From positions 1,798,001 to 1,862,000 of the forward strand of contig NZ_CP046244.1 in the NCBI RefSeq assembly GCF_009735625.1: a DNA stretch of 64,000 bases. Reading direction: 5' to 3'. The notes beneath the pieces were generated by a model. It did not search any database. It saw only the letters and a program-made list of their open reading frames with translations, and was not told the DNA's origin. A program made the translations under genes and the position numbers. Below, in pieces: positions 1 through 64,000 of the stretch (position 1 is its first letter; each line of letters starts with the position of its first letter). Origin of the DNA: Moorella glycerini. Its GTDB lineage: Bacteria > Bacillota > DSM-521 > Neomoorellales > Neomoorellaceae.

Positions 1-1
1 G

Positions 2-1270
2 CCGGAGGATGAATTAAGGGAACTCCAGGTGGAGCGCCTCCAGGCGACGGTCAAAAGGGCCTTTTTTAACGTTCCCTTTTACCGTAAGGCCTTCCAGGCC
101 ATTGGAATAGAACCGGGCGATATCAAGAGCCTGGATGATCTCCAGAAATTACCTTTTACCACCAAACAGGATTTACGGGACAATTATCCCTTCGGCATGT
201 TTGCCGTGCCCATGAGCGAAGTGGTGCGCATCCACTCCTCATCCGGTACGACAGGGAAACCGACGGTGGTCGGTTATACCCGCCATGATATTGACGTCTG
301 GGCCGAGCTCATGGCCCGGGCCCTGGTTTGCGGCGGGACAACCCGGCACGATATTATCCAGAACGCCTATGGTTACGGCCTCTTTACCGGCGGCCTGGGG
401 ATTCATTATGGGGCGGAACGCCTGGGCGCATCTGTTATCCCTATCTCCGGTGGTAATACCAGGCGCCAGATAATGATCATGAAGGATTACGGCAGTACGG
501 TTCTTACCTGTACTCCCTCTTATGCCCTGCATATTGCCGAGGTAATGGCCGAGATGGGTATCAGCCCGGAGGAGTTAAAACTCCGCTGCGGTATTTTTGG
601 TGCCGAACCCTGGTCGGAAAACATGCGCCAGGAGATCGAGAAACGGTTAGGGATCAGCGCTGTTGATATTTACGGACTGAGCGAAGTTATCGGTCCCGGC
701 GTAGGCATTGAGTGCCAGGAGAAGAACGGCCTGCACATTTTTGGCGACCACTTCCTGGTAGAAGTCATCGACCCGGTAACGGAAAAACCGGTGCCGCCGG
801 GACAGCTGGGCGAGCTGGTCATTACGTCCCTAACTAAAGAGGCCCTGCCGGTCATCCGCTACCGGACCAGGGACATTACCAGCCTGATCCCCGGGACGTG
901 TTCCTGCGGTCGCACCTACGTCCGGGTGGCCCGCTTCACCGGGCGGACGGATGACATGCTCATTATCCGCGGGGTCAATGTCTTTCCCTCCCAGGTGGAG
1001 AGCGTCCTGCTGGAAATGGGCGGTACCGAGCCCCATTACCTCCTCATTGTCGACCGCCAGGGAGCCCTGGACACCCTGGAGGTCAAGGTGGAGGTTTCGG
1101 ACTCCCTTTTCTCCGATAAAGTCCGGGGCCTGGAGGAACTGGAAAAACGGCTGGTCAATGAGCTGGAAAGCACCCTGGGCATCAGCGTAAAAGTCACCCT
1201 GGTGGAGCCCAAAACCATTGAGCGCAGCGAGGGGAAAGCAGTCAGGGTGATTGACAAGCGGAAGATATGA
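2..1270 (+). CDS. paaK: Phenylacetate-CoA ligase (adenylate-forming), 5' end outside window
   Basis: AMP-forming aryl-CoA ligase that activates phenylacetate or related aryl acids to CoA thioesters. The reading frame is open to the first base of the window and already codes for family-typical sequence ([13 protein letters not shown]) before the first possible GTG at 29, so the gene starts upstream and is partial. Visible motifs are the ATP-binding loop [15 protein letters not shown], the core motif [11 protein letters not shown], the hinge [13 protein letters not shown] and a C-terminal lid domain ending near [11 protein letters not shown]. It lies 14 bp before an ACT-domain gene. In anaerobes this pair often follows indolepyruvate:ferredoxin oxidoreductase genes, which would place it in aromatic amino acid metabolism; that context is not visible here. 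Confidence 0.9.
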
Positions 1271-1284
1271 GGGGAGGCGCGTCT

Positions 1285-1716
1285 ATGAAAATCAAACAGC
1301 TCTCGGTATTCCTGGAGAACAAGTCGGGCCGGCTGGCGGCAGTAACGCGCCTGCTGGCCGGGCAGGGGATCAACATCCGCGCCCTGTCCATTGCCGACAC
1401 TTCTGACTTTGGCATCTTACGCCTCATCGTCAACGATCCAGAACAGGCCTACGCCGTCCTGAAAGAAGCGGGTTTCACCGTCAGCCTCACCGAGGTCCTG
1501 GGGGTGGAGATGCCGGACAGGCCCGGGGGCTTGAGTAACATCCTGTCCATCCTGGAAGAAGCAGGCATCAACATCGAATACCTCTATGCCTTTATCGGTA
1601 AGGGCGATAACGGCGCCCTGGTGATCTTCCGCGTCGAAGAGCTAGATAAAGCTATTACGATTCTCCAGGATAAGGGAATTACTATTGTGGAGGGTGAAAA
1701 GATCTACCGCCTCTGA
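1285..1716 (+). CDS. Tandem ACT-domain protein
   Basis: A 143-residue protein made of two ACT domains (about 1-66 and 70-143). ACT domains are small ligand-binding modules, usually sensing amino acids, and there is no catalytic domain here. The first begins IKQLSVFLENKSGRL and the second VEMPDRPGGLSNILSILEEAG, both with the usual glycine at the strand-helix turn. I chose ATG 1285 because a GGGGAGG ribosome-binding site lies 6-14 bases upstream; an in-frame start at 1267 would overlap the ligase stop. It probably forms one transcript with the preceding phenylacetate-CoA ligase and may act as its amino-acid-responsive regulator (inference). Confidence 0.85.
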   Translation: MKIKQLSVFLENKSGRLAAVTRLLAGQGINIRALSIADTSDFGILRLIVNDPEQAYAVLKEAGFTVSLTEVLGVEMPDRPGGLSNILSILEEAGINIEYLYAFIGKGDNGALVIFRVEELDKAITILQDKGITIVEGEKIYRL

Positions 1717-1790
1717 AGATCCTACCTATCCCTCCCCAGTATTATGAAGCATTCCTGTAATGAATTAAGGTAGGTGTTGCCAATAAAAAA

Positions 1791-1841
1791 GCCTCCTGGT
1801 AAAAAAATAATAGACCAAAACAAACAAACCCACCAGGAGGC
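1791..1841 (+). promoter_or_regulatory. Hairpin sequestering the transposase ribosome-binding site
   Basis: Perfect 10-bp inverted repeat: GCCTCCTGGT (1791-1800) and ACCAGGAGGC (1832-1841). The 3' arm contains the AGGAGG Shine-Dalgarno sequence (1835-1840) of the IS110 transposase. RNA covering both arms should block translation of the transposase. Confidence 0.75.
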
Positions 1842-1851
1842 GAGAAACCGA

Positions 1852-3129
1852 ATGAATGAAGTGCAAAAGAAATTACTGGTCCATGGAGAAGTGATAATTG
1901 TCGGGATCGACGTAGCCAAGCACAATCACTGGGCACGGATCTATAACCAAATCGAACTGGATGTGGTCAAACCCTTCAAGTTTCATAATAGCAAAGAAGG
2001 CTATTATCGTCTAGTGGCAAAAATGGAAGAAGCCAAAGAAAAAGCCAGGGCAACAAAAGTAGTAATCGGCATGGAGCCCACCGGCCACTACTGGAAACCC
2101 TTAGCATGGTTTCTCCAGGAGCAGGGTTATACAGTAGTGATAGTCAATCCCTATCACGTCAAAAGGCGGAAAGAGGAAGTAGATAACTCCCCCACCAAGA
2201 ACGACCGAAAAGACGCCGGGATAATAGCCAAAGTAGTCAAGGACGGGAATTTCCTCCACTGCCTTTTGCCCAAAGGAAAATATGCCGAACTAAGGAACCT
2301 GACCGTAACCCGGCGGCAGCAACGCCGGAAACTAAACAGCGCCTTAAACCAACTCCAGGCCATCCTGGACGAATACTTCCCCGAGCTGGGGCAAGTATTC
2401 AAAAACCTGTTAGGCAAAGCAGCCCAATGGGTCTTAAGGAACTGTCCCTTCCCCAGGTTAATATTAGCCTATAAACTCGAAGAATTAGCCACTGCATTAA
2501 AAGAAGCCAGTAACCACCGGGTAGGGATGAAAAGAGCCCAGGCCCTCTACCAGACGGCCCAGGGGTCCATAGGAGTAACCGAAGGATTAACCGGAGCCCA
2601 ACACAAGCTAAACGCCTGCCTGGACGAAATAGCCTTTTACCAGAAGCAAATCGAGCAAACAGAAGCAGCCATGGCCGATATTTTGGCAGGAATAGATATC
2701 GCAGGCAATTTATTAAGCATCCCCGGTATAGGCCTGGTAACAGTAGCCGGCTTTTTAGGCGAAATAGGCGATCCCCAAAATTACGAGCACTGGAAGCAAA
2801 TCCAAAAACTCGCCGGACTGAACTTAAGCGAACAAAGTTCCGGGCAGAAGAACGGGCAAAGCAAAATATCCAAACGCGGGCGAGCCGAATTAAGGAACCT
2901 GTTATACCAAGCCAGTCTAACTCTAGTAGCCAAGAACCGTGAATTTAAAGCGTTGTACCACTACTTCCTGACCAGGCGGGAAAACCCCTTAAAGAAAAAG
3001 CAGGCCTTAATAGCCATAGCCGTAAAATTGCTACGGGTGATGTACGGCCTGGCCAGGAAGAAAGAAAACTACGACTCTGACAAAGTGTTAGGCGACTATC
3101 GCCGCGCCCAATTACAGCAAGCAGCTTAA
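1852..3129 (+). CDS. IS110-family transposase (DEDD recombinase)
   Basis: A 425-residue DEDD transposase. The N-terminal RuvC-like domain shows GIDVAKHNHWARI near residue 20 and the acidic block KNDRKDAGII near residue 120. The C-terminal Transposase_20 domain shows LLSIPGIGLVTVAGFLGEIG and then SKRGRAELRNLLYQAS, the region that carries the catalytic serine in this family. I chose ATG 1852 (AGGAGG 11 bases upstream) over an in-frame 1774 start that would read through the hairpin. It is full length for the family, with no frameshift, so probably active. In this family recombination is guided by an RNA made from a non-coding end of the element. Confidence 0.93.
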   Translation: MNEVQKKLLVHGEVIIVGIDVAKHNHWARIYNQIELDVVKPFKFHNSKEGYYRLVAKMEEAKEKARATKVVIGMEPTGHYWKPLAWFLQEQGYTVVIVNPYHVKRRKEEVDNSPTKNDRKDAGIIAKVVKDGNFLHCLLPKGKYAELRNLTVTRRQQRRKLNSALNQLQAILDEYFPELGQVFKNLLGKAAQWVLRNCPFPRLILAYKLEELATALKEASNHRVGMKRAQALYQTAQGSIGVTEGLTGAQHKLNACLDEIAFYQKQIEQTEAAMADILAGIDIAGNLLSIPGIGLVTVAGFLGEIGDPQNYEHWKQIQKLAGLNLSEQSSGQKNGQSKISKRGRAELRNLLYQASLTLVAKNREFKALYHYFLTRRENPLKKKQALIAIAVKLLRVMYGLARKKENYDSDKVLGDYRRAQLQQAA

Positions 3130-3477
3130 GTAAAAACCCAAACACAAGGTAAAAAGTCTTGGGTGGGGGAAGCCATATCATCTCCATAAGGGCATAGACC
3201 CTGCTTGTAAGTACTGGCACAACCCACCCGCCCTCAAAAGGCCGAACGAAGGAATGAAACAGGGCATAGACCCCGGGAGACATGATAGGGTAGCCGAGGG
3301 CAAGAAGTGGTGAGGGTAACTGCCCAAGACTTAAAGATTAAACCATCGTCTTGTTGTTGTGGACGATGATGGAGGCTTAGTCTGCCCTTTTGGACTTCAT
3401 CATAAAAAATGAAAATCTAAGAGAGCAGGAGATTTAACGAGCTAGAAGCAAATTATTGAGATAGGAGATGAAACTAA
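3130..3477 (+). other. Non-coding 3' region of the IS110 element; candidate guide-RNA locus
   Basis: No plausible gene lies in these 348 bp. Visible structure: a 12-base direct repeat GGGCATAGACCC at 3190-3201 and 3262-3273, and a stem-loop with arms CATCGTC (3344-3350) and GACGATG (3362-3368) around an 11-base T/G-rich loop. IS110-family elements encode a structured bridge/seeker RNA in a non-coding end; this is the larger of the two non-coding flanks here, so it is the likelier site. The RNA itself is inference. The last part also supplies the ribosome-binding site of hisC. Confidence 0.4.
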
Positions 3478-4581
3478 GTGGCCACTGCACCTCAATGCCG
3501 GGAAGCCATCCTGGCCATTAAGCCCTACGTACCCGGTAAACCCATTGAAGAAGTCCAGCGGGAACTGGGAGTTAAGGACGTAATTAAACTGGCATCTAAT
3601 GAGAATCCCCTGGGTCCCTCGCCGGATGCCGTCCAGGCTTTACGGGAGGCCAGCGAGAGGGTTTACCTGTACCCGGACGGAAACTGTTATTACCTGAAAA
3701 ATGCCCTGGCGGAGAAACTGGGTGTTTCCCCGGAAAACATCATTGTGGGCAACGGAACTGATGAGATCTTAAAAATGCTGGCCGAGGCCTACGTTAACCC
3801 CGGGGATGAAATAGTCGTCGCCGACCCTACTTTCTCCGAGTATGAGTTTGCCGCCCAGGTCATGGCCGGTCGAGCTATCAAGGTGCCCTGCCGTAGTTTC
3901 CGCCATGACCTGAAGGCCATGGCCGCAAGCTTAACCCCACGGACAAGACTGGTCTTCGTATGTAACCCCAACAACCCCACGGGAACCATTGTCGGCCAGG
4001 TGACCCTGGACAGCTTTTTAAAGGAAGTACCCCCTTCCGTCCTGGTGGTTCTGGATGAAGCCTATGCCGATTATGTAACGGCCGAGCACTATCCTGATAG
4101 CCTGGCCTATATCCGCCGCGGGCGGGCCAACGTCATTGTCCTGCGCACCTTCTCGAAAATTTACGGCCTGGCGGGCCTGCGGGTGGGCTACGGTGTGGCC
4201 GTGCCGGAGATTATCAGGAACCTGAACCGGGTGCGGGAGCCCTTTAACGTTAATCTCCTGGCCCAGGCGGCGGCCATTGCCGCCCTCAAGGATGAGGCCC
4301 ATCTCAAGAAGAGCCGGGAGGTAAATACTGAGGGCAAACAGTACCTCTACGAACAGTTTACAGCCCTGGGCTTGCAATATGTACCTACAGAAGCCAATTT
4401 CATCTTTGTCGACATCCAGCGGGACAGCCGCGCCGTTTTCCAGGAGCTTTTAAAAAGAGGTGTGATTGTCCGTACCGGCGATATCTTTGGCTATGATACT
4501 TACCTGCGGGTGACGATAGGTACACGGCGGCAAAATGAACGCTTTATCCAGGACCTGCGGGAAGTTTTGGGTCAGGCGTAA
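3478..4581 (+). CDS. hisC: Histidinol-phosphate aminotransferase
   Basis: PLP-dependent class I/II aminotransferase of histidine biosynthesis, converting imidazole-acetol phosphate to histidinol phosphate with glutamate; it may also act on aromatic keto acids. 367 residues, normal for the family. Visible motifs are IKLASNENPLGPSP near the N-terminus, NPNNPTG, the aspartate of VLDEAYADY, and the PLP-binding lysine in TFSKIYGLAGLRVGYG (about Lys227). Start GTG 3478 follows GGAGA by about 11 bases. No other his gene is adjacent. The IS110 element now sits upstream, so its original promoter may be displaced. Confidence 0.92.
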   Translation: MATAPQCREAILAIKPYVPGKPIEEVQRELGVKDVIKLASNENPLGPSPDAVQALREASERVYLYPDGNCYYLKNALAEKLGVSPENIIVGNGTDEILKMLAEAYVNPGDEIVVADPTFSEYEFAAQVMAGRAIKVPCRSFRHDLKAMAASLTPRTRLVFVCNPNNPTGTIVGQVTLDSFLKEVPPSVLVVLDEAYADYVTAEHYPDSLAYIRRGRANVIVLRTFSKIYGLAGLRVGYGVAVPEIIRNLNRVREPFNVNLLAQAAAIAALKDEAHLKKSREVNTEGKQYLYEQFTALGLQYVPTEANFIFVDIQRDSRAVFQELLKRGVIVRTGDIFGYDTYLRVTIGTRRQNERFIQDLREVLGQA

Positions 4582-4594
4582 AAATCAGGAATAT

Positions 4595-4650
4595 ATCCCT
4601 CCTTTCCTTGATATTTATGTTATAGCAGGATTGAAAGGAGGGATTTTTTT
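4595..4650 (+). terminator. Terminator-like hairpin overlapping the next gene's ribosome-binding site
   Basis: Perfect 12-bp inverted repeat: ATCCCTCCTTTC (4595-4606) and GAAAGGAGGGAT (4633-4644), 26-base loop, followed by a run of seven Ts. It lies 13 bp after hisC and looks like an intrinsic terminator. The 3' arm contains the AAGGAGGG Shine-Dalgarno of the lipoprotein gene that starts at TTG 4649, so the same structure would also hide that site. Confidence 0.7.
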
Positions 4651-5257
4651 GCGGGCAGGCAGGTGCTTAGCAGTTGCAGTGAGCTTGTTGCTTGTAGTTG
4701 CTCTGGCGAGCGGGTGCGGTTTAACAGACAGGTTGACAGGCAAGTCACGGTCCCAGGTCCAGGTCCAGTTGCCGCCGCCGGAAACCAGCACACCGGCAAC
4801 CGGGGCCGAGGTAAAGAAAGAAAACACCAAAACTACCCAGGTTGTCCTCTATTTCAGCGACCCTACCGGGAATTACCTGGTGGCCGAGAAACGCACCATC
4901 CCGCTGGTAGAGGGTATTGCCCGGGCAACCATTGAGGAACTGATTAAAGGCCCGGGACCGGGTTCGCAGCTCCTGCCGACTATTCCCAAGGGGACGGTCC
5001 TGAAAGATATCAACATTCGCCCCGACGGATTGGCCAGGGTAGATTTCAGCAAGGAACTGGTGGCCAACCACAGCGGCGGCTCCCTGGGAGAAAGTTTAAC
5101 CGTCTTTTCTATCGTCAATACCCTGACCCAGTTTCCAACGGTCAAGCAGGTCCAGTTCCTGGTGGACGGCCAGTATGTTAAAACCATTGCCGGCCATGTC
5201 GATGTCTCGGCAGCCATGAGCCGTAATGAAAGCCTGATCAAAAAGGAAGCCCAGTAA
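4649..5257 (+). CDS. GerMN-domain lipoprotein
   Basis: A 202-residue exported lipoprotein. The N-terminus has a charged start (RAGR), a hydrophobic stretch and the lipobox LASGC near residue 21. A Q/P/T-rich linker leads to one GerMN domain (about 60-195), seen in VVLYFSDPTGNYLVAEKR, IEELIKGPGPGS and VNTLTQFPTVKQVQFLVDG. GerMN domains occur in sporulation/germination lipoproteins such as GerM and in cell-wall proteins. I chose TTG 4649, which has AAGGAGGG 5 bases upstream; the frame is open back to 4535 inside hisC, but that would hide the signal peptide. The next gene is a cell-wall amidase, which fits an envelope role. Confidence 0.8.
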   Translation: MRAGRCLAVAVSLLLVVALASGCGLTDRLTGKSRSQVQVQLPPPETSTPATGAEVKKENTKTTQVVLYFSDPTGNYLVAEKRTIPLVEGIARATIEELIKGPGPGSQLLPTIPKGTVLKDINIRPDGLARVDFSKELVANHSGGSLGESLTVFSIVNTLTQFPTVKQVQFLVDGQYVKTIAGHVDVSAAMSRNESLIKKEAQ

Positions 5258-5280
5258 GCATTTGTTTAAAAGTGTCAAAT

Positions 5281-5315
5281 AAATGGTGCCTCTCCGGGCA
5301 CCATTTTTGTTTTTT
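5281..5315 (+). terminator. Intrinsic terminator after the GerMN lipoprotein gene
   Basis: Perfect 10-bp stem AAATGGTGCC (5281-5290) / GGCACCATTT (5297-5306), 6-base loop, followed by a T-rich tail. Confidence 0.9.
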
Positions 5316-5405
5316 CAACAAAAAAAGGCCACTGCGGGAGGAAAGGAACTGCGGCGCAGCGAATACTATGTTAGCCGCAAAAAATGAAAGGAGAAAGGAA
5401 GGGTG

Positions 5406-7325
5406 ATGGACAGGCGCATATCGACCGGCCGGACAGGCTTTTTATTGTTACTGCTGGTGTTAATGTACATATTAACGCTGGGTATAAAGGCCCTGCCGGC
5501 CGTAGCCAGCCCCGGTGTTACCCTCATCCTCAACGGCACCCGCGTAGACCCGGCAGTACCGCCTTATATTGACAGCAATGGGCGCACCATGGTACCACTG
5601 CGCTTCGTTATGGAGTTTATGGGTGCCAGGGTTGACTGGGTAGAAGACGAACAGGGTATTGTCATACGCCGGGGGGCAACAACTTTAAAAATGTGGATTG
5701 GTAGCCGCCGGGCCTATGTAAATGGACAGGCCTTTCTGCTGGATACCACGCCGGTTTTAAAGGGTAACACGACCATGGTGCCGGTCCGTTTCATCTCCCA
5801 GGCCTTTGGCGGGCAGGTAGAATGGGATGCTACCTCCCAGACAGTCAGGATCACCCTGGGAACAGTTTCGAGTGCCAAGCAGGTGCGCCTGACGGGTAGC
5901 TATGTTAATATCCGCTCCGGCCCGGGGCTGGATTATAATATCATCGATGTCCTCCCCCTGGGGACGGTACTCAAGTTAATAGAAGAGATTACCGGGTGGT
6001 ACCGGGTACAGTTAAATGGCGGCCGGCAGGGCTGGGTTGCAGCTGCCTATGCCGAGCCGGTCTATGATAATAACGATAATAACCCGCAGCAGGGCAACAA
6101 CCCGCCCCCGGCCGGAAACAACCCCTCAGGCGGCACTCAACCTCGGGGGGAAAACCCGTCCTCTGGTGACGGCCAGCCGCCAGCCGGTCAACCCCTGGGC
6201 CTGGCGGTTATCGGCAGCCGGCCGGTAGCAATTTTGGCCGGCCCGAGCCCGGTGGAAAAACAGGTGGATACGGCCGCCGCCGGCAGCAAACTGCCTATCT
6301 GGCAGAAAAAGGGTGACTGGTGGCAGGTGGAAATGGCTAACGGCCAACGCGGCTGGCTGGCCAGCGCCCTGGCCGCCTTTGCGCCCTACGAACCGCCGGG
6401 AGGTGAGCCTGGTGGCCAACAGCCCGGCCTTCGCATTACCGGCATGACAGTAGCACCTGCAGGCGATGCCCTTCAGGTTACCATTAAAGCCAGCGGGATT
6501 TTTACTTATAAAACCTCCCGTTGGGAAAATCGCCTTATTGTCGACGTGCCCGGCGCCGTCCTGGCCGTACCGAAAGGGCAGGAAACGGTGGAGGTTAACC
6601 GTTCTCCCCTGGCCAGGGTCCGTTTGGGCCAGTTTACGGGGGACACTGTTCGCATCGTCTTTGATCTTACCGGGGCCGCCAGGCTGAGAGTCAAATCGGC
6701 TGACAAGAGCGGTACGATCTTTCTTATAGAGAAGCCATCACTTAATGGCAGTAAGATAGTCATTGATCCCGGTCACGGTACAGATACGAATGGCGCTGAT
6801 CCTGGTGCCATTGGCCCTACCGGGGTTAAGGAAAAGGACGTCAACTTGGCTATGGCTCAGAAACTTGCCGCCCTGCTTCGCAGTGCGGGGGCCAGCGTTT
6901 ACCTCACCCGCAATGGCGAGACCTGCCCCTATACCCTGGCGGGCCGGGCCTATTACGCCAATGATCTGGGTGCCGATCTTTTTATCAGCATCCACTCCAA
7001 TGCTTCCTATAGCCCTGACGCTTCCGGCACGTCCACCTATTTCTATGCCCCGCCGGACACGGCTCTCGGGCAGCAAAGGGAAGAGCGCCGGCGCCTGGCT
7101 GCTACCATCCAGGCTGCCCTGGTAACAGCCACCGGGCGGAAAGACCTGGGTGTGCTGGAAGCCAATTTCTCGGTCTTACGCAATACCGACATGCCCTCGG
7201 TACTGGTAGAGGCAGCCTTTATTTCCAACCCCACCGAGGAACAGCTTTTGAATAGCCCGGCTTTCCAGGCCAGGGTAGCGGAGGGTATTTTTAAGGGGAT
7301 CAGTGCCTACTTTGACGGTAATTAA
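5406..7325 (+). CDS. Multidomain N-acetylmuramoyl-L-alanine amidase
   Basis: Secreted peptidoglycan hydrolase that cleaves the bond between N-acetylmuramic acid and L-alanine; 639 residues from ATG 5406 (GTG 5403 is adjacent). Domain order: signal/transmembrane segment (about 11-35); copper-amine-oxidase-N-like domain (about 38-155, with RTMVPLRFVMEFMGA and TTMVPVRFISQAFGG); SH3 domain (about 160-220, NIRSGPGLDYN); an N/P/G/Q-rich linker; a second, weaker SH3-like domain (about 265-325); an AMIN domain (about 345-430); and a C-terminal Amidase_3 domain with zinc ligands in DPGHG, KEKDVN and SIHSNAS and catalytic Glu in VEAAFISNP. The wall-binding modules suggest a septal or sporulation-related role (inference). 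Confidence 0.9.
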   Translation: MDRRISTGRTGFLLLLLVLMYILTLGIKALPAVASPGVTLILNGTRVDPAVPPYIDSNGRTMVPLRFVMEFMGARVDWVEDEQGIVIRRGATTLKMWIGSRRAYVNGQAFLLDTTPVLKGNTTMVPVRFISQAFGGQVEWDATSQTVRITLGTVSSAKQVRLTGSYVNIRSGPGLDYNIIDVLPLGTVLKLIEEITGWYRVQLNGGRQGWVAAAYAEPVYDNNDNNPQQGNNPPPAGNNPSGGTQPRGENPSSGDGQPPAGQPLGLAVIGSRPVAILAGPSPVEKQVDTAAAGSKLPIWQKKGDWWQVEMANGQRGWLASALAAFAPYEPPGGEPGGQQPGLRITGMTVAPAGDALQVTIKASGIFTYKTSRWENRLIVDVPGAVLAVPKGQETVEVNRSPLARVRLGQFTGDTVRIVFDLTGAARLRVKSADKSGTIFLIEKPSLNGSKIVIDPGHGTDTNGADPGAIGPTGVKEKDVNLAMAQKLAALLRSAGASVYLTRNGETCPYTLAGRAYYANDLGADLFISIHSNASYSPDASGTSTYFYAPPDTALGQQREERRRLAATIQAALVTATGRKDLGVLEANFSVLRNTDMPSVLVEAAFISNPTEEQLLNSPAFQARVAEGIFKGISAYFDGN

Positions 7326-7349
7326 TTTTACCGCTAATTAGCCCCATGA

Positions 7350-7386
7350 GGGAGCCTGCAGTGACTTGCAGGCTCCCTGCTTCTTT
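7350..7386 (+). terminator. Intrinsic terminator after the amidase gene
   Basis: Perfect 11-bp stem GGGAGCCTGCA (7350-7360) / TGCAGGCTCCC (7367-7377), 6-base loop, short interrupted T tail. Confidence 0.8.
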
Positions 7387-7430
7387 GTTACAATGGGGGA
7401 GCAACGGCAACCTGCTGAGGGGGGATACCG

Positions 7431-7958
7431 GTGCTGGCCCTGGTAGGGGGGTATTTTTTAATTTTTTTGGCCCGGGTTACCGATGTCAGCCTGGCTACTT
7501 TAAGAATGCTCCTTTTAGTCAGGGGCAAACGCTTTTATGCTGCCGGTATCGGGCTCTTTGAAGTTACCATCTATGTACTGGCTTTAAAATATGTAGTTGA
7601 CCGCTTAAACGATCCGGCAAGCCTTATTTTTTACGCCATGGGCTTTGCCACCGGAAATATTGTTGGTAGTCTCATTGAAGAAAAGGTGGCCCTGGGGCAG
7701 GTGACGGTCCAGGTAATTACCCTCCATAATCCCCTTGAACTGGCCGAAACTTTGCGGGCAGCCGGTTTCGGGGTTACCATAACTGAGGGCCAGGGCCGGG
7801 ATGGGTGCCATCCCATTTTAAACCTTAATTTTCCCCGTAGACAGTTAAATACAATCCAGCAAATGGTAAATCATTGGGATCCAGGTGCCTTTGTAGTTGT
7901 CCATGAAGCAAGAACTTCTCATGGCGGTTTTTGCCGCTACCGCCGTAAAGGGAAATAA
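7431..7958 (+). CDS. DUF2179/UPF0316 membrane protein
   Basis: A 175-residue protein with three hydrophobic N-terminal segments (about 2-20, 28-50 and 58-78), including the family-typical ARVTDVSLATLRMLLLVRG. A soluble C-terminal DUF2179 domain follows (about 90-170; VQVITLHNPLELAETLRAAGFGVT). Function is unknown; DUF2179 domains are small ligand-binding modules at the end of membrane proteins. Start GTG 7431 has GAGGGGGGAT 5-14 bases upstream. It sits alone between a terminator and murI. Confidence 0.8.
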   Translation: MLALVGGYFLIFLARVTDVSLATLRMLLLVRGKRFYAAGIGLFEVTIYVLALKYVVDRLNDPASLIFYAMGFATGNIVGSLIEEKVALGQVTVQVITLHNPLELAETLRAAGFGVTITEGQGRDGCHPILNLNFPRRQLNTIQQMVNHWDPGAFVVVHEARTSHGGFCRYRRKGK

Positions 7959-8043
7959 GCATTAACAGTGAACCTGCAAGCATATAATATGAGGTACTGG
8001 TCTTTATATTTAAGATAAGGACCTCGATAAGGAGTTGAGGGCG

Positions 8044-8850
8044 GTGCAGCCCGTCCAGCCAGTGGGAGTTTTTGATTCCGGAGTCGGGGGGTTGACGGTA
8101 GCCCGGGAAATTGCCCGGCAGCTACCGGCAGAAACCATTATTTACTTTGGTGATACGGCCCACGTACCTTATGGTTCACGAACTGTAGAGGAGCTGGTAG
8201 GTTTTGCCGATGCCATTGCCGGCTTTTTAATTGCCACAGGAGCCAAGGCTATTGTTGATGCCTGCAATACTACTTCGGCTGTAGCCCTGCCTTACCTGCA
8301 AAAAAAGTATCAGGTCCCGATTATCGGGGTAATTGAACCCGGAATAATAGAAGCTCTGCGGGCCACACAAAATGGCCGCATCGGTGTCATGGCCACTGAA
8401 GCTACCGTGGCCAGCAATGCCCACCGGGAAGCCCTCCTCGCCCGCTGCGGTGAAGTCCAGGTTTTTGCCAGGGCCTGTCCCAAACTGGTACCCCTGGTGG
8501 AAGCCGGACTGGTTTCCGGTCCCGAGGCAGAGGCGGCAGTGGCGGAGTACGTGGAACCCCTGGTAGAGGCGGGAATTGATACCCTGATCCTGGGGTGTAC
8601 CCACTATCCCTTCCTGGCACCTGTTATCCAGGAAGTAGCCGGCCCGGGTGTAACTCTAATCGACCCGGCGGCAGCTACAGTACGGGAGTTAAAGGAGGTG
8701 CTGGCCGCCGGTGGCGGTTTAAGGGGGGCCCACTTCTCCCGGGCCCACAGTTTTTTTGTCAGCGGGGATGCCCGGGCGTTCAGTGAGGTGGGGTTCAAAC
8801 TGGTGGGCTGGCCAGAACTCAAAGGCGCCAGGAAGCTGATACTGGAATAG
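8044..8850 (+). CDS. murI: Glutamate racemase
   Basis: Converts L-glutamate to D-glutamate for peptidoglycan; cofactor-independent. 268 residues. It shows the N-terminal signature VGVFDSGVGGLTVAREI, DTAHVPYGSRT, the first catalytic cysteine in DACNTTSA and the second in LGCTHYPFL. GTG 8044 is preferred because AAGGAG (8029-8034) sits 9 bases upstream; the in-frame TTG at 8035 would touch that site. Only 12 bp separate it from rph, so murI-rph-rdgB probably form one operon. A possible promoter (TATAAT at 7983) lies upstream with a poor -35. Confidence 0.92.
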   Translation: MQPVQPVGVFDSGVGGLTVAREIARQLPAETIIYFGDTAHVPYGSRTVEELVGFADAIAGFLIATGAKAIVDACNTTSAVALPYLQKKYQVPIIGVIEPGIIEALRATQNGRIGVMATEATVASNAHREALLARCGEVQVFARACPKLVPLVEAGLVSGPEAEAAVAEYVEPLVEAGIDTLILGCTHYPFLAPVIQEVAGPGVTLIDPAAATVRELKEVLAAGGGLRGAHFSRAHSFFVSGDARAFSEVGFKLVGWPELKGARKLILE

Positions 8851-8862
8851 GGGGTGGCGACC

Positions 8863-9618
8863 ATGGCCTTGACCAGGGTAAAGGGGCGTAACCCCAGGGA
8901 GTTGCGCCCGGTGACAATAGAACGGCATTATCTTAAGTACGCTGAAGGCTCGGTATTGATAAGCATGGGTGACACGCGGGTCATCTGCAGTGCTACCGTG
9001 GAGGAAAAAGTACCACCCTTTTTACGCAACAGCGGCAGGGGCTGGATTACAGCCGAATATGCCCTGCTGCCGCGGTCGACCCAGGAGCGGACCGTCCGGG
9101 AAGCGACCCGGGGCCGCATCAGCGGCCGCACCCAGGAAATCCAGCGCCTGATTGGCCGGGCGTTACGCAGCGTCGTCGATACGGCGATTTTAGGCGAAAG
9201 GACCATCTGGCTTGATTGCGACGTCCTCCAGGCTGACGGCGGTACCCGGACGGCAGCCATTACCGGTAGTTTCGTAGCCCTGGCCGACGCCCTGGCCGGG
9301 CTGGTGGCGGCCGGGACCATACCCCGGCTGCCCCTCCAGGATTTCCTGGCGGCCGTCAGTGTAGGGCTCGTTGAAGGCGAACTGCTGCTGGACCTGGATT
9401 TTGAGGAAGATTCCCATGCCAGTGTTGATATGAATGTAGTTATGACCGGTTCCGGGCAACTGGTAGAGATCCAGGGTACGGCGGAAAAGCAACCCTTCAG
9501 CCGGGAAGAAATGGCCGCCATGCTCGACCTGGCCGGGGAAGGGATAGCCAGTTTAATTGCCATCCAGCGGCAGGTCCTGGGGCCCCTGGCGGGCCAGGTG
9601 GGGACAGGCCATGAGTAG
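8863..9618 (+). CDS. rph: Ribonuclease PH
   Basis: Phosphate-dependent 3'-5' exoribonuclease that trims tRNA 3' ends; hexameric. 251 residues, with [20 protein letters not shown], the phosphate/RNA-binding block [21 protein letters not shown] and the core [19 protein letters not shown] 8863 is taken as start, with GGGGTGG 6-12 bases upstream; the in-frame GTG 8854 lies inside that site. The 3' end overlaps rdgB by 8 bp. All tRNA genes in this window already encode CCA, so its role here would be trimming the trailer. Confidence 0.92.
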
Positions 9619-10234
9619 GATAGTCGTAGCTACCGGTAACGAAGGGAAGGCCAGGGAATTCCGGGAGCTTCTGCGGGGACTGGATGTGGTTGTGGCAACC
9701 TTAAGGGATTTTCCAGGGTTGGAGCTTCCTGAGGAAACGGGCAATACCTTCGCCGAAAATGCCATTCTGAAGGCGCGTATGGTGGCAGAAGGCACCGGGC
9801 TACCGTCCCTGGGGGATGATTCCGGCCTGGAAGTGGATTTCCTTAAAGGAGCGCCGGGGGTTTATTCCGCCCGCTTTGCCGGCGAACCGGCTGATGACTG
9901 GCGGAATAACACTAAACTGCTCCAACTTTTAGCCGGTGTACCGTGGGAACAACGTACAGCCCGTTTCCGCTGTGCCCTGGCCCTGGTAACTCCCGGAGGA
10001 GATACTTACCTGGCTGAAGGCACCCTGGAAGGCTTCATCGCCCTGGAGCCCCGGGGTGACTACGGATTCGGTTATGACCCCCTGTTTTATCTGCCGGCAT
10101 ACGGTAAAACCCTGGCCGAACTGGGGGAGGAAATTAAAAACAATCTCAGCCACCGGGCCCGGGCCGTCCAGAACCTCTGGCCGGTTTTAAGCCGGCTGTG
10201 GCCGGGCGATAAAGCAGGCGATACAAGATATTAA
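9611..10234 (+). CDS. rdgB: XTP/dITP diphosphatase (RdgB/HAM1)
   Basis: House-cleaning nucleotide pyrophosphatase that removes deaminated purines (ITP, XTP) from the pool. 207 residues, with the substrate loop [13 protein letters not shown] at the N-terminus, [43 protein letters not shown] (catalytic Asp of GDDSG) and GYGFGYDP-like [14 protein letters not shown] 9611 overlaps the rph stop and has a G-rich site upstream. It is the last gene of the murI operon; its stop lies only 14 bp before the 9-bp target duplication of the nested transposon. Confidence 0.92.
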
Positions 10235-10248
10235 TGATTTCGCCCGGC

Positions 10249-10271
10249 AGTGGCAAACAGTGCTGACGCAT
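10249..10271 (+). repeat. Left target duplication and terminal inverted repeat of the DUF4338 transposon
   Basis: 9-bp duplication AGTGGCAAA (10249-10257) followed by the 14-bp inverted end CAGTGCTGACGCAT (10258-10271). Both are matched exactly at the right end. Confidence 0.9.
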
Positions 10272-10339
10272 CAACAAAAAATGCCTTGCGGTACCTGAAT
10301 AAATAACAGGGTCAGAAAAAAAATTATCGCAAATAGGAC

Positions 10340-10411
10340 TGGACAGGCACGAGCCAATCTGAGATAATAGCCTTGGAAAAATAGCGAGGTGAAATCTCAG
10401 ATGGACGTGCC
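10340..10411 (+). promoter_or_regulatory. Promoter of the DUF4338 transposon overlapped by a start-codon hairpin
   Basis: TGGACA (10340-10345), 17 bp, GATAAT (10363-10368). A long imperfect inverted repeat overlaps it: GGCACG (10346-10351) pairs with CGTGCC (10406-10411), and ATCTGAGAT (10357-10365) with ATCTCAGAT (10394-10402). The ATG (10401) is inside the 3' arm. RNA started at this promoter (near 10375) lacks the 5' arm and can be translated; RNA reading in from outside can fold and hide the start. Confidence 0.7.
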
Positions 10412-10553
10412 TTTTTGGATTGGCGACCGAGAGTTTACCAGGGCAGATATCAACTTAATACGTATTACAGCCCAACTTTGACACCGCCCCTTAAAAATCA
10501 AGGGGTCCATAGGGACAATTGTCACTACAACCCCTTTCTGGGGCTCTTAGTGG

Positions 10554-12368
10554 CTACCTGAAGGTTAAAATTTTAGGTGGAAGTGGAAGGCCCAAAATTT
10601 TTAACAATTCACTCTGGCTTTGTCCGGGCTGGGTGATACTATAAATCCGCTTATCAAGAAACTGCTGGTCAACAGCCTTTATCTCTTCTAATAATTCCAG
10701 GATACGGCGGCCGCTTTTATGGGCAACCTTCCAGCGGCGTAACTCTCTTTCTTGACTTTCAGGATCAGGGATTTGTTTCGCCTTAAAAATCTCATCTTCA
10801 ATATATCGGCGATGTATCACCTCCAGCCATTTTTCAAAGAGATAAGCCAGCACACATATAAAGATGTGTCCCTTAACCCGACTTTCGTTGTAGTGGTAGA
10901 TAGGCCTCAAGCGAATGAAGTCCTTGATATGGCGAAAGGCGGTTTCTACCTGGAGCAGGTTTTTATAGGCGGCAATTACCTCCTCAGCTGGCAGGTCAGC
11001 ATTAGTCTGGATTAAAAATTTGCCGTCCCGCAAAGCCTCTTTAGCCAGAGCCGGCTCATTAATTTCAAAGTTGAAAGACTTGCCGTCATAAGTAATATCA
11101 AAAATTGGAGCAAGGCCCTTCTTGTTAAGGATAGCAGCTGCTTTAAGCATGACTCCTTTTGTGGTAGGCTTGCGCCCCCGCCGCGGGGTTTCCCGGGCCA
11201 GCCTGTCTTTCAGCTCTTGCAATTTTATCCTGGCTTCTTCTATCGCTTTGACCCGAAATTCATAATCCTCTTGGGCTTTGAGAGGATTGTGGCAAAGGAT
11301 ATAGCGAACCGGAGGCTCGAAGTTTTCCTTTTCTTCCTCTTCTCCCTCTACCAAGTTTTCTTTAGGGGGAGCCTGTACCTGCTCTGGTGGTACTTCCACA
11401 TAAAAGAGGGGGTTATCGCCGTCTATTAGCTGGTATTCTTCGAGGTTTTGGTACCTGGCCAGTAGTTCATCGCTCACTTCCCGGCCGCGTTTATGAAAGC
11501 CCAGGATATAACGGAAGTTAGCCTCCTTGAGTTCTTCTAAATTATGACTGGTCAGCATACCCCGGTCGCCCACGAAAATACAGCTCTTGATGGCAAACTT
11601 TTGCTTAAGTTGTTCGATGGCGCCAGCCACGGTTACTTTATCAGGTATATTACCTTCAAATACCTGGTGGGCAATAGGCATGCCTTCCGGAGTCACCAGG
11701 AGGCCAATATTAATTTGCCGGCAGTCCGGCCGGTGGTCGCGGGAATAACCGAACCTGGCCAGGGGGCAATGGGTACCTTCAAAGTAGCTGCTGGTCAAGT
11801 CGTAAAACACCAGGTTAAGCTGATAACTCAAGAGATCCGTAAGCCGGTTGTACAAGTGGCGTTCCAGATAATCCTTCATTTCTTCCAGGACGTCAAGAGT
11901 ACGGTAAAAATGATGCAACTCAGGCTGTTTCTCTTCCAGTTCCGGCAGGTAAATTTGCCTTAACCATTGGGATACTCCAAGCTTGCTTTTAGGAGCGATG
12001 AGGCGGTTTAAAATCATAATCTTGGTGCATAAGGCCACATCCATCTCTACTTGACGATTTTGGAGATAGTTTTTAAAGAAGGCGTCCAGGTCCAGTCGCT
12101 CCCAGAAAAAATTCACCACATAGGGGATACCATAATGCTTGGTGCCGAAGGTCTGGAGGTCCTTAACAGTGCCCAGCTCATCTTCCTTAAGGAATTCCCG
12201 CAGTTTATTAATAAGCCGCTGTATCTCTTCCTGGGAATACTGGTCGATGTTGCCTAAATGCCCAACCTGGCGCTGTTTTACCTTGCCTTTTTCCCGGTAG
12301 GATTCTACCAGGACCAGATAATGGTAGGTATGGCCGCCGCGCCTGGTAGTGATAATACGGGGGAACAA
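10554..12368 (-). CDS. IS1634-family transposase
   Basis: A 604-residue DDE transposase of the IS1634 group. The N-terminus FPRIITTRRGGHTYHYLVLV is followed by a catalytic core with the first Asp in LVFYDLTSSYFEG, the second in CIFVGDRGMLTS and the late glutamate region YKNLLQVETAFRHIKDFIRLRPIYH. An insertion between the second Asp and the Glu (about 300-480) is usual for the family. The start is TTG 12368, with GAGGTG about 8 bases upstream. It is intact and about 35% different in character from the second IS1634-type transposase at 21339, so the two elements are separate lineages rather than recent copies. Confidence 0.9.
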   Translation of the reverse strand: MFPRIITTRRGGHTYHYLVLVESYREKGKVKQRQVGHLGNIDQYSQEEIQRLINKLREFLKEDELGTVKDLQTFGTKHYGIPYVVNFFWERLDLDAFFKNYLQNRQVEMDVALCTKIMILNRLIAPKSKLGVSQWLRQIYLPELEEKQPELHHFYRTLDVLEEMKDYLERHLYNRLTDLLSYQLNLVFYDLTSSYFEGTHCPLARFGYSRDHRPDCRQINIGLLVTPEGMPIAHQVFEGNIPDKVTVAGAIEQLKQKFAIKSCIFVGDRGMLTSHNLEELKEANFRYILGFHKRGREVSDELLARYQNLEEYQLIDGDNPLFYVEVPPEQVQAPPKENLVEGEEEEKENFEPPVRYILCHNPLKAQEDYEFRVKAIEEARIKLQELKDRLARETPRRGRKPTTKGVMLKAAAILNKKGLAPIFDITYDGKSFNFEINEPALAKEALRDGKFLIQTNADLPAEEVIAAYKNLLQVETAFRHIKDFIRLRPIYHYNESRVKGHIFICVLAYLFEKWLEVIHRRYIEDEIFKAKQIPDPESQERELRRWKVAHKSGRRILELLEEIKAVDQQFLDKRIYSITQPGQSQSELLKILGLPLPPKILTFR

Positions 12369-12370
12369 AG

Positions 12371-12417
12371 GGGCATCACCTCGGTTATCGTCATTACTAT
12401 TATACCAAGAGATGCCC
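12371..12417 (-). promoter_or_regulatory. Transposase -10 box inside a hairpin over the ribosome-binding site
   Basis: On the minus strand GGGCATC (12417-12411) pairs with GATGCCC (12377-12371), and the SD GAGGTG lies within the 3' side. TATAAT (12404-12399 on the minus strand) is in the loop, so RNA from this promoter would lack the 5' arm. The -35 is weak (TTTTCA at a 17-bp spacing). Confidence 0.55.
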
Positions 12418-13401
12418 GGCGTGAAAATACTCTAAGGCAGATTTGTTTTCACTACGTTTTGCCGACTTCGGTAGAGAAAGATCGTTGATATTACTAGTCT
12501 TGGTGGTCTTTAAGCCCTTGAAATAGAAGTTTTAGTGTCAAAGTTGGGTTACAGTAAAGGAATTTTCCCATTTAAGCCGTGAAGAGATCACGGCGACCAT
12601 ATGTGAGAATTTGCCCTGGAAGTCCCCAAACGGACGATTAAAGATGGAAGCCTGTAGGAAGCTGCTGCTGGAATTAGAACAAAAAGGGGTCATTATCTTA
12701 CCACCGCTGCAAAAGAATAAGGTGCGCCAGGTCGGCGGGGAGCGAATGGGGAGTGTGATACAAACACGGTTTGAGGCCAAACTGCAAGAAGTAGCGCCAG
12801 TTACCATAGATCCGGTCACCCCTTTTGAGAGGGAGGACTGGAACGCCACCATGGCGGCATACCATCCTTTAGGGTATTCTAGAGCCATTGGGGCGCAACA
12901 GCGGTATTGGATTAGGGTAAAAGGAGCCAGAGGTCGGGAGATAGTAGGAGCGATGTTGTTTGGAGCTGCAGCCAAGGCACTGGACGCGCGGGATAAATGG
13001 ATTGGCTGGACAGCTGAAGAACGCCGGCGCTATCGCCCCCGTATAGTCAACAACAACCGCTTTCTGATCCTGCCGGAGGTACACATCCCCCATCTAGCCA
13101 GCCACGCCCTTTCCCTGGCAGCGCGGCGCATTCGAGCGGACTGGCGAGAACGCTATGGTTATGAACCGGTTCTATTAGAAACCTTTGTCGAACCCGGGTA
13201 CCAGGGCACCTGCTACCGGGCGGCCAACTGGATTAAAATCGGTACGACTGCAGGGCGGGGCCGTCAGGACACCTTTAAGCAATATGCCGTCACGGTTAAA
13301 ACAATCTGGGTCTACCCCCTGGTACGGGACTGGCGCCGGCGGCTGGTGGAACCCTTCCCGGAGCCTGTTGAAGAAACCCTGGACGAGGGAGGGGAATAAG
13401 C

Positions 13402-14820
13402 ATGGCCTTACGGCATCCCGGGTCCATCCACCCGTCTACCCTGCCCACTTGTAAAAGCGTCTATGCCACCAGCCAAGAAGAGAAAGCCGACCGGCAAGGG
13501 ACTTTAGCAGCACAGCTACCGGTATGGCGGGCGTATCTACCGGTATTGCTCGAGAAATTCGCGCGCATACCCGACCCCCGCCGTCCCCGGAGTATTAAGC
13601 ATAAACTGACTGTCCTGTTGACCTTTGGGCTATTTCTCTTCGTCTTCGCCTATAACTCCAGGAGGGAAGCCAACCGGGAACTGACCCGGCCCGCCTTTTG
13701 GGAGCTATTGCGGGAGGTCTTCCCGGAGATTGACACTATCCCCCATATGGATACTGTCAATCGCCTGCTGGCAAAGATCGAACCGGACCAGTTAGAAGAA
13801 GTGCTCATACAAATCATCAAACGAATCTTACGCAACCGCCGGCTGCAGGCCTTACTGGTAGAAAAACATTATATCATAGCTATCGATGGGACCCAGAAGT
13901 TGGTGCGCAGTTTACCTTTTGCTAAAGAAGCTCTCCACCGGCAACATGGGGAAGAGGTATCATATATTGCCTATACGGTAGAAGCAGTTCTTGTCGGTCC
14001 CCAGGGGATAACTATCCCCCTGCTCACCGAGTTCTGCGAGAACCCTATCGGGGAAAAAGAGGCCTTCACCAAGCAGGATTGCGAACTAAAAGCCGGCAAA
14101 CGGCTGCTGACACGCCTGCGCAAAGCCTTTCCCAAGCTACGTATCATGATAGTAGCTGATGGCCTGTACGCCAATGGCCCCATGATGGCCCTGTGCCGCC
14201 AATTACATCTGGACTTTATGTTTATCCTGCCCCAGGACCGCCTGAAAAGTATCTGGGAAGAGGCGGAAGGCCTTAGAAAACTGGAAAAGGACCAGAAACT
14301 CAATTATCATTGGGGGAACCGGGAGCAAAACTTCTGGTGGGTGAGCGATATCGACTATGAGTTCCAGGAGGCTTCCGGAACCTGCCGGCGGCTTAAAATC
14401 CATGTCGCGGGATGCAAAGAAAGCTGGGAAGAGAAAGGCGAAAAGAAGGAAGCCCACTGGGCCTGGGTATCCTCGCGGCCCTTCACCAAAAAGAATATCC
14501 TCGCCCGCTGCAATCATGCAGCCCGCCACCGCTGGAACATTGAAGAAAATATCCTGGTAGAAAAACATCAAGGCTACCAGTATGAACATGCTTTCTCTCT
14601 GAACTGGACGGCAATGAAAAACTGGCATTTGCTTATGCACCTGGGGCATCTGTTGAATATCCTGACCTTACATGCGGAAGCCCTGGTGGAGAAAGTTCGA
14701 CAATTGGGTTTCAGAGGAACCATCAAGTTCCTCCGGGAGACCTGGAGCAACCGCTGGATTAATCGCGACCAATTATTGGCTCTTTGCACCAAGCCTCCCA
14801 GAATACGTTTGGCCTTTTGA
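13402..14820 (+). CDS. IS4-like DDE transposase of the DUF4338 transposon
   Basis: A 472-residue transposase, 2 bp after the DUF4338 stop with GAGGGAGGGG upstream of ATG 13402, so the two are probably translationally coupled. DDE residues are visible in YIIAIDGTQKLV (first Asp), IMIVADGLYANGP (second Asp) and HRWNIEENILVEKHQGY (Glu). The last block fits R-(3)-E-(6)-K of the IS4 signature, although the usual upstream Tyr is an Ala. A basic N-terminal region (FARIPDPRRPRSIKHKL) resembles DNA-binding or dimerisation parts of related transposases. Intact. It should recognise the 14-bp ends at 10258 and 15054. Confidence 0.85.
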   Translation: MALRHPGSIHPSTLPTCKSVYATSQEEKADRQGTLAAQLPVWRAYLPVLLEKFARIPDPRRPRSIKHKLTVLLTFGLFLFVFAYNSRREANRELTRPAFWELLREVFPEIDTIPHMDTVNRLLAKIEPDQLEEVLIQIIKRILRNRRLQALLVEKHYIIAIDGTQKLVRSLPFAKEALHRQHGEEVSYIAYTVEAVLVGPQGITIPLLTEFCENPIGEKEAFTKQDCELKAGKRLLTRLRKAFPKLRIMIVADGLYANGPMMALCRQLHLDFMFILPQDRLKSIWEEAEGLRKLEKDQKLNYHWGNREQNFWWVSDIDYEFQEASGTCRRLKIHVAGCKESWEEKGEKKEAHWAWVSSRPFTKKNILARCNHAARHRWNIEENILVEKHQGYQYEHAFSLNWTAMKNWHLLMHLGHLLNILTLHAEALVEKVRQLGFRGTIKFLRETWSNRWINRDQLLALCTKPPRIRLAF

Positions 14821-15040
14821 AGCTTTAATTTCTGCTTAAGCGACAACTTAATTCTTTACCTTCAAGTAGCTTATAGCCGCTTACATAAAGATGGCTTGCT
14901 TTGCTGTACTCAATTTTACCCCTCTTTTTTCCTGTTCGGAGCTTTTTTATCGTTTATAGAGGGTACCTACCTCCCCTTTTTGAGTTCTCACTGCTCGTTC
15001 GCCTGATTTTGGTCCCTGAACTTCGTCTTTATATATTTTC

Positions 15041-15063
15041 ATGCGTCAGCACTGAGTGGCAAA
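15041..15063 (+). repeat. Right terminal inverted repeat and target duplication of the DUF4338 transposon
   Basis: ATGCGTCAGCACTG (15041-15054) is the exact complement of the left end; AGTGGCAAA (15055-15063) repeats the left target site. The 220 bp between the transposase stop and this end contain no gene that I can support. Confidence 0.9.
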
Positions 15064-15071
15064 AACTGTTT

Positions 15072-15100
15072 TTGACTTGAAGCGGTTTTTGCGGTATAAT
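15072..15100 (+). promoter_or_regulatory. Promoter of the tRNA array
   Basis: TTGACT (15072-15077), 17-bp spacer, TATAAT (15095-15100), 11 bp before the first tRNA. A near-consensus vegetative promoter. Confidence 0.9.
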
Positions 15101-15111
15101 ATCTTTTGCGC

Positions 15112-15185
15112 GCGGGTGTAGCTCAATGGTAGAGCCCCAGCCTTCCAAGCTGGTTACGTGGGTTCGATTCCCATCACCCGCTCCA
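15112..15185 (+). tRNA. tRNA-Gly (TCC)
   Basis: Cloverleaf with acceptor GCGGGTG/CACCCGC, anticodon loop CTTCCAA (anticodon TCC), T-arm GGTTCGATTCC, and encoded CCA. First gene of the six-tRNA array. Confidence 0.96.
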
Positions 15186-15193
15186 GGAATCAA

Positions 15194-15270
15194 GCGCCTG
15201 TAGCTCAGCTGGATAGAGCAGCGGCCTTCTAAGCCGCGGGCCGCAGGTTCGAACCCTGCCAGGCGCGCCA
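15194..15270 (+). tRNA. tRNA-Arg (TCT)
   Basis: Acceptor GCGCCTG/CAGGCGC, anticodon loop CTTCTAA (anticodon TCT) in a GCGGC/GCCGC stem, encoded CCA. Confidence 0.96.
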
Positions 15271-15289
15271 GCAAAGATAGGAAGATATG

Positions 15290-15366
15290 GTGGGTGTAGC
15301 TCAGTTGGCCAGAGCACCAGGTTGTGGCCCTGGGGGTCGTGGGTTCGAGTCCCATCTCCCACCCCA
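15290..15366 (+). tRNA. tRNA-His (GTG)
   Basis: Anticodon loop TTGTGGC (anticodon GTG) in a CCAGG/CCTGG stem; encoded CCA. Position 15289 is a G that can serve as the extra G-1 opposite C73, the identity element of tRNA-His. The acceptor stem as read has a T-T mismatch at the 6-67 pair. Confidence 0.95.
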
Positions 15367-15382
15367 TTTTTTTATCCCCTGC

Positions 15383-15458
15383 TGGGGCGTAGCCAAGCGG
15401 TAAGGCAACGGACTTTGGATCCGTCATTTCGTTGGTTCGAATCCAGCCGCCCCAGCCA
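15383..15458 (+). tRNA. tRNA-Gln (TTG)
   Basis: Acceptor TGGGGCG/CGCCCCA, anticodon loop CTTTGGA (anticodon TTG) in an ACGGA/TCCGT stem, encoded CCA. Confidence 0.95.
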
Positions 15459-15466
15459 GTATCTAT

Positions 15467-15542
15467 GAGCCATTAGCTCAGCAGGTAGAGCACCTGACTT
15501 TTAATCAGGGTGTCCGGGGTTCGACTCCCCGATGGCTCACCA
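15467..15542 (+). tRNA. tRNA-Lys (TTT)
   Basis: Acceptor GAGCCAT/ATGGCTC, anticodon loop CTTTTAA (anticodon TTT) in a CCTGA/TCAGG stem, encoded CCA. Confidence 0.96.
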
Positions 15543-15543
15543 G

Positions 15544-15628
15544 GCGGGCGTGGCGGAATGGCAGACGCGCCAGACTTAGGATCTGGTGGGTTTCACCCGT
15601 GGAGGTTCAAGTCCTCTCGCCCGCACCA
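15544..15628 (+). tRNA. tRNA-Leu (TAG)
   Basis: 85 bases with a long variable arm (class II), acceptor GCGGGCG/CGCCCGC, anticodon loop CTTAGGA (anticodon TAG), encoded CCA. One base separates it from tRNA-Lys. Confidence 0.95.
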
Positions 15629-15649
15629 CATCTAAATTTAACCATATTT

Positions 15650-15678
15650 TCCGGGTTGGAAGCCCGGATTTTTCTTTA
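15650..15678 (+). terminator. Terminator of the tRNA array
   Basis: TCCGGG (15650-15655) / CCCGGA (15663-15668) with a 7-base loop and a T-rich tail. Confidence 0.85.
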
Positions 15679-15747
15679 AGTTCGCTATACTTCCAAGGAG
15701 CCTCCCATGGCGACGAGCCCGCCAACAGCTAAGGCTTGAAAATGCCT

Positions 15748-15936
15748 GGCTGGCATTTGTCGGAAGCGAGCGAGCTTCTACCGAGTGGCTAAGCGGCCCA
15801 AGCGAAGCCGAGGGATGATAAGCGGGGCCGAGGACAGCGAGGCCTTCGGCCGGCCTCTGAGGCAAGGACGCCGAATAGGCGGGAACCCCGCCTTAAGCCC
15901 AATGGCTGAGCTGTAGGCCGCTCCACAATGCCAGCC
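15748..15936 (+). repeat. Dispersed structured repeat, copy 1 (upstream of the XRE gene)
   Basis: 189 bp bounded by GGCTGGCATT and AATGCCAGCC, an inverted pair, with internal G/C-rich palindromic blocks (GAAGCGAGCGAGCTTC; GGCCGAGG...CCTTCGGCC). Long blocks match the copy at 51740-51952 in the same orientation, and both copies end about 32-35 bp before a start codon. It codes for nothing convincing. This covers most of the 340-bp gap between the tRNA array and the XRE gene. It could be a miniature mobile element or a structured RNA leader. Confidence 0.7.
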
Positions 15937-15968
15937 TGAAATAGAGTTTTTTTGGAGGACTGATTACC

Positions 15969-16727
15969 ATGGAAATAGGTTCTACCATCAGGCGTTTCCG
16001 CGAAGAAAAGGGTTATACCCTGGACGACCTGGCGGGCAGGGCGGGGATTTCCCCTTCATATTTAAGTGAAATCGAAAGAGGCCATAAGCGCCCTTCCCTT
16101 AAAACCCTGGATAAAATCTGTTCTGCCCTCAACATTCCCAGGGAAACCCTTATACCTGCCGAAAACAGTATTCACCTGGGGGATAAAATCCGCATGGTGC
16201 GGCAGGAAAAAGGTCTTTCCCTCAAGGAATTGAGTGATAAAACAGGTATCTCCTTTACCTACCTGAGCGAAATCGAAAGGGGTGTCCTGCACCCTGCCGC
16301 CGATACTTTGAGTAAGATTGCGTCCGCCCTGGAAGTCCCCCTATCCCTGCTGGTAAGCCATACAGAAAACTGGATCGGGAAAAAACTCAAAGAGGTCCGT
16401 GAGTCCCTGGGCCTTACCCAGAGCGCCCTGGCCGCTGAGGCCGGCCTCTCGCCGGCAATGATCGGGCAGATTGAAGCAGGAAAAGTGCAGCCCTCCCTTA
16501 ATACTATAGAAAAAATAGCCAGAGCCCTGGGTATTTCTCCCTGTTACTTATTAATAGCGCGGGACCAGCTGGAAGAAATGCTGGCTTCCATGGGCCCGGA
16601 TTTAAGGGAACTGCTGCTGAACAGGGACGTGCAGGCAGTACTCAGGCAGATCTGTTATTTAAATGAAAAACAGCTGCGCTTTCTCTTAAAGTTTATCGAG
16701 GTCTTTAAGCAGGCCCAATTAGAATAA
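15969..16727 (+). CDS. XRE-family regulator with three tandem Cro/CI HTH domains
   Basis: A 252-residue DNA-binding protein with three complete helix-turn-helix domains in tandem: about 1-60 (FREEKGYTLDDLAGRAGISPSYLSEIERG), 68-125 (starting LGDKIRMVRQEKGLS) and 135-192 (starting IGKKLKEVRESLGLT). A short helical tail of about 50 residues (LEEMLASMGPDLRELL) may mediate oligomerisation. One or two such domains per chain are usual; three is uncommon. ATG 15969 has TTGGAGGA 8 bases upstream. It lies directly before the DsrE/TusA/oxidoreductase cluster and may regulate it (inference from position only). Confidence 0.9.
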   Translation: MEIGSTIRRFREEKGYTLDDLAGRAGISPSYLSEIERGHKRPSLKTLDKICSALNIPRETLIPAENSIHLGDKIRMVRQEKGLSLKELSDKTGISFTYLSEIERGVLHPAADTLSKIASALEVPLSLLVSHTENWIGKKLKEVRESLGLTQSALAAEAGLSPAMIGQIEAGKVQPSLNTIEKIARALGISPCYLLIARDQLEEMLASMGPDLRELLLNRDVQAVLRQICYLNEKQLRFLLKFIEVFKQAQLE

Positions 16728-16915
16728 ATTTTTTTGCCCCTATCTTCGCCGTTAATATTTTTTGCGAATAAATTTTAAAGCATGGGAGGAAATATTCCTT
16801 TCCTGGCGAATATTATTTACTGGAGGTGGTTGTGATGGGATGGTAAAGGGTTAATTTGCAAAAATAACAACTAGTTCAAGACCGGGTATACACAAATATA
16901 GAAAGGAGAGTCATC
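16728..16915 (+). promoter_or_regulatory. Intergenic region upstream of the sulfur-transfer cluster; possible operator
   Basis: AT-rich, no gene. The heptamer GCGAATA occurs at 16764-16770 and 16806-16812, 42 bp (about four helical turns) apart, with the inverted half TTCGCC at 16745. This is compatible with a binding site for the neighbouring triple-HTH protein, but nothing here proves it. Confidence 0.3.
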
Positions 16916-17314
16916 ATGGAACAACCCAAATTATCCGTAATCCTTCTCTCGGGAGAGCTAGAAAAGCTGCAGGCAGGCTGCCTGGTAAGCTCAGTCGCTT
17001 CCATGTCGGGAATGGAAGTTAACGTTTTCGTGACCATGGAGGCATTAAAAGCTTTTCGTAAAGATGTAATCAATGCCAGGGAGTTTAAAACCGCCAGTGA
17101 GGTAGGCCGGGAAATGCTTAATAAAAACGTCGACCTGTTCTACCAGCTACTGGAAAACGCGAAAGACATGGGCAACCTGAAGCTATACGGTTGCGCCATG
17201 GCCATGGATTTGATGGAGTGGAAGAAGGAAGACCTCATAGATATTTTTGATGACGTAATCGGTGTTACGGCATTCCTGGGTAAAGCAGCCGGCAGCCAGG
17301 TCATTGTAATGTAA
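16916..17314 (+). CDS. DsrE/DsrF-like sulfur-transfer family protein
   Basis: A 132-residue DsrE-fold protein. The N-terminus KLSVILLSGELEKLQAGCLVSSVASMSGMEVNVFVTMEAL is typical of the DsrE/peroxiredoxin-like group, and the cysteine in LKLYGCAMAMDL is at the position that carries persulfide in DsrE-type proteins. Probably cytoplasmic. Start ATG 16916 follows AAAGGAGAG. It is followed 23 bp later by a TusA-like gene, its usual partner in sulfur relay, and then by a sulfide-oxidoreductase-like flavoprotein. The substrate is not known from sequence. Confidence 0.85.
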   Translation: MEQPKLSVILLSGELEKLQAGCLVSSVASMSGMEVNVFVTMEALKAFRKDVINAREFKTASEVGREMLNKNVDLFYQLLENAKDMGNLKLYGCAMAMDLMEWKKEDLIDIFDDVIGVTAFLGKAAGSQVIVM

Positions 17315-17337
17315 GTTAGATTCTTTGGAGGGATAAC

Positions 17338-17577
17338 ATGTCCGAAGTGAATATCACCAAAACTATTGATGCCCGGGGCTCTTATTGTCCCGGACCATTG
17401 ATGGAACTGGTAAAAGCGATTAAGCGCGGTCAAGTAGGGGACGTCTATGAATTGTTGTCCAGCGATAACGGTTCGGCCAAAGATGTGCCGGAATGGGTCA
17501 ACAAAATGGGGCACGAGCTTGTATACTGCCGGGAAGAAGGGGACTTCTGGCGCATTGCTGTCAAGAAAACAAAATAA
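17338..17577 (+). CDS. TusA/SirA-like sulfur carrier protein
   Basis: A 79-residue carrier with the family signature TIDARGSYCPGPLMELVKAI; the cysteine in CPGP is the persulfide-carrying residue. Such proteins pass sulfur between partners such as DsrE-type proteins and rhodaneses. TTTGGAGGG precedes ATG 17338. Its place between DsrE-like and flavoprotein genes suggests a sulfur-relay unit rather than tRNA thiolation, because no tus/mnm genes are nearby (inference). Confidence 0.9.
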   Translation: MSEVNITKTIDARGSYCPGPLMELVKAIKRGQVGDVYELLSSDNGSAKDVPEWVNKMGHELVYCREEGDFWRIAVKKTK

Positions 17578-17694
17578 TTGCCGGCCAGTAAGTTATAACC
17601 GGAGGGGGCGCAGGTAAACTGCATTTTACCCCCTGCGCCCGCCCTGCCGGGTTTTTACTAAAGCTTACTGCATTTTTCAAGGGAGTGTCATACG

Positions 17695-18834
17695 GTGACC
17701 AGGCGTATTATCATTGTCGGCGGTGGCGTGGCCGGTACCATGGTGGCCAACCGGCTGGCAAAATCGCTGGAAAACGAAGTTTACAGCGGTGAGCTGGAAG
17801 TAGTATTGATCGGTAATACCGGCAAGCATATTTACCAGCCGGGCTTCCTGTTCATGGCCTTCAATGAAGGTTTCCTGGAGCAGTTTGCCAGGGAAGAGAA
17901 ATACCTGCTGCATCCCAAAGTAAATTTCGTTATGGACGCAGCTCGCCATATTGACGTTGACAGGAAAAGGGTTATTACCGGCAAGCAGTCCTTTGACTAC
18001 GACTTCCTGGTAATAGCCACGGGGTCATACCCCGATATGGAATCGGTTCCGGGCCTGGCGGCAGGCGGCCACACTTTCTATACACCGGAAGGCGCGGAGA
18101 GATTACGTCATGAAATACTGAACTTCCAGGGCGGCACCCTGCTGGTAACCATCGACGTGCCCCATAAGTGCCCGGTGGCCCCCCTGGAGTTCATTTTCAT
18201 GGCTGACGATTACTACCGGGAAACCGGTATCCGCAACAAAGTAAAGCTAAAGTACACTTACCCCATCGGCCGCGTTCATTCTTTGGAACCAGTTGCTAAA
18301 TGGGCCGTAAAGGAATTCGAAAAACGCGGTATTGAATATGAAGTCTTTTTCAACCTGGAGAAGGTTGATCCGGAAAAAAAGATTGCTTACAACATGGACG
18401 GTTCCGAGCACCCCTACGATTTGCTGATTGCTATCCCGGCCCACCGGGGAGCTAGAGTCATTCAAGATTCCGGGCTGGGCGATGAAGACGGCTTTATCCC
18501 CACCGACCGTTACAGTTTAAAGATGGAAGGTCAGGATTGTGTCTATGTGATCGGCGATGCCACCGACTTGCCTGTCAGCAAAGCGGGTTCAACCGCCCAC
18601 TACGAAGCCGACGTGGTGGTAAAAAATTTAATCAGTGAATTAAAGGGGCTGCCGGCTACCCATCGTTATAACGGCAAGGCCTTTTGCTTCATAGAAACCG
18701 GGTTAAACGAGGCCACGTATATCACCTTTAACTACAAGCAACCGCCGCAGCCGGTACCGCCCTCAGAGATGTTGCACTGGTTCAAGCTCTCTTATAACGA
18801 AATGTACTGGTTATCTGCCCGGGGAATTTTATAA
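17695..18834 (+). CDS. Sulfide:quinone oxidoreductase-like FAD protein
   Basis: A 379-residue pyridine-nucleotide-disulfide-oxidoreductase fold protein. The FAD-binding GGGVAGTMVANRL is at the N-terminus, with ATGSYPDMESVPGL in the middle and the second flavin contact VYVIGDATDLPVSKAGSTAHYEA. The cysteine in VPHKCPVAPLEF corresponds to a conserved cysteine of the SQR/flavocytochrome c sulfide dehydrogenase group; I see no second clear redox cysteine at the usual later position, so the electron acceptor and product are uncertain. GTG 17695 is the start. Linked to DsrE, TusA and DUF1641 genes. Confidence 0.82.
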   Translation: MTRRIIIVGGGVAGTMVANRLAKSLENEVYSGELEVVLIGNTGKHIYQPGFLFMAFNEGFLEQFAREEKYLLHPKVNFVMDAARHIDVDRKRVITGKQSFDYDFLVIATGSYPDMESVPGLAAGGHTFYTPEGAERLRHEILNFQGGTLLVTIDVPHKCPVAPLEFIFMADDYYRETGIRNKVKLKYTYPIGRVHSLEPVAKWAVKEFEKRGIEYEVFFNLEKVDPEKKIAYNMDGSEHPYDLLIAIPAHRGARVIQDSGLGDEDGFIPTDRYSLKMEGQDCVYVIGDATDLPVSKAGSTAHYEADVVVKNLISELKGLPATHRYNGKAFCFIETGLNEATYITFNYKQPPQPVPPSEMLHWFKLSYNEMYWLSARGIL

Positions 18835-18851
18835 GGGGGGAGTGAGGAAGG

Positions 18852-19445
18852 ATGGCCCAACCTGCCAGGAAAATCGTGGGAACTACCAGTACGGAGCCGG
18901 AACTACCCGGGCGCGCGCGGGAAATTTTGGACCTTGTCAGTGCCGGTATGGATTCCCTGGAGCCGCCCGTTATCCAGAATATGGTTGCCAATTTAGTCCG
19001 GCTCGGTGAAATGGCCGATGAATTTAACCGCCCGGAAATGCTGGAACTCTTCCGGGAAGTCGCCAGGGCCGGTAGCAACCTCCGCGGCTTAATCGCTGAA
19101 ATTAGAGAGCTACAGGAGACGGGAACGATGACTACCTTGCTGGAGCTTGGGAGAATGGTCCAGGCTATGAAGGATTCGTTAACAGCCGGGGTAGTCACCG
19201 GGGTTCTACAACAGATAGTTGATGCCGTGGCCATGATGGACCAGATACAGATGCTCCAGGGAGACAGGCTCGTGATGGGTATGATCGTAGCTATGCAAGA
19301 GGCCGTTAAAGAAAATAAGGATAAATCCCCGCAAGGAGTATTGAGCTTGCTGCGGCAATTGAACGATCCGGAGGCCAGGAAAGGCCTGGGTATCTTTACT
19401 TCTTTCTTGCAAAAACTACCGGCGCAATTGGGTTTTACCAATTAG
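18852..19445 (+). CDS. DUF1641 protein
   Basis: A 197-residue, mostly helical, acidic protein. The C-terminal part (LLRQLNDPEARKGLGIFTSFLQKL) is the DUF1641 signature; a Pro/Thr-rich N-terminus precedes long helices with no membrane segment. Function is unknown. DUF1641 genes often accompany SQR-like flavoproteins and formate dehydrogenase-type clusters, and here it follows the flavoprotein by 17 bp with GGGGGGAGTGAGGAAGG as ribosome-binding region. Probably an accessory or partner subunit (inference). Last gene of the operon, followed by a terminator. Confidence 0.8.
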   Translation: MAQPARKIVGTTSTEPELPGRAREILDLVSAGMDSLEPPVIQNMVANLVRLGEMADEFNRPEMLELFREVARAGSNLRGLIAEIRELQETGTMTTLLELGRMVQAMKDSLTAGVVTGVLQQIVDAVAMMDQIQMLQGDRLVMGMIVAMQEAVKENKDKSPQGVLSLLRQLNDPEARKGLGIFTSFLQKLPAQLGFTN

Positions 19446-19457
19446 CATTAGCAACAG

Positions 19458-19485
19458 GCTGCCAGCCAGGCAGCTTTTTTATTTT
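19458..19485 (+). terminator. Terminator of the sulfur-transfer cluster
   Basis: GCTGCC (19458-19463) / GGCAGC (19469-19474), 5-base loop, then six Ts. Confidence 0.85.
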
Positions 19486-19637
19486 GCCTGCCAAGGCTGC
19501 CCGGGTTAATAGCAATTTTTTGCTAGAAAAAGTAAATCAACAGCAGGAATTTTAGTGATGAGAGCGCATAGTTAAATATAGACTGACATTGGCTCCTTAT
19601 TATGCTGATAACTACTTTATCACGTATCAACTGGTGC

Positions 19638-19658
19638 AAACTTTTTGCAAAAAAGTTT
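19638..19658 (+). promoter_or_regulatory. AT-rich perfect inverted repeat upstream of larA-like gene
   Basis: AAACTTTTT (19638-19646) / AAAAAGTTT (19650-19658) with a 3-base loop, 55 bp before the start codon. Could be an operator; it lacks the GC-rich stem of a terminator. The rest of the 19486-19712 gap shows nothing I can assign. Confidence 0.4.
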
Positions 19659-19712
19659 AGCTCAAGACAGCAATTTAAGTAAATTAGTCTAAGGAGTAAA
19701 GGGGATAAGTCT

Positions 19713-21020
19713 ATGGAAATTCAAATGCCCTACGGACCCGGTTTTTTATCCATTGAAGTCCCAGCTCAAAATATCATTGGTTTCCTGGAACCGCCGCCAT
19801 CATTGCCATCATTACCTGACGTTGACGTGGTAATCAAAAATGCTTTAGCCTGCCCCGTGGGTGCCAGGCCCCTCGGGCAACTGGTCCACCCGGGGATGAA
19901 AGTGAGTATTGCCATTTCCGACGCCTCCCGGCCCAATATCGAAAAATGGATTTTACCAGTAGTATTTGCAGAGTTGAGTAAAGCTGGCATTAAAGACGAG
20001 GATATTACGGTTATTGTCGGCACGGGTTCCCACCGCCCGGCCACTCCCGGAGAGATTGCCAGTATGGTAGGGAGTAAGGTTGACAGCATTAAGGTGATTA
20101 ATCATTTTTCCGATACCAGTCCATTGGTCGACCTGGGCCGGACCCCGGGCGGTTACCCGGCCTTAGTAAATCGCTATTTTTATGAAGCTGATCTCAAGAT
20201 CGCCCTGGGCACGATTTTACCCCATCCCATTGCCGGCTACAGCGGCGGCGGCAAGGCCATAGCCGTGGGGCTTTCCTCAAGTGAAACTATCAGCAGCATC
20301 CATACCCCGGCTACCCTGGACGACCCGCACACCGGCCTGGGCAAGGTAGAAGGTAACCCCTTTATCCAGTTCGGCTATGACGTCGCCCGGCTGGCGGGCC
20401 TGGACCTGTTAATCAACGCCGTAGTTAATGAAAAAGAAGAGATTATTGATGTTATCTGCGGCGAGGTGGAAGCGGCCCACCAGACCCTGATTGAGCGTAC
20501 GGCGCGCAAGATTTATGAAGCCCGCTTTGCCACACCGGCAGACATCGTAATCGTTGCTGCCGGCCATCCCAAAGATAATAACCTGTACCATGTTGCCGCC
20601 GAGGCCCTGGGGGTAGTAGCCGGCAACGGGGTTCAGTACCCCTGCGTTAAAAAGGGCGGGACGATAATCGTCGTCTCTCCCATGGCCGAAGGGATTTATA
20701 ATGAAACAATGTTTAAGTACTTGAGCAAGGCGGCACCGGCAGAGGTGGTGCGGGAACTAAAGACGGCGAAAATAGACCGCCCGGGAATGCACCGCGCCTA
20801 CGCTACGGCCCAGATCCTCTGCGACCATGAAATTATCTTTGCTGAAACGCAGTTAGACCCGGAGATAACCCGCCAGGTCCACATCAAGCCCATGGCCACC
20901 GTGGCCGCGGCTCTGGAATATGCCCTGGCCAAACATGGAGCGGGGGCAAGCATCCTGGTAGTTAAAAATTCCCACCGGCTGGTTCCCATATTAGCAGCTT
21001 CAAGTTTAATTAAAATTTAA
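19713..21020 (+). CDS. larA: LarA-family (nickel-pincer lactate racemase-like) protein
   Basis: A 435-residue LarA/DUF2088 protein. Residues matching the LarA active site are visible: His in GTGSHRPATPGE, His in LPHPIAGYSGGGKAIAVGLSS and the Lys in the same motif, to which the nickel-pincer nucleotide is attached in Lactobacillus LarA. The family also contains racemases and epimerases for other 2-hydroxy acids, so lactate is only the likeliest substrate. ATG 19713 follows AAGGAGTAAAGGGG. The maturation genes larB, larC and larE are not in this window, so any cofactor must come from elsewhere. Single-gene unit. Confidence 0.8.
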   Translation: MEIQMPYGPGFLSIEVPAQNIIGFLEPPPSLPSLPDVDVVIKNALACPVGARPLGQLVHPGMKVSIAISDASRPNIEKWILPVVFAELSKAGIKDEDITVIVGTGSHRPATPGEIASMVGSKVDSIKVINHFSDTSPLVDLGRTPGGYPALVNRYFYEADLKIALGTILPHPIAGYSGGGKAIAVGLSSSETISSIHTPATLDDPHTGLGKVEGNPFIQFGYDVARLAGLDLLINAVVNEKEEIIDVICGEVEAAHQTLIERTARKIYEARFATPADIVIVAAGHPKDNNLYHVAAEALGVVAGNGVQYPCVKKGGTIIVVSPMAEGIYNETMFKYLSKAAPAEVVRELKTAKIDRPGMHRAYATAQILCDHEIIFAETQLDPEITRQVHIKPMATVAAALEYALAKHGAGASILVVKNSHRLVPILAASSLIKI

Positions 21021-21079
21021 AGAGGGCTTAATACAATTATAACGCCGGGGTGCTATTATAAACTCGAGCAAAGCCCTCT
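21021..21079 (+). other. Long stem-loop directly after larA
   Basis: Perfect 9-bp outer stem AGAGGGCTT (21021-21029) / AAGCCCTCT (21071-21079) starting at the base after the stop codon; the T tail is weak. Confidence 0.5.
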
Positions 21080-21107
21080 GACCTCCTTTTAATATATACC
21101 CTATCAC

Positions 21108-21134
21108 ACCCGGATTGCACCGGGTTATTTTTTT
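21108..21134 (+). terminator. Intrinsic terminator downstream of larA
   Basis: ACCCGG (21108-21113) / CCGGGT (21120-21125), 6-base loop, followed by a run of Ts. Confidence 0.85.
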
Positions 21135-21302
21135 GGCCCCAAAAAATTGGCATATTTTGCAGGAAAAAAGGCCCGAGTTCGACAGTTGCTAGGCAAAAAT
21201 GACTGCTTTTCAGATGAAGAACCCTTATAAATCAACGTTTCCCGATCTTGGGAGAGCTCAAAAATCAAAAATCACATAGGCACACGATTTCGGGATTAAA
21301 AC

Positions 21303-21344
21303 TTGATGGTAATGTAGTACATGCGCTATAATATAGACATGTAC
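21303..21344 (+). promoter_or_regulatory. Leaderless transposase promoter inside a palindrome
   Basis: TTGATG (21303-21308), 18 bp, TATAAT (21327-21332); the ATG starts only 7 bases after the -10, so the message should be leaderless. GTACATG (21317-21323) and CATGTAC (21338-21344) form a perfect 7-bp inverted repeat that includes the start codon; a transcript from outside could fold it, a native transcript could not. Confidence 0.65.
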
Positions 21345-23021
21345 ATAAGAACTATTTCCCGCAAAAACAAGGACGGCTCTGTTGTCCGTTATATCCAGCT
21401 TGCCCACAACGTCTGGGACCCCAAGGCCGGCTACCCGAAAGCCAAAGTACTCTTCAACTTCGGCCGCGAAGAGGATGTAGACCGGGAAGCCCTGGTCCGC
21501 CTGGTAAAGAGTATTACGCGTTTTTTGGGACCGGAAGAGGCTTTACGCACCCAGGCAGAGTTAAACGGCAGCGCTCCCCTAACTTTTGTCTCCAGCCGGC
21601 CTATAGGTGGCGCCTGGGTGTTAAACGAGCTCTGGAACCAGCTGGGTATCAACCGCGTTTTAGCCGGGCTGCTGGCCAAACGTAAGTTCCAGGCGCCGGT
21701 AGAACGAGCCATCTTCGCTATGGTAGCCAACCGGGCTTTGAACCCGGCCAGTAAACTTAAGACCGAGGATTGGGTCAGCCACGATGTTTTCATTCCCGGC
21801 CTCCCGGACGTGCCGGTGCAAAACCTTTACCGAGCCATGGACTTCTTACTGGAGGCTGCTGAAGAACTGCAAAAGGATATCTTCTTCTCCGTGGCCCACC
21901 TCTTCAACCTGGAAGTCGATCTCCTGTACTTCGATACCACCTCCACCTACTTTGAAGTGGAAGAGGAGGATAATCCGGAGGACCATAAGCAGCACCTTCG
22001 GCGTAAAGGCAACTCCAAGGACCACCGGCCGGATTTACCCCAGGTGGTAATCGGCCTGGCTGTCACCAGGGAGGGCCTGCCGGTACGCTGCTGGGTCTGG
22101 CCGGGTAACACCGCCGACATGGCGGTAATCGAGCAAGTCAAAAAGGACCTGGTGGGCTGGCAACTGGGCCGGGTCATTACTGTTGTCGACCGCGGTTTTG
22201 CTTCGGAAGACAACCTTCGTTACCTCCAGCGCGCCGGCGGCCACTACATTGCCGGCGAAAAGATGCGCAGCGGCAAGGATACGGTGGCAGAGGCCCTTGC
22301 CCGGCCGGGCCGTTACAAAACTGTCAAGGATAACCTTGAAGTTAAAGAAGTTATCGTCGGCGACGGCGAAAAAAGGGTACGATATATCCTGGTACGTAAC
22401 CCTAAAGAAGCAGAAAAAGACAGACTGGAGCGGGAGAAAATCCTGGCCCGCCTCAAGGAAGAATTAGCGGCCATTGGGGACCTCAAAGGCGAACCCCATA
22501 CTAAAGCCTGCTGCCAGCTCATTGCCCATCCCACTTATGGCCGCTATCTCAAGACCGACAAGAAGGGACAACCCTATATCGATGCGGCCAGGGTGAAAGC
22601 TGAAGAGAAGCTGGACGGCAAATACCTTTTAAGAACCTCGGACGATACCATAAGTGCTGAAGACGTGGCCCTCGGCTACAAGCAACTGCTTGAGGTAGAG
22701 GATGCCTTCCGCACCATGAAGCAGTCCTTAGAGCTGCGGCCGGTCTATCATCGCCTGAGCGACCGCATCCATGCTCACGTCCTCCTGTGCTGGCTGGGAC
22801 TGCTCCTAATCCGGGTAGCTGAAACGAAAGTGCAGGATAGCTGGCGGAACATCCGCCAGACCCTGGAACGCATGCACCTGGGCGAATTTGTTGGTCCTGA
22901 GGGCAGGGTACTCCAAAGGACGGAAACAACCCCGCCACAGCAGCATATCTTCAAGACCCTTGGGATAAAGGAACCGCCGCAAATAATCGCGGTCGAAACA
23001 AAGGCCAGAAAGGGTCCCTAG
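21339..23021 (+). CDS. IS1634-family transposase
   Basis: A 560-residue DDE transposase. N-terminus YIRTISRKNKDGSVVRYIQLAHN, first catalytic Asp in LLYFDTTSTYFEV, second in ITVVDRGFASEDNL, and the late Glu in YKQLLEVEDAFRTMKQSLELRPVYH. Full length and intact. I chose ATG 21339 because the family starts at this MYIRT; the upstream in-frame ATG 21321 overlaps the -10 box. There is no Shine-Dalgarno sequence. It shares fold and motif order with the transposase at 10554-12368 but differs widely in sequence. Confidence 0.9.
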   Translation: MYIRTISRKNKDGSVVRYIQLAHNVWDPKAGYPKAKVLFNFGREEDVDREALVRLVKSITRFLGPEEALRTQAELNGSAPLTFVSSRPIGGAWVLNELWNQLGINRVLAGLLAKRKFQAPVERAIFAMVANRALNPASKLKTEDWVSHDVFIPGLPDVPVQNLYRAMDFLLEAAEELQKDIFFSVAHLFNLEVDLLYFDTTSTYFEVEEEDNPEDHKQHLRRKGNSKDHRPDLPQVVIGLAVTREGLPVRCWVWPGNTADMAVIEQVKKDLVGWQLGRVITVVDRGFASEDNLRYLQRAGGHYIAGEKMRSGKDTVAEALARPGRYKTVKDNLEVKEVIVGDGEKRVRYILVRNPKEAEKDRLEREKILARLKEELAAIGDLKGEPHTKACCQLIAHPTYGRYLKTDKKGQPYIDAARVKAEEKLDGKYLLRTSDDTISAEDVALGYKQLLEVEDAFRTMKQSLELRPVYHRLSDRIHAHVLLCWLGLLLIRVAETKVQDSWRNIRQTLERMHLGEFVGPEGRVLQRTETTPPQQHIFKTLGIKEPPQIIAVETKARKGP

Positions 23022-23135
23022 TAACACGCGCCCAAAAAGCCGATCCCTGAAACCCTTGCGCAACAAGCTGTTGCGCTTATTATTCACCTAGCAACTGTCG
23101 AACTCGGGAAAGGCATAGATGTCGAATAGCGTAAA

Positions 23136-23226
23136 AGGTTACCGCTAAAGGCAAACCCCGCCGAAAGGGGGGGGCGCAAAGCCATGGGTCTAAGGCCTGA
23201 AGGCTAAGATCGCCAGGCTGCCGGTA
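23136..23226 (+). ncRNA. Cyclic di-GMP-I (GEMM) riboswitch aptamer
   Basis: Conserved blocks in order: GGCAAACC (about 23150), a GAAA tetraloop closing a C/G stem, GGCGCAAAGCC, GGGTCTAAGGCC, and CAGGCTGCCGG; the outer helix is formed by TACCG (about 23140) and CGGTA (about 23222). These are hallmarks of the GEMM-I class that binds cyclic di-GMP. Downstream are a terminator-like stem and a 73-codon gene. Confidence 0.85.
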
Positions 23227-23261
23227 TTTTTTGCTGCCATATGTTCCAGCGTCAAGACGGG

Positions 23262-23302
23262 GGCGGCCTTTGGCGTGAAAGGCTGTCCTTTATTTTTTTG
23301 GG
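23262..23302 (+). terminator. Putative expression-platform terminator of the c-di-GMP riboswitch
   Basis: GGCGGCCTTT (23262-23271) / AAAGGCTGTC (23278-23287), 6-base loop, 10 pairs including G-T wobbles, then a T-rich tail. It lies between the aptamer and the small gene, so transcription attenuation is likely. Confidence 0.65.
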
Positions 23303-23387
23303 AGTTTTCTATTGACGGCGCTACGCGCACGTGAATGCCAGGAAGGGGTATAGGGTTTAATGAATAAAACCAGAGGTTTATTGTCTG

Positions 23388-23609
23388 ATGACCTGCCGGG
23401 ATAAACTCGTTAACCAGGAAGTACTGGAAGCCCTCCTGGACGATTACCTGCGCCACAAGACTTTGCCAGCAACCTATAAAAACTATCTCTTGAGGCTAAT
23501 CGAAGGCCAGGTTAACATCCTGGTTCACAATCTTTTACAAAAGATTGAAGACGAGCGCAGAGGCCTGATTACCGCGGTTGATGGGGAGATTTTTCAACCT
23601 GACCGGTGA
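23388..23609 (+). CDS. Small hypothetical protein downstream of a c-di-GMP riboswitch
   Basis: A 73-residue, highly charged, helix-rich protein with no signal peptide or membrane segment (DKLVNQEVLEALLDDYL; NYLLRLIEGQVNILVHNLL; IEDERRG). I do not recognise the family. ATG 23388 has AGAGG about 11 bases upstream; TTG 23381 is another possible start. A 14-codon frame (ATG 23360) ends just inside it and could be a coupled leader peptide. It ends 35 bp before the ISLre2 insertion and is not cut by it. Its position makes it the apparent target of the riboswitch, unless a larger gene has been displaced. Confidence 0.5.
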   Translation: MTCRDKLVNQEVLEALLDDYLRHKTLPATYKNYLLRLIEGQVNILVHNLLQKIEDERRGLITAVDGEIFQPDR

Positions 23610-23693
23610 GTTAAATTGTCACAGTCCGGTGACATCCGGCCGGCGTTAGTGTAAAATTACAGTAGGCAGGAGGAAAAAGGAGCAAAAAAGAGA

Positions 23694-23743
23694 AAAGAGA
23701 CCTCACAAGAAGAAAAACACCGTAAAAGGAGTGAGGTCTCTTT
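23694..23743 (+). promoter_or_regulatory. Hairpin abutting the ISLre2 transposase start codon (copy 1)
   Basis: Perfect 13-bp inverted repeat AAAGAGACCTCAC (23694-23706) / GTGAGGTCTCTTT (23731-23743), immediately before ATG 23744 and between it and the AAAAGGAG ribosome-binding site. A further copy of GTGAGGTCTCTTTT occurs near the right end of the element (about 25328). The same structure is present in copy 2 at 33300-33349. Confidence 0.75.
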
Positions 23744-25174
23744 ATGGTAAACGGTAATACCAGTACCGCTACCATCTTTAGTTTATTAGATGGTATCGAG
23801 AATTTCAACACTCTAGAAGAAGTTATCCTGCAAATAGCCAGGCGATTATTGGTAGCCGTACTGGAAGCCCTGGATGATGCCCTTATGCCAGCAAAACCCA
23901 AGAGATATAGGATAGCTGGCTTCCGCTACCGCACAATCACCTGCCTGTACGGGGATATAACCTTTAAGCGCCGACTATATGTCAAAGCGACGCGCAAAAA
24001 GAAAAGAGGCGAGGGAAGGTTTCTGTTAGACGAAGCCCTGAACTTACGCCAAGGAAAGCGCCTGACAGGAAGACTGCTCAAATTAGCCGTATCGCTGGCA
24101 ACCCGGTTACCCTTCAGGCAGGCAGCGGAAATAATGGCCGAAGCAGGGATGGGCCAATTAAGCCATATGACCATCCATAGCGAAGTAAAACGAAATGGAC
24201 TGGAACAAAAAGGACTGCAAGAAGCCCTGCGCAACAAGCTATTCGTGAGCGGGGAAGAGCCCCAAGGCAAAAAGAAAAAAGTACCGGCACTATTTATCGA
24301 AGCCGATGGCATAATGATTCCCCTGCAAAGGAGCAAGCAAGAGCGGATAGAAGTAAAAGTAGGAATAGTATACGAAGGGTGGATAGAAAAAGGGAATGCC
24401 CGGCATCTCAAGAACCCGCGGGTAGTAATGGGCATCTATGAAGATGGAGAACAATTTTGGGAAGCCCTCACCACGGAAATAGCCAGGTACTACGAGATAG
24501 ACGAAAAAACAATATATGTGGTCAATGGCGACGGAGCCAGCTGGATCCAGAAGACAGCCAAAGAACAGTTACCAGGAGCCATTGTACAATTGGACCGCTA
24601 CCACCTCCACCGGGATATAAGGCAGGCTTATGGGAACGAAACAGCGCGAGGATTAATGGAGATTTTAGCCAAAGGTCAAGAGCAGGTCTTTTTGGACACC
24701 ATGGAAGCACTCATAGAAGAAGCACCGAACCGCAAAAACAAGCAACAACGCCAAAAAGTATATGACTACTGTCAAAGATATCGCGATAACCTGTTAGATT
24801 ACCGCTTGCGGTTACCACGACAACTGGAAGGGCTAAAGTTATACGGGATGGGCGTAGCCGAAACAACAGTAGACAAAAAAATAGCCATTCGCATGAAAAA
24901 GAGGGGAATGAGCTGGAGCGAAGCAGGAGCAACGGCCATGGTAGCATTACTTATGCTCAAAGCCAATGGAGAATTAGCCGCATGGCTAGAAAAGAAGATG
25001 CCACAAGTAGAAAAGAATCCCGTTAAAGTAATAAAAGAAAAGAAGATAGTTAAAGAAGACGTAGAAGCATGGTTAAGGAAGAGAGTACCAGCCCTTGTTG
25101 GCCCTGAGGCGGGAACAGATTGGGTTAAATATACCTTGAGGCAACTAACAAGAATTAGTGGAGCTATATTCTAA
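23744..25174 (+). CDS. ISLre2-family transposase (UPF0236), copy 1
   Basis: A 476-residue transposase of the ISLre2/UPF0236 family. Recognisable blocks are [23 protein letters not shown], a helical region with [14 protein letters not shown], the acidic site in [24 protein letters not shown] with its Asp, and [16 protein letters not shown]. The sequence is rich in Lys/Arg and AT-richer than neighbouring host genes, which suggests a foreign origin. Intact, and identical at protein level to the copy at 33350-34780, so probably functional. Confidence 0.93.
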   Translation: MVNGNTSTATIFSLLDGIENFNTLEEVILQIARRLLVAVLEALDDALMPAKPKRYRIAGFRYRTITCLYGDITFKRRLYVKATRKKKRGEGRFLLDEALNLRQGKRLTGRLLKLAVSLATRLPFRQAAEIMAEAGMGQLSHMTIHSEVKRNGLEQKGLQEALRNKLFVSGEEPQGKKKKVPALFIEADGIMIPLQRSKQERIEVKVGIVYEGWIEKGNARHLKNPRVVMGIYEDGEQFWEALTTEIARYYEIDEKTIYVVNGDGASWIQKTAKEQLPGAIVQLDRYHLHRDIRQAYGNETARGLMEILAKGQEQVFLDTMEALIEEAPNRKNKQQRQKVYDYCQRYRDNLLDYRLRLPRQLEGLKLYGMGVAETTVDKKIAIRMKKRGMSWSEAGATAMVALLMLKANGELAAWLEKKMPQVEKNPVKVIKEKKIVKEDVEAWLRKRVPALVGPEAGTDWVKYTLRQLTRISGAIF

Positions 25175-25176
25175 CC

Positions 25177-25302
25177 CCTTTTCCGGCTTAATTAGAGCAG
25201 GCAGTAATTCGCGAAGCCTGTCAAGGTCGCCGTAGGCGGCCGCAGGCTTTAACCTTGACAGGCGCAGAGAATTACTGCACAATACTCCGGAGCCGGAAAA
25301 GG
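25177..25302 (+). other. Nested three-stem palindrome at the 3' end of ISLre2 (copy 1)
   Basis: Three perfect stems, one inside the other: CCTTTTCCGGC/GCCGGAAAAGG (25177-25187 and 25292-25302), GCAGTAATTC/GAATTACTGC (25201-25210 and 25269-25278), GCCTGTCAAGGT/ACCTTGACAGGC (25216-25227 and 25252-25263). It begins 2 bases after the transposase stop. It may be a transcript-end structure or a transposase/RNA feature of the element. Confidence 0.8.
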
Positions 25303-25382
25303 TGTTGGATATATATGGGATTTTTATGTGAGGTCTCTTTTTGCCTACTACATCTTGACACGTACGCCGGCCGGCAGAAAAC

Positions 25383-25411
25383 TTGACAGAAGCGGGGCTA
25401 TCTGCTAAGAT
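25383..25411 (+). promoter_or_regulatory. Promoter of tRNA-Gly (GCC)
   Basis: TTGACA (25383-25388), 17-bp spacer, TAAGAT (25406-25411). It begins 17 bp after the end of ISLre2 copy 1. Confidence 0.85.
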
Positions 25412-25447
25412 ATCGCTACGGAAAGCGTGGTAGTGCCTGAATAACGG

Positions 25448-25522
25448 GCGGAAGTAGCTCAGCGGTAGAGCATCGCCTTGCCAAGGCGAGGGTTGCGGGT
25501 TCAAATCCCGTCTTCCGCTCCA
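25448..25522 (+). tRNA. tRNA-Gly (GCC)
   Basis: Acceptor GCGGAAG/CTTCCGC, anticodon loop TTGCCAA (anticodon GCC) in a TCGCC/GGCGA stem, T-arm GGTTCAAATCC, encoded CCA. Monocistronic. Confidence 0.96.
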
Positions 25523-25540
25523 TATTTTTGGCCCGGGCAA

Positions 25541-25580
25541 CCTCGGATGGGGTATTTACCTGTCCGAGGTGTTATTCTCC
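25541..25580 (+). terminator. Probable terminator after tRNA-Gly
   Basis: CCTCGGA (25541-25547) / TCCGAGG (25563-25569) with a 15-base loop and a short T-containing tail. Confidence 0.6.
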
Positions 25581-25716
25581 TGGCTTATTTTTTAATAAGG
25601 GCGGCAGGAAAAGGCAGGCAAAGCGGCGAAATAAAAGCCTGATAGTATTTTAAGCTAAATGGATGGTCATAATGAATGGCGTCCAGTAGTCGGGAGCAGG
25701 GAGGAGCAAGTAAGTA

Positions 25717-27069
25717 ATGAAGGCAACCGTCGAGAAGTTAGATAAGCACCAGGTACTTCTGGAAGTTGAAGTGGAAGCCCCCCGGGTGCAGAAAGCCCTG
25801 GATCAAGCTTACCGCCGCCTGGTCAAGCAGGTAAATATCCCGGGTTTCAGGAAAGGCAGGGCGCCGCGTTTCATCCTGGAACGGTATATCGGCAAGGAGC
25901 CCATCTATAATGAGGCGGCGGAAATAGTTATTCCACCGGCCTATGAAGAAGCGGTGGCCGAACACAAGCTGGAACCCATCGATCGACCGGAAGTGGAAAT
26001 AGTCAAGGTGGAGGAAGGCGAGCCTCTAATCTTCAAGGCCAGAGTAGAAGTCAAGCCGGAAGTCCACCTGGGCACCTACAAGGACCTCGAAGTGGAACGG
26101 CCGGAAGTAAGAGTTACCGAAGAGGATATCGACGCCTACCTGAAAAACTTGCAGGAACGCAATGCAACCATTAAAGTCATCGAAGACGAACCGGCAGCAG
26201 CGGGGGATATTGTCAGCATTGATTTTAAAGGCACGGTAGATGGTGAGCCTTTTCCGGGTTTAGAAGGCAATAATTACCCGCTGGAACTGGGCTCGGGCAC
26301 CTTTGTACCCGGCTTTGAAGAGCAGCTGGTGGGTGCCAGGGTGAATGAGGAGCGCACCGTTAAAGTTACCTTCCCTGCCGACTACTATCAGAAAGGCCTG
26401 GCGGGCAAAGAGGCTATTTTCCAGGTAACCCTCCGGGGCATTAAACGGAAAGAGCTGGCCCCCCTGGACGATGAATTCGCTAAAGATGTCAGCGAGTGTG
26501 AAACCCTGGCCGAGTTGCGCCAGGATATCCACCGACGGCTGGAAGAAAAGCGGCGGCAGGAGATCGAAGCTGCCGTAAGGCGGGCCGTAGTGGCCAAGGC
26601 CGTGGCGGCAGCCACGGTGGATTTACCGGAAGTCATGGTTAAACGGCGGATCGAAACCCGCATCAGGGAACTGGAACGCAACCTGCAACTAAGGAAGATA
26701 ACCCTGGAAGAATTCTTGAATGCTACGGGAAAGAATATGGATGAGCTGGAGCAGGACTTCCGGCCGGAGGCGGAAAAGGACGTTAAGACCGAGCTGGTGC
26801 TGGAAGCTATCGCCAGGGTGGAAAATATCGAGGCTACCGAAGAAGAACTCCGGGATGAAATTGAAAAGATGGCCAGGCTTACCCGCCAGGATCCGGCCGA
26901 ATTGCGACAGAATCTTGACTACCTGTCTGTGTTAAAATACGATATAATGATTAAAAAGACCATAGACTTTCTGGTAGAACACAGTGTGGCCGTACCACCC
27001 CGGGAAGGCGGGGACGGGGAGACAGGAGAAAGCAGGGAGACAGGAGAAACTGCTGCAACTGAAGGCTAG
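25717..27069 (+). CDS. tig: Trigger factor
   Basis: Ribosome-associated chaperone and prolyl isomerase. 450 residues: N-terminal ribosome-binding domain with the signature VNIPGFRKGRAPRFILE (about residues 38-55), FKBP-type PPIase domain (about 155-245; GDIVSIDFKGTVDGEPF, GSGTFVPGFEEQLVG), then the helical substrate-cradle domain and an acidic Gly/Glu/Thr-rich tail. ATG 25717 follows GGGAGGAG. It is 65 bp upstream of clpP-clpX; tig-clpP-clpX is a widely conserved order linking folding with degradation. Confidence 0.95.
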   Translation: MKATVEKLDKHQVLLEVEVEAPRVQKALDQAYRRLVKQVNIPGFRKGRAPRFILERYIGKEPIYNEAAEIVIPPAYEEAVAEHKLEPIDRPEVEIVKVEEGEPLIFKARVEVKPEVHLGTYKDLEVERPEVRVTEEDIDAYLKNLQERNATIKVIEDEPAAAGDIVSIDFKGTVDGEPFPGLEGNNYPLELGSGTFVPGFEEQLVGARVNEERTVKVTFPADYYQKGLAGKEAIFQVTLRGIKRKELAPLDDEFAKDVSECETLAELRQDIHRRLEEKRRQEIEAAVRRAVVAKAVAAATVDLPEVMVKRRIETRIRELERNLQLRKITLEEFLNATGKNMDELEQDFRPEAEKDVKTELVLEAIARVENIEATEEELRDEIEKMARLTRQDPAELRQNLDYLSVLKYDIMIKKTIDFLVEHSVAVPPREGGDGETGESRETGETAATEG

Positions 27070-27134
27070 GGAAAGTAGACTATCAAGGTGAAGAGGTTGT
27101 GGAAGGAATTTTTACCACGGAGGTGGGGTAAGGA

Positions 27135-27734
27135 ATGTCAATCCTGGTACCAATAGTAGTAGAGCAGACCAACAGGGGTGAGCGGGCCTACGACATTTAT
27201 TCCCGCTTATTGAAAGACCGGATTATCTTCCTGGGAAGCGCCATTGACGATCATGTAGCCAACCTGGTGATTGCCCAGATGCTATTCCTGGAGGCAGAAG
27301 ATCCCGATAAAGATATCCACCTGTATATCAACAGCCCGGGTGGTTCCATCCCGGCCGGGATGGCTATCTTTGATACCATGCAGTATATCCGGCCCGATGT
27401 TTCCACCATTTGCGTCGGCCTGGCAGCCAGCATGGGCGCTTTTCTCCTGGCTGCCGGCGCTAAAGGCAAGCGCTTTGCCCTGCCCCACAGTGAAATCATG
27501 ATTCACCAGCCCATGGGTGGTACCCAGGGGCAGGCCGTGGATATCGAGATCCATGCCAGGCGGATCCTGGCCATCCGGGATACATTAAACCGTATTTTAA
27601 GCGATATTACCGGCAAACCGGTGGAACAGATTGCTAAGGACACCGACCGCGATCATTTCATGACCGCCCAGGAAGCGAAAGAGTACGGTTTAATCGATGA
27701 GGTGATCACCAAGCGCGAGTTGCCCGGTAAATAG
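27135..27734 (+). CDS. clpP: ATP-dependent Clp protease proteolytic subunit
   Basis: Serine peptidase that forms the 14-subunit proteolytic barrel of ClpXP. 199 residues, with [22 protein letters not shown] at the N-terminus, catalytic Ser in [14 protein letters not shown], His in [14 protein letters not shown], and the Asp in the region [21 protein letters not shown] 27135 has a GGAGGTGGGG ribosome-binding site. 23 bp upstream of clpX. No CtsR box was seen. Confidence 0.97.
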
Positions 27735-27757
27735 GGACAGCGAGGTGAACTAACATC

Positions 27758-29017
27758 ATGTATAAATACACCGACGATAAGGGCCAGCTGAAGTGCTCCT
27801 TCTGTGGTAAACTTCAGGACCAGGTCAAAAAGCTGGTCGCGGGCCCTGGTGTCTATATTTGCGACGAGTGCATTGAGCTATGCAATGAGATAATCGAGGA
27901 AGAGTTAAGCGAGGACCTGAACCTGGAAATGGGCGAGTTGCCCAAACCCAAAGAGATCCGGGAAATCCTCGACCAGTACGTCATCGGCCAGGATAAGGCC
28001 AAAAAAGCCCTGTCCGTAGCCGTTTACAACCACTACAAGCGCATCAACCTGGGCATGAAGATGGATGACGTCGAACTCCAGAAGAGCAACATCATCATGC
28101 TCGGGCCCACCGGTAGCGGTAAAACGCTCCTGGCCCAGACCCTGGCCAGGATCCTGAATGTACCTTTTGCCATTGCCGACGCCACTTCCCTCACGGAAGC
28201 CGGCTATGTGGGCGAGGATGTGGAGAACATCCTGTTAAAGCTCATCCAGGCGGCCGACTACGATGTGGAGAAGGCGGAAAAGGGCATCGTCTATATCGAT
28301 GAAATAGATAAAATCGCCCGCAAGTCGGAAAACCCGTCCATTACCCGGGACGTGTCGGGCGAAGGTGTCCAGCAGGCCCTTCTCAAGATCCTGGAAGGGA
28401 CCATTGCCAGCGTACCTCCCCAGGGAGGGCGCAAGCACCCCCACCAGGAGTTCATCCAGCTGGATACCACCAATATTCTCTTCATCTGTGGCGGTGCCTT
28501 CGACGGCCTGGATAAAATTATCAAAAACCGCATCTCCCAGAAGACCATGGGCTTTGGTGCGGAAATCCGCGGTAAAAAGGATATCCAGGTGGGCGATATC
28601 TTAAAGCAGGTCCAGCCGGTCGACCTGTTGAAGTACGGTTTGATCCCCGAGTTTGTCGGCCGCCTGCCGGTTATCGTCACCCTGGATGCCCTGGACGAAG
28701 ATGCCCTGGTACGGGTGCTGACAGAACCACGCAACGCCCTGGTGAAGCAGTACCAGAAGCTATTTGAGATTGACGGGGTCACCCTGGAATTCAAGGAAGA
28801 CGCCCTGCGGACCATTGCTAAGGAGGCCCTGAAACGGGAAACCGGTGCCCGGGGCTTAAGGGCGATCCTGGAAGAGATAATGCTGGACGTAATGTATGAA
28901 ATACCTTCCCGCAGCAACATCAGCAAGTGTATCGTCACAAAAGACGTGGTCCTGCGTAAAGAAGAACCCCTGCTGTTGACGGTAGAAAGGAAGAAGAAAA
29001 AAGAAGAAACAGCCTGA
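27758..29017 (+). CDS. clpX: ATP-dependent Clp protease ATP-binding subunit ClpX
   Basis: AAA+ unfoldase that feeds substrates to ClpP. 419 residues: N-terminal C4 zinc-binding domain (CSFCGK ... CDECIELC, about 13-38), Walker A GPTGSGKT near 114, Walker [14 protein letters not shown], the ISQKTMGFG-type loop region and the pore motif region, and C-terminal small domain with [14 protein letters not shown] 27758 lies 23 bp after clpP and the message ends at a strong terminator. Confidence 0.97.
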
Positions 29018-29021
29018 AGGC

Positions 29022-29053
29022 AAGGCGGTGGCGGGCAAGCCACCGCCTTTTTG
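29022..29053 (+). terminator. Terminator of tig-clpP-clpX
   Basis: Perfect 11-bp stem AAGGCGGTGGC (29022-29032) / GCCACCGCCTT (29039-29049), 6-base loop, T run. Confidence 0.92.
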
Positions 29054-29063
29054 GATAAAATCT

Positions 29064-29108
29064 TCCTTTCCGGATAAACTTTAGGTGATAGAGATATCCG
29101 GAAAGGAG
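29064..29108 (+). promoter_or_regulatory. Hairpin sequestering the lonB ribosome-binding site
   Basis: Perfect 13-bp inverted repeat TCCTTTCCGGATA (29064-29076) / TATCCGGAAAGGA (29095-29107), 18-base loop. The 3' arm contains the GGAAAGGAG Shine-Dalgarno sequence of lonB (ATG 29118). It could be an RNA thermosensor-like control of a protease gene, or a DNA operator. Confidence 0.65.
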
Positions 29109-29117
29109 TAAAGACCA

Positions 29118-30836
29118 ATGTATGAATGGGGTCAGGGCCTGGGAGGATTCTTAAGCTTTATCCAGATATTTTTTGCCGTGATCATCGGCCTTTATTTCTG
29201 GAACCTTTTGCGCAACCAGCAGGGCAACCGGGTGGCTGTCGAGAAGGAATCCCGTAAAGAACTGGAGAAACTCCAACGGATGCGGGAAATATCCCTGTCG
29301 GAACCCCTGGCGGAAAAGACCCGGCCCACTACTTTTGAGGAGATAATTGGCCAGGAGGAGGGCCTGAAAGCGCTCCGGGCCGCCCTCTGTGGTCCCAACC
29401 CCCAGCACGTTATTATCTACGGGCCGCCGGGGGTAGGCAAGACGGCAGCCGCCCGCCTGGTCCTGGAAGAAGCCAAGAAAAACCCCCTCTCCCCCTTTAA
29501 AGAGACGGCCCGGTTTGTCGAAGTGGATGGGGCTACCTCGCGTTTTGATGAACGGGGTATTGCCGATCCCCTGATTGGTTCCGTGCATGACCCCATCTAC
29601 CAGGGCGCCGGTCCCCTGGGCATGGCCGGCATTCCCCAGCCCAAACCCGGGGCCGTCACCCGCGCCCACGGGGGTATCCTGTTTATTGATGAAATTGGCG
29701 AACTGCACCCCATCCAGATTAACAAGCTGCTCAAGGTCCTGGAAGACCGGAAAGTGATCCTGGAAAGTGCTTACTACAGTTCGGAAGACAGCAATATCCC
29801 CAGCCATATCCATGATATCTTTCGCAACGGCCTGCCGGCTGATTTTCGCCTGGTAGGAGCGACGACCCGCTTGCCCCAGGAAATACCGGCCGCCATCCGC
29901 TCGCGCTGCCTGGAAGTTTTTTTCCGCCCCCTGCTGGCGGAAGAGATCGGCACCATCGTCCGCAATGCGGCCAGGAAGATAAACTTAAGCATTGCCCCGG
30001 CCGCTGTGGAAGTAATCAAGCAGTATGCCACCAACGGCCGCGAAGCCGTTAACATGGTGCAGCTGGCAGCCGGCCTGGCCATTACGGAAAAGCGCCAGGA
30101 GATTACCCGCGAGGATGTGGAATGGGTGGTAACCAGCTGCCAGTATACGCCGCGCCAGGACGGCCGGGTTCCAGTTGAGCCCCAGGTGGGCGTGGTTAAC
30201 GCCCTGGCCGTCTCCGGTCCCAATATGGGCCTTTTAGTTGAGCTGGAAGCCAGCGTTAATTTTGCCGGCCACCGCCGCGGCCAGGTTACCGTTACGGGCG
30301 TCATCGAGGAAGAAGAAAGCGGAAGTAGCGACGGCCGCCGGGTGCGGCGCCGGAGCATGGCCCGCAATGCGGTGGATAATGTCCTGACTGTCTTACGCAG
30401 GCTCTTGCAGGTAGATGTGCGGGACTACGATATTCACCTTAATTTTCCCGGGGGAGTACCGGTAGATGGGCCTTCCGCCGGTATCAGCATGTTAACGGCC
30501 GTTTATTCCGCCTTTACGGACATCCCGGTTAACAACCTGGTAGCCATGACGGGGGAAGTTTCCATCCGGGGTGCCGTCCGGCCGGTGGGCGGCGTGGTGG
30601 CCAAGGTAGAAGCGGCCCGCCTGGCCGGGGCGAAAAAAGTGCTCATTCCTAAAGATAACTGGCAGGAAATATACCGCTCTTTGCCGGATATCCAGGTAGT
30701 GCCTGTGCAGGCGGTCAACGAGGTCCTGGAAGAGGCCTTAATGCCGCGGGCCAAGGTTAGCGGCCATGAAAGTTTCAAAACCCGGCCCCAGCTTTTAAGC
30801 GCTTCACCTTTGCCCTCCCGCCCGTTAAGCTGCTAA
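29118..30836 (+). CDS. lonB: ATP-dependent protease LonB
   Basis: Membrane-anchored Lon-type protease of the Bacillus LonB kind, used in the forespore in Bacillus. 572 residues: an N-terminal transmembrane helix (about 9-30, FLSFIQIFFAVIIGLYFW), AAA+ domain with Walker [20 protein letters not shown] (about residue 95) and Walker B ILFIDEIGELHP, then the Lon protease domain with the catalytic Ser in VDGPSAGIS (about 453) and Lys in GAKKVLIPKD. It lacks the N-terminal LAN domain of LonA. It precedes lon, but separate promoters are likely. Confidence 0.93.
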   Translation: MYEWGQGLGGFLSFIQIFFAVIIGLYFWNLLRNQQGNRVAVEKESRKELEKLQRMREISLSEPLAEKTRPTTFEEIIGQEEGLKALRAALCGPNPQHVIIYGPPGVGKTAAARLVLEEAKKNPLSPFKETARFVEVDGATSRFDERGIADPLIGSVHDPIYQGAGPLGMAGIPQPKPGAVTRAHGGILFIDEIGELHPIQINKLLKVLEDRKVILESAYYSSEDSNIPSHIHDIFRNGLPADFRLVGATTRLPQEIPAAIRSRCLEVFFRPLLAEEIGTIVRNAARKINLSIAPAAVEVIKQYATNGREAVNMVQLAAGLAITEKRQEITREDVEWVVTSCQYTPRQDGRVPVEPQVGVVNALAVSGPNMGLLVELEASVNFAGHRRGQVTVTGVIEEEESGSSDGRRVRRRSMARNAVDNVLTVLRRLLQVDVRDYDIHLNFPGGVPVDGPSAGISMLTAVYSAFTDIPVNNLVAMTGEVSIRGAVRPVGGVVAKVEAARLAGAKKVLIPKDNWQEIYRSLPDIQVVPVQAVNEVLEEALMPRAKVSGHESFKTRPQLLSASPLPSRPLSC

Positions 30837-30841
30837 AGCTA

Positions 30842-30870
30842 TTGCCATAAGACGAATAATGCCGTAGAAT
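30842..30870 (+). promoter_or_regulatory. Probable promoter of lon
   Basis: TTGCCA (30842-30847), 17-bp spacer, TAGAAT (30865-30870), about 65 bp before the lon start codon. Confidence 0.6.
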
Positions 30871-30934
30871 ATACTCGAATAATTACCTGGAGAGATAAAA
30901 GTATATACGAGGGAGCACCCTGGAGGTGTAAAGT

Positions 30935-33247
30935 TTGCGTCGGATCCTTCCCCTGTTGCCCCTGCGAGGGGTTATTGTTTTTCCTTACACGGTAATTCAC
31001 CTGGATGTCGGGCGGGAGCGTTCGGTCAGTGCCATTGAGGAGGCCATGCTAAGGGACCGGGTTATTTTCCTGGCCATGCAAAAGGAGGCCCAGGATGACG
31101 ATCCCGGGGAAGAAGATATTTATACTACCGGGACCATAGCTGAGATAAAGCAATTATTAAAATTACCCGGTGGCACCATTCGCATCCTGGTTGAGGGCAT
31201 CCGGCGGGGAAAGATCAGGGAATATTTGAGCCATGATCCCTTCCTTAAAGTTGAAGTTGAGGAAGCCCCGGAGCCTACCGCAACTTCCAGCGAAATTGAA
31301 GCCCTCATGCGCTGCCTGATCGATGAATTTGAAACCTATGTCAAGATGTCCAAAAGAATCCCCCCGGAGACGGTGGTGGCCGTCGTTAGCCTGGAGGAAC
31401 CGGGACGGCTGGCCGATGTGGTGGCTTCCCACCTTAACCTTAAACTGACGGATAAACAGGCCGTCCTGGAAGCAGTAGACATTAAAGAACGCCTGAATCT
31501 CCTGTGCGAAATCCTGGCCCGGGAAAAGGAAATCCTGGAACTGGAACGCAAGATCAACTTGCGCGTCCGCAAGCAGATGGAAAAGACCCAGAAGGAGTAC
31601 TACCTGCGCGAGCAGATGAAAGCCATCCAGAAAGAGCTGGGGGAAAAAGATGAAAGGGCAGCCGAGGCCGAGGAACTGCGGCAGAAAATTGAAGCAGCCA
31701 GGCTGCCCAAAGACGTGCGGGAGCGGGCTTTAAAGGAAGTCGAACGCCTGGAAAAAATGCCGCCCATGGTGGCGGAGACAACGGTTGTTCGTAACTACCT
31801 GGATTGGCTTTTGGCCCTGCCGTGGAGCAAACAAACCCGGGACCGCCTGGATGTAAAGGTGGCCGAGCGCATCCTTGATGAGGATCACTATGGCTTAAAG
31901 GAAGTCAAGGACCGCATCCTGGAATACCTGGCCATCCGCCAGCTGGCTAAGAAAATGAAAGGCCCCATTATCTGCTTTGTCGGGCCGCCGGGGGTGGGCA
32001 AGACCTCCCTGGCTAAATCCATTGCCCGGGCCCTGCAACGCAAGTTTATACGCATTTCCCTGGGCGGTGTGCGGGACGAGGCCGAGATCCGGGGCCACCG
32101 GCGCACCTATGTGGGCGCCCTGCCGGGGCGGATAATCCAGGGCATGAAGCAGGCAGGTACCAGGAACCCGGTCTTTTTACTGGATGAAATTGATAAACTG
32201 AGCAGCGACTTTCGCGGTGACCCGGCTTCGGCCCTGCTGGAGGTTCTGGACCCGGAACAGAACCATATGTTCAGCGATCACTATATTGAAGCTCCCTTTG
32301 ATCTCTCCAGGGTCATGTTTATTACCACGGCCAACGTCGAATACTCCATCCCGCGCCCGCTGCTCGACCGGATGGAGGTTATCCGCATCCCGGGTTATAC
32401 CGAAGAGGAAAAGGTGAAAATCGCTGCTTTGCACTTATTGCCCAAACAAATCAAGGAACATGGCCTGAAAAAGGACCAGCTGGAAATATCGGAAAACGCC
32501 CTGCGCCGGATTGTAAGGGAATACACCCGCGAAGCCGGGGTGCGCAACCTGGAGCGGCAGCTTGCCACCATTTGCCGCAAGACGGCGCGGGATATTGTCA
32601 GCGGTAAAACTAAAGCAGTTAGAATAACCGCTGGCAATGTGGAAGAATACCTGGGTATACCCCGTTACCGGCACACGGAAGCCTTCCAGAATGAAATGGT
32701 AGGGGTGGCCAACGGTCTGGCCTGGACGGAAGTGGGCGGCGAGGTGCTCAATGTAGAAGTTTCCGTCATGAAGGGTAAGGGTAACCTTACCCTCACGGGG
32801 AAACTCGGTGATGTCATGAAAGAATCCGCCTACGCCGGCTTCAGCTATATCCGTTCCCGGGCCGACGCCTTAGGGCTGGAAGCAGACTTCCATGAAAAGC
32901 ATGACCTGCACATTCACGTACCCGAGGGGGCCATCCCCAAAGACGGGCCTTCGGCGGGGATTACCATGGCCACGGCCATGGCCTCGGCTCTTATGGGGGT
33001 GCCGGTGAAGGGTGACCTGGCCATGACGGGCGAGATAACCCTGCGTGGCCGGGTGCTGCCGGTAGGCGGTATAAAAGAAAAGGTCCTGGCGGCCCACCGG
33101 GCCGGTGTCAAAAACATTATTCTCCCCCGGGAGAATGAAAAAAACCTGGAGGACATCCCGGCCAATATCCGGCGCAAGCTCAACTTCATCCTGGTGGAGC
33201 ATATGGATGAAGTCTTGAGAGAATCCCTGCTTAGGAAAGAAGAATAA
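30935..33247 (+). CDS. lon: ATP-dependent protease La (LonA)
   Basis: Cytoplasmic AAA+ serine protease that degrades misfolded and regulatory proteins. 770 residues: LAN domain (about 1-190; [16 protein letters not shown]), coiled-coil linker ([20 protein letters not shown]-type sequence), AAA+ module with Walker [17 protein letters not shown] and Walker [13 protein letters not shown], and protease domain with Ser in [13 protein letters not shown] and Lys in [14 protein letters not shown] 30935 follows GGAGGTG. The stop codon (33245-33247) lies inside the target duplication of ISLre2 copy 2, which leaves the reading frame intact. Confidence 0.96.
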
Positions 33248-33349
33248 CAGGTTAGTGTAAAATTACAGTAGGCAGGAGGAAAAAGGAGCAAAAAAGAGAA
33301 AAGAGACCTCACAAGAAGAAAAACACCGTAAAAGGAGTGAGGTCTCTTT

Positions 33350-34780
33350 ATGGTAAACGGTAATACCAGTACCGCTACCATCTTTAGTTTATTAGATGGT
33401 ATCGAGAATTTCAACACTCTAGAAGAAGTTATCCTGCAAATAGCCAGGCGATTATTGGTAGCCGTACTGGAAGCCCTGGATGATGCCCTTATGCCAGCAA
33501 AACCCAAGAGATATAGGATAGCTGGCTTCCGCTACCGCACAATCACCTGCCTGTACGGGGATATAACCTTTAAGCGCCGACTATATGTCAAAGCGACGCG
33601 CAAAAAGAAAAGAGGCGAGGGAAGGTTTCTGTTAGACGAAGCCCTGAACTTACGCCAAGGAAAGCGCCTGACAGGAAGACTGCTCAAATTAGCCGTATCG
33701 CTGGCAACCCGGTTACCCTTCAGGCAGGCAGCGGAAATAATGGCCGAAGCAGGGATGGGCCAATTAAGCCATATGACCATCCATAGCGAAGTAAAACGAA
33801 ATGGACTGGAACAAAAAGGACTGCAAGAAGCCCTGCGCAACAAGCTATTCGTGAGCGGGGAAGAGCCCCAAGGCAAAAAGAAAAAAGTACCGGCACTATT
33901 TATCGAAGCCGATGGCATAATGATTCCCCTGCAAAGGAGCAAGCAAGAGCGGATAGAAGTAAAAGTAGGAATAGTATACGAAGGGTGGATAGAAAAAGGG
34001 AATGCCCGGCATCTCAAGAACCCGCGGGTAGTAATGGGCATCTATGAAGATGGAGAACAATTTTGGGAAGCCCTCACCACGGAAATAGCCAGGTACTACG
34101 AGATAGACGAAAAAACAATATATGTGGTCAATGGCGACGGAGCCAGCTGGATCCAGAAGACAGCCAAAGAACAGTTACCAGGAGCCATTGTACAATTGGA
34201 CCGCTACCACCTCCACCGGGATATAAGGCAGGCTTATGGGAACGAAACAGCGCGAGGATTAATGGAGATTTTAGCCAAAGGTCAAGAGCAGGTCTTTTTG
34301 GACACCATGGAAGCACTCATAGAAGAAGCACCGAACCGCAAAAACAAGCAACAACGCCAAAAAGTATATGACTACTGTCAAAGATATCGCGATAACCTGT
34401 TAGATTACCGCTTGCGGTTACCACGACAACTGGAAGGGCTAAAGTTATACGGGATGGGCGTAGCCGAAACAACAGTAGACAAAAAAATAGCCATTCGCAT
34501 GAAAAAGAGGGGAATGAGCTGGAGCGAAGCAGGAGCAACGGCCATGGTAGCATTACTTATGCTCAAAGCCAATGGAGAATTAGCCGCATGGCTAGAAAAG
34601 AAGATGCCACAAGTAGAAAAGAATCCCGTTAAAGTAATAAAAGAAAAGAAGATAGTTAAAGAAGACGTAGAAGCATGGTTAAGGAAGAGAGTACCAGCCC
34701 TTGTTGGCCCTGAGGCGGGAACAGATTGGGTTAAATATACCTTGAGGCAACTAACAAGAATTAGTGGAGCTATATTCTAA
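33350..34780 (+). CDS. ISLre2-family transposase (UPF0236), copy 2
   Basis: 476 residues, identical in protein sequence to the transposase at 23744-25174; see there for motifs. The hairpin before the start codon (33300-33349) is also conserved. The element is co-directional with lon and valS, so read-through from lon would enter the transposase gene and meet this hairpin. Confidence 0.93.
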
Positions 34781-34782
34781 CC

Positions 34783-34908
34783 CCTTTTCCGGCTTAATTA
34801 GAGCAGGCAGTAATTCGCGAAGCCTGTCAAGGTCGCCGTAGGCGGCCGCAGGCTTTAACCTTGACAGGCGCAGAGAATTACTGCACAATACTCCGGAGCC
34901 GGAAAAGG
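34783..34908 (+). other. Nested three-stem palindrome at the 3' end of ISLre2 (copy 2)
   Basis: Same three nested stems as in copy 1 (outer arms 34783-34793 and 34898-34908). The remaining gap up to valS holds the element's right end, the valS promoter and a terminator-like stem. Confidence 0.8.
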
Positions 34909-34987
34909 TGTTGGATATATATGGGATTTTTATGTGAGGTCTCTTTTTGCCTACTACATCTTGACACGTACGAATAACAGACAATAC

Positions 34988-35017
34988 TTGACAGTAAGAG
35001 CCAGAAATCGGTAAGAT
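34988..35017 (+). promoter_or_regulatory. Promoter of valS
   Basis: TTGACA (34988-34993), 18-bp spacer, TAAGAT (35012-35017), starting 16 bp after the end of ISLre2 copy 2. The layout resembles the tRNA-Gly promoter at 25383. Confidence 0.75.
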
Positions 35018-35048
35018 AGTACGGTAGAGAGTGCCGTTATGGCTTATC

Positions 35049-35083
35049 TCCCCTCGTCCGTCCGGGCGGATGGGGGTTTTTTG
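35049..35083 (+). terminator. Terminator-like stem in the valS leader
   Basis: CCCC (35050-35053) pairs with GGGG and CCG (35058-35060) with CGG, giving an interrupted stem capped by TCCGGG, followed by six Ts, 20 bp before the valS start. It could attenuate valS. I see no T-box motif in the short leader. Confidence 0.5.
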
Positions 35084-35103
35084 TAGGTAAGGAGGCAAGC
35101 GTT

Positions 35104-37746
35104 TTGGCTGCGTTAGACAAGGTCTACGATCCCAAAGCCGTAGAAGAAAAATGGTACCAGTACTGGACTGAAGAAGGCTATTTCCGCGGTCCCCTGCCGG
35201 CAGCAGGCCAGCAACCCTTCAGCATAGTTATGCCCCCGCCCAACGTTACCGGCAGCCTGCACCTGGGCCACGCCCTGGACAATACCCTCCAGGACATCCT
35301 CACCCGCTGGCACCGCATGCGGGGGGATGCTACCCTCTGGGTGCCGGGTACCGACCATGCCGGCATAGCCACCCAGGCCCGGGTGGAAGAAGAGCTGGCC
35401 AAAGAGGGCTTGAGTAAATATGACCTGGGCCGGGAGAAGTTCCTGGAGCGCGTCTGGGCCTGGAAGCACGAGTATGGCAACCGCATTACCAGGCAACTGC
35501 GCCTCCTGGGCACCTCCTGCGACTGGAGCCGGGAGCGCTTTACCATGGATGAGGGCTGTTCCCGGGCCGTGCGCGAGGTCTTTGTCCGCCTCTACGAGAA
35601 GGGCCTTATTTACCGCGGCAGATATATTATCAACTGGTGCCCCCGCTGCCACACCACCATTTCCGATATCGAGGTGGAGCATGAAGAGGAAGCCGGCCGT
35701 CTCTGGTATATCCGCTATCCCTTTAAAGACGGCAGCGGCGGTATTACCGTGGCCACCACCCGGCCGGAAACTATGCTGGGCGATACGGCCGTAGCCGTGA
35801 ACCCCGGGGACGAGCGTTACCAGGGGTTGATCGGGAAAACCCTGGTTCTCCCCCTGGTTAACCGGGAAATCCCCCTCATCGCCGATAACTACGTCGATCC
35901 TTCCTTTGGCACCGGCGCCGTCAAAATTACCCCGGCCCATGATCCCAATGACTTTGAAGTGGCGGCCCGGCATAACCTCCCCGCCATTACCGTTATCGGC
36001 AAGGAGGCGATGATGACGGCAGAGGCCGGTCCCTACGCGGGCATGGAACGTTACGCCTGCCGCCAGAGAATAGTTGAGGACCTGAAAAACAGGGGCTTCC
36101 TGGTTAAGGTGGAAGAGTACACCCATGCCGTGGGGCACTGTTATCGCTGCGGCACCGTGGTGGAGCCCCTGGTTTCACCCCAGTGGTTCGTGCGCATGGC
36201 TCCCCTGGCCGCGCCGGCCATCCAGGCGGCAAAAGAGGGTAAGGTTCGCTTTATCCCGGAGCGCTTCACGAAAATATACCTGAACTGGCTGGAGAATATC
36301 CGTGACTGGTGCATTTCCCGCCAGCTCTGGTGGGGCCACCGCATTCCCGTCTGGTACTGCCAGCAGTGCGGTGAAGAAATTTGCGCCGTAGCAGATCCTG
36401 AGGAGTGTCCTGCCTGCGGCAGTACGGCCCTGGAACAGGATCCCGATGTCCTGGATACATGGTTCAGTTCCGCCCTCTGGCCCTTTTCCACCCTGGGCTG
36501 GCCGGAAGATACCCCGGAACTGAAAACTTTCTATCCTACTTCCGTCCTGGTAACAGGCCGGGATATCATCTTTTTCTGGGTGGCCAGGATGCTTTTCATG
36601 GGCCTGGAGTTCATGGGCCAGGTGCCCTTCCGCGAGGTTCTTATCCACGGCCTCGTCCTGGATGCGCAAGGGCGGAAGATGAGTAAATCCCTGGGTAACG
36701 GCGTTGATCCCATGGAGGTAATCGAAAAATACGGGGCCGACTGCCTGCGCTTTATGCTGGTTACCGGCAATACGCCGGGGAACGACGTGCGTTTTCACCC
36801 CGAACGCCTGGAGGGCACCCGCAATTTCACCAATAAAATCTGGAATGCGGCCCGCTTTGCCCTCCTGAACCTGGAGGACTATAAACCTGTCCCCCTTGAG
36901 CCAAAAGATCTGGCCCTGCCCGACCGCTGGATTTTAAGCCGTTTAAACCGGCTTATTCGCGAGGTCACGGAGGGCCTCGAGGCCTATGAAATCGGCGAGG
37001 TGGCCCGGCTCCTATATGACTTTTTCTGGGGGGAATTTTGCGACTGGTATATTGAACTAATCAAACCCCGCCTGTACGGCAAGGAGCAAAAAGCCCGGCA
37101 GGTGGCCCAGGAAGTTCTGGTGGAAGTCCTGGGTCAAAGCCTCCAGCTCCTCCATCCCTATATGCCCTTTATTACCGAAGAAATATGGCAGCACTTACCG
37201 GGGAAAAGGGAGAGTATCATGATCAGCTCCTGGCCCCGGGCGTTGCCGGAGCGGGATGACCGGGAAGCGGAGAGGGCCATGGAATTACTTATGGCCGTCA
37301 TCAGGGCCATCCGCAACCTGCGCAGCGAAATGAATGTACCCCCGGGACGGCCGGCCGGGGTCATCCTGGTAGCGGCATCAGGCGAAGACCGGCAGACTTT
37401 ACAGGAGGCCTCCGGTTACCTGGAGGTGCTGGCGGCAGCCAGCCCGGTGCAGGTGAAGGCAGCTTTACCCCAGCCACCCGCCCGGGCGGCAACGGCGGTT
37501 ACCGGCGGCGTACAGGTCTTCCTGCCCCTGGCCGGCCTCATTGACCTGGAAAAGGAACAGGCCCGCCTGGAGAGGGAACTGCAAAATACCCGGGCTGAGC
37601 TAGAAAAGGTGGAAAAGAAACTGGCCAGGATCGACTTCCGCACCAAGGCCCCGGCGGCCATTGTGGCCAAGGAAGAAGCCAGGGCAGCGGAATTAAAGAG
37701 CAAGGTAGCGGCTTTGAGCCAGCGCCTGAGCTTCCTCGAGGGTTAG
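35104..37746 (+). CDS. valS: Valine-tRNA ligase
   Basis: Class Ia aminoacyl-tRNA synthetase, 880 residues. The HIGH motif appears as HLGH in [20 protein letters not shown] (about 47), the editing domain follows ([17 protein letters not shown]), zinc-type cysteines are seen in [11 protein letters not shown] and [21 protein letters not shown], and KMSKS is in [14 protein letters not shown] (about 525). The C-terminal coiled coil ([26 protein letters not shown]) is the valyl-specific tRNA-binding arm. TTG 35104 follows AAGGAGGC. 11 bp upstream of folC, probably co-transcribed. Confidence 0.96.
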
Positions 37747-37757
37747 GGGGCGAAGAG

Positions 37758-39080
37758 GTGGACTATAGAGAAGCGCTGGAATTTCTAAGACAGCTGACAA
37801 AGTTTGGCTATAATCTGGGCCTGGAGCGGATTAAAGAACTCACCCGCCGGTGCGGTTCGCCCCAGGAACGGTTGCGGTTTATCCATATTGGCGGGACCAA
37901 CGGCAAGGGTTCGGTAGCCGCCATGGTTGCCAGTATCCTGGAGCAGGCCGGTTACCGGGTAGGTCTTTTTACTTCTCCCCACCTGCATTCCTATACCGAA
38001 CGGATGCGGATAAACGGCGCGAGTATCCCCGCAGAACGCCTGGCAGCCCTCCTGACATGGTTTAAGCCGGTGCTAGAGGCCATGGTGGCCGCAGGTTATG
38101 AGCACCCTACGGAATTTGAAGTAAGTACGGCACTGGCCCTGAAATATTTTGCCGAGGAGGGTGTTGACCTGGCGGTCCTGGAGGTCGGCCTCGGGGGGGC
38201 CATTGATTCCACCAATGTTATTGCTTCGGCCCTGGTAAGTGTCATTACCAATGTGGGTATAGATCACATGCAATACCTGGGGAACAATATAGCTGCAATA
38301 GCCAGGGTCAAGGCCGGGATTATCAAGGAAGGCGGCATTGTGGTGACTGCGGCCCATCGCCCCGAGGCCCTGGAAGTAATCAGCCGCACCTGCCGGGAGA
38401 AGGGAGCCACCCTTTACCGCGTGGGCCGGGATGTCACCTGGCAGGAACGGCGGGTGTCCCTGGCCGGGGGTGAGTTTGACCTGCAGGGCCTGCTGGGAAC
38501 TTATGAAGGCCTTAAAACCTCCCTGCTGGGCAGGCACCAGCTGGAAAATGCCGCCACAGCCGTCACGGTGGTCGAAGCGGCCGTGCGCCATCATGGCCTT
38601 GGGGTCACGGCGGGCCATATCCGCCATGGCCTGGCGCAGGCCTCCTGGCCGGGGCGGCTGGAAATTATGCACCGGGAGCCCATGGTAGTCATCGATGGCG
38701 CCCATAATGTCGACGGGGCTGGAAGTCTCCGCCGGGCCCTGGAAGAAATATTCTCCTACCGGCAGCTAATTCTGGTCCTGGGGATGCTGGCCGACAAAGA
38801 GCGCGAAAAGGTAGTGGCCGAGCTGGCCCCGAAGGCCGCAGCGGTAATTGTCACCCGGCCCAATAATCCCCGCGCCGGGGAGTGGCAGGCCCTGGCGGGC
38901 CTTGTGCGCCGGTATGTAGAACAGGTAGAAGTTATTGCAAGTATCCCTGAAGCCCTGAACCGCGCTTTGCATATTGCCGGGCCGTCTGACCTCATCTGTG
39001 TAACAGGATCATTGTACATGGTGGCAGACGCCAGAGAATGGCTCGAGAAGCTCAAAAAAGAGGATTTTACCTGCCGGTAG
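37758..39080 (+). CDS. folC: Folylpolyglutamate synthase / dihydrofolate synthase
   Basis: Mur-ligase-like ATP enzyme that adds glutamate to folates (and may form dihydrofolate). 440 residues, with the P-loop IGGTNGKGSVAAMVASILE (about residue 41), the central EVGLGGAIDSTNVI, GIDHMQYLGN, and the C-terminal domain start LEIMHREPMVVIDGAHNVDG. Start GTG 37758. In an acetogen, polyglutamylated tetrahydrofolate is the carrier of the Wood-Ljungdahl methyl branch, so this gene would be central to metabolism (established pathway; link to this organism is inference). Confidence 0.95.
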   Translation: MDYREALEFLRQLTKFGYNLGLERIKELTRRCGSPQERLRFIHIGGTNGKGSVAAMVASILEQAGYRVGLFTSPHLHSYTERMRINGASIPAERLAALLTWFKPVLEAMVAAGYEHPTEFEVSTALALKYFAEEGVDLAVLEVGLGGAIDSTNVIASALVSVITNVGIDHMQYLGNNIAAIARVKAGIIKEGGIVVTAAHRPEALEVISRTCREKGATLYRVGRDVTWQERRVSLAGGEFDLQGLLGTYEGLKTSLLGRHQLENAATAVTVVEAAVRHHGLGVTAGHIRHGLAQASWPGRLEIMHREPMVVIDGAHNVDGAGSLRRALEEIFSYRQLILVLGMLADKEREKVVAELAPKAAAVIVTRPNNPRAGEWQALAGLVRRYVEQVEVIASIPEALNRALHIAGPSDLICVTGSLYMVADAREWLEKLKKEDFTCR

Positions 39081-39142
39081 CGAATATCTTTAAAATATAA
39101 CTTGTGCAAGGCCATATTTAGCCATCAAGGGGGCAGATTCAG

Positions 39143-39790
39143 GTGAAAACCCTCAAAATTCCAGAGGCCACCATTACCCGGCTTTCAGTTTATTCCCGCT
39201 ACCTGGCCCAGGTCGACCGGCGGGGAGTGACAACCATCTCTTCAGGGGAAATAGCCGACGGCGTTGGTGTCAGCCCGGCCCAGGTACGCAAGGACCTGGC
39301 CTATTTTGGCGAATTCGGTACCCGTGGGGTGGGGTATAATGTAAAAGATCTTTACTGGCATATCATCAAGATCCTGGGCCTCAACACCACCTGGTCGGTG
39401 GTCATCATCGGTGCCGGCAACCTGGGTACGGCCCTCTCCATGTACGGTGGCTTTCGCGAGCGCGGTTTTAAAGTGGTAGGAATTTTTGACAATGCTCCCC
39501 ATAAAATAGGCTACCGCTTGAACGGCGTTGAAATCTACCCCATGGAGCGCCTGCAGGAAATTATCGAACGGGAAAAGGCCCAGATCGCCATCATTGCCGT
39601 GCCGGCGGAGTATGCCCAGGACGTAGCTGACCAGCTGGTTGAGACAGGCATCCAGGGGATATTAAACTTTGCCCCCCGGGTGCTCAATGTACCGGAGCAC
39701 ATTGAACTCCGCAATGTTGACCTTTCCGTCAACCTGGAACTCCTCACCTTTAACCTGGCCTTCCGCCGGAGTATGAAGGTTGTGAGGTAA
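39143..39790 (+). CDS. rex: Redox-sensing transcriptional repressor Rex
   Basis: Homodimeric repressor that binds DNA when NADH/NAD+ is low and releases it on NADH binding. 215 residues: winged-helix domain (about 1-78; RLSVYSRYLAQV, SPAQVRKDLAYFGEFGTRGVGYNV) and Rossmann domain with VVIIGAGNLGTALSMYGGFRERGFKVVGIFD, ending in the swapped C-terminal helix. Start GTG 39143 with GGGGGCAGA upstream. In anaerobes it controls fermentation and hydrogen genes. I saw no clear Rex operator in the flanking DNA. Confidence 0.96.
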   Translation: MKTLKIPEATITRLSVYSRYLAQVDRRGVTTISSGEIADGVGVSPAQVRKDLAYFGEFGTRGVGYNVKDLYWHIIKILGLNTTWSVVIIGAGNLGTALSMYGGFRERGFKVVGIFDNAPHKIGYRLNGVEIYPMERLQEIIEREKAQIAIIAVPAEYAQDVADQLVETGIQGILNFAPRVLNVPEHIELRNVDLSVNLELLTFNLAFRRSMKVVR

Positions 39791-39812
39791 CAAATAAAGG
39801 AAGAATTTCCTG

Positions 39813-40400
39813 GTGGAGAGATTAATTCTGGCTTCGGCCTCGCCGCGACGGCGTGAACTTTTGCAACGCATAGGTTTAAACTTCGACGTCCGCCCCAGCC
39901 AGGTGGATGAAAGTAACTTCAGGGACCTGCCGCCGGCGGCCAGGGTAGAGGCCCTGGCCCTGGCCAAGGCCCGGGCCGTGTCTGCTACATGTAAAGTGGG
40001 CCTGGTCATCGGTGCCGATACCATTGTCGTCTGCCAGGGGCAGGTTCTGGGTAAACCGGCCTCACCGGCAGAGGCGGCGGCGATGCTGGCCTTTTTAAGC
40101 GGCCGTACCCATACCGTTTATACCGGGGTGGCGGTAGTCAGGGCCCCGGGCGGCGATGCAAAGTTTACCCACGCCAGCACGGAAGTAACTTTTCGCCGGC
40201 TGACACCGGCTGTAATTTCCGCCTACGTAGCCACAGGGGAACCCCTGGATAAAGCCGGGGCTTACGGCATCCAGGAACGCGGCGCCCTGCTGGTAGAGGG
40301 GATAAAGGGTGATTACTTTAACGTCGTCGGCCTGCCCCTGGTCAAAGTAGTGGAGCTCCTGGAGGAGTTCGGCGTGAATGTGTGGGGAGGAACTGTATGA
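39813..40400 (+). CDS. maf: Maf-type nucleotide pyrophosphatase
   Basis: House-cleaning pyrophosphatase acting on modified dTTP/UTP-type nucleotides; linked in Bacillus to septum inhibition. 195 residues with LILASASPRRRELLQRIGL at the N-terminus, the catalytic acid region VIGADTIVVCQGQVLGKP, and YGIQERGALLVEGIKGDYFNVVGLPL. GTG 39813 start. Its TGA overlaps the radC start. maf-radC-mreBCD is a classic Bacillus-type order. Confidence 0.94.
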   Translation: MERLILASASPRRRELLQRIGLNFDVRPSQVDESNFRDLPPAARVEALALAKARAVSATCKVGLVIGADTIVVCQGQVLGKPASPAEAAAMLAFLSGRTHTVYTGVAVVRAPGGDAKFTHASTEVTFRRLTPAVISAYVATGEPLDKAGAYGIQERGALLVEGIKGDYFNVVGLPLVKVVELLEEFGVNVWGGTV

Positions 40401-41098
40401 ACGGGGGACAAGGAGCAGAGAAGGGGACGACCATTAAAGAGATGCCGGCCGATTTACGGCCCCGGGAAAGACTTTTGAGCGCCGGGCCCCAGGCCCTGTC
40501 CAACGCCGAGTTGCTGGCCATCCTCATCCGGACGGGCACCAGGACCGAGACGGCCATCGACGTGGCCCGGCGCCTGCTCTCCCGGCCCGAGGGACTCCAG
40601 TACCTGGCCGGTGCTTCCCTGGAAGAGCTGCAAAAAGAAAAAGGCATTGGCCTGGCCAAGGCAGCTGAGCTGAAAGCGGCCCTGGAACTTGGCCGGCGCC
40701 TGGCCGCCTTTACCCTTACCCGGGCGGTGATTAAGAACCCCTGGGATGTAGCCGGCCTGCTCATAGACGAAATGCGCTACCTGGACCGGGAAAATTTCCG
40801 TACCGTTTCCCTGAATACCAAAAACCAGGTGATTGGGATCGATAATGTCTCCGTAGGGAGCCTTAATTCTTCCCCGGCTCACCCCCGGGAGGTCTTTAAA
40901 GATCCCATCCGGCGCAGTGCGGCAGCTATTATCCTGGCCCATAATCACCCCAGCGGTGATCCTACCCCCAGCCAGGAAGACATCCAGGTTACCCGGCGCC
41001 TGGTGGAAGCCGGCCAGATCCTGGGGATCGAGGTGCTGGATCACCTGATTATCGGCGACGGTCGCTTTATTAGTTTTAAGGAACGAAATTTATTATAA
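40397..41098 (+). CDS. radC: RadC-family JAB-domain protein
   Basis: A 233-residue RadC protein: an N-terminal helix-hairpin-helix-like region (ERLLSAGPQALSNAELLAILIRTG and LQKEKGIGLAKAAELKAAL) and a C-terminal JAB/MPN metalloprotease-like domain with HSS-type motif LAHNHPSGDPTPSQED. The family's role is unsettled; a DNA-repair role is doubtful. ATG 40397 overlaps the maf stop and has GGGGAGG 7 bases upstream. Confidence 0.93.
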   Translation: MNGGQGAEKGTTIKEMPADLRPRERLLSAGPQALSNAELLAILIRTGTRTETAIDVARRLLSRPEGLQYLAGASLEELQKEKGIGLAKAAELKAALELGRRLAAFTLTRAVIKNPWDVAGLLIDEMRYLDRENFRTVSLNTKNQVIGIDNVSVGSLNSSPAHPREVFKDPIRRSAAAIILAHNHPSGDPTPSQEDIQVTRRLVEAGQILGIEVLDHLIIGDGRFISFKERNLL

Positions 41099-41147
41099 TG
41101 TATAGCTATATAAGATCATGCGCTAACGCGACACCATTTATATCCTG

Positions 41148-41177
41148 TTGCCCTTAAATTTGATCATGTACTATAAT
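41148..41177 (+). promoter_or_regulatory. Candidate promoter of the mre-mrdA operon
   Basis: TTGCCC (41148-41153), 18-bp spacer, TATAAT (41172-41177), 33 bp before the mreB start codon. Confidence 0.55.
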
Positions 41178-41209
41178 GGGTGCGAGTTAAGCAGGAAGGA
41201 GCTAAAGGT

Positions 41210-42250
41210 ATGATCTTCGCCCGGGATCTGGGGATTGACCTGGGAACGGCCAATACCCTGGTGCATGTCCGCAACAAGGGCATTGTCCTGCGGGAACCAT
41301 CGGTGGTCGCTATCCAGCGGGGAACAGGCCATGTCCTGGCCGTTGGTGAAGAAGCCAAGCGGATGATTGGCCGGACCCCTGGTAATATTGTCGCCATCCG
41401 TCCTTTAAAGGACGGGGTCATTGCTGATTTTGATGTTACCCAGAGCATGCTGCGGTACTTTATTGAGAAGTCCATTTCCAAGGGATTTTTAGTCCGGCCG
41501 CGGGTGGTAGTCGGTGTTCCTTCCGGCGTTACGGCCGTGGAAGCACGGGCCGTGAGGGAAGCTGCCTTCCAGGCCGGCGCCAAGGAAGCTTACCTGATTG
41601 AGGAACCCATGGCGGCTGCCATCGGTGCCGGGTTGCCGGTTTACGAGCCGACGGGCAATATGATTGTTGATATTGGCGGCGGTACCACCGAGGTAGCCGT
41701 TATCTCCCTGGGAGGTATTGTCACCAGCCGCTCCATTCGTATTGGCGGCGATGAAATGGATGAGGCCATTGCCCAGTATATCAAACGTACCTATAACCTG
41801 ATGATTGGCGAGCGGACGGCGGAGGAGATCAAGATCGAGCTGGGGGCGGCCTTTTTTGGTGATACGGAAGAGGACCGCGCCCGCAAAGAACGTACCTATG
41901 CCGTTCGCGGCCGGGACCTGGTCACCGGCTTACCCAAGACCATTGAGATTGCGGCAACTGAAGTCCAGGAAGCCCTGGCGGAACCGGTGACTGCCATCCT
42001 GGAGGCCATTAAGGTCTGCCTGGAAAGGACTCCTCCCGAGCTGGCGGCCGACCTCATGGACCGGGGCATCGTCCTGGCCGGCGGCGGCTCCCTGCTCTGG
42101 GGCCTGGACCGCCTGGTGAGCCAGGAAACGGGCATGCCTGTGAATATGGCCGAAGACCCCTTAACGGCCGTGGCTGTAGGTACGGGTAAGGTCCTGGAAA
42201 ATATTGAAGTCCTGAAACGGGTGCTCTTACCGGCGCAGCGATCAGGTTAA
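41210..42250 (+). CDS. mreB: Rod-shape-determining actin homologue MreB
   Basis: Bacterial actin that guides lateral wall synthesis. 346 residues with phosphate-1 motif [15 protein letters not shown], connect/phosphate-2 motif [19 protein letters not shown], and adenosine motif [15 protein letters not shown]; the N-terminal MIFARDLG is the short membrane-targeting stretch usual in Gram-positive MreB. I chose ATG 41210 (AAGGAGCT upstream) over an in-frame 41180 start that lies inside the promoter region. First gene of mreB-mreC-mreD-mrdA. Confidence 0.95.
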
Positions 42251-42265
42251 AGGGAGGGAGGAGCT

Positions 42266-43180
42266 TTGGGCCCTCATCGGCGGAAGCTCATGACCCCTCT
42301 CATCTTGCTGCTGGCTGCCTTAAGTATCTATGCCCTCATGCGCTGGACGGCCCGGGAACGGGGGCACTTAAGCATTTTAGAAGGTGGCCTCCGGGAGGCC
42401 CTGGCCCCGGCCGAAAGGGGTATTACCCTGGTAGTAGACAAAACCGGGGCGTGGCTGGCGGCAATCAGGGATTACAGCCGCCTCCAGGCCGAGAACCAGG
42501 CCTTGAAGCAAGAAATTGCTGCTTTAAAGGCGGCCAATATCCAGCTGGAAGAATACCGCCAGGAAAACAACCGCCTGCGCAATCTCCTTAAATTTACGGA
42601 AGTAAACCGCAACGCCTTTGAGTTTACCGTGGCCCCGGTCATCGGCCGCAATCCTTCCAACTGGTACCATACCCTTACCCTGGGTCTGGGTTCCAGGGCG
42701 GGATTGCAAAAAGATCAGGTGGTAGTTACCTCCCAGGGAGTGGTCGGCCGCATCATTGCCGTCACACCCCGGACGGCGGAAGTCCTGCTGATCCTGGACC
42801 GCGAAGGCGCCCTGGGCGGCATGGTCCAGGTTAACCGGACACCGGGCATCGTCGAGGGGAGCCCGGATTACGGCGGCTACCTGCAAATGATTCATATCGC
42901 CCGCGATGCCCCGGTAATGGAAAACCAGGTAGTCGTCACTTCCGGCCTGGGCGGTATTTTTCCCAAGGGTTTGCTCCTGGGAACGGTGGTCAAAGTTTTA
43001 CCCGAGGCCGACGGGCTTATGAAACGGGCCATTATCCAACCGGCGGTAGACTTTGACCGGCTGGAAGAAGTCCTGGTCATTACCCGCATCAAGGGGGGTA
43101 TTGAAGATGCAGTTCCTGGGGCTGGTGCTCCTGGGGCTGGCAGGACTTATCCTGGAGGCAACCCTGCTGCCGGCCCTTAA
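42266..43180 (+). CDS. mreC: Rod-shape-determining protein MreC
   Basis: Elongasome scaffold: bitopic protein with a short cytoplasmic N-terminus, one transmembrane helix (about 9-26, LMTPLILLLAALSIYALMRW), a coiled coil (about 70-110, LQAENQALKQEIAALKAANI) and two beta-barrel domains in the extracytoplasmic part (VAPVIGRNPSNWYHTLTLGLG, VVTSGLGGIFPKGLLLG). 304 residues from TTG 42266 with GGGAGGGAGGAGC upstream. The last 74 bp overlap mreD. The Pro/Gly-rich C-terminus (GAGAPGAGRTYPGGNP) is coded by the overlap. Confidence 0.92.
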   Translation: MGPHRRKLMTPLILLLAALSIYALMRWTARERGHLSILEGGLREALAPAERGITLVVDKTGAWLAAIRDYSRLQAENQALKQEIAALKAANIQLEEYRQENNRLRNLLKFTEVNRNAFEFTVAPVIGRNPSNWYHTLTLGLGSRAGLQKDQVVVTSQGVVGRIIAVTPRTAEVLLILDREGALGGMVQVNRTPGIVEGSPDYGGYLQMIHIARDAPVMENQVVVTSGLGGIFPKGLLLGTVVKVLPEADGLMKRAIIQPAVDFDRLEEVLVITRIKGGIEDAVPGAGAPGAGRTYPGGNPAAGP

Positions 43181-43610
43181 GATGGCAGGAGTTAAAGCCG
43201 ACCTGTTAACTGTTATCCTGGTAATTTTCGCCTTTCTCAAAGGGGCGCCCCGGGGAGCTGCCCTGGGTTTTATCTACGGGCTGCTGGAGGATTTATACCT
43301 GGCTAAATTTCTGGGCCTCAATGCCCTGACCAGGATGGTTAGCGGGTACCTGGTGGGTTTAAGTAAGGATTGGTTGAATCAGGATAACCTCCTGGGACCA
43401 GGTATCCTCGCTTTTCTGGCTACCATTGGTCAGGGATTCTTATTTTTGTTAGTGGGGCATCTTGCCGGATTTAAATATCCCTGGCTGGCCGGGCTGCTGG
43501 CCGTTGTGCTGCCCACGGCTCTTTATAACGGCTGCCTGGCCCTGCTGGGGTATAGCTTTTATCAGGGGGGTGCAGCATGGGCGGCCAGGAAAAGGAAAAT
43601 TGGAAGTTGA
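43107..43610 (+). CDS. mreD: Rod-shape-determining membrane protein MreD
   Basis: A 167-residue, very hydrophobic protein with five or six predicted membrane segments (starting FLGLVLLGLAGLILEATLLP; FAFLKGAPRGAALGFIYGLLEDL is the family core). It acts with MreC and PBP2 in lateral wall growth. I chose ATG 43107 with AAGGGGGG 10 bases upstream; this overlaps the mreC end by 74 bp, which is long but both frames look real. Its 3' end overlaps mrdA by 34 bp, suggesting tight translational coupling. Confidence 0.87.
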   Translation: MQFLGLVLLGLAGLILEATLLPALKMAGVKADLLTVILVIFAFLKGAPRGAALGFIYGLLEDLYLAKFLGLNALTRMVSGYLVGLSKDWLNQDNLLGPGILAFLATIGQGFLFLLVGHLAGFKYPWLAGLLAVVLPTALYNGCLALLGYSFYQGGAAWAARKRKIGS

Positions 43611-45655
43611 AACTATCCAGGCGCCTCAATGGCTACCTGGCAATCGTTATTTTTATCTTTATCCTCTTAACCTCCCGCCTGTTTTTTCTCCAGATTGTCA
43701 ATGCCCAGGAATTCAGCAAGCAATCGGCCGAGAACCGCATCCGCATTAACCCCATTGAAGCCCGGCGGGGTGATATCCTGGATAGAAGCGGTCAGGTCCT
43801 GGCCACCAGCCAGCCGGTGTATGTTATTACCCTCCGCAGTATGCCCAACCAGGACCTGGATGCCGTCATTAATAACCTCTCCACCATACTGGAGGACCCG
43901 GAGCTGACGCCGGCGGCTATTAAAGATTTAATCAAGAACAACCCTTTCCGTTACCAGCCAACGGAGATCAAAAGGCTCCCGGCCAGTGATCCCCGGGCAA
44001 TAGCCACGGTCACCAGGCTGGAGGAGCACCGCCAGGACCTGCCGGGGGTAAATATTAGTGAAGAGCCCCAGCGTTATTACCCCTACGGTCCCCTGGCCGG
44101 CCACCTCCTGGGTTACGTCGGCCAGATTACCCAGCAGGAACTGGAAGCCAGGAAAGAAGAAAATTACGGCCTCAACGATAAAATCGGCAAGAGCGGTATC
44201 GAAGCCTTTATGGAATACAGTAACGAGGGCGGCCGGGAAGTGGGACTGCGCGGCAAGAAGGGCGCCGAGCAGGTGGAGGTTGACGCCTATAACCGTAAAG
44301 TCCGGGACCTGATAACCTTGCCGCCCACCCCGGGCGATACCGTCCAGCTTACCATTGACGTGAAACTCCAGCAGACCCTGGAAAAGGCCATGGACCAGGT
44401 GATTGCGGCTACCAAGGAAAGGAACCCCAAAGCCGGCGGCGGGGCGGCAGTGGTCCTGGATGTCAAGAGCGGGGCGATACTTGCCCTGGCCAGCAAGCCG
44501 GATATGGATCCCAATGACTTTGTCAATGGCAATTACGCTAAGAAGCAGGGCTATTATAATGACCCGCGCCTGAAACCCCTGTTCAACCGGGCCATCCAGG
44601 GGGCTTACCCGCCAGGGTCCATCTTTAAACCCATAACCGCCCTGGCGGCCCTGGAATCCCAAGCCGTCAAACCGTCGGATACCATTTATGATGCCGGCCG
44701 TTACTGGAAACCGGGCGGCGTTAACTGCTGGGCCGTCCACGGTAATGTAAATTTATACCGGGCCATGGCCGTCTCCTGCAATACCTACTTCCAGTGGGCG
44801 GGGGATATGACCGGCATCGAGAAAATCGACGAGGTGGCGCGCCAGTTTGGCCTGGGAGAACCTACCGGGGCCATCGGTCTCCAGGGCGAAGCGAGGGGTA
44901 TTCTACCATCGCCGGCGTGGAAAAAGGAAGTCTTTGCCCCTGTTTGGAACCGGTGGTTGCAGAACCAGGAGGCTGCCATTGAAAAGAAATATGCTGGACT
45001 CCTGGCCGGGGCCGGTCCCGAGGAAAAGAATAACCTCCTTAAACAAAAGGAAAGGGAGCTCAACCAGGTTAAAGCCCAGTACCAGATTAATTATAACTTT
45101 GACACTACCTGGCAGCCCTTTGATACCTTCCTGACCTCCATGGGCCAGGGAGCCAATAACTATACCATTATCCAGCTGGCCAATTATGTGGCCACCCTGG
45201 CCAACGGCGGTACCCGCTGGCGGCCTTACCTGGTGGCAAAGGTCATTGGTGCCGACGGTTCGTTAAAAAAACAGTACCAGCCCGAGGTAGCCGGCAAAGT
45301 GACCGTTTCGCCTGAGGTCATGGCCGAGGTGCGGCGAGCCATGCTGGAAGTGACCAGGTCCAGCGAAGGTACAGCAGGCTTTCTTTTCCGGGATTTCCCA
45401 CCCAACATCCAGGTGGCAGCCAAAACCGGTACCGCCCAGACGGGCCTGGCCGGTGATGACAAAAATAGCGATTTCTATGGTACCTTTGTCGCCTTTGCCC
45501 CTTATGATGACCCCCAGATTGCCCTGGCGGTGGTAATCGAATACGCCCGGCACGGCGGCGATTCCGCCGGGGTGGTGGCCCGGGCAGTCCTGGCCCAGTA
45601 TTTTGGTCTTACCGAGATCTTAAATAAGCCCTTTAACGGCGTTTCGGTGGAATAA
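43577..45655 (+). CDS. mrdA: Penicillin-binding protein 2 (elongation transpeptidase)
   Basis: Class B penicillin-binding protein, monofunctional transpeptidase of the elongasome. 692 residues: N-terminal membrane anchor (about 18-37, YLAIVIFIFILLTSRLFFL), PBP dimerisation domain (IEARRGDILDRSGQVLATSQP), transpeptidase domain with SIFK in YPPGSIFKPITALAAL, the SCN motif in AVSCNTYFQ, and KTGT in VAAKTGTAQTG. An insertion around AWKKEVFAPVWNRWLQNQE to NQVKAQYQINYN lies between the SxN and KTG motifs. It is 34 bp overlapped with mreD and followed by a terminator. Confidence 0.94.
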   Translation: MGGQEKENWKLKLSRRLNGYLAIVIFIFILLTSRLFFLQIVNAQEFSKQSAENRIRINPIEARRGDILDRSGQVLATSQPVYVITLRSMPNQDLDAVINNLSTILEDPELTPAAIKDLIKNNPFRYQPTEIKRLPASDPRAIATVTRLEEHRQDLPGVNISEEPQRYYPYGPLAGHLLGYVGQITQQELEARKEENYGLNDKIGKSGIEAFMEYSNEGGREVGLRGKKGAEQVEVDAYNRKVRDLITLPPTPGDTVQLTIDVKLQQTLEKAMDQVIAATKERNPKAGGGAAVVLDVKSGAILALASKPDMDPNDFVNGNYAKKQGYYNDPRLKPLFNRAIQGAYPPGSIFKPITALAALESQAVKPSDTIYDAGRYWKPGGVNCWAVHGNVNLYRAMAVSCNTYFQWAGDMTGIEKIDEVARQFGLGEPTGAIGLQGEARGILPSPAWKKEVFAPVWNRWLQNQEAAIEKKYAGLLAGAGPEEKNNLLKQKERELNQVKAQYQINYNFDTTWQPFDTFLTSMGQGANNYTIIQLANYVATLANGGTRWRPYLVAKVIGADGSLKKQYQPEVAGKVTVSPEVMAEVRRAMLEVTRSSEGTAGFLFRDFPPNIQVAAKTGTAQTGLAGDDKNSDFYGTFVAFAPYDDPQIALAVVIEYARHGGDSAGVVARAVLAQYFGLTEILNKPFNGVSVE

Positions 45656-45682
45656 TGTCCACGAGTGTCTTTTTTTGCTGAG

Positions 45683-45714
45683 AAGATGGGGAAAAAAGAC
45701 CCCATCTTTTTTCC
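45683..45714 (+). terminator. Terminator of the mre-mrdA operon
   Basis: Perfect 9-bp stem AAGATGGGG (45683-45691) / CCCCATCTT (45700-45708), A-rich 8-base loop, T run. Confidence 0.92.
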
Positions 45715-45801
45715 TGCTGCGGCAGGATTTACCTCACCAGTGTAGAAAATTAATAAAGCCGAAGCGGATTCTGCCGCCCGGTACCAAGGAGGAGAAGAGG
45801 C

Positions 45802-46281
45802 GTGTTATCTTCAACGGGTGGTGACACCGGGGCAGGCACCCGAGAGGGGATAATGATATTGGCTGCCAGGGGGAAACCGGGGGCGGACAACCACACCTTT
45901 CTGGTCTGCCGGACGGTGCGTTCCGGCCAGAGGTACAAGTATCCAGGTAATGTGGTAATCATGGGCGACGTCCATCCCGGCGGGGAAATAGTGGCCAGCG
46001 GCCATGTCATTGTCATGGGCACCTTAAGGGGAGTAGTCCATGCCGGGGCTGAGGGCGATGAAAAGGCCGTGGTCATGGCCTTCCGGCTCCAGCCCACCCA
46101 GCTGCGGATTGCCGGCTACATTACCAGGGCTCCTGATGAGGAAGGCCAGAATGGTACGGGAGAACCAGAGATCGCCCGCGTCCAGGATGAAGCAGTCGTC
46201 ATTGAAAAATACCAGCCCGGCGGTGAAAAGCGATGGCTAAGCAGGAGCATGATCCAGGAAGAGGAGGAACAAAATGGGTGA
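45802..46281 (+). CDS. minC: Septum-site determining protein MinC, C-terminal-domain-only form
   Basis: A 159-residue protein that holds the right-handed beta-helix MinC C-terminal domain (about 40-135; GQRYKYPGNVVIMGDVHPGGEIVASGHVIVMGTLRGVVHAG), which binds MinD and dimerises. The usual N-terminal domain of about 100 residues that acts on FtsZ is absent: only about 40 residues precede the helix. The start is well supported (GTG 45802 behind AAGGAGGAGAAGAGG) and the DNA upstream is a terminator and spacer, not a lost coding part. It overlaps minD by 8 bp. How it would inhibit division without the N-domain is unclear. Confidence 0.85.
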   Translation: MLSSTGGDTGAGTREGIMILAARGKPGADNHTFLVCRTVRSGQRYKYPGNVVIMGDVHPGGEIVASGHVIVMGTLRGVVHAGAEGDEKAVVMAFRLQPTQLRIAGYITRAPDEEGQNGTGEPEIARVQDEAVVIEKYQPGGEKRWLSRSMIQEEEEQNG

Positions 46282-47068
46282 AGTGATTGTCATCACTTCC
46301 GGTAAAGGCGGGGTTGGCAAAACGACTACTACGGCCAACCTCGGTACCGGCCTGGCCAGTCTGGGGAAGAAGGTCGTTCTGGTTGATACGGATATCGGTT
46401 TAAGAAACCTGGATGTGGTCATGGGGCTGGAAAACCGGATTGTGTATGATCTTCTCGACGTCGTCGAGGGCCGTTGCCGTTTAAAGCAGGCTTTAATAAA
46501 AGATAAAAGGCTGGACAATCTGTACCTTTTACCGGCCAACCAGACCAGGGACAAGACGGCCGTCAGCCGCCAGCAGATGATCGACCTGATGGTCCAGTTA
46601 CGCGAGGAATATGAATTTGTGTTGATTGACTGCCCGGCCGGCATCGAGATGGGCTTTAAAAATGCCATCGCCGGGGCGGAAAAGGCCCTGGTGGTTACCA
46701 CACCGGAAGTTGCCGCCGTCCGGGATGCCGACCGCATTATCGGGCTCTTAGAAGCAGCCGAAATGGAAGCCCCGCGCTTGATTATCAATCGCCTGCGGCC
46801 GGATATGGTGCGCAAAGGCGATATGATGGATATCGAGGATATGCTGGAGATCCTGGCCATTGATCTCATCGGCGTCGTGCCGGAAGACGAGTATATTGTT
46901 ATTTCCACCAACCGCGGCGAACCGGCTGTTCTGGACAGGCACTCCCGGGCCGGCCAGGCCTACCGCAATATCTCCCGCCGCCTTTTAGGAGAAGAAGTTC
47001 CCCTCTTGAACTGGGACGGCGGGAGTGGCTTCATGGCCAGGCTCCGTAAACTGATTGGCCTGGGCTAG
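46274..47068 (+). CDS. minD: Septum-site determining ATPase MinD
   Basis: ParA/MinD-family ATPase that recruits MinC to the membrane. 264 residues with deviant Walker A TSGKGGVGKTTTTANLG, switch region DTDIGLRNLDVVMGLENR, Walker B-like FVLIDCPAGIE, and the C-terminal amphipathic membrane helix FMARLRKLIGLG. ATG 46274 overlaps the minC stop; minE follows 18 bp later. Confidence 0.96.
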   Translation: MGEVIVITSGKGGVGKTTTTANLGTGLASLGKKVVLVDTDIGLRNLDVVMGLENRIVYDLLDVVEGRCRLKQALIKDKRLDNLYLLPANQTRDKTAVSRQQMIDLMVQLREEYEFVLIDCPAGIEMGFKNAIAGAEKALVVTTPEVAAVRDADRIIGLLEAAEMEAPRLIINRLRPDMVRKGDMMDIEDMLEILAIDLIGVVPEDEYIVISTNRGEPAVLDRHSRAGQAYRNISRRLLGEEVPLLNWDGGSGFMARLRKLIGLG

Positions 47069-47086
47069 GAAGGGGGCGCACGCGGG

Positions 47087-47383
47087 GTGTTAGAATTTTT
47101 ACTGCGTTTTTTCGGGCGGGAAACTACGGCCAGCAAAAAAATTGCCAAGGAACGCCTGCGCCTGGTGCTGGTCCATGACCGGGCAGGTGTTTCCCCCCAC
47201 CTGCTGGAAGCCCTGAAAAACGATTTAATCAACGTCATTTCTGAATACCTGGATATCGATACTACGGGGCTGGAGGTCAGCCTGAATCAGGAAAATGATT
47301 CCGTGGCCCTGGTGGCCAACATCCCCATCCTGAGGGTCAAGCGAACCTTTAAAACCAGCCCGGAGACGGCCGTTAAAGCGTGA
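47087..47383 (+). CDS. minE: Cell-division topological specificity factor MinE
   Basis: Stimulates MinD ATPase and restricts MinCD to the poles. 98 residues: N-terminal membrane-targeting helix (LEFLLRFFGRE), anti-MinCD region (ASKKIAKERLRLVLVHDRAG) and C-terminal dimerisation domain. GTG 47087 with AAGGGGGCGCA upstream. Its presence means a complete MinCDE set, so division-site placement would follow the oscillator type rather than DivIVA alone (inference). Confidence 0.93.
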   Translation: MLEFLLRFFGRETTASKKIAKERLRLVLVHDRAGVSPHLLEALKNDLINVISEYLDIDTTGLEVSLNQENDSVALVANIPILRVKRTFKTSPETAVKA

Positions 47384-47387
47384 AAGC

Positions 47388-47416
47388 ATCCCCCGGATTT
47401 GCCGGGGGATTTCCTT
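47388..47416 (+). terminator. Terminator of minCDE
   Basis: Perfect 9-bp stem ATCCCCCGG (47388-47396) / CCGGGGGAT (47402-47410), 5-base loop, T-rich tail. Confidence 0.88.
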
Positions 47417-47550
47417 TTACCGGCAAAGTTGCGCTATTTTGTTATAGCCCGGCCAGGTTGGCTGATATATAATATTGGCGGCGGTGAAAATTTGCCGGGA
47501 CGTTAGGGTGGGGATATGTCCCCACCAGAAGGCACCAGGCGGTGTAAAAA

Positions 47551-48687
47551 ATGCTTGAACGCAGGCTTTGGCGCAACCTCGATTATTATTTTGTGGGCAG
47601 CGTTATTGCCCTCTTGTTAATTAGCCTTGCTGTCCTCAGCAGCGCTGCGGCCAATGTGGCAACTGATCCCTATTACTATGTTAAAAAGCAACTGATATGG
47701 ATCTTTATTGGCCTTTCCGGGTTAACCCTGGTGCTGCTGACTGATTACCAGCAACTAAAACGCTATCACTTGCCCCTGTATGTCCTGAATTTAATTTTAC
47801 TGGCCGCCGTCATGCTCATTGGTCATGAAGCCAAGGGAGCCCAGCGCTGGATCAATCTCGGGCCTTTTCTCCTGCAGCCTTCCGAATTTGCCAAGACCAT
47901 AACGGTCATTACCCTGGCCTGCTTTCTGGATAAACGCCAGGGCAAACTCAACCGCTGGCAGGATTTAATCTTACCCTTTACCTATGTAGCCGTGCCCATG
48001 CTGCTGATTTTAAAACAGCCCGACCTGGGTACGGCCCTGGTTTTGCTGGCCATCCTTTTCGGCATGTTGTATGTAGGAGGGGCCAACCCCAGGCTGTTAT
48101 TATTAATCGCCGGCGGGGGCCTCCTCCTGGCGGGACTGGCCCTTTACGCCCACTTCCATTTTGGCCTGCCCCTGCCCCTGCAGGATTACCAGCTGCGCCG
48201 GCTGGTGGTAGTCCTCAATCCCTATAACGACGGCCAGGGCGGTACCGGTGCCGGCTACCATGTCATCCAGTCCCAAATTGCCATCGGCTCCGGTGGGTGG
48301 TGGGGGGTCGGCTTTCGCCAGGGTTCCCAGGTGCAGCTGCATTTCCTGCCGGAACACCATACCGACTTTATCTTCTCGGTAGTCGGGGAAGAGCTGGGCT
48401 TCGTCCGCACCGTAGGTATTCTCGCCCTTTATTTCCTGCTTATCTATCGCATGATCCGGATTGCTGCCCGGGCCAAGGATATGTTTGGCGCTTTGCTGGT
48501 GGGCGGCGTAGCCTCCATGTTTACCTTTCATATCCTGGTTAATGTGGGCATGACCACAGGTATTATGCCCGTGACGGGGATACCCCTGCCCCTCTTTAGC
48601 TACGGGGGGAGCGCTATGCTGGCCAATATGCTGGCCCTGGGGCTGGTGCTCAATGTTAACCTGCGCCGGCAAAAAATTCTTTTTTAG
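47551..48687 (+). CDS. rodA: Rod-shape-determining glycosyltransferase RodA (SEDS)
   Basis: Polytopic SEDS peptidoglycan glycosyltransferase, partner of PBP2. 378 residues, about ten membrane segments; SEDS blocks are WINLGPFLLQPSEFAKT, ILKQPDLGTALVLLAI, QSQIAIGSGGWWGVGFRQGSQ, FLPEHHTDFIFSVVGEELGF and TGIPLPLFSYGGSAM. ATG 47551. It lies after minCDE and its terminator, close to the mreBCD-mrdA block. I call it RodA rather than FtsW/SpoVE on context; sequence alone does not settle this. Confidence 0.92.
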   Translation: MLERRLWRNLDYYFVGSVIALLLISLAVLSSAAANVATDPYYYVKKQLIWIFIGLSGLTLVLLTDYQQLKRYHLPLYVLNLILLAAVMLIGHEAKGAQRWINLGPFLLQPSEFAKTITVITLACFLDKRQGKLNRWQDLILPFTYVAVPMLLILKQPDLGTALVLLAILFGMLYVGGANPRLLLLIAGGGLLLAGLALYAHFHFGLPLPLQDYQLRRLVVVLNPYNDGQGGTGAGYHVIQSQIAIGSGGWWGVGFRQGSQVQLHFLPEHHTDFIFSVVGEELGFVRTVGILALYFLLIYRMIRIAARAKDMFGALLVGGVASMFTFHILVNVGMTTGIMPVTGIPLPLFSYGGSAMLANMLALGLVLNVNLRRQKILF

Positions 48688-48698
48688 GGTTATGCCTA

Positions 48699-48727
48699 TT
48701 GACAAGGGAGAACCCCTTGTGTATATT
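48699..48727 (+). promoter_or_regulatory. Promoter of groESL
   Basis: TTGACA (48699-48704), 17-bp spacer, TATATT (48722-48727). The spacer is itself largely a palindrome: ACAAGGG (48702-48708) / CCCTTGT (48714-48720). Confidence 0.85.
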
Positions 48728-48739
48728 AATAATTGGCTG

Positions 48740-48766
48740 TTAGCACTTAACTGAGGTGAGTGCTAA
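48740..48766 (+). promoter_or_regulatory. CIRCE operator (HrcA binding site) of groESL
   Basis: TTAGCACTT - 9 bases - GAGTGCTAA. This matches the CIRCE consensus (TTAGCACTC-N9-GAGTGCTAA) with one change at the inner base of the left arm. It lies just downstream of the -10 box, the usual place for HrcA repression. Confidence 0.95.
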
Positions 48767-48799
48767 CAACTCCTAAATGCTGTGAAAGGAGGAGTTTTT

Positions 48800-49087
48800 A
48801 TGCTCAAACCGCTTGCCGACCGGGTCGTTCTCAAGGTCCTGACCGGCGAAGAAAAAACCCAGGGGGGTATTGTTTTACCGGATACTGCCAAGGAAAAGCC
48901 CCAGGAAGGGGAAGTAGTGGCCGTCGGGCCGGGCAAGATCCTGGAAAACGGTACCCGGGTAGCGCCGGAAGTAAAGGTCGGTGACATAGTAGTTTTTGCC
49001 AAGTACAGTGGCACTGAAGTCAAGTACGAAGGCCAGGAATACCTGATTATCCGTGACAGCGATATCCTGGCTATTAAGGAAAAATAA
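48800..49087 (+). CDS. groES: Co-chaperonin GroES
   Basis: Heptameric lid of the GroEL chaperonin. 95 residues with [36 protein letters not shown] (mobile loop included) and the roof/edge sequence [34 protein letters not shown] 48800 has AAGGAGG 7 bases upstream; an in-frame 48782 start would overlap the CIRCE leader. 25 bp before groEL; both under HrcA/CIRCE heat-shock control. Confidence 0.97.
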
Positions 49088-49112
49088 AGGAATTTAAAGG
49101 AGGTAGGAAATC

Positions 49113-50732
<1,620 letters not shown>

Positions 50733-50739
50733 GGTAGAA

Positions 50740-50773
50740 AAGAGCCTGGAGGGGTGTTCTCCAGGCTCTTTTT
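50740..50773 (+). terminator. Terminator of groESL
   Basis: Perfect 11-bp stem AAGAGCCTGGA (50740-50750) / TCCAGGCTCTT (50760-50770), T run. Confidence 0.93.
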
Positions 50774-50872
50774 ATCTCCTGTTTCAAATATAAAAGCGGG
50801 TGAAAATTGCCGCCCGTAGAGATGCGGCTGCGGAAAGTGGGAATATATGGCGTAAATAACCTTAAATAACCC

Positions 50873-50901
50873 TTGCGTTAAGAATCTGCCAATAGTAGAA
50901 T
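50873..50901 (+). promoter_or_regulatory. Promoter of the thiamine operon
   Basis: TTGCGT (50873-50878), 17-bp spacer, TAGAAT (50896-50901), just upstream of the TPP aptamer. Confidence 0.65.
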
Positions 50902-50911
50902 TATAAAAAAC

Positions 50912-51003
50912 TTAACAGGGGAGCTCCTGTTAGGGGCTGAGAAAGGGCTAGTGAGCACCTGACCCGTTGACCTGATCAGGGTAATGCCTGCGGAGGGAGA
51001 GTG
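50912..51003 (+). ncRNA. TPP riboswitch (THI element)
   Basis: Conserved blocks in order: AGGGG then GGGGCTGAGAAAGGGC, ACCTGACCCGTTGACCTGATC, and GGGTAATGCCTGCGGAGGGA. These are the hallmark sequences of the thiamine-pyrophosphate aptamer. A terminator follows within 15 bases, so TPP binding should switch off thiE-thiS-thiG-hydG by premature termination. Confidence 0.95.
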
Positions 51004-51013
51004 AACGTTTACG

Positions 51014-51052
51014 ACCGGTGTACCTCCTAAAGGAGGCACACCGGTTTTTTAT
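51014..51052 (+). terminator. Riboswitch-controlled terminator of the thiamine operon
   Basis: 14-base arms 51014-51027 and 51032-51045 (ACCGGTGT...CCTCC / GGAGG...ACACCGGT, one mismatch), 4-base loop, T run. Expression platform of the TPP riboswitch. Confidence 0.93.
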
Positions 51053-51083
51053 TGGGAGCAAAACATCTGAATTTACGGAGGTG

Positions 51084-51695
51084 TTGCCCCTGGCCTGGCT
51101 ATATGTCATTACCAACCGCCGCCTGGCGGGTGCCAGGTCCCTGGTAGACCTGGCTGCCAAGCTGACCGGCGTCGATTACTTGCAGCTGCGGGAAAAGGAT
51201 TTACCCGGCAGGGAGCTTTACCACCTGGCCCGGGATATAAAGCAGGCCCTGCCGCCGGGAACGCGGCTGCTGGTCAATGACCGCCTGGATGTGGCCCTGG
51301 CCGCCGGCGCCGACGGGGTGCACCTGGGCGAAAACTCCCTGCCAACGGCCGTGGCCCGCAGGCTTTTAGGGCCCGGCAAAATCGTGGGGGTTTCCGTGCA
51401 CAGCGTGGCGGCCGCCCGGGAAGCGGAGCTGGCCGGCGCTGATTACCTGCTGTTCGGTCATGTATTCCCCACGGCTTCCAAGGAGGGAGTCCCCCCCAGG
51501 GGTCTGGGGCACTTGCGGGAAGTTGTGGCCAGTGTTGGTATACCAATTATCGCCCTGGGCGGCATCAATGCCGCCAGTGCTCCGCAGTGCCTTGCTGCCG
51601 GGGCCAGGGGCGTGGCCGTGATGTCAGCCGTTATGGCTGCTCCCGACCCGGCCCGGGCTGTAGCTGAATTAAAGCAGGCCCTAAGTAAGAGGTGA
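51084..51695 (+). CDS. thiE: Thiamine-phosphate synthase
   Basis: Joins hydroxymethylpyrimidine pyrophosphate and thiazole phosphate to thiamine phosphate. About 203 residues, TIM-barrel, with LYVITNRRLAGARSL, YLQLREKDLPGRELY, LLVNDRLDVALAAGADGVHLGENSLP and the phosphate-binding FGHVFPTASKEGVPPRGLG. The start is uncertain: ACGGAGG (51075-51081) is followed closely by GTG 51081, TTG 51084 and CTG 51090; I give TTG. The frame is open upstream through the terminator, but that cannot be the real start. First gene under the TPP riboswitch; a 290-bp spacer with a repeat follows. Confidence 0.88.
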   Translation: MPLAWLYVITNRRLAGARSLVDLAAKLTGVDYLQLREKDLPGRELYHLARDIKQALPPGTRLLVNDRLDVALAAGADGVHLGENSLPTAVARRLLGPGKIVGVSVHSVAAAREAELAGADYLLFGHVFPTASKEGVPPRGLGHLREVVASVGIPIIALGGINAASAPQCLAAGARGVAVMSAVMAAPDPARAVAELKQALSKR

Positions 51696-51739
51696 GTAGT
51701 GTAGTACCAGCCGGTACCAGCGAGTACATGAAAATACCG

Positions 51740-51952
51740 GGCTGGCATTTGTCGGAAGCGAGCGAGCTTCTACCGAGCGGCGAAGCGGCCCAGGCGAAGC
51801 CGAGGGATGATAAGCGGGGCCGAGGACAGCAAGGCCTTCGGCCGGATTCTAAAGGCAAGGATGCCGAATAGGCCGGGAACCCCGCCTTAAGCCCTGGCTG
51901 AGCCGTAGGCCGCCCAGAGAGGGCACAGGTAGCGAGCGAGACAATGCCAGCC
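51740..51952 (+). repeat. Dispersed structured repeat, copy 2 (between thiE and thiS)
   Basis: 213 bp bounded by GGCTGGCATT (51740-51749) and AATGCCAGCC (51943-51952), matching the element at 15748-15936 over most of its length but with an extra G/A-rich block near the right end. It sits inside the thiamine operon, 36 bp before the thiS start, so it is transcribed with the operon. Confidence 0.7.
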
Positions 51953-51987
51953 TGCGACAGAGTTATTTCCGGGGAGGCAATATTATT

Positions 51988-52188
51988 ATGCGCCTGAAGG
52001 TGAATGGCGAAGAGCGGGAAGTAGCAGCCGGGCTGACGGTTGCCGAACTGCTGCAAGAACTGGGGATCGAGAGCCGTTACCTGGCCCTGGAACGCAACCG
52101 CCGGGTTGTCCCCAGGCAGGATTACGCGACAACCGTTCTTGAGGAAGGTGATGAGCTGGAAATCATCCGCTTTGTAGGGGGAGGCTGA
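51988..52188 (+). CDS. thiS: Thiamine biosynthesis sulfur carrier ThiS
   Basis: A 66-residue ubiquitin-fold carrier that ends in Gly-Gly-Gly (IIRFVGGG); the terminal Gly is converted to a thiocarboxylate that gives sulfur to the thiazole. N-terminus [21 protein letters not shown] is typical. ATG 51988, GGGGAGGC upstream. The adenylating enzyme ThiF is not in the window and must be elsewhere or replaced by MoeB. Confidence 0.94.
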
Positions 52189-52226
52189 AAGAGGAAGTCG
52201 GAGGCAAGAGGTTGGAGGCCGGAATC
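52189..52226 (+). repeat. Short purine-rich repeat (CTTCCGAC type), reverse orientation
   Basis: GAGGAAGTCGGAGGCAAGAG (52191-52210) reads on the other strand as CTCTTGCCTCCGACTTCCTC, like the intergenic tracts at 60814 and 63341. Confidence 0.5.
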
Positions 52227-52267
52227 TTTGGGGGCGACCCACATTTCATTTTGGAGGTGGATTCATC

Positions 52268-53044
52268 ATGGATGATAAACTGGTCATCGCCGGGCGGGAG
52301 TTCAATTCCCGCTTGATGGTCGGGACCGGCAAGTATGCCACCATGGAACTCATGCAGCAGGCCATTGCGGCCTCAGGGGCGGAAATAGTGACGGTAGCCG
52401 TGCGCAGGATCAATCTCCAGTCCCCGGGACCATCCCTCCTGGATTACCTGGACCTGCAGAAGATAACTCTCTTACCCAATACCGCCGGGGCCACTACCGT
52501 CGATGAAGCGGTGCGCCTGGCCCGCCTGGCCCGGGAAGCCGGCCTTTCCGATATGATTAAACTGGAGGTTATCGGCGACCAGGAAACCCTTTTACCTGAC
52601 CCGGTGGCAACCATTGAGGCTACCCGCATCCTGGTCCAGGAAGGCTTTATTGTTTTACCCTATACCACCCAGGACGTAGTCGTGGCCCGGCGCCTGGTGG
52701 AAGCCGGGGCGGCTACGGTTATGCCCCTGGGTTCCCCCATAGGTTCGGGACAGGGTCTGCCCAATTTTGATGCCATCAAGCTCATCATCGACCGCGTCAA
52801 TGTCCCGGTGGTAGTTGATGCGGGCATAGGCGCTCCTTCCGACGCCGCCCTGGCTATGGAAATCGGCGCCTCGGCCTGCCTGATCAATACGGCCATTGCC
52901 GAGGCTCGCGACCCTGTTCTCATGGCCGCGGCTATGCGCCAGGCAGTAATTGCCGGGCGCATGAGCTATCTCGCCGGCAGGATACCCAAGAAAACCTATG
53001 CCAGCCCCAGCAGTCCTACCGCGGGCATGATTGGCCGCAGTTAG
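52268..53044 (+). CDS. thiG: Thiazole synthase
   Basis: Forms the thiazole ring from deoxyxylulose phosphate, ThiS-thiocarboxylate and dehydroglycine. 258 residues, TIM-barrel, with [32 protein letters not shown], the Schiff-base lysine region [16 protein letters not shown], and [35 protein letters not shown] 52268 with TTGGAGGTGG upstream. The dehydroglycine donor is expected to be the product of the next gene. Confidence 0.96.
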
Positions 53045-53089
53045 TACGACTTCCTGTTTTTGACCTTCTGTTTTACGGAGGTGGTTGTT

Positions 53090-54487
53090 GTGAGTGTACC
53101 GGCCTATGAATACGAGGGTGAACTGAAGGCGATAGTTGATGGGGAAGCCATCGAGGCCCTCCTGGCAACGCCGCCCCCCGGAGGAGCGGCCCTGGATGCC
53201 ATTTTACGTAAGGCCCGCTCTTTAAAGGGTTTAAGCCTGGAAGAAGTAGCCGCTATCCTTAATTTAGAAGATGCCGCCATGCTGCAAAAGGTTTACCGGG
53301 CGGCAGCTGAAGTTAAAGAGCGGGTTTACGGGCGGAGAATAGTTCTTTTTGCTCCCCTGTATATCAGCAACCTTTGCAGTAATAACTGTCTTTACTGCGG
53401 CTTCCGCCGGGATAACAGGGACCTGAAACGCAAGCTTTTAAGCCCGGAGGAAATTGGTAAAGAAGCCCGGGCCCTGGCTGAGCAGGGCTTCCGGCGCGTC
53501 CTCCTGGTCGCCGGGGAAGGCAGGACGGGTGCCGATGTCGATTATCTCTGCCGGGCCGTTGAGGCGGTTTACCGCTATTCACCCCTGCGTATTGTCCACC
53601 TTAACGTTGCTCCCCAGACGGTGGCCGGCTTTCGCCGCTTGAAGCTGGCCGGGGCCGGCGTTTACCAGTGTTTCCAGGAAACCTACCACCCCGCTACCTA
53701 CCGGGTAATGCATCCCGCAGGTACCAAGGCCGACTACGGCTGGCGCCTGACGGTCATGCACCGGGCCATGGCCGCCGGGTTTGGCGATGTGGGCATGGGG
53801 CCCCTCCTGGGCCTCTATGATTACCGTTTTGAAGTCCTGGCGGCCATCAGCCATGCCCGCAGCCTGGAACAGGCCTTTGGTGCCGGTCCCCATACCATGT
53901 CGGTACCGCGGCTGCGGCCGGCCCTGGGGGCAGCCTTAACTGAGGTTCCCCATCCTTTAAGCGATACCGATTTCCGCAAGGTAATTGCCGTTTACCGCCT
54001 GGCCTTACCTTATGTGGGCCTGGTGCTGACTACCAGGGAGCGGCCGGAACTCCGCGATGAACTGGTGGATATGGGCGTATCCCAGATTTCCGCCGGTTCC
54101 TGTGTCAGCCCGGGCGGCTACGCTGAAGCTGAAGACCCGGCAGCCCAGTTTGAAGTGGGCGACCACCGGCCTTTGAGTGCGATGGTAGCTATGCTCCTGC
54201 AACATGGCCACCTGCCCAGTTTTTGCACCGCCTGTTACCGCTGCGGCCGTACCGGTAAACGTTTTACCGGCCTGGCGCGGGAAGGTGATATCCAGCGATT
54301 CTGCCTGCCCAATGCCATCTTAAGTTTCCAGGAGTACCTGGTAACAAAAGCGCCGCCGGAGTTAAAGGCTGCCGGTGAAAGGGCTATTGCCACGGCCCTG
54401 GCCACCATTGACGATAGCAACTTGCGGGAGGAGACCATGGAGCGCCTGGAGCGAACCCGCCGGGGGGAGGGGGATTTACACTTCTAA
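53090..54487 (+). CDS. hydG: HydG-type radical SAM tyrosine lyase in the thiamine operon
   Basis: A 465-residue radical-SAM tyrosine lyase. The AdoMet-cluster motif is C96-x3-C100-x2-C103 (NLCSNNCLYCGF). The N-terminal region (LKGLSLEEVAAILNLED, IVLFAPLYISNLC) and above all the C-terminal C379-x2-C382-x22-C405 motif (SFCTACYRCGRTGK ... FCLPNAI) are the HydG signature; ThiH is about 90 residues shorter and lacks this second cluster site. HydG makes CO and cyanide for [FeFe]-hydrogenase via dehydroglycine, while ThiH gives dehydroglycine to ThiG. GTG 53090 has ACGGAGG 8 bases upstream. Its place 45 bp after thiG under a TPP riboswitch suggests it serves as, or replaces, ThiH (inference). Confidence 0.85.
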   Translation: MSVPAYEYEGELKAIVDGEAIEALLATPPPGGAALDAILRKARSLKGLSLEEVAAILNLEDAAMLQKVYRAAAEVKERVYGRRIVLFAPLYISNLCSNNCLYCGFRRDNRDLKRKLLSPEEIGKEARALAEQGFRRVLLVAGEGRTGADVDYLCRAVEAVYRYSPLRIVHLNVAPQTVAGFRRLKLAGAGVYQCFQETYHPATYRVMHPAGTKADYGWRLTVMHRAMAAGFGDVGMGPLLGLYDYRFEVLAAISHARSLEQAFGAGPHTMSVPRLRPALGAALTEVPHPLSDTDFRKVIAVYRLALPYVGLVLTTRERPELRDELVDMGVSQISAGSCVSPGGYAEAEDPAAQFEVGDHRPLSAMVAMLLQHGHLPSFCTACYRCGRTGKRFTGLAREGDIQRFCLPNAILSFQEYLVTKAPPELKAAGERAIATALATIDDSNLREETMERLERTRRGEGDLHF

Positions 54488-54591
54488 ACATTTCCTGCGA
54501 GCTTTTAAATAAAGCCAGCCGGTCAGTATCAACGTTTTTAAGAACCACCATGCCGTTAACGCGGGCACTGGTAGGCGAAGGAACTTAATTT

Positions 54592-54620
54592 GTCATACCT
54601 CCCCCGGCCAGGCATATATA
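54592..54620 (+). promoter_or_regulatory. Candidate SigE-type sporulation promoter of spoIVFAB
   Basis: GTCATACC (54592-54599), 13 bp, CATATATA (54613-54620), close to the mother-cell SigE consensus (GKCATATT ... CATACAMT). No good SigA promoter lies in this 169-bp gap. In Bacillus the spoIVF operon is SigE-dependent. Confidence 0.55.
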
Positions 54621-54656
54621 TAGTAAAAGAAAAATGCTTGTCCGGGGGGACGCAAG

Positions 54657-55391
54657 GTGCGGGATAACTGGGACTGGGAGGAAATTAAGGGGGCACCCCT
54701 GGGGAGCTGGCCAGGACCGGGGCGGTCCTTGCCGCCGCCGCGTTTTCCCCGCCGCTGGTTGCGGCAGGGGATATTGGCCGGCCTGTTATGGCTGGCCCTA
54801 ACCATACTTTTTCGCCTGGACGGCCCCGTGGTCCAGCCCCTGCAGCTGGGGCTGCGCCATTACCTGGCTGACCCGGCGGCCGACTATACCCCGGCCGTAG
54901 CCCAACTGGTACGTTCAGGGATGTGGCTGGATGCCTACGACCGCTGGGTTTTCCATTCCTTCACGCCGGGAGCAGGTGCTGTCCCGGTGACCGCCAGCCC
55001 GGCCCTGCCGGCCATGGCTGTACCCCTTTCGGGAAATATCAGCCGCCCTTACGGCCGGATGGTTGCCGCCGGCCAGCAGTATTTCCATAATGGCATCGAT
55101 ATCCAGGCCCCGGGGGGTTCAACTGTCCGGGCCGCCCTGGCGGGGAAGGTCATCAGGGCCGGGGAGGACCCTGCCCTGGGGCTGGTGGTGGAAATCGACC
55201 ATGGCCGGGGACTGGTCACGGTGTACGGCACCCTGGGCCAGGTTAAAGTAAGCCAGGGACAGGCAGTAGAAAAGGGCAGCGTAATTGCCACCCTGGCCCA
55301 AGGACCGGTGGCCCAGCTCCATTTTGAAGTACGGCAGGATGGCCGCCCGGTGGACCCCACCACCTTATTAACAGCACCCGGTAAGATGTAA
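54657..55391 (+). CDS. spoIVFA: SpoIVFA-like M23-fold protein
   Basis: A 244-residue membrane protein: basic N-terminus, one transmembrane helix (about 38-56, GILAGLLWLALTILF), and a C-terminal LytM/M23 domain (about 140-240; FHNGIDIQAPGGSTVRAALAGKV). The domain keeps the first His and Asp (HNGID) but lacks others: the usual HxH is QLH in VAQLHFEVRQDGRPVDP and the YxHL position reads YGTL. So it is probably inactive, as in SpoIVFA, which anchors and regulates SpoIVFB. It is followed 3 bp later by spoIVFB. Start GTG 54657. Confidence 0.8.
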   Translation: MRDNWDWEEIKGAPLGSWPGPGRSLPPPRFPRRWLRQGILAGLLWLALTILFRLDGPVVQPLQLGLRHYLADPAADYTPAVAQLVRSGMWLDAYDRWVFHSFTPGAGAVPVTASPALPAMAVPLSGNISRPYGRMVAAGQQYFHNGIDIQAPGGSTVRAALAGKVIRAGEDPALGLVVEIDHGRGLVTVYGTLGQVKVSQGQAVEKGSVIATLAQGPVAQLHFEVRQDGRPVDPTTLLTAPGKM

Positions 55392-55394
55392 ACC

Positions 55395-56267
55395 ATGCGG
55401 GCCGGACGACTGGGGACGGCAGAGATAATTTGCAACGATTATTTCCTGCTCCTCCTGGGCCTTTATTTTGTCGTGGGGGTTTTACCCCAGGCCTTACTCT
55501 TGTTTACGGCTGTGGCCTGGCATGAAGGCTGCCATGCCCTTGTGGCCCACCGCCTCGGCTGGCAGGTCAAGAGCGTGGAACTCTTTCCCTTTGGTGGGGT
55601 GGCCCGCTTGACGCGGCCTCCTGGACGGGGTTTTATGGACGAAGCCCTGATCGCCCTGGCCGGCCCCCTGGCCAGTTTCTTCCTGGCCCTGGGGATAACC
55701 CTTTTTGGCCTGTTGCTTAACTTCGAGCCGGCCGGGCTCCTTTTTTTTCGCCAGGTCAACTTTATCCTGGGCTTTTTTAACCTCTGGCCGGGCCTCCCCC
55801 TGGACGGGGGGCGTATTTACCGGGCCTTGAGGGCGAAGCACACCGGCCTGTACCGGGCAACTGTGGAAGGAGTTTGCGGAGGCCAGGTCCTGGCCCTCCT
55901 CCTGGGCCTGGGGAGTATTGCCGGCTTTTTTTTCCGGCTGGTGGATCTCCAGGGCCTGGCCCTGGCCCTCTTTATCTATTACGCTGCCCGGCAGGAAGGA
56001 GAGATGGCGCCCTATATGTTCTGGCAGGATTTCTGGCGGCAGCGGGGTAAAGAAAATAAACTTAAAGCTGGCAAGGTCTTCTGGCTGGTGGCCGACCCGG
56101 GTCTTACCCTGGCCAGGGTGGCACGTTCCTTTTCCCCCCGTTCCTTCAACCTGGTAGCAGTCATCGGTAAAGGGGGACGGCTGGAAGGTATCTTAACGGA
56201 AACGGAAATCCTGCAAGAACTCCTGGAAGGGGGGAATAATACCCTGGATGCCCTGCTGCGGAAGTAG
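55395..56267 (+). CDS. spoIVFB: SpoIVFB-type intramembrane metalloprotease
   Basis: M50 site-2 protease that in Bacillus releases SigK from pro-SigK in the mother cell. 290 residues: several membrane helices, zinc motif HEGCH (HExxH) in VAWHEGCHALVAHRLGW, second zinc motif NLWPGLPLDGGRIYRAL, and a C-terminal CBS-like regulatory domain (about 215-285; FNLVAVIGKGGRLEGILTETEILQ). ATG 55395. No sigK gene is in the window. Confidence 0.9.
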   Translation: MRAGRLGTAEIICNDYFLLLLGLYFVVGVLPQALLLFTAVAWHEGCHALVAHRLGWQVKSVELFPFGGVARLTRPPGRGFMDEALIALAGPLASFFLALGITLFGLLLNFEPAGLLFFRQVNFILGFFNLWPGLPLDGGRIYRALRAKHTGLYRATVEGVCGGQVLALLLGLGSIAGFFFRLVDLQGLALALFIYYAARQEGEMAPYMFWQDFWRQRGKENKLKAGKVFWLVADPGLTLARVARSFSPRSFNLVAVIGKGGRLEGILTETEILQELLEGGNNTLDALLRK

Positions 56268-56402
56268 GGCAGGCCTTGCCCCGCCTTTTTCTTTTTGATA
56301 CAATACAGGCAAGAGGTATTACGGGCAAAGGTGCCCCGGCCCTTACCTGCAACGAGGGACGGGGTTATTTTTGTCTGGTCATCCTGGAGGAAGTGAAAGC
56401 CT

Positions 56403-58091
56403 GTGCGCATAGCCCTGGCCCAGCTCAACCCTACTATCGGCGACATCCGCGGCAATGTGGCAAAAATCCGCGAGGCAATGGCCCGCGCCCGGGGAAGGGG
56501 GGCCGGGCTCATAGTTTTTCCCGAACTGGCAGTAACCGGCTACCCGCCCCGGGATTTGCTCTGCCGCCAGGACTTCCTGGAGCGGGTTGAAAGGGCCCTG
56601 GCAGGAGATATTGCACCTTTAAGTAAGGGGTTACCCATCCTGATCGGCGCTCCGGTAAAAGGGACAGGGGTGCCGTCCGGGGGGAGCGATACGGCTGCGG
56701 CTTTCCTGTTTAACGCGGCCCTCCTGTACGCTGGCGGCAAACTCTTTTACCGCCAGGATAAAAGCCTGCTACCCAACTACGACGTCTTTGACGAGAGCCG
56801 CTATTTCAAGCCGGCTGAGCACCGGGAAGCGGTAACCTTCAATGGCCTGCGCCTGGGGTTGACCATCTGCGAAGATATCTGGAACGACAAGGATTACTGG
56901 AACCGGCAGCTCTATGAGGTCGATCCCGTGGAAGAGCTGGTAGCCGGGGAGACGGCGTTGCTGATCAACATATCCGCTTCACCCTACCATTACGGTAAAA
57001 TCGGGCTGCGGGTAGATATGCTCCGCAGCCTGGCCCGTAAATATCACCGGCCCATCATTTACGTGAACCAGGTGGGGGGCAATGATGAACTGATCTTTGA
57101 TGGCACCAGCCTGGCCGTGGACGCAGCGGGTAATGTGGTGGGCCTGGCCGCCAGCTTTGCTGAGGACCTGCTGGTGCTGGAGGTAGGGCGGATGGGAGCC
57201 GGAGGACCTTTATCCCTGGTGGCAGTTAAGGATGGCCGGGCAGGGCTGCCCCACGAAGACATCAGCTACGTTTACCGGGCCCTGGTGCTGGGAATCGCCG
57301 ACTACCTGCGCAAGACCGGCTTTCAAAAGGCCCTGGTGGGTTTGAGCGGGGGCATCGACTCCTCGGTAACCGCCGCCCTGGCGGCCGCGGCCTTGGGGCC
57401 GGAAAATGTGCTGGGGGTCTCCATGCCCTCACGCTACTCTTCGCCGGGGAGCCGTACCGATGCCCGCATCCTGGCGGAAAACCTGGGCATTGCCTTCCGG
57501 GAAATCCCCATTGAAGGCATGTTTAGCGCTTACCTGGCGGCCATGAATGCAGGCGGCCCTCCCCGGGGCGACCTGGCCGAGGAAAATATCCAGGCGCGCA
57601 TTCGCGGAAATATCCTCATGTTCATATCCAACCGCGAGGGTTACCTTACCCTGACCACCGGCAACAAGTCCGAGATGGCCGTGGGTTACTGTACCCTCTA
57701 CGGCGATATGTCCGGGGGACTGGCCGTACTGGCCGATGTGCCCAAAGTGATGGTCTACGAACTGGCTCGCTACATTAACCGGGAGAGGGAAATCATCCCC
57801 CACAGCGTGCTGGTCAAGCCCCCGTCGGCCGAACTGAAACCGGGCCAGGTGGACCAGGACTCCTTACCCCCTTACGAAGTGCTGGATGCCATCCTGCAGG
57901 CTTATATCGAAGAGGAGAAAGGGGCCGCGGAAATTGCCGCGAGGGGATTTGACCCGGAACTGGTCCGGGAAGTGATCCGCAAAGTCGACCGGGCTGAGTA
58001 CAAGCGCCGCCAGGCTGCTCCGGGCCTGCGGGTGACCTCCAAGGCCTTCGGCACGGGCCGGCGCATGCCCATTGCCTGGCGCGCGGGATAG
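56403..58091 (+). CDS. nadE: Glutamine-dependent NAD+ synthetase
   Basis: Last step of NAD synthesis (deamido-NAD + glutamine + ATP). 562 residues: N-terminal nitrilase-type glutaminase domain with catalytic Glu in FPELAVTGYPPRDLL, Lys in YRQDKSLLPNY and Cys in LTICEDIWND; C-terminal synthetase domain with P-loop VGLSGGIDSSVTAALA, and TGNKSEMAVGYCTLYGD. Start GTG 56403 with CTGGAGGAAG upstream. Single-gene unit between spoIVFB and the radical-SAM pair. Confidence 0.94.
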   Translation: MRIALAQLNPTIGDIRGNVAKIREAMARARGRGAGLIVFPELAVTGYPPRDLLCRQDFLERVERALAGDIAPLSKGLPILIGAPVKGTGVPSGGSDTAAAFLFNAALLYAGGKLFYRQDKSLLPNYDVFDESRYFKPAEHREAVTFNGLRLGLTICEDIWNDKDYWNRQLYEVDPVEELVAGETALLINISASPYHYGKIGLRVDMLRSLARKYHRPIIYVNQVGGNDELIFDGTSLAVDAAGNVVGLAASFAEDLLVLEVGRMGAGGPLSLVAVKDGRAGLPHEDISYVYRALVLGIADYLRKTGFQKALVGLSGGIDSSVTAALAAAALGPENVLGVSMPSRYSSPGSRTDARILAENLGIAFREIPIEGMFSAYLAAMNAGGPPRGDLAEENIQARIRGNILMFISNREGYLTLTTGNKSEMAVGYCTLYGDMSGGLAVLADVPKVMVYELARYINREREIIPHSVLVKPPSAELKPGQVDQDSLPPYEVLDAILQAYIEEEKGAAEIAARGFDPELVREVIRKVDRAEYKRRQAAPGLRVTSKAFGTGRRMPIAWRAG

Positions 58092-58169
58092 AAAACCTTC
58101 AGGGTATATTTTTTTCTCATTTCCTGCTATACTAATGACCAGGAAATTGAGCAGCGTGAGGCGAAGGAA

Positions 58170-60050
58170 TTGCAGGATAGTGACTGGGAAAAGTTATTAA
58201 CCAGGGTTGCCAAACCGGCCCGTTACCTGGGCACGGAGTGGAATGCCATTCACAAGGACTGGAAAGAAAACCCGGTGCGCATGGCTTTTGTTTACCCCGA
58301 CCTTTACGAAGTAGGCATGTCCCACCTGGGCCTGGCCATCCTTTACGGCGCCGTCAATGAGCGGCCCGGGATGCTCATGGAGCGGGCCTTTGCCCCCGGG
58401 CCGGACCTGGAGACCCTGCTCCGGGAAGAACATCTCCCCCTCTTCAGCCTGGAATCCCACCGGCCCTTAACTGATTTTGATGTCCTGGGCTTTACCCTCC
58501 AGTATGAAATGAGTTATACTACAATTCTTAATATCCTTGACCTGGCCGGTATACCCCTTAAGGCTTCGGAGCGGGCCCCGGAGCATCCTTTAGTTATCGG
58601 CGGGGGGCCGGGGGTGGCCAACCCGGAGCCGGTGGCTCCCTTTTTTGATGCTTTTCTCCTGGGTGACGGTGAGGAGGCCCTACCCGAACTACTGGCGCTG
58701 GTGGGCAGGTTAAAAAAAGAAGGGGCAATTAACGACCGCCGCCGGGTTTTAAAGGTCATAGCCAATCTGCCCGGCTTTTATGTGCCTTCCCTGTATAAAG
58801 TAGAATATAATAGCGACGGCACCGTGGCCGCGGTTATACCCCGGGAGGAGGGCGTGCCCGAACGCATAGTCAAACGGGTCATCCCCGACCTGGATGCAGC
58901 CTATTTTCCCACCCGGCCTATTGTTCCCTTCCTGGAGGTAATTCATGACCGCATGATGCTGGAAGTCATGCGGGGCTGCACGCGGGGCTGCCGTTTTTGC
59001 CAGGCGGGGGCCATTTACCGGCCGGTCCGGGAACGGGACCTCTCCATCCTCCTGCGCCAGGCGGAAGAGCTGGTGCGCCACACTGGCCACGAGGAGATAT
59101 CCCTTACATCTTTGAGTACGGCCGACTACTCCCGGGTGGAGGAACTGGCGCGGGCCCTGGCAGCTACCTATGCTGATCAGGGCGTCAGCGTTTCCCTGCC
59201 CTCTTTGCGGGTGGATGCCTTCAGCGTCCGCCTGGCGGAAGCCGTCCAGCGGGTACGTAAAAGTACCCTCACCTTTGCCCCCGAGGCGGGCAGCCAGCGC
59301 CTGCGGGATGTCATTAATAAAGGCGTGAATGAGGAAGACATCCTGACGGCCACCGGCGAGGCTTTCCGGGCTGGCTGGCAGGCTATCAAGCTATACTTTA
59401 TGCTGGGTTTACCCACGGAAAGGGAAGAGGATCTCCTGGGCATTGTAGACCTGGCGCGGCGCATCCTGGACCAGGGGAGAAAGCTGGCGCCGGGGGGAAA
59501 ACCGGCGGTCACTGTCAGCGTTTCCTCCTTTGTCCCCAAGCCCTGGACGGCTTTCCAGTGGGAACCCCAGGACCGGTTGGAAGTAATTAAGGAAAAGCAA
59601 AAACTGCTGCGCTCCCACCTTAAAGGGCCGGGACTGCGCTTTAACTGGCATGAGGCAGAGGTCAGCTTTATCGAAGCCGTTCTCTCCCGGGGCGACCGGC
59701 GCTTGAGCAAGGCGATTGTGGCGGCCTGGCGCCGGGGGGCGAGATTAGAGGGCTGGTCGGAATACTTTAATTACGGCTGCTGGGAGGCGGCCTTCAGGGA
59801 AACAGGCCTGGACCCGGCCTTTTATGCCTGCCGGCTACGCCGGGAAGAGGAAGTATTTCCCTGGGACCACCTGGACTTTGGGATAGCCAAGGACTTCTTA
59901 AAAAGGGAACGCCGGCGGGCCTATGAGGGCCGGGTAACGGCTGATTGCCGGTCAGGCCGCTGCACCGGCTGTGGTGTCTGCCCGGGACTGGGTGTTGACC
60001 TTATCCTGAAAGGAGGGTCCCGGGACAGTGCGGTTACGGGTAAAATATAG
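58170..60050 (+). CDS. Radical SAM protein of the TIGR03960 type
   Basis: 626 residues. The N-terminal region resembles a B12-binding-like domain (MAFVYPDLYEVGMSHLGLAIL, DVLGFTLQYEMSYTTILNILDLAGI), followed by a radical-SAM core with CX3CX2C in MRGCTRGCRFCQAGAIYRP, and a C-terminal Cys cluster (CRSGRCTGCGVC) that could hold a further Fe-S centre. Its substrate is unknown to me. The gene is paired with a DUF2344 gene, which overlaps its 3' end by 23 bp; that pair, upstream of RNase G and L21, is conserved in Firmicutes. TTG 58170 with GCGAAGGA upstream. Confidence 0.87.
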   Translation: MQDSDWEKLLTRVAKPARYLGTEWNAIHKDWKENPVRMAFVYPDLYEVGMSHLGLAILYGAVNERPGMLMERAFAPGPDLETLLREEHLPLFSLESHRPLTDFDVLGFTLQYEMSYTTILNILDLAGIPLKASERAPEHPLVIGGGPGVANPEPVAPFFDAFLLGDGEEALPELLALVGRLKKEGAINDRRRVLKVIANLPGFYVPSLYKVEYNSDGTVAAVIPREEGVPERIVKRVIPDLDAAYFPTRPIVPFLEVIHDRMMLEVMRGCTRGCRFCQAGAIYRPVRERDLSILLRQAEELVRHTGHEEISLTSLSTADYSRVEELARALAATYADQGVSVSLPSLRVDAFSVRLAEAVQRVRKSTLTFAPEAGSQRLRDVINKGVNEEDILTATGEAFRAGWQAIKLYFMLGLPTEREEDLLGIVDLARRILDQGRKLAPGGKPAVTVSVSSFVPKPWTAFQWEPQDRLEVIKEKQKLLRSHLKGPGLRFNWHEAEVSFIEAVLSRGDRRLSKAIVAAWRRGARLEGWSEYFNYGCWEAAFRETGLDPAFYACRLRREEEVFPWDHLDFGIAKDFLKRERRRAYEGRVTADCRSGRCTGCGVCPGLGVDLILKGGSRDSAVTGKI

Positions 60051-60732
60051 CAAGGGGGGCCGGGCGGTTTTCCTGGGCCACCTGGAGATGCTCCGCCTGT
60101 GGCAACGGGCCATGCGCCGGGCCGGGCTTCCCCTGGCCTATAGCCACGGCTTTAACCCCCACCCGCGCCTAGCCTTCGGCCCGGCCCTGGCGGTAGGGAT
60201 AGAGAGCCTGGCGGAATACCTGGACATGGAATTGACTATGGTCCTTGACCCGGCCGGAGTCAAAGAAAAGCTACAAGCCGAGCTGCCGGCAGGCCTGGAA
60301 CTCTTGCTGGTCTTTCCTATTCCTGACCAGGCACCGGCCCTGACCGCCATTATTGATGCTGCTGCTTACCGGGTCGCCTGGGAGGAGCCGCCCGACCAAA
60401 AATTTTTGCAGCAGAAGGCTGAGGCGCTCCTTTCCCGCCCGGTGGTCCAGGTGAGCCGGCCGGGCAAAGATGGCACCAGGGTCAAGGATATCCGCCCGGG
60501 CGTTTTCCAGCTGGCCGTCAAGCCGGAAGCCACCCTGGCGATGCTCCTCGAGTGCAGCTCCCGGGGGGTTGTCCGCCCGGAAGAGGTCGTAAGTACCATG
60601 GGCCTGGAGGGCCCCTACCGGGTAACCCGTACGGGCCTGTTTATCCGCCAGGGCGATGCCCTCCTGGCCCCCGAATCTATCGCCGCAACGGAAATAAAAA
60701 CAGCTGGGAAAGGGCTACTTGCAAGGGACTAG
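60028..60732 (+). CDS. DUF2344 (radical SAM-linked) protein
   Basis: A 234-residue protein of the DUF2344/TIGR03936 family with the N-terminal signature VKYSKGGRAVFLGHLEMLRLWQRAMRRAGLP and SHGFNPHPRLAFGPALAVGIES. The family is always tied to the preceding radical-SAM protein, sometimes fused to it, and probably forms its partner subunit. Function unknown; an RNA or ribosome-related role is guessed from neighbours RNase G and L21. GTG 60028 with AAAGGAGGG upstream, inside the preceding gene. Confidence 0.87.
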   Translation: MRLRVKYSKGGRAVFLGHLEMLRLWQRAMRRAGLPLAYSHGFNPHPRLAFGPALAVGIESLAEYLDMELTMVLDPAGVKEKLQAELPAGLELLLVFPIPDQAPALTAIIDAAAYRVAWEEPPDQKFLQQKAEALLSRPVVQVSRPGKDGTRVKDIRPGVFQLAVKPEATLAMLLECSSRGVVRPEEVVSTMGLEGPYRVTRTGLFIRQGDALLAPESIAATEIKTAGKGLLARD

Positions 60733-60781
60733 CGAGCCCCTGCACGAAAATGGTGATAGGGGAATATGGAGGATTTAATCT

Positions 60782-60802
60782 GGAACTGGCGTAGCCAGTT
60801 CC
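60782..60802 (+). other. Perfect short hairpin upstream of rng
   Basis: GGAACTGGC (60782-60790) / GCCAGTTCC (60794-60802), 3-base loop, no T tail. Role unknown. Confidence 0.5.
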
Positions 60803-60813
60803 TACGGGAATTC

Positions 60814-60843
60814 TAACTTCAGACTTCCTGTCTCCGACTCCCG
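60814..60843 (+). repeat. Short pyrimidine-rich repeat (CTTCCGAC type)
   Basis: Tract containing GACTTCCTG and CTCCGACTCC, similar to tracts at 52191 (other strand), 53047 and 63341. Non-coding. Confidence 0.5.
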
Positions 60844-60864
60844 CTTTAGAGAAGGTAGAGATGG

Positions 60865-62553
60865 GTGAACAAAGAAATCTTAATCCAGGTTGATGCCGAG
60901 GAGACGGCAGTCGCCGTCCTGGAGAACGGCCGCCTAATGGAGATATACCTGGAAAGGGCCACCAAAGCGCGCCTGGTGGGCAATATTTATAAGGGCCGGG
61001 TGGCCAACGTTTTACCCGGCATGCAGGCTGCCTTTGTAGATATCGGCCTGGAGAAGAACGCCTTCCTTTTTGTTGATGATACTACTGGCCTGGAAGCCCT
61101 GGAAGGAGAAGTGCCCCCCCGCAGCCGGCGGCGTATCAGCGACGTCGTCCGGGAAGGCCAGGAAATCCTGGTCCAGGTGGTCAAAGAACCCCAGGGAAGC
61201 AAGGGTGCCCGGGTCACCACCCAGATTACCCTGCCGGGGTGTTACCTGGTCCTCATGCCCACGGTTAATTATATCGGCATCTCCCGCCGCATCGGCAGTG
61301 AAGAGGAAAGGGAGCGGCTGAAAACCCTGGCCCGGGCGGTTAAACCGCGCCGCATGGGGTTAATCGTCCGCACGGCAGCCGCCGGCGCCGGCCTGGAAGA
61401 ACTCCGGGAAGACAGCAGGGCCTTAAGCCTGACCTGGAAACGTATCCGGGAGTTGGCCCGGCGGAGCAAAGCCCCGCGGCTGCTCCACCATGATGTGGAA
61501 CTCTCTTTACGTATTTTAAGGGATTTATACACGGAAGATGTCAGCAGGCTCCTGGTTAATTCCCGGGATACCTACAACAGGGTTATTGAGATCCTGGCCG
61601 AACGGGCACCAGACCTGCGGCGCCGGGTTGTCTTAAGGGATGGCGCCGATCTTTTTGCCCTGTATGGCGTGCAAAACCAGGTAGAACAGGCTTTGAAGCG
61701 CAAAGTCTGGCTTAAATGCGGCGCTTACCTGGTTATTGACCAGATGGAGGCCCTGACGGCCATTGATGTCAATACGGGTAAATATGTCGGCCGCCACAAC
61801 CTGGCCGACACGGTCTTGACGACAAATCTGGAAGCAGCGGTGGAAGTAGCCCGCCAGCTGCGCCTGCGCAACATCGGCGGCATCATTGTCGTCGACTTCA
61901 TCGATATGGAAAATCCCGCTCACCAGGAGCAGGTAATCAAAGTCTTGCAAAGGGAACTGGCCCGGGATAAAACCAAGACCCAGATCCTGGGTTTTACCCG
62001 CCTGGGGCTCCTGGAAATGACCCGGAAAAAAGACCAGCTGGAACTGGGAAATGTGCTGCAGCAGGACTGCCCCTATTGCCACGGTACGGGCAAGGTCCTG
62101 TCGGAAGAAACGGTAGCCCTCCAGGCCAGGAAAAAAGTCCTGCAACTGGCCGAAGAGAGCCGGGCCCGGGCCCTGCTGGTGGAGGCCAATCCGGCTGTAG
62201 CTTCTTTGCTTATTGGCTCAGGGGGAGCCCACTTGCGCCTCCTGGAGCGGCGGGCCGGGAAAAAGCTGATTATCAAGGGCAAGGAAAATTTCCACCTGGA
62301 AGAAGTAAACGTGCGGGAGCTCTTTGACCTGGACGAAATCAACAACCTGGCCACCCCCGTCAAAGCCGGCCAGATTCTGAAAGTTACCATCGAAGGGGCG
62401 CATACGACCAACAACGGTGATGGTATCGCCAGGGTGGACGGCTTTGTCCTGGCTATACCCGGCGGCGCATCTTACCTCGGCCAGGAAGTGCCGGTAGAGG
62501 TTACCCGGGTTTACCGCACCTTTGCCCGGGCGCGGCTCTTAGCCGATGCTTGA
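60865..62553 (+). CDS. rng: Ribonuclease G/E-family endoribonuclease
   Basis: Single-strand-specific endoribonuclease for rRNA and mRNA. 562 residues: S1 RNA-binding domain (about 37-120, with a GNIYKGRVANVLPGMQAAFVDIGLEKNAFLFVDD-type sequence), RNase H-like/5'-sensor regions, the metal-binding DNase I-like site in LTAIDVNTGKYVG and GGIIVVDFIDM, and the zinc-link CPYCHGTG. It lacks the long C-terminal degradosome scaffold of E. coli RNase E. Start GTG 60865 behind GAAGGTAGAG. Its stop codon overlaps the -35 box of the rplU promoter. Confidence 0.94.
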   Translation: MNKEILIQVDAEETAVAVLENGRLMEIYLERATKARLVGNIYKGRVANVLPGMQAAFVDIGLEKNAFLFVDDTTGLEALEGEVPPRSRRRISDVVREGQEILVQVVKEPQGSKGARVTTQITLPGCYLVLMPTVNYIGISRRIGSEEERERLKTLARAVKPRRMGLIVRTAAAGAGLEELREDSRALSLTWKRIRELARRSKAPRLLHHDVELSLRILRDLYTEDVSRLLVNSRDTYNRVIEILAERAPDLRRRVVLRDGADLFALYGVQNQVEQALKRKVWLKCGAYLVIDQMEALTAIDVNTGKYVGRHNLADTVLTTNLEAAVEVARQLRLRNIGGIIVVDFIDMENPAHQEQVIKVLQRELARDKTKTQILGFTRLGLLEMTRKKDQLELGNVLQQDCPYCHGTGKVLSEETVALQARKKVLQLAEESRARALLVEANPAVASLLIGSGGAHLRLLERRAGKKLIIKGKENFHLEEVNVRELFDLDEINNLATPVKAGQILKVTIEGAHTTNNGDGIARVDGFVLAIPGGASYLGQEVPVEVTRVYRTFARARLLADA

Positions 62554-62579
62554 CAGGGACTGGGAAGATATGTTACACT
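62550..62579 (+). promoter_or_regulatory. Promoter of rplU-prp-rpmA
   Basis: TTGACA (62550-62555) overlapping the rng stop codon, 18-bp spacer, TACACT (62574-62579). Confidence 0.75.
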
Positions 62580-62605
62580 GCATTAAGCTGCACCAGAGTT
62601 TTAAA

Positions 62606-62660
62606 CCGCTCGCCGCAGGTTGTAAAACCTTTCTAACAGGTACCTGGCGGCGGCGAGTCT
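62606..62660 (+). ncRNA. Probable L21 leader (autoregulatory mRNA structure)
   Basis: CTCGCCGC (62609-62616) pairs with GCGGCGAG (62650-62657) around smaller stems (AGGT...ACCT), 20 bp before the rplU start. Position and size fit the L21 leader known from Firmicutes, through which L21 may control its own operon. Confidence 0.6.
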
Positions 62661-62678
62661 TAGCTTGGGGGGATTCAG

Positions 62679-62993
62679 GTGTATGCCATTATTATGACCG
62701 GTGGCAAGCAGTACCGGGTTAGCGAGGGCGACGTCCTTCGGGTAGAAAAGCTACCGGTAGCCGAAGGCGAAAAGGTAGTCCTGGATAAGGTGCTGGCCGT
62801 CGGTGAAGGCGCTGACTTGCAGGTAGGCACCCCTTATGTGAAAGGGGCCAGGGTTACCGCCACTGTAGAGGCCCAGGGTAAGGGCAAGAAAATAATTGTT
62901 TTCAAGTACAAGCCTAAGAAAAACTACCGGCGCAAGCAGGGCCATCGCCAGCCGTATACGCGGTTACGGATTGAAAAAATTGAGGTGCAATGA
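62679..62993 (+). CDS. rplU: 50S ribosomal protein L21
   Basis: 104 residues, [23 protein letters not shown] at the N-terminus, [23 protein letters not shown]-type basic loop and [11 protein letters not shown] at the end (the L21 signature). GTG 62679 with TTGGGGGGAT upstream. Its stop overlaps the prp start (ATGA), and L27 follows. Confidence 0.97.
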
Positions 62994-63325
62994 TCAGGGT
63001 TATCTTCTGGCAGGGAACAGGCGGGACTTTCACGGGCTTTACCGTTACCGGCCATGCTGGTTACCGGCCTAAAGGCGAGGATATCGTCTGTGCCGCCGTA
63101 TCGGCCCTGGCCCAGACGGCAGTTTTGAGCCTGAAGGAACAGCTGGAAGAGGAACCCGGGGTAAGCATCCAGGAAGGTGTCCTGGACTGCCGTTTACCGG
63201 CAGGCTTAAGCCCCGCCGGGCAGGAGAAGGCCCGGGTGATTCTCAAAACCATCGAACTGGGGCTGAAGGCTATAGCCAGCGATTACAGACAGTATGTAGC
63301 AGTAGAATATAAAAGCAGGAGCTAG
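62990..63325 (+). CDS. prp: Ribosomal-processing cysteine protease Prp
   Basis: Removes the N-terminal extension of ribosomal protein L27 in Firmicutes. 111 residues, with the catalytic His in [25 protein letters not shown] and the catalytic Cys in the same block. It lies between rplU and rpmA, and the L27 encoded next indeed carries a cleavable extension. Confidence 0.93.
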
Positions 63326-63340
63326 AGGTGAAATAAAAAT

Positions 63341-63378
63341 TTCTGACCTCCGATTTCCTGCATCTGACTTCCGAAACT
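63341..63378 (+). repeat. Short pyrimidine-rich repeat (CTTCCGAC type)
   Basis: Tract with GACCTCCGATTTCCTG and TGACTTCCGA, between prp and rpmA, similar to those at 52191, 53047 and 60814. Confidence 0.5.
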
Positions 63379-63393
63379 AAGGGGGTGGGCCAG

Positions 63394-63669
63394 ATGATTA
63401 TGGATTTACAGCTTTTTGCCCATAAAAAAGGTGTAGGTAGTTCCCGGAACGGCCGCGATAGTGAGGCCAAACGCCTGGGAGTAAAAAGACAGGACGGCCA
63501 GTTTGTTAAGGCCGGCAATATCCTGGTGCGCCAGCGTGGTACCAGGATCCACCCGGGCCGCAACGTCGGCATTGGCAAAGACGATACCCTTTTTGCCCTG
63601 ATTGACGGCGTAGTCCATTTTGAACGCAAAGGACGCGAGAAGAAGCAGGTCAGCGTTTATGCCAGCTAA
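63394..63669 (+). CDS. rpmA: 50S ribosomal protein L27 with Prp-cleavable N-terminus
   Basis: 91 residues from ATG 63394, with GGGGGTG 7-13 bases upstream. The N-terminus [22 protein letters not shown] carries the Firmicute-type extension that Prp removes after LQLF; the mature protein reaches the peptidyl-transferase centre. The core [30 protein letters not shown] is typical. Confidence 0.97.
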
Positions 63670-63673
63670 GAAT

Positions 63674-63700
63674 AACCCCTGGAAACTTCCAGGGGTTTCT
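63674..63700 (+). terminator. Terminator of rplU-prp-rpmA
   Basis: Perfect 10-bp stem AACCCCTGGA (63674-63683) / TCCAGGGGTT (63688-63697), 4-base loop, short T tail. Confidence 0.85.
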
Positions 63701-63776
63701 GCTATGGACCGGCCCGTTAGCGACTGGCGCCCGCGCCAGTGAACATGCGAAAATAATAAGGGGCGAGGTGTCTGCA

Positions 63777-64000
63777 ATGACCTGGCAGGCCGCAGCAGTG
63801 GTATCTTTGCTACGCTGGCAAAGACACGATATCCTGAATCACCTCCAGGTGATCTCCGGTTATCTCCAGCTGCAAAAAAGTGACCGGGCTTTATCATATT
63901 TGCAAGAGGTTATCGTCCAGCTGGAGCAGGTGGGCGGGCTCATGCGCCTGAAACAACCCGACCTGGCCCTGGCCAGCCTTCTCAAAATGGAACAGGCCGC
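63777..64000 (+). CDS. Spo0B-like sensor-kinase-type protein, 3' end outside window
   Basis: The first 74 codons run to the window edge. The H-box-like RWQRHDILNHLQVISGYLQL, with a phospho-accepting His followed by D and N, matches the Spo0B alpha-helical hairpin domain (SPOB_a), the phosphotransferase of the sporulation phosphorelay; related citrate-sensor kinases share it. Position after L27 and before an expected obg gene matches the Bacillus spo0B-obg locus. ATG 63777 has AGGGGCGAGG about 9 bases upstream. Confidence 0.8.
   Translation, partial: MTWQAAAVVSLLRWQRHDILNHLQVISGYLQLQKSDRALSYLQEVIVQLEQVGGLMRLKQPDLALASLLKMEQA

Follow-up and report, generated by a model that had tools for sequence, protein, structure and literature searches.

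HydG has been described as an enzyme of H-cluster synthesis (PMC9046217, PMC6212873), with an auxiliary cluster at the base of its barrel cavity (PMC6212873), and it co-occurs with HydF in 179 of 180 genomes at the best-scoring depth (PMC3226654). Its presence is the customary signature of [FeFe]-hydrogenase maturation. The other closely related system is ThiH, the 2-iminoacetate synthase encoded in thiamine operons. Here we present a HydG-family tyrosine lyase that occupies the thiH slot in Moorella glycerini. Comparison of its sequence and gene neighborhoods indicates that it very probably works as a thiamine-pathway lyase in the role of ThiH, the H-cluster being served by a separate hydE-linked hydG. 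No description of HydG in thiamine operons was found in the literature that we searched, which mostly excludes subscription journals, and an earlier description is possible.

The window, that is, the whole stretch of DNA that was analysed, comprises 64,000 nucleotides (contig NZ_CP046244.1, positions 1,798,001 to 1,862,000), and the operon is on its plus strand. A TPP riboswitch aptamer is at the operon head (50907-51017; Rfam RF00059, 65.8 bits, gathering threshold 54.3), and directly 3' of it sequence inspection reveals a terminator-like hairpin (ACCGGTGTACCTCC..GGAGGCACACCGGT plus a T-run, 51014-51051), which is the probable expression platform of the riboswitch. Then come thiE, encoding thiamine phosphate synthase (51018-51695; NCBIfam TIGR00693, 168 bits, cut-off 145), thiS, encoding the sulfur carrier protein (51988-52188; TIGR01683, 80 bits, cut-off 37), thiG, encoding thiazole synthase (52268-53044), and the HydG-type gene (53090-54487) as the last one. 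The true thiE start is probably near 51084-51090, downstream of the listed start, because what opens the listed frame (51018-51083) is the riboswitch terminator. The thiG gene is named by similarity and gene order, as NCBIfam gave no specific match; its product is about 45-60% identical to the ThiG proteins of other thi operons, many of which have the order thiS-thiG-thiH. In all 18 further ThiH-bearing thi operons from the phylum, thiH is directly behind thiG, so the window HydG occupies the thiH slot. An earlier note on this DNA, made from the sequence alone, had proposed the order thiE-thiS-thiG followed by a HydG-type gene behind a TPP riboswitch, and the RF00059 match and the thi gene assignments confirm it.

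The interval between thiE and thiS contains a dispersed repeat: positions 51729-51913 and 15737-15921 of the window are 92% identical over 187 bases. M. stamsii (L027) has relatives of this repeat at the corresponding site and additional copies at 19464-19790, whereas M. mulderi (L026) has a gap of only about 57 bases at the repeat position. The window also has a c-di-GMP-I riboswitch at 23140-23225 (78 bits).

The open reading frame at 53090-54487 is real and complete, and its product has 465 residues. By sequence inspection the start is the GTG at 53090, with GGAGG 7 nt upstream; the longer frame given by the ORF finder, with a TTG start at 53060, was rejected because a GGAGG-like site is absent there. 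The protein scores 429 bits with the NCBIfam HydG model (TIGR03955), which passes the cut-off of 312, and 312 bits with the ThiH model (TIGR02351), which is below the cut-off of 380; a real ThiH (L106), used as a control for the latter model, scores 499 bits. The nearest solved structures by sequence are HydG 4wcx (phmmer E 2e-139) and HydG 4rtb, followed by ThiH 7pd1. The AlphaFold2 model (mean pLDDT 93.5, pTM 0.93) has Foldseek TM scores of 0.93 to 4wcx, 0.84 to 4rtb and 0.71 to ThiH. The radical-SAM motif is CSNNCLYC (C96, C100 and C103; CX3CX2C; 53375-53398), and the auxiliary-cluster motif is C379-X2-C382-X22-C405 (54224-54304). The earlier note had recognized a HydG-type protein by these two motifs; both are present, and the HydG cut-off is passed as well. 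A third element is H268 of a GPHT motif (53891-53893), which aligns with His 279 of the 4wcx chain (by chain index); this histidine, the ligand of the labile iron, is conserved in HydG and is Val in ThiH.

The source genome (3.56 Mb, 99.97% complete) encodes a second complete HydG at C1:149178-150554, which is 51% identical to the window protein and scores 636 bits with the NCBIfam HydG model. This second hydG directly adjoins hydE, and beside the pair is a small gene that adjoins hydG or hydE in many other genomes; HydF is encoded elsewhere (C1:3048895-3050064), and the [FeFe]-hydrogenase large-subunit domain has four matches. The genome has no ThiH and no ThiO over the cut-off. Therefore, the H-cluster pathway has a HydG of its own, and the window gene is the only visible candidate for a source of dehydroglycine for ThiG. 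One of the two readings in the earlier note was that a single enzyme serves both pathways, which would tie hydrogenase maturation to thiamine status. With two complete HydG proteins in the genome, one of them directly beside hydE, this reading is disfavoured, and as no riboswitch was found near the hydE-linked hydG, there is nothing to couple the maturation of hydrogenase to thiamine status. An orphan C-terminal piece of hydG (L006:3457-3708; C1 near 140459-140692, minus strand) is found next to kdp-type genes, about 9 kb away from the hydE-linked copy. Its 83 codons are about 96% identical to the parent gene, and it is a recent partial duplication.

The distribution of the two lyases in 18 genomes of the Moorella family displays a pattern. 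A thi-type protein at 73-100% identity is present in eight of them (G000, G004, G005, G008, G010, G015, G016 and G017), ThiH (36-38% identity) is present in four (G006, G007, G012 and G013), and in none of the 18 do the two occur together. In Moorella mulderi and M. stamsii the same protein is 97% and 96% identical, respectively. The gene adjoins thiG wherever the contig allows in the seven further thi-type genomes of the family, and this recurrence, together with the same arrangement in other phyla, excludes chance. All eight genomes with thi-HydG also have a second HydG. The ThiH genes of the family are directly behind thiG as well, and their ThiG is only 53-55% identical to the window ThiG, so that the two systems are alternative cassettes of thiG plus lyase and not a simple exchange of one gene. 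G011, G002 and G003, the family genomes without either lyase, gave no ThiG match at 1e-40, and ThiO over the cut-off was found in none of 27 genomes examined. One of the relatives that use ThiH contains a HydG-like fragment with an in-frame TGA (L110; G007:C1:1790030-1790461).

Thi-type HydG also occurs in other phyla. We surveyed the context of the 80 closest loci in GTDB genomes, and at 12 loci outside the family a HydG relative adjoins thiG in the order hydG-thiS-thiG-thiE; these belong to Nitrospirota and to genomes labelled Deltaproteobacteria, Myxococcota or Proteobacteria. At L065 and L102 the thi-type gene is directly behind a thiamine-type thiF (TIGR02354 over the cut-off), and at L044 thiF is between the riboswitch and hydG. 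Several thi-HydG operons extend into thiC, and one extends into thiD. A TPP riboswitch is upstream on the same strand at 13 of 16 loci tested and is present at five of nine additional loci, some of which run into a contig end. A thi-type subgroup consisting of L208 (G419) and the related L168, L169 and L171 has neither thiG nor a riboswitch adjoining, and no thiamine neighbor was seen at L208. The relatives of this subgroup are L065 and L102, and ABC-transporter and histidine-kinase neighbors are common to L102 and L208.

HydF over the cut-off is found in none of the 14 non-family thi-type genomes, whereas it is found in 14 of 14 Moorella-family genomes. The same 14 non-family genomes yielded no [FeFe]-hydrogenase domain and no ThiO over the cut-off, and HydE is over the cut-off in one. 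Exactly one HydG-family gene and no ThiH are present in 13 of them. The exception, G413, is a draft genome with an extra hydE-hydG pair (L126) and without detected HydF or [FeFe]-hydrogenase; contamination or an incomplete assembly is a possible explanation for the pair. Most of the 14 genomes are drafts or metagenome assemblies with no reported completeness, and any single absence is therefore weak evidence; the joint absence of the H-cluster machinery is not plausibly due to chance. The other reading in the earlier note, namely that a HydG paralogue has been recruited to thiamine synthesis, is supported by the operon, the riboswitch, the swap with thiH within the genus and the absence of ThiO, and it is also backed by these sister proteins in thiamine operons of genomes that lack the hydrogenase system.

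A maximum-likelihood tree of 73 rows places the thi-type proteins in one group (98/93), apart from the hydE-linked HydG, and separates ThiH from HydG plus thi-type at 100/100. When the alignment was restricted to the barrel columns and further Nitrospirota were added, the support for the thi-type group was 100/100. In the 73-row tree, the choice between a sister and a nested position of this group relative to the other HydG has a support of only 48/0. The earlier note had named two observations that together would refute its readings: a separate complete hydG beside hydE was found, and a placement with ThiH was not, as the protein is on the HydG side of the tree. A further thi-operon HydG, L117 of G033, is in the arrangement riboswitch-thiE-hydG-thiS-thiG-thiC and groups with T. 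italicus HydG (100/99). A single origin of all thi-operon HydG, with L117 joined to the main clade, was rejected (p-AU 0.000175), and HydG has thus come into thiamine operons on at least two occasions, unless the root is within the thi-type group. The only HydE match in G033 (82% complete) is a weak match of the thi-operon HydG gene itself.

The tyrosine-site residues of ThiH are T299, R300, R306, S318 and S321 (PMC9046217), and according to the alignment their counterparts are kept in all thi-type proteins. Likewise, no thi-type member of the main set has lost an auxiliary cysteine or the GPHT histidine. The conservation of CX2CX22C in orthologues with the same context, which the earlier note had suggested as a check, thus holds for the main set and fails for three proteins described below (L190-L192). 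Other positions separate the two types. When 18 thi-type proteins were compared with 75 other HydG, R179, N181, T202, I323 and M408 (numbered by the 4wcx chain index) were kept in 75 of 75 HydG and in none of the 18 thi-type proteins. The replacements are I or M for R179, H for N181, V for T202, V for I323 and R, T, H or L for M408. T320, which is invariant or nearly so in the 75 HydG, is A or V in 17 of the 18. The same split was seen in 15 extra thi-type and about 10 extra HydG-type proteins. The independent recruit L117 has the HydG states at the diagnostic positions except for T320A.

In the window protein, I168 and H170 (53591-53599) replace the Arg and Asn that are invariant in all 75 HydG. 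Residues 168, 170 and 172 (equivalent to 179, 181 and 183) alternate on one barrel strand (168-172) of the AlphaFold2 model, and in ThiH the residue at the position of 172 binds the carboxylate of the substrate (PMC9046217). With the auxiliary cluster at the bottom of the cavity, as noted above, the model suggests that the replaced residues line the path from the tyrosine site to this cluster. The E128/N158 pair has been used to distinguish HydG from ThiH (PMC9046217); we dropped it as a marker because the pair is V/N, I/E or L/E in some hydE-linked HydG. The C. hydrogenoformans HydG (4rtb) had been suspected of being thi-type from its V/N pair; its diagnostic positions are R, N, T, I, I and M, and it is classed as a hydrogenase-type HydG by the diagnostic-residue test. 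Omega for the cluster domain versus the barrel is 0.034 versus 0.080 in the pair L028/L057 and 0.115 versus 0.120 in L047/L074, all from hydrogenase-free genomes, and purifying selection thus acts on the cluster domain there.

A thi-type profile was used to survey 246 genomes of the phylum of L033, 43 of which had a match; complete thi-type proteins scored at least about 664 bits and complete hydE-type HydG at most 616. Three Nitrospirota proteins, L190, L191 and L192, have lost the auxiliary site and are still encoded in a riboswitch-hydG-thiS-thiG-thiE operon, with thiS not detected at L192, where there is a gap in the sequence. PNLCRRC and then unrelated sequence replace PSLCTACYR..GR.G, and the GPHT histidine has become Val, the ThiH state, or Ala. 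Secondary loss of the site is favoured because a vestigial cysteine pair remains, the neighboring ThiG is 80-81% identical to the L033 ThiG and the gene order is kept. The three proteins are basal when ThiH is present in the tree and beside L033 (99/99 as a group) when it is not, and the tree program warns of long branches and odd composition. The view that they are primitive intermediates could not be secured, as they join ThiH if it is present and fall inside the thi clade if it is absent. In a rooted barrel tree that includes them, the thiamine-operon enzymes form a grade below a single HydG clade; this topology vanishes without ThiH or without the cluster-less members, and it could therefore be an artefact of long branches. 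Judging by the cluster-less members, the auxiliary cluster is not strictly required in the thiamine context.

We propose that the window protein cleaves L-tyrosine at the radical-SAM site to p-cresol and dehydroglycine, a reaction predicted from the conserved residues and the known chemistry of HydG and ThiH. The dehydroglycine would be handed to ThiG for thiazole formation, under the control of the TPP riboswitch; the operon and the lack of another dehydroglycine source point to this hand-over. The altered channel residues presumably lower or divert the flow toward the auxiliary cluster, and the H-cluster of the same cell would be matured by means of the separate hydG beside hydE. Two observations count against this explanation: the auxiliary cluster, which a plain ThiH role does not need, is conserved, and thiG does not adjoin the gene in some members of the clade (L065 and L102, which have thiF, and L208). 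The cluster may be idle but folded, may be a holding site or may have residual CO/cyanide chemistry. A variant of our explanation in which it is idle and kept for folding, the CO/CN chemistry being gone, has slightly less than an even chance of being correct. The replacement of the barrel residues R179, N181, T202 and I323 and the cluster-domain residue M408 in 18 of 18 proteins fits this variant, as does the complete decay of the site in L190-L192; however, all other complete members examined retain the histidine and each of the three cysteines, and the purifying selection on the cluster domain in hydrogenase-free genomes also speaks against idleness. Indeed, the conservation outside the cluster-less members argues that the cluster is usually used for something. 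It could work in thiamine synthesis, e.g., by keeping dehydroglycine or an iron-bound cysteine available to ThiG, with hydrogenase HydG descending from the thiamine-operon enzymes, although we regard this combination as unlikely.

Other explanations keep the protein in H-cluster synthesis. In one of them, a single riboswitch-controlled HydG supplies ThiG with dehydroglycine and the H-cluster with CO/CN; the intact auxiliary-cluster motif and GPHT histidine and the [FeFe]-hydrogenases of the genome speak for it. However, a second HydG is present in this genome (beside hydE) and in all of the thi-type family genomes, thi-type proteins exist in other phyla without HydF or hydrogenase, and every thi-type protein has substitutions at residues that do not vary in 75 HydG, all of which makes such a double role very improbable. 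We give even less credence to a second H-cluster or CO/CN maturase whose position in the thi operon is incidental. The protein does pass the HydG equivalog cut-off and has the full fold, including the C-terminal domain, but a maturase would leave the thiG genomes that lack ThiH and ThiO without a dehydroglycine source; furthermore, the thi context recurs across phyla without hydrogenases, and three members without an auxiliary site remain in the operon.

If our proposal that HydG works in the ThiH role is correct, it has consequences for annotation. Current family models would name the thiamine enzymes HydG, since the cut-off is passed, and so, hydrogenase-free genomes appear to own part of the [FeFe]-hydrogenase machinery. 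HydG, thi-HydG with the cluster and an altered channel, and thi-operon forms without the cluster make up a natural series, in which evolution would have separated the dehydroglycine half of HydG from the CO/cyanide half. Two questions become testable with this series, namely what the second site is for where no H-cluster is built and which residues steer dehydroglycine toward it.

In comparison with known systems, thi-HydG has in common with HydG (4wcx and 4rtb) the full-length fold (TM 0.93), the radical-SAM site, the tyrosine-site residues, the GPHT histidine and the CX2CX22C auxiliary-cluster motif. It differs in that it is encoded in a TPP-riboswitch thiamine operon with ThiG, not HydE/HydF, as its partner, in that it forms a separate clade and in that R179, N181, T202, I323 and M408, present in 75 of 75 HydG, are replaced. 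With ThiH (TIGR02351; 7pd1) it shares the operon slot, the regulation, the tyrosine-site residues T/R/R/S/S and presumably the product, dehydroglycine, whereas it is about 90 residues longer with a second cluster site, has His for Val at the GPHT position and has Asn for Glu at TcThiH position 158. Finally, thi-HydG and ThiO would both be dehydroglycine sources for ThiG, but ThiO is an unrelated flavoprotein that uses the glycine oxidase route.
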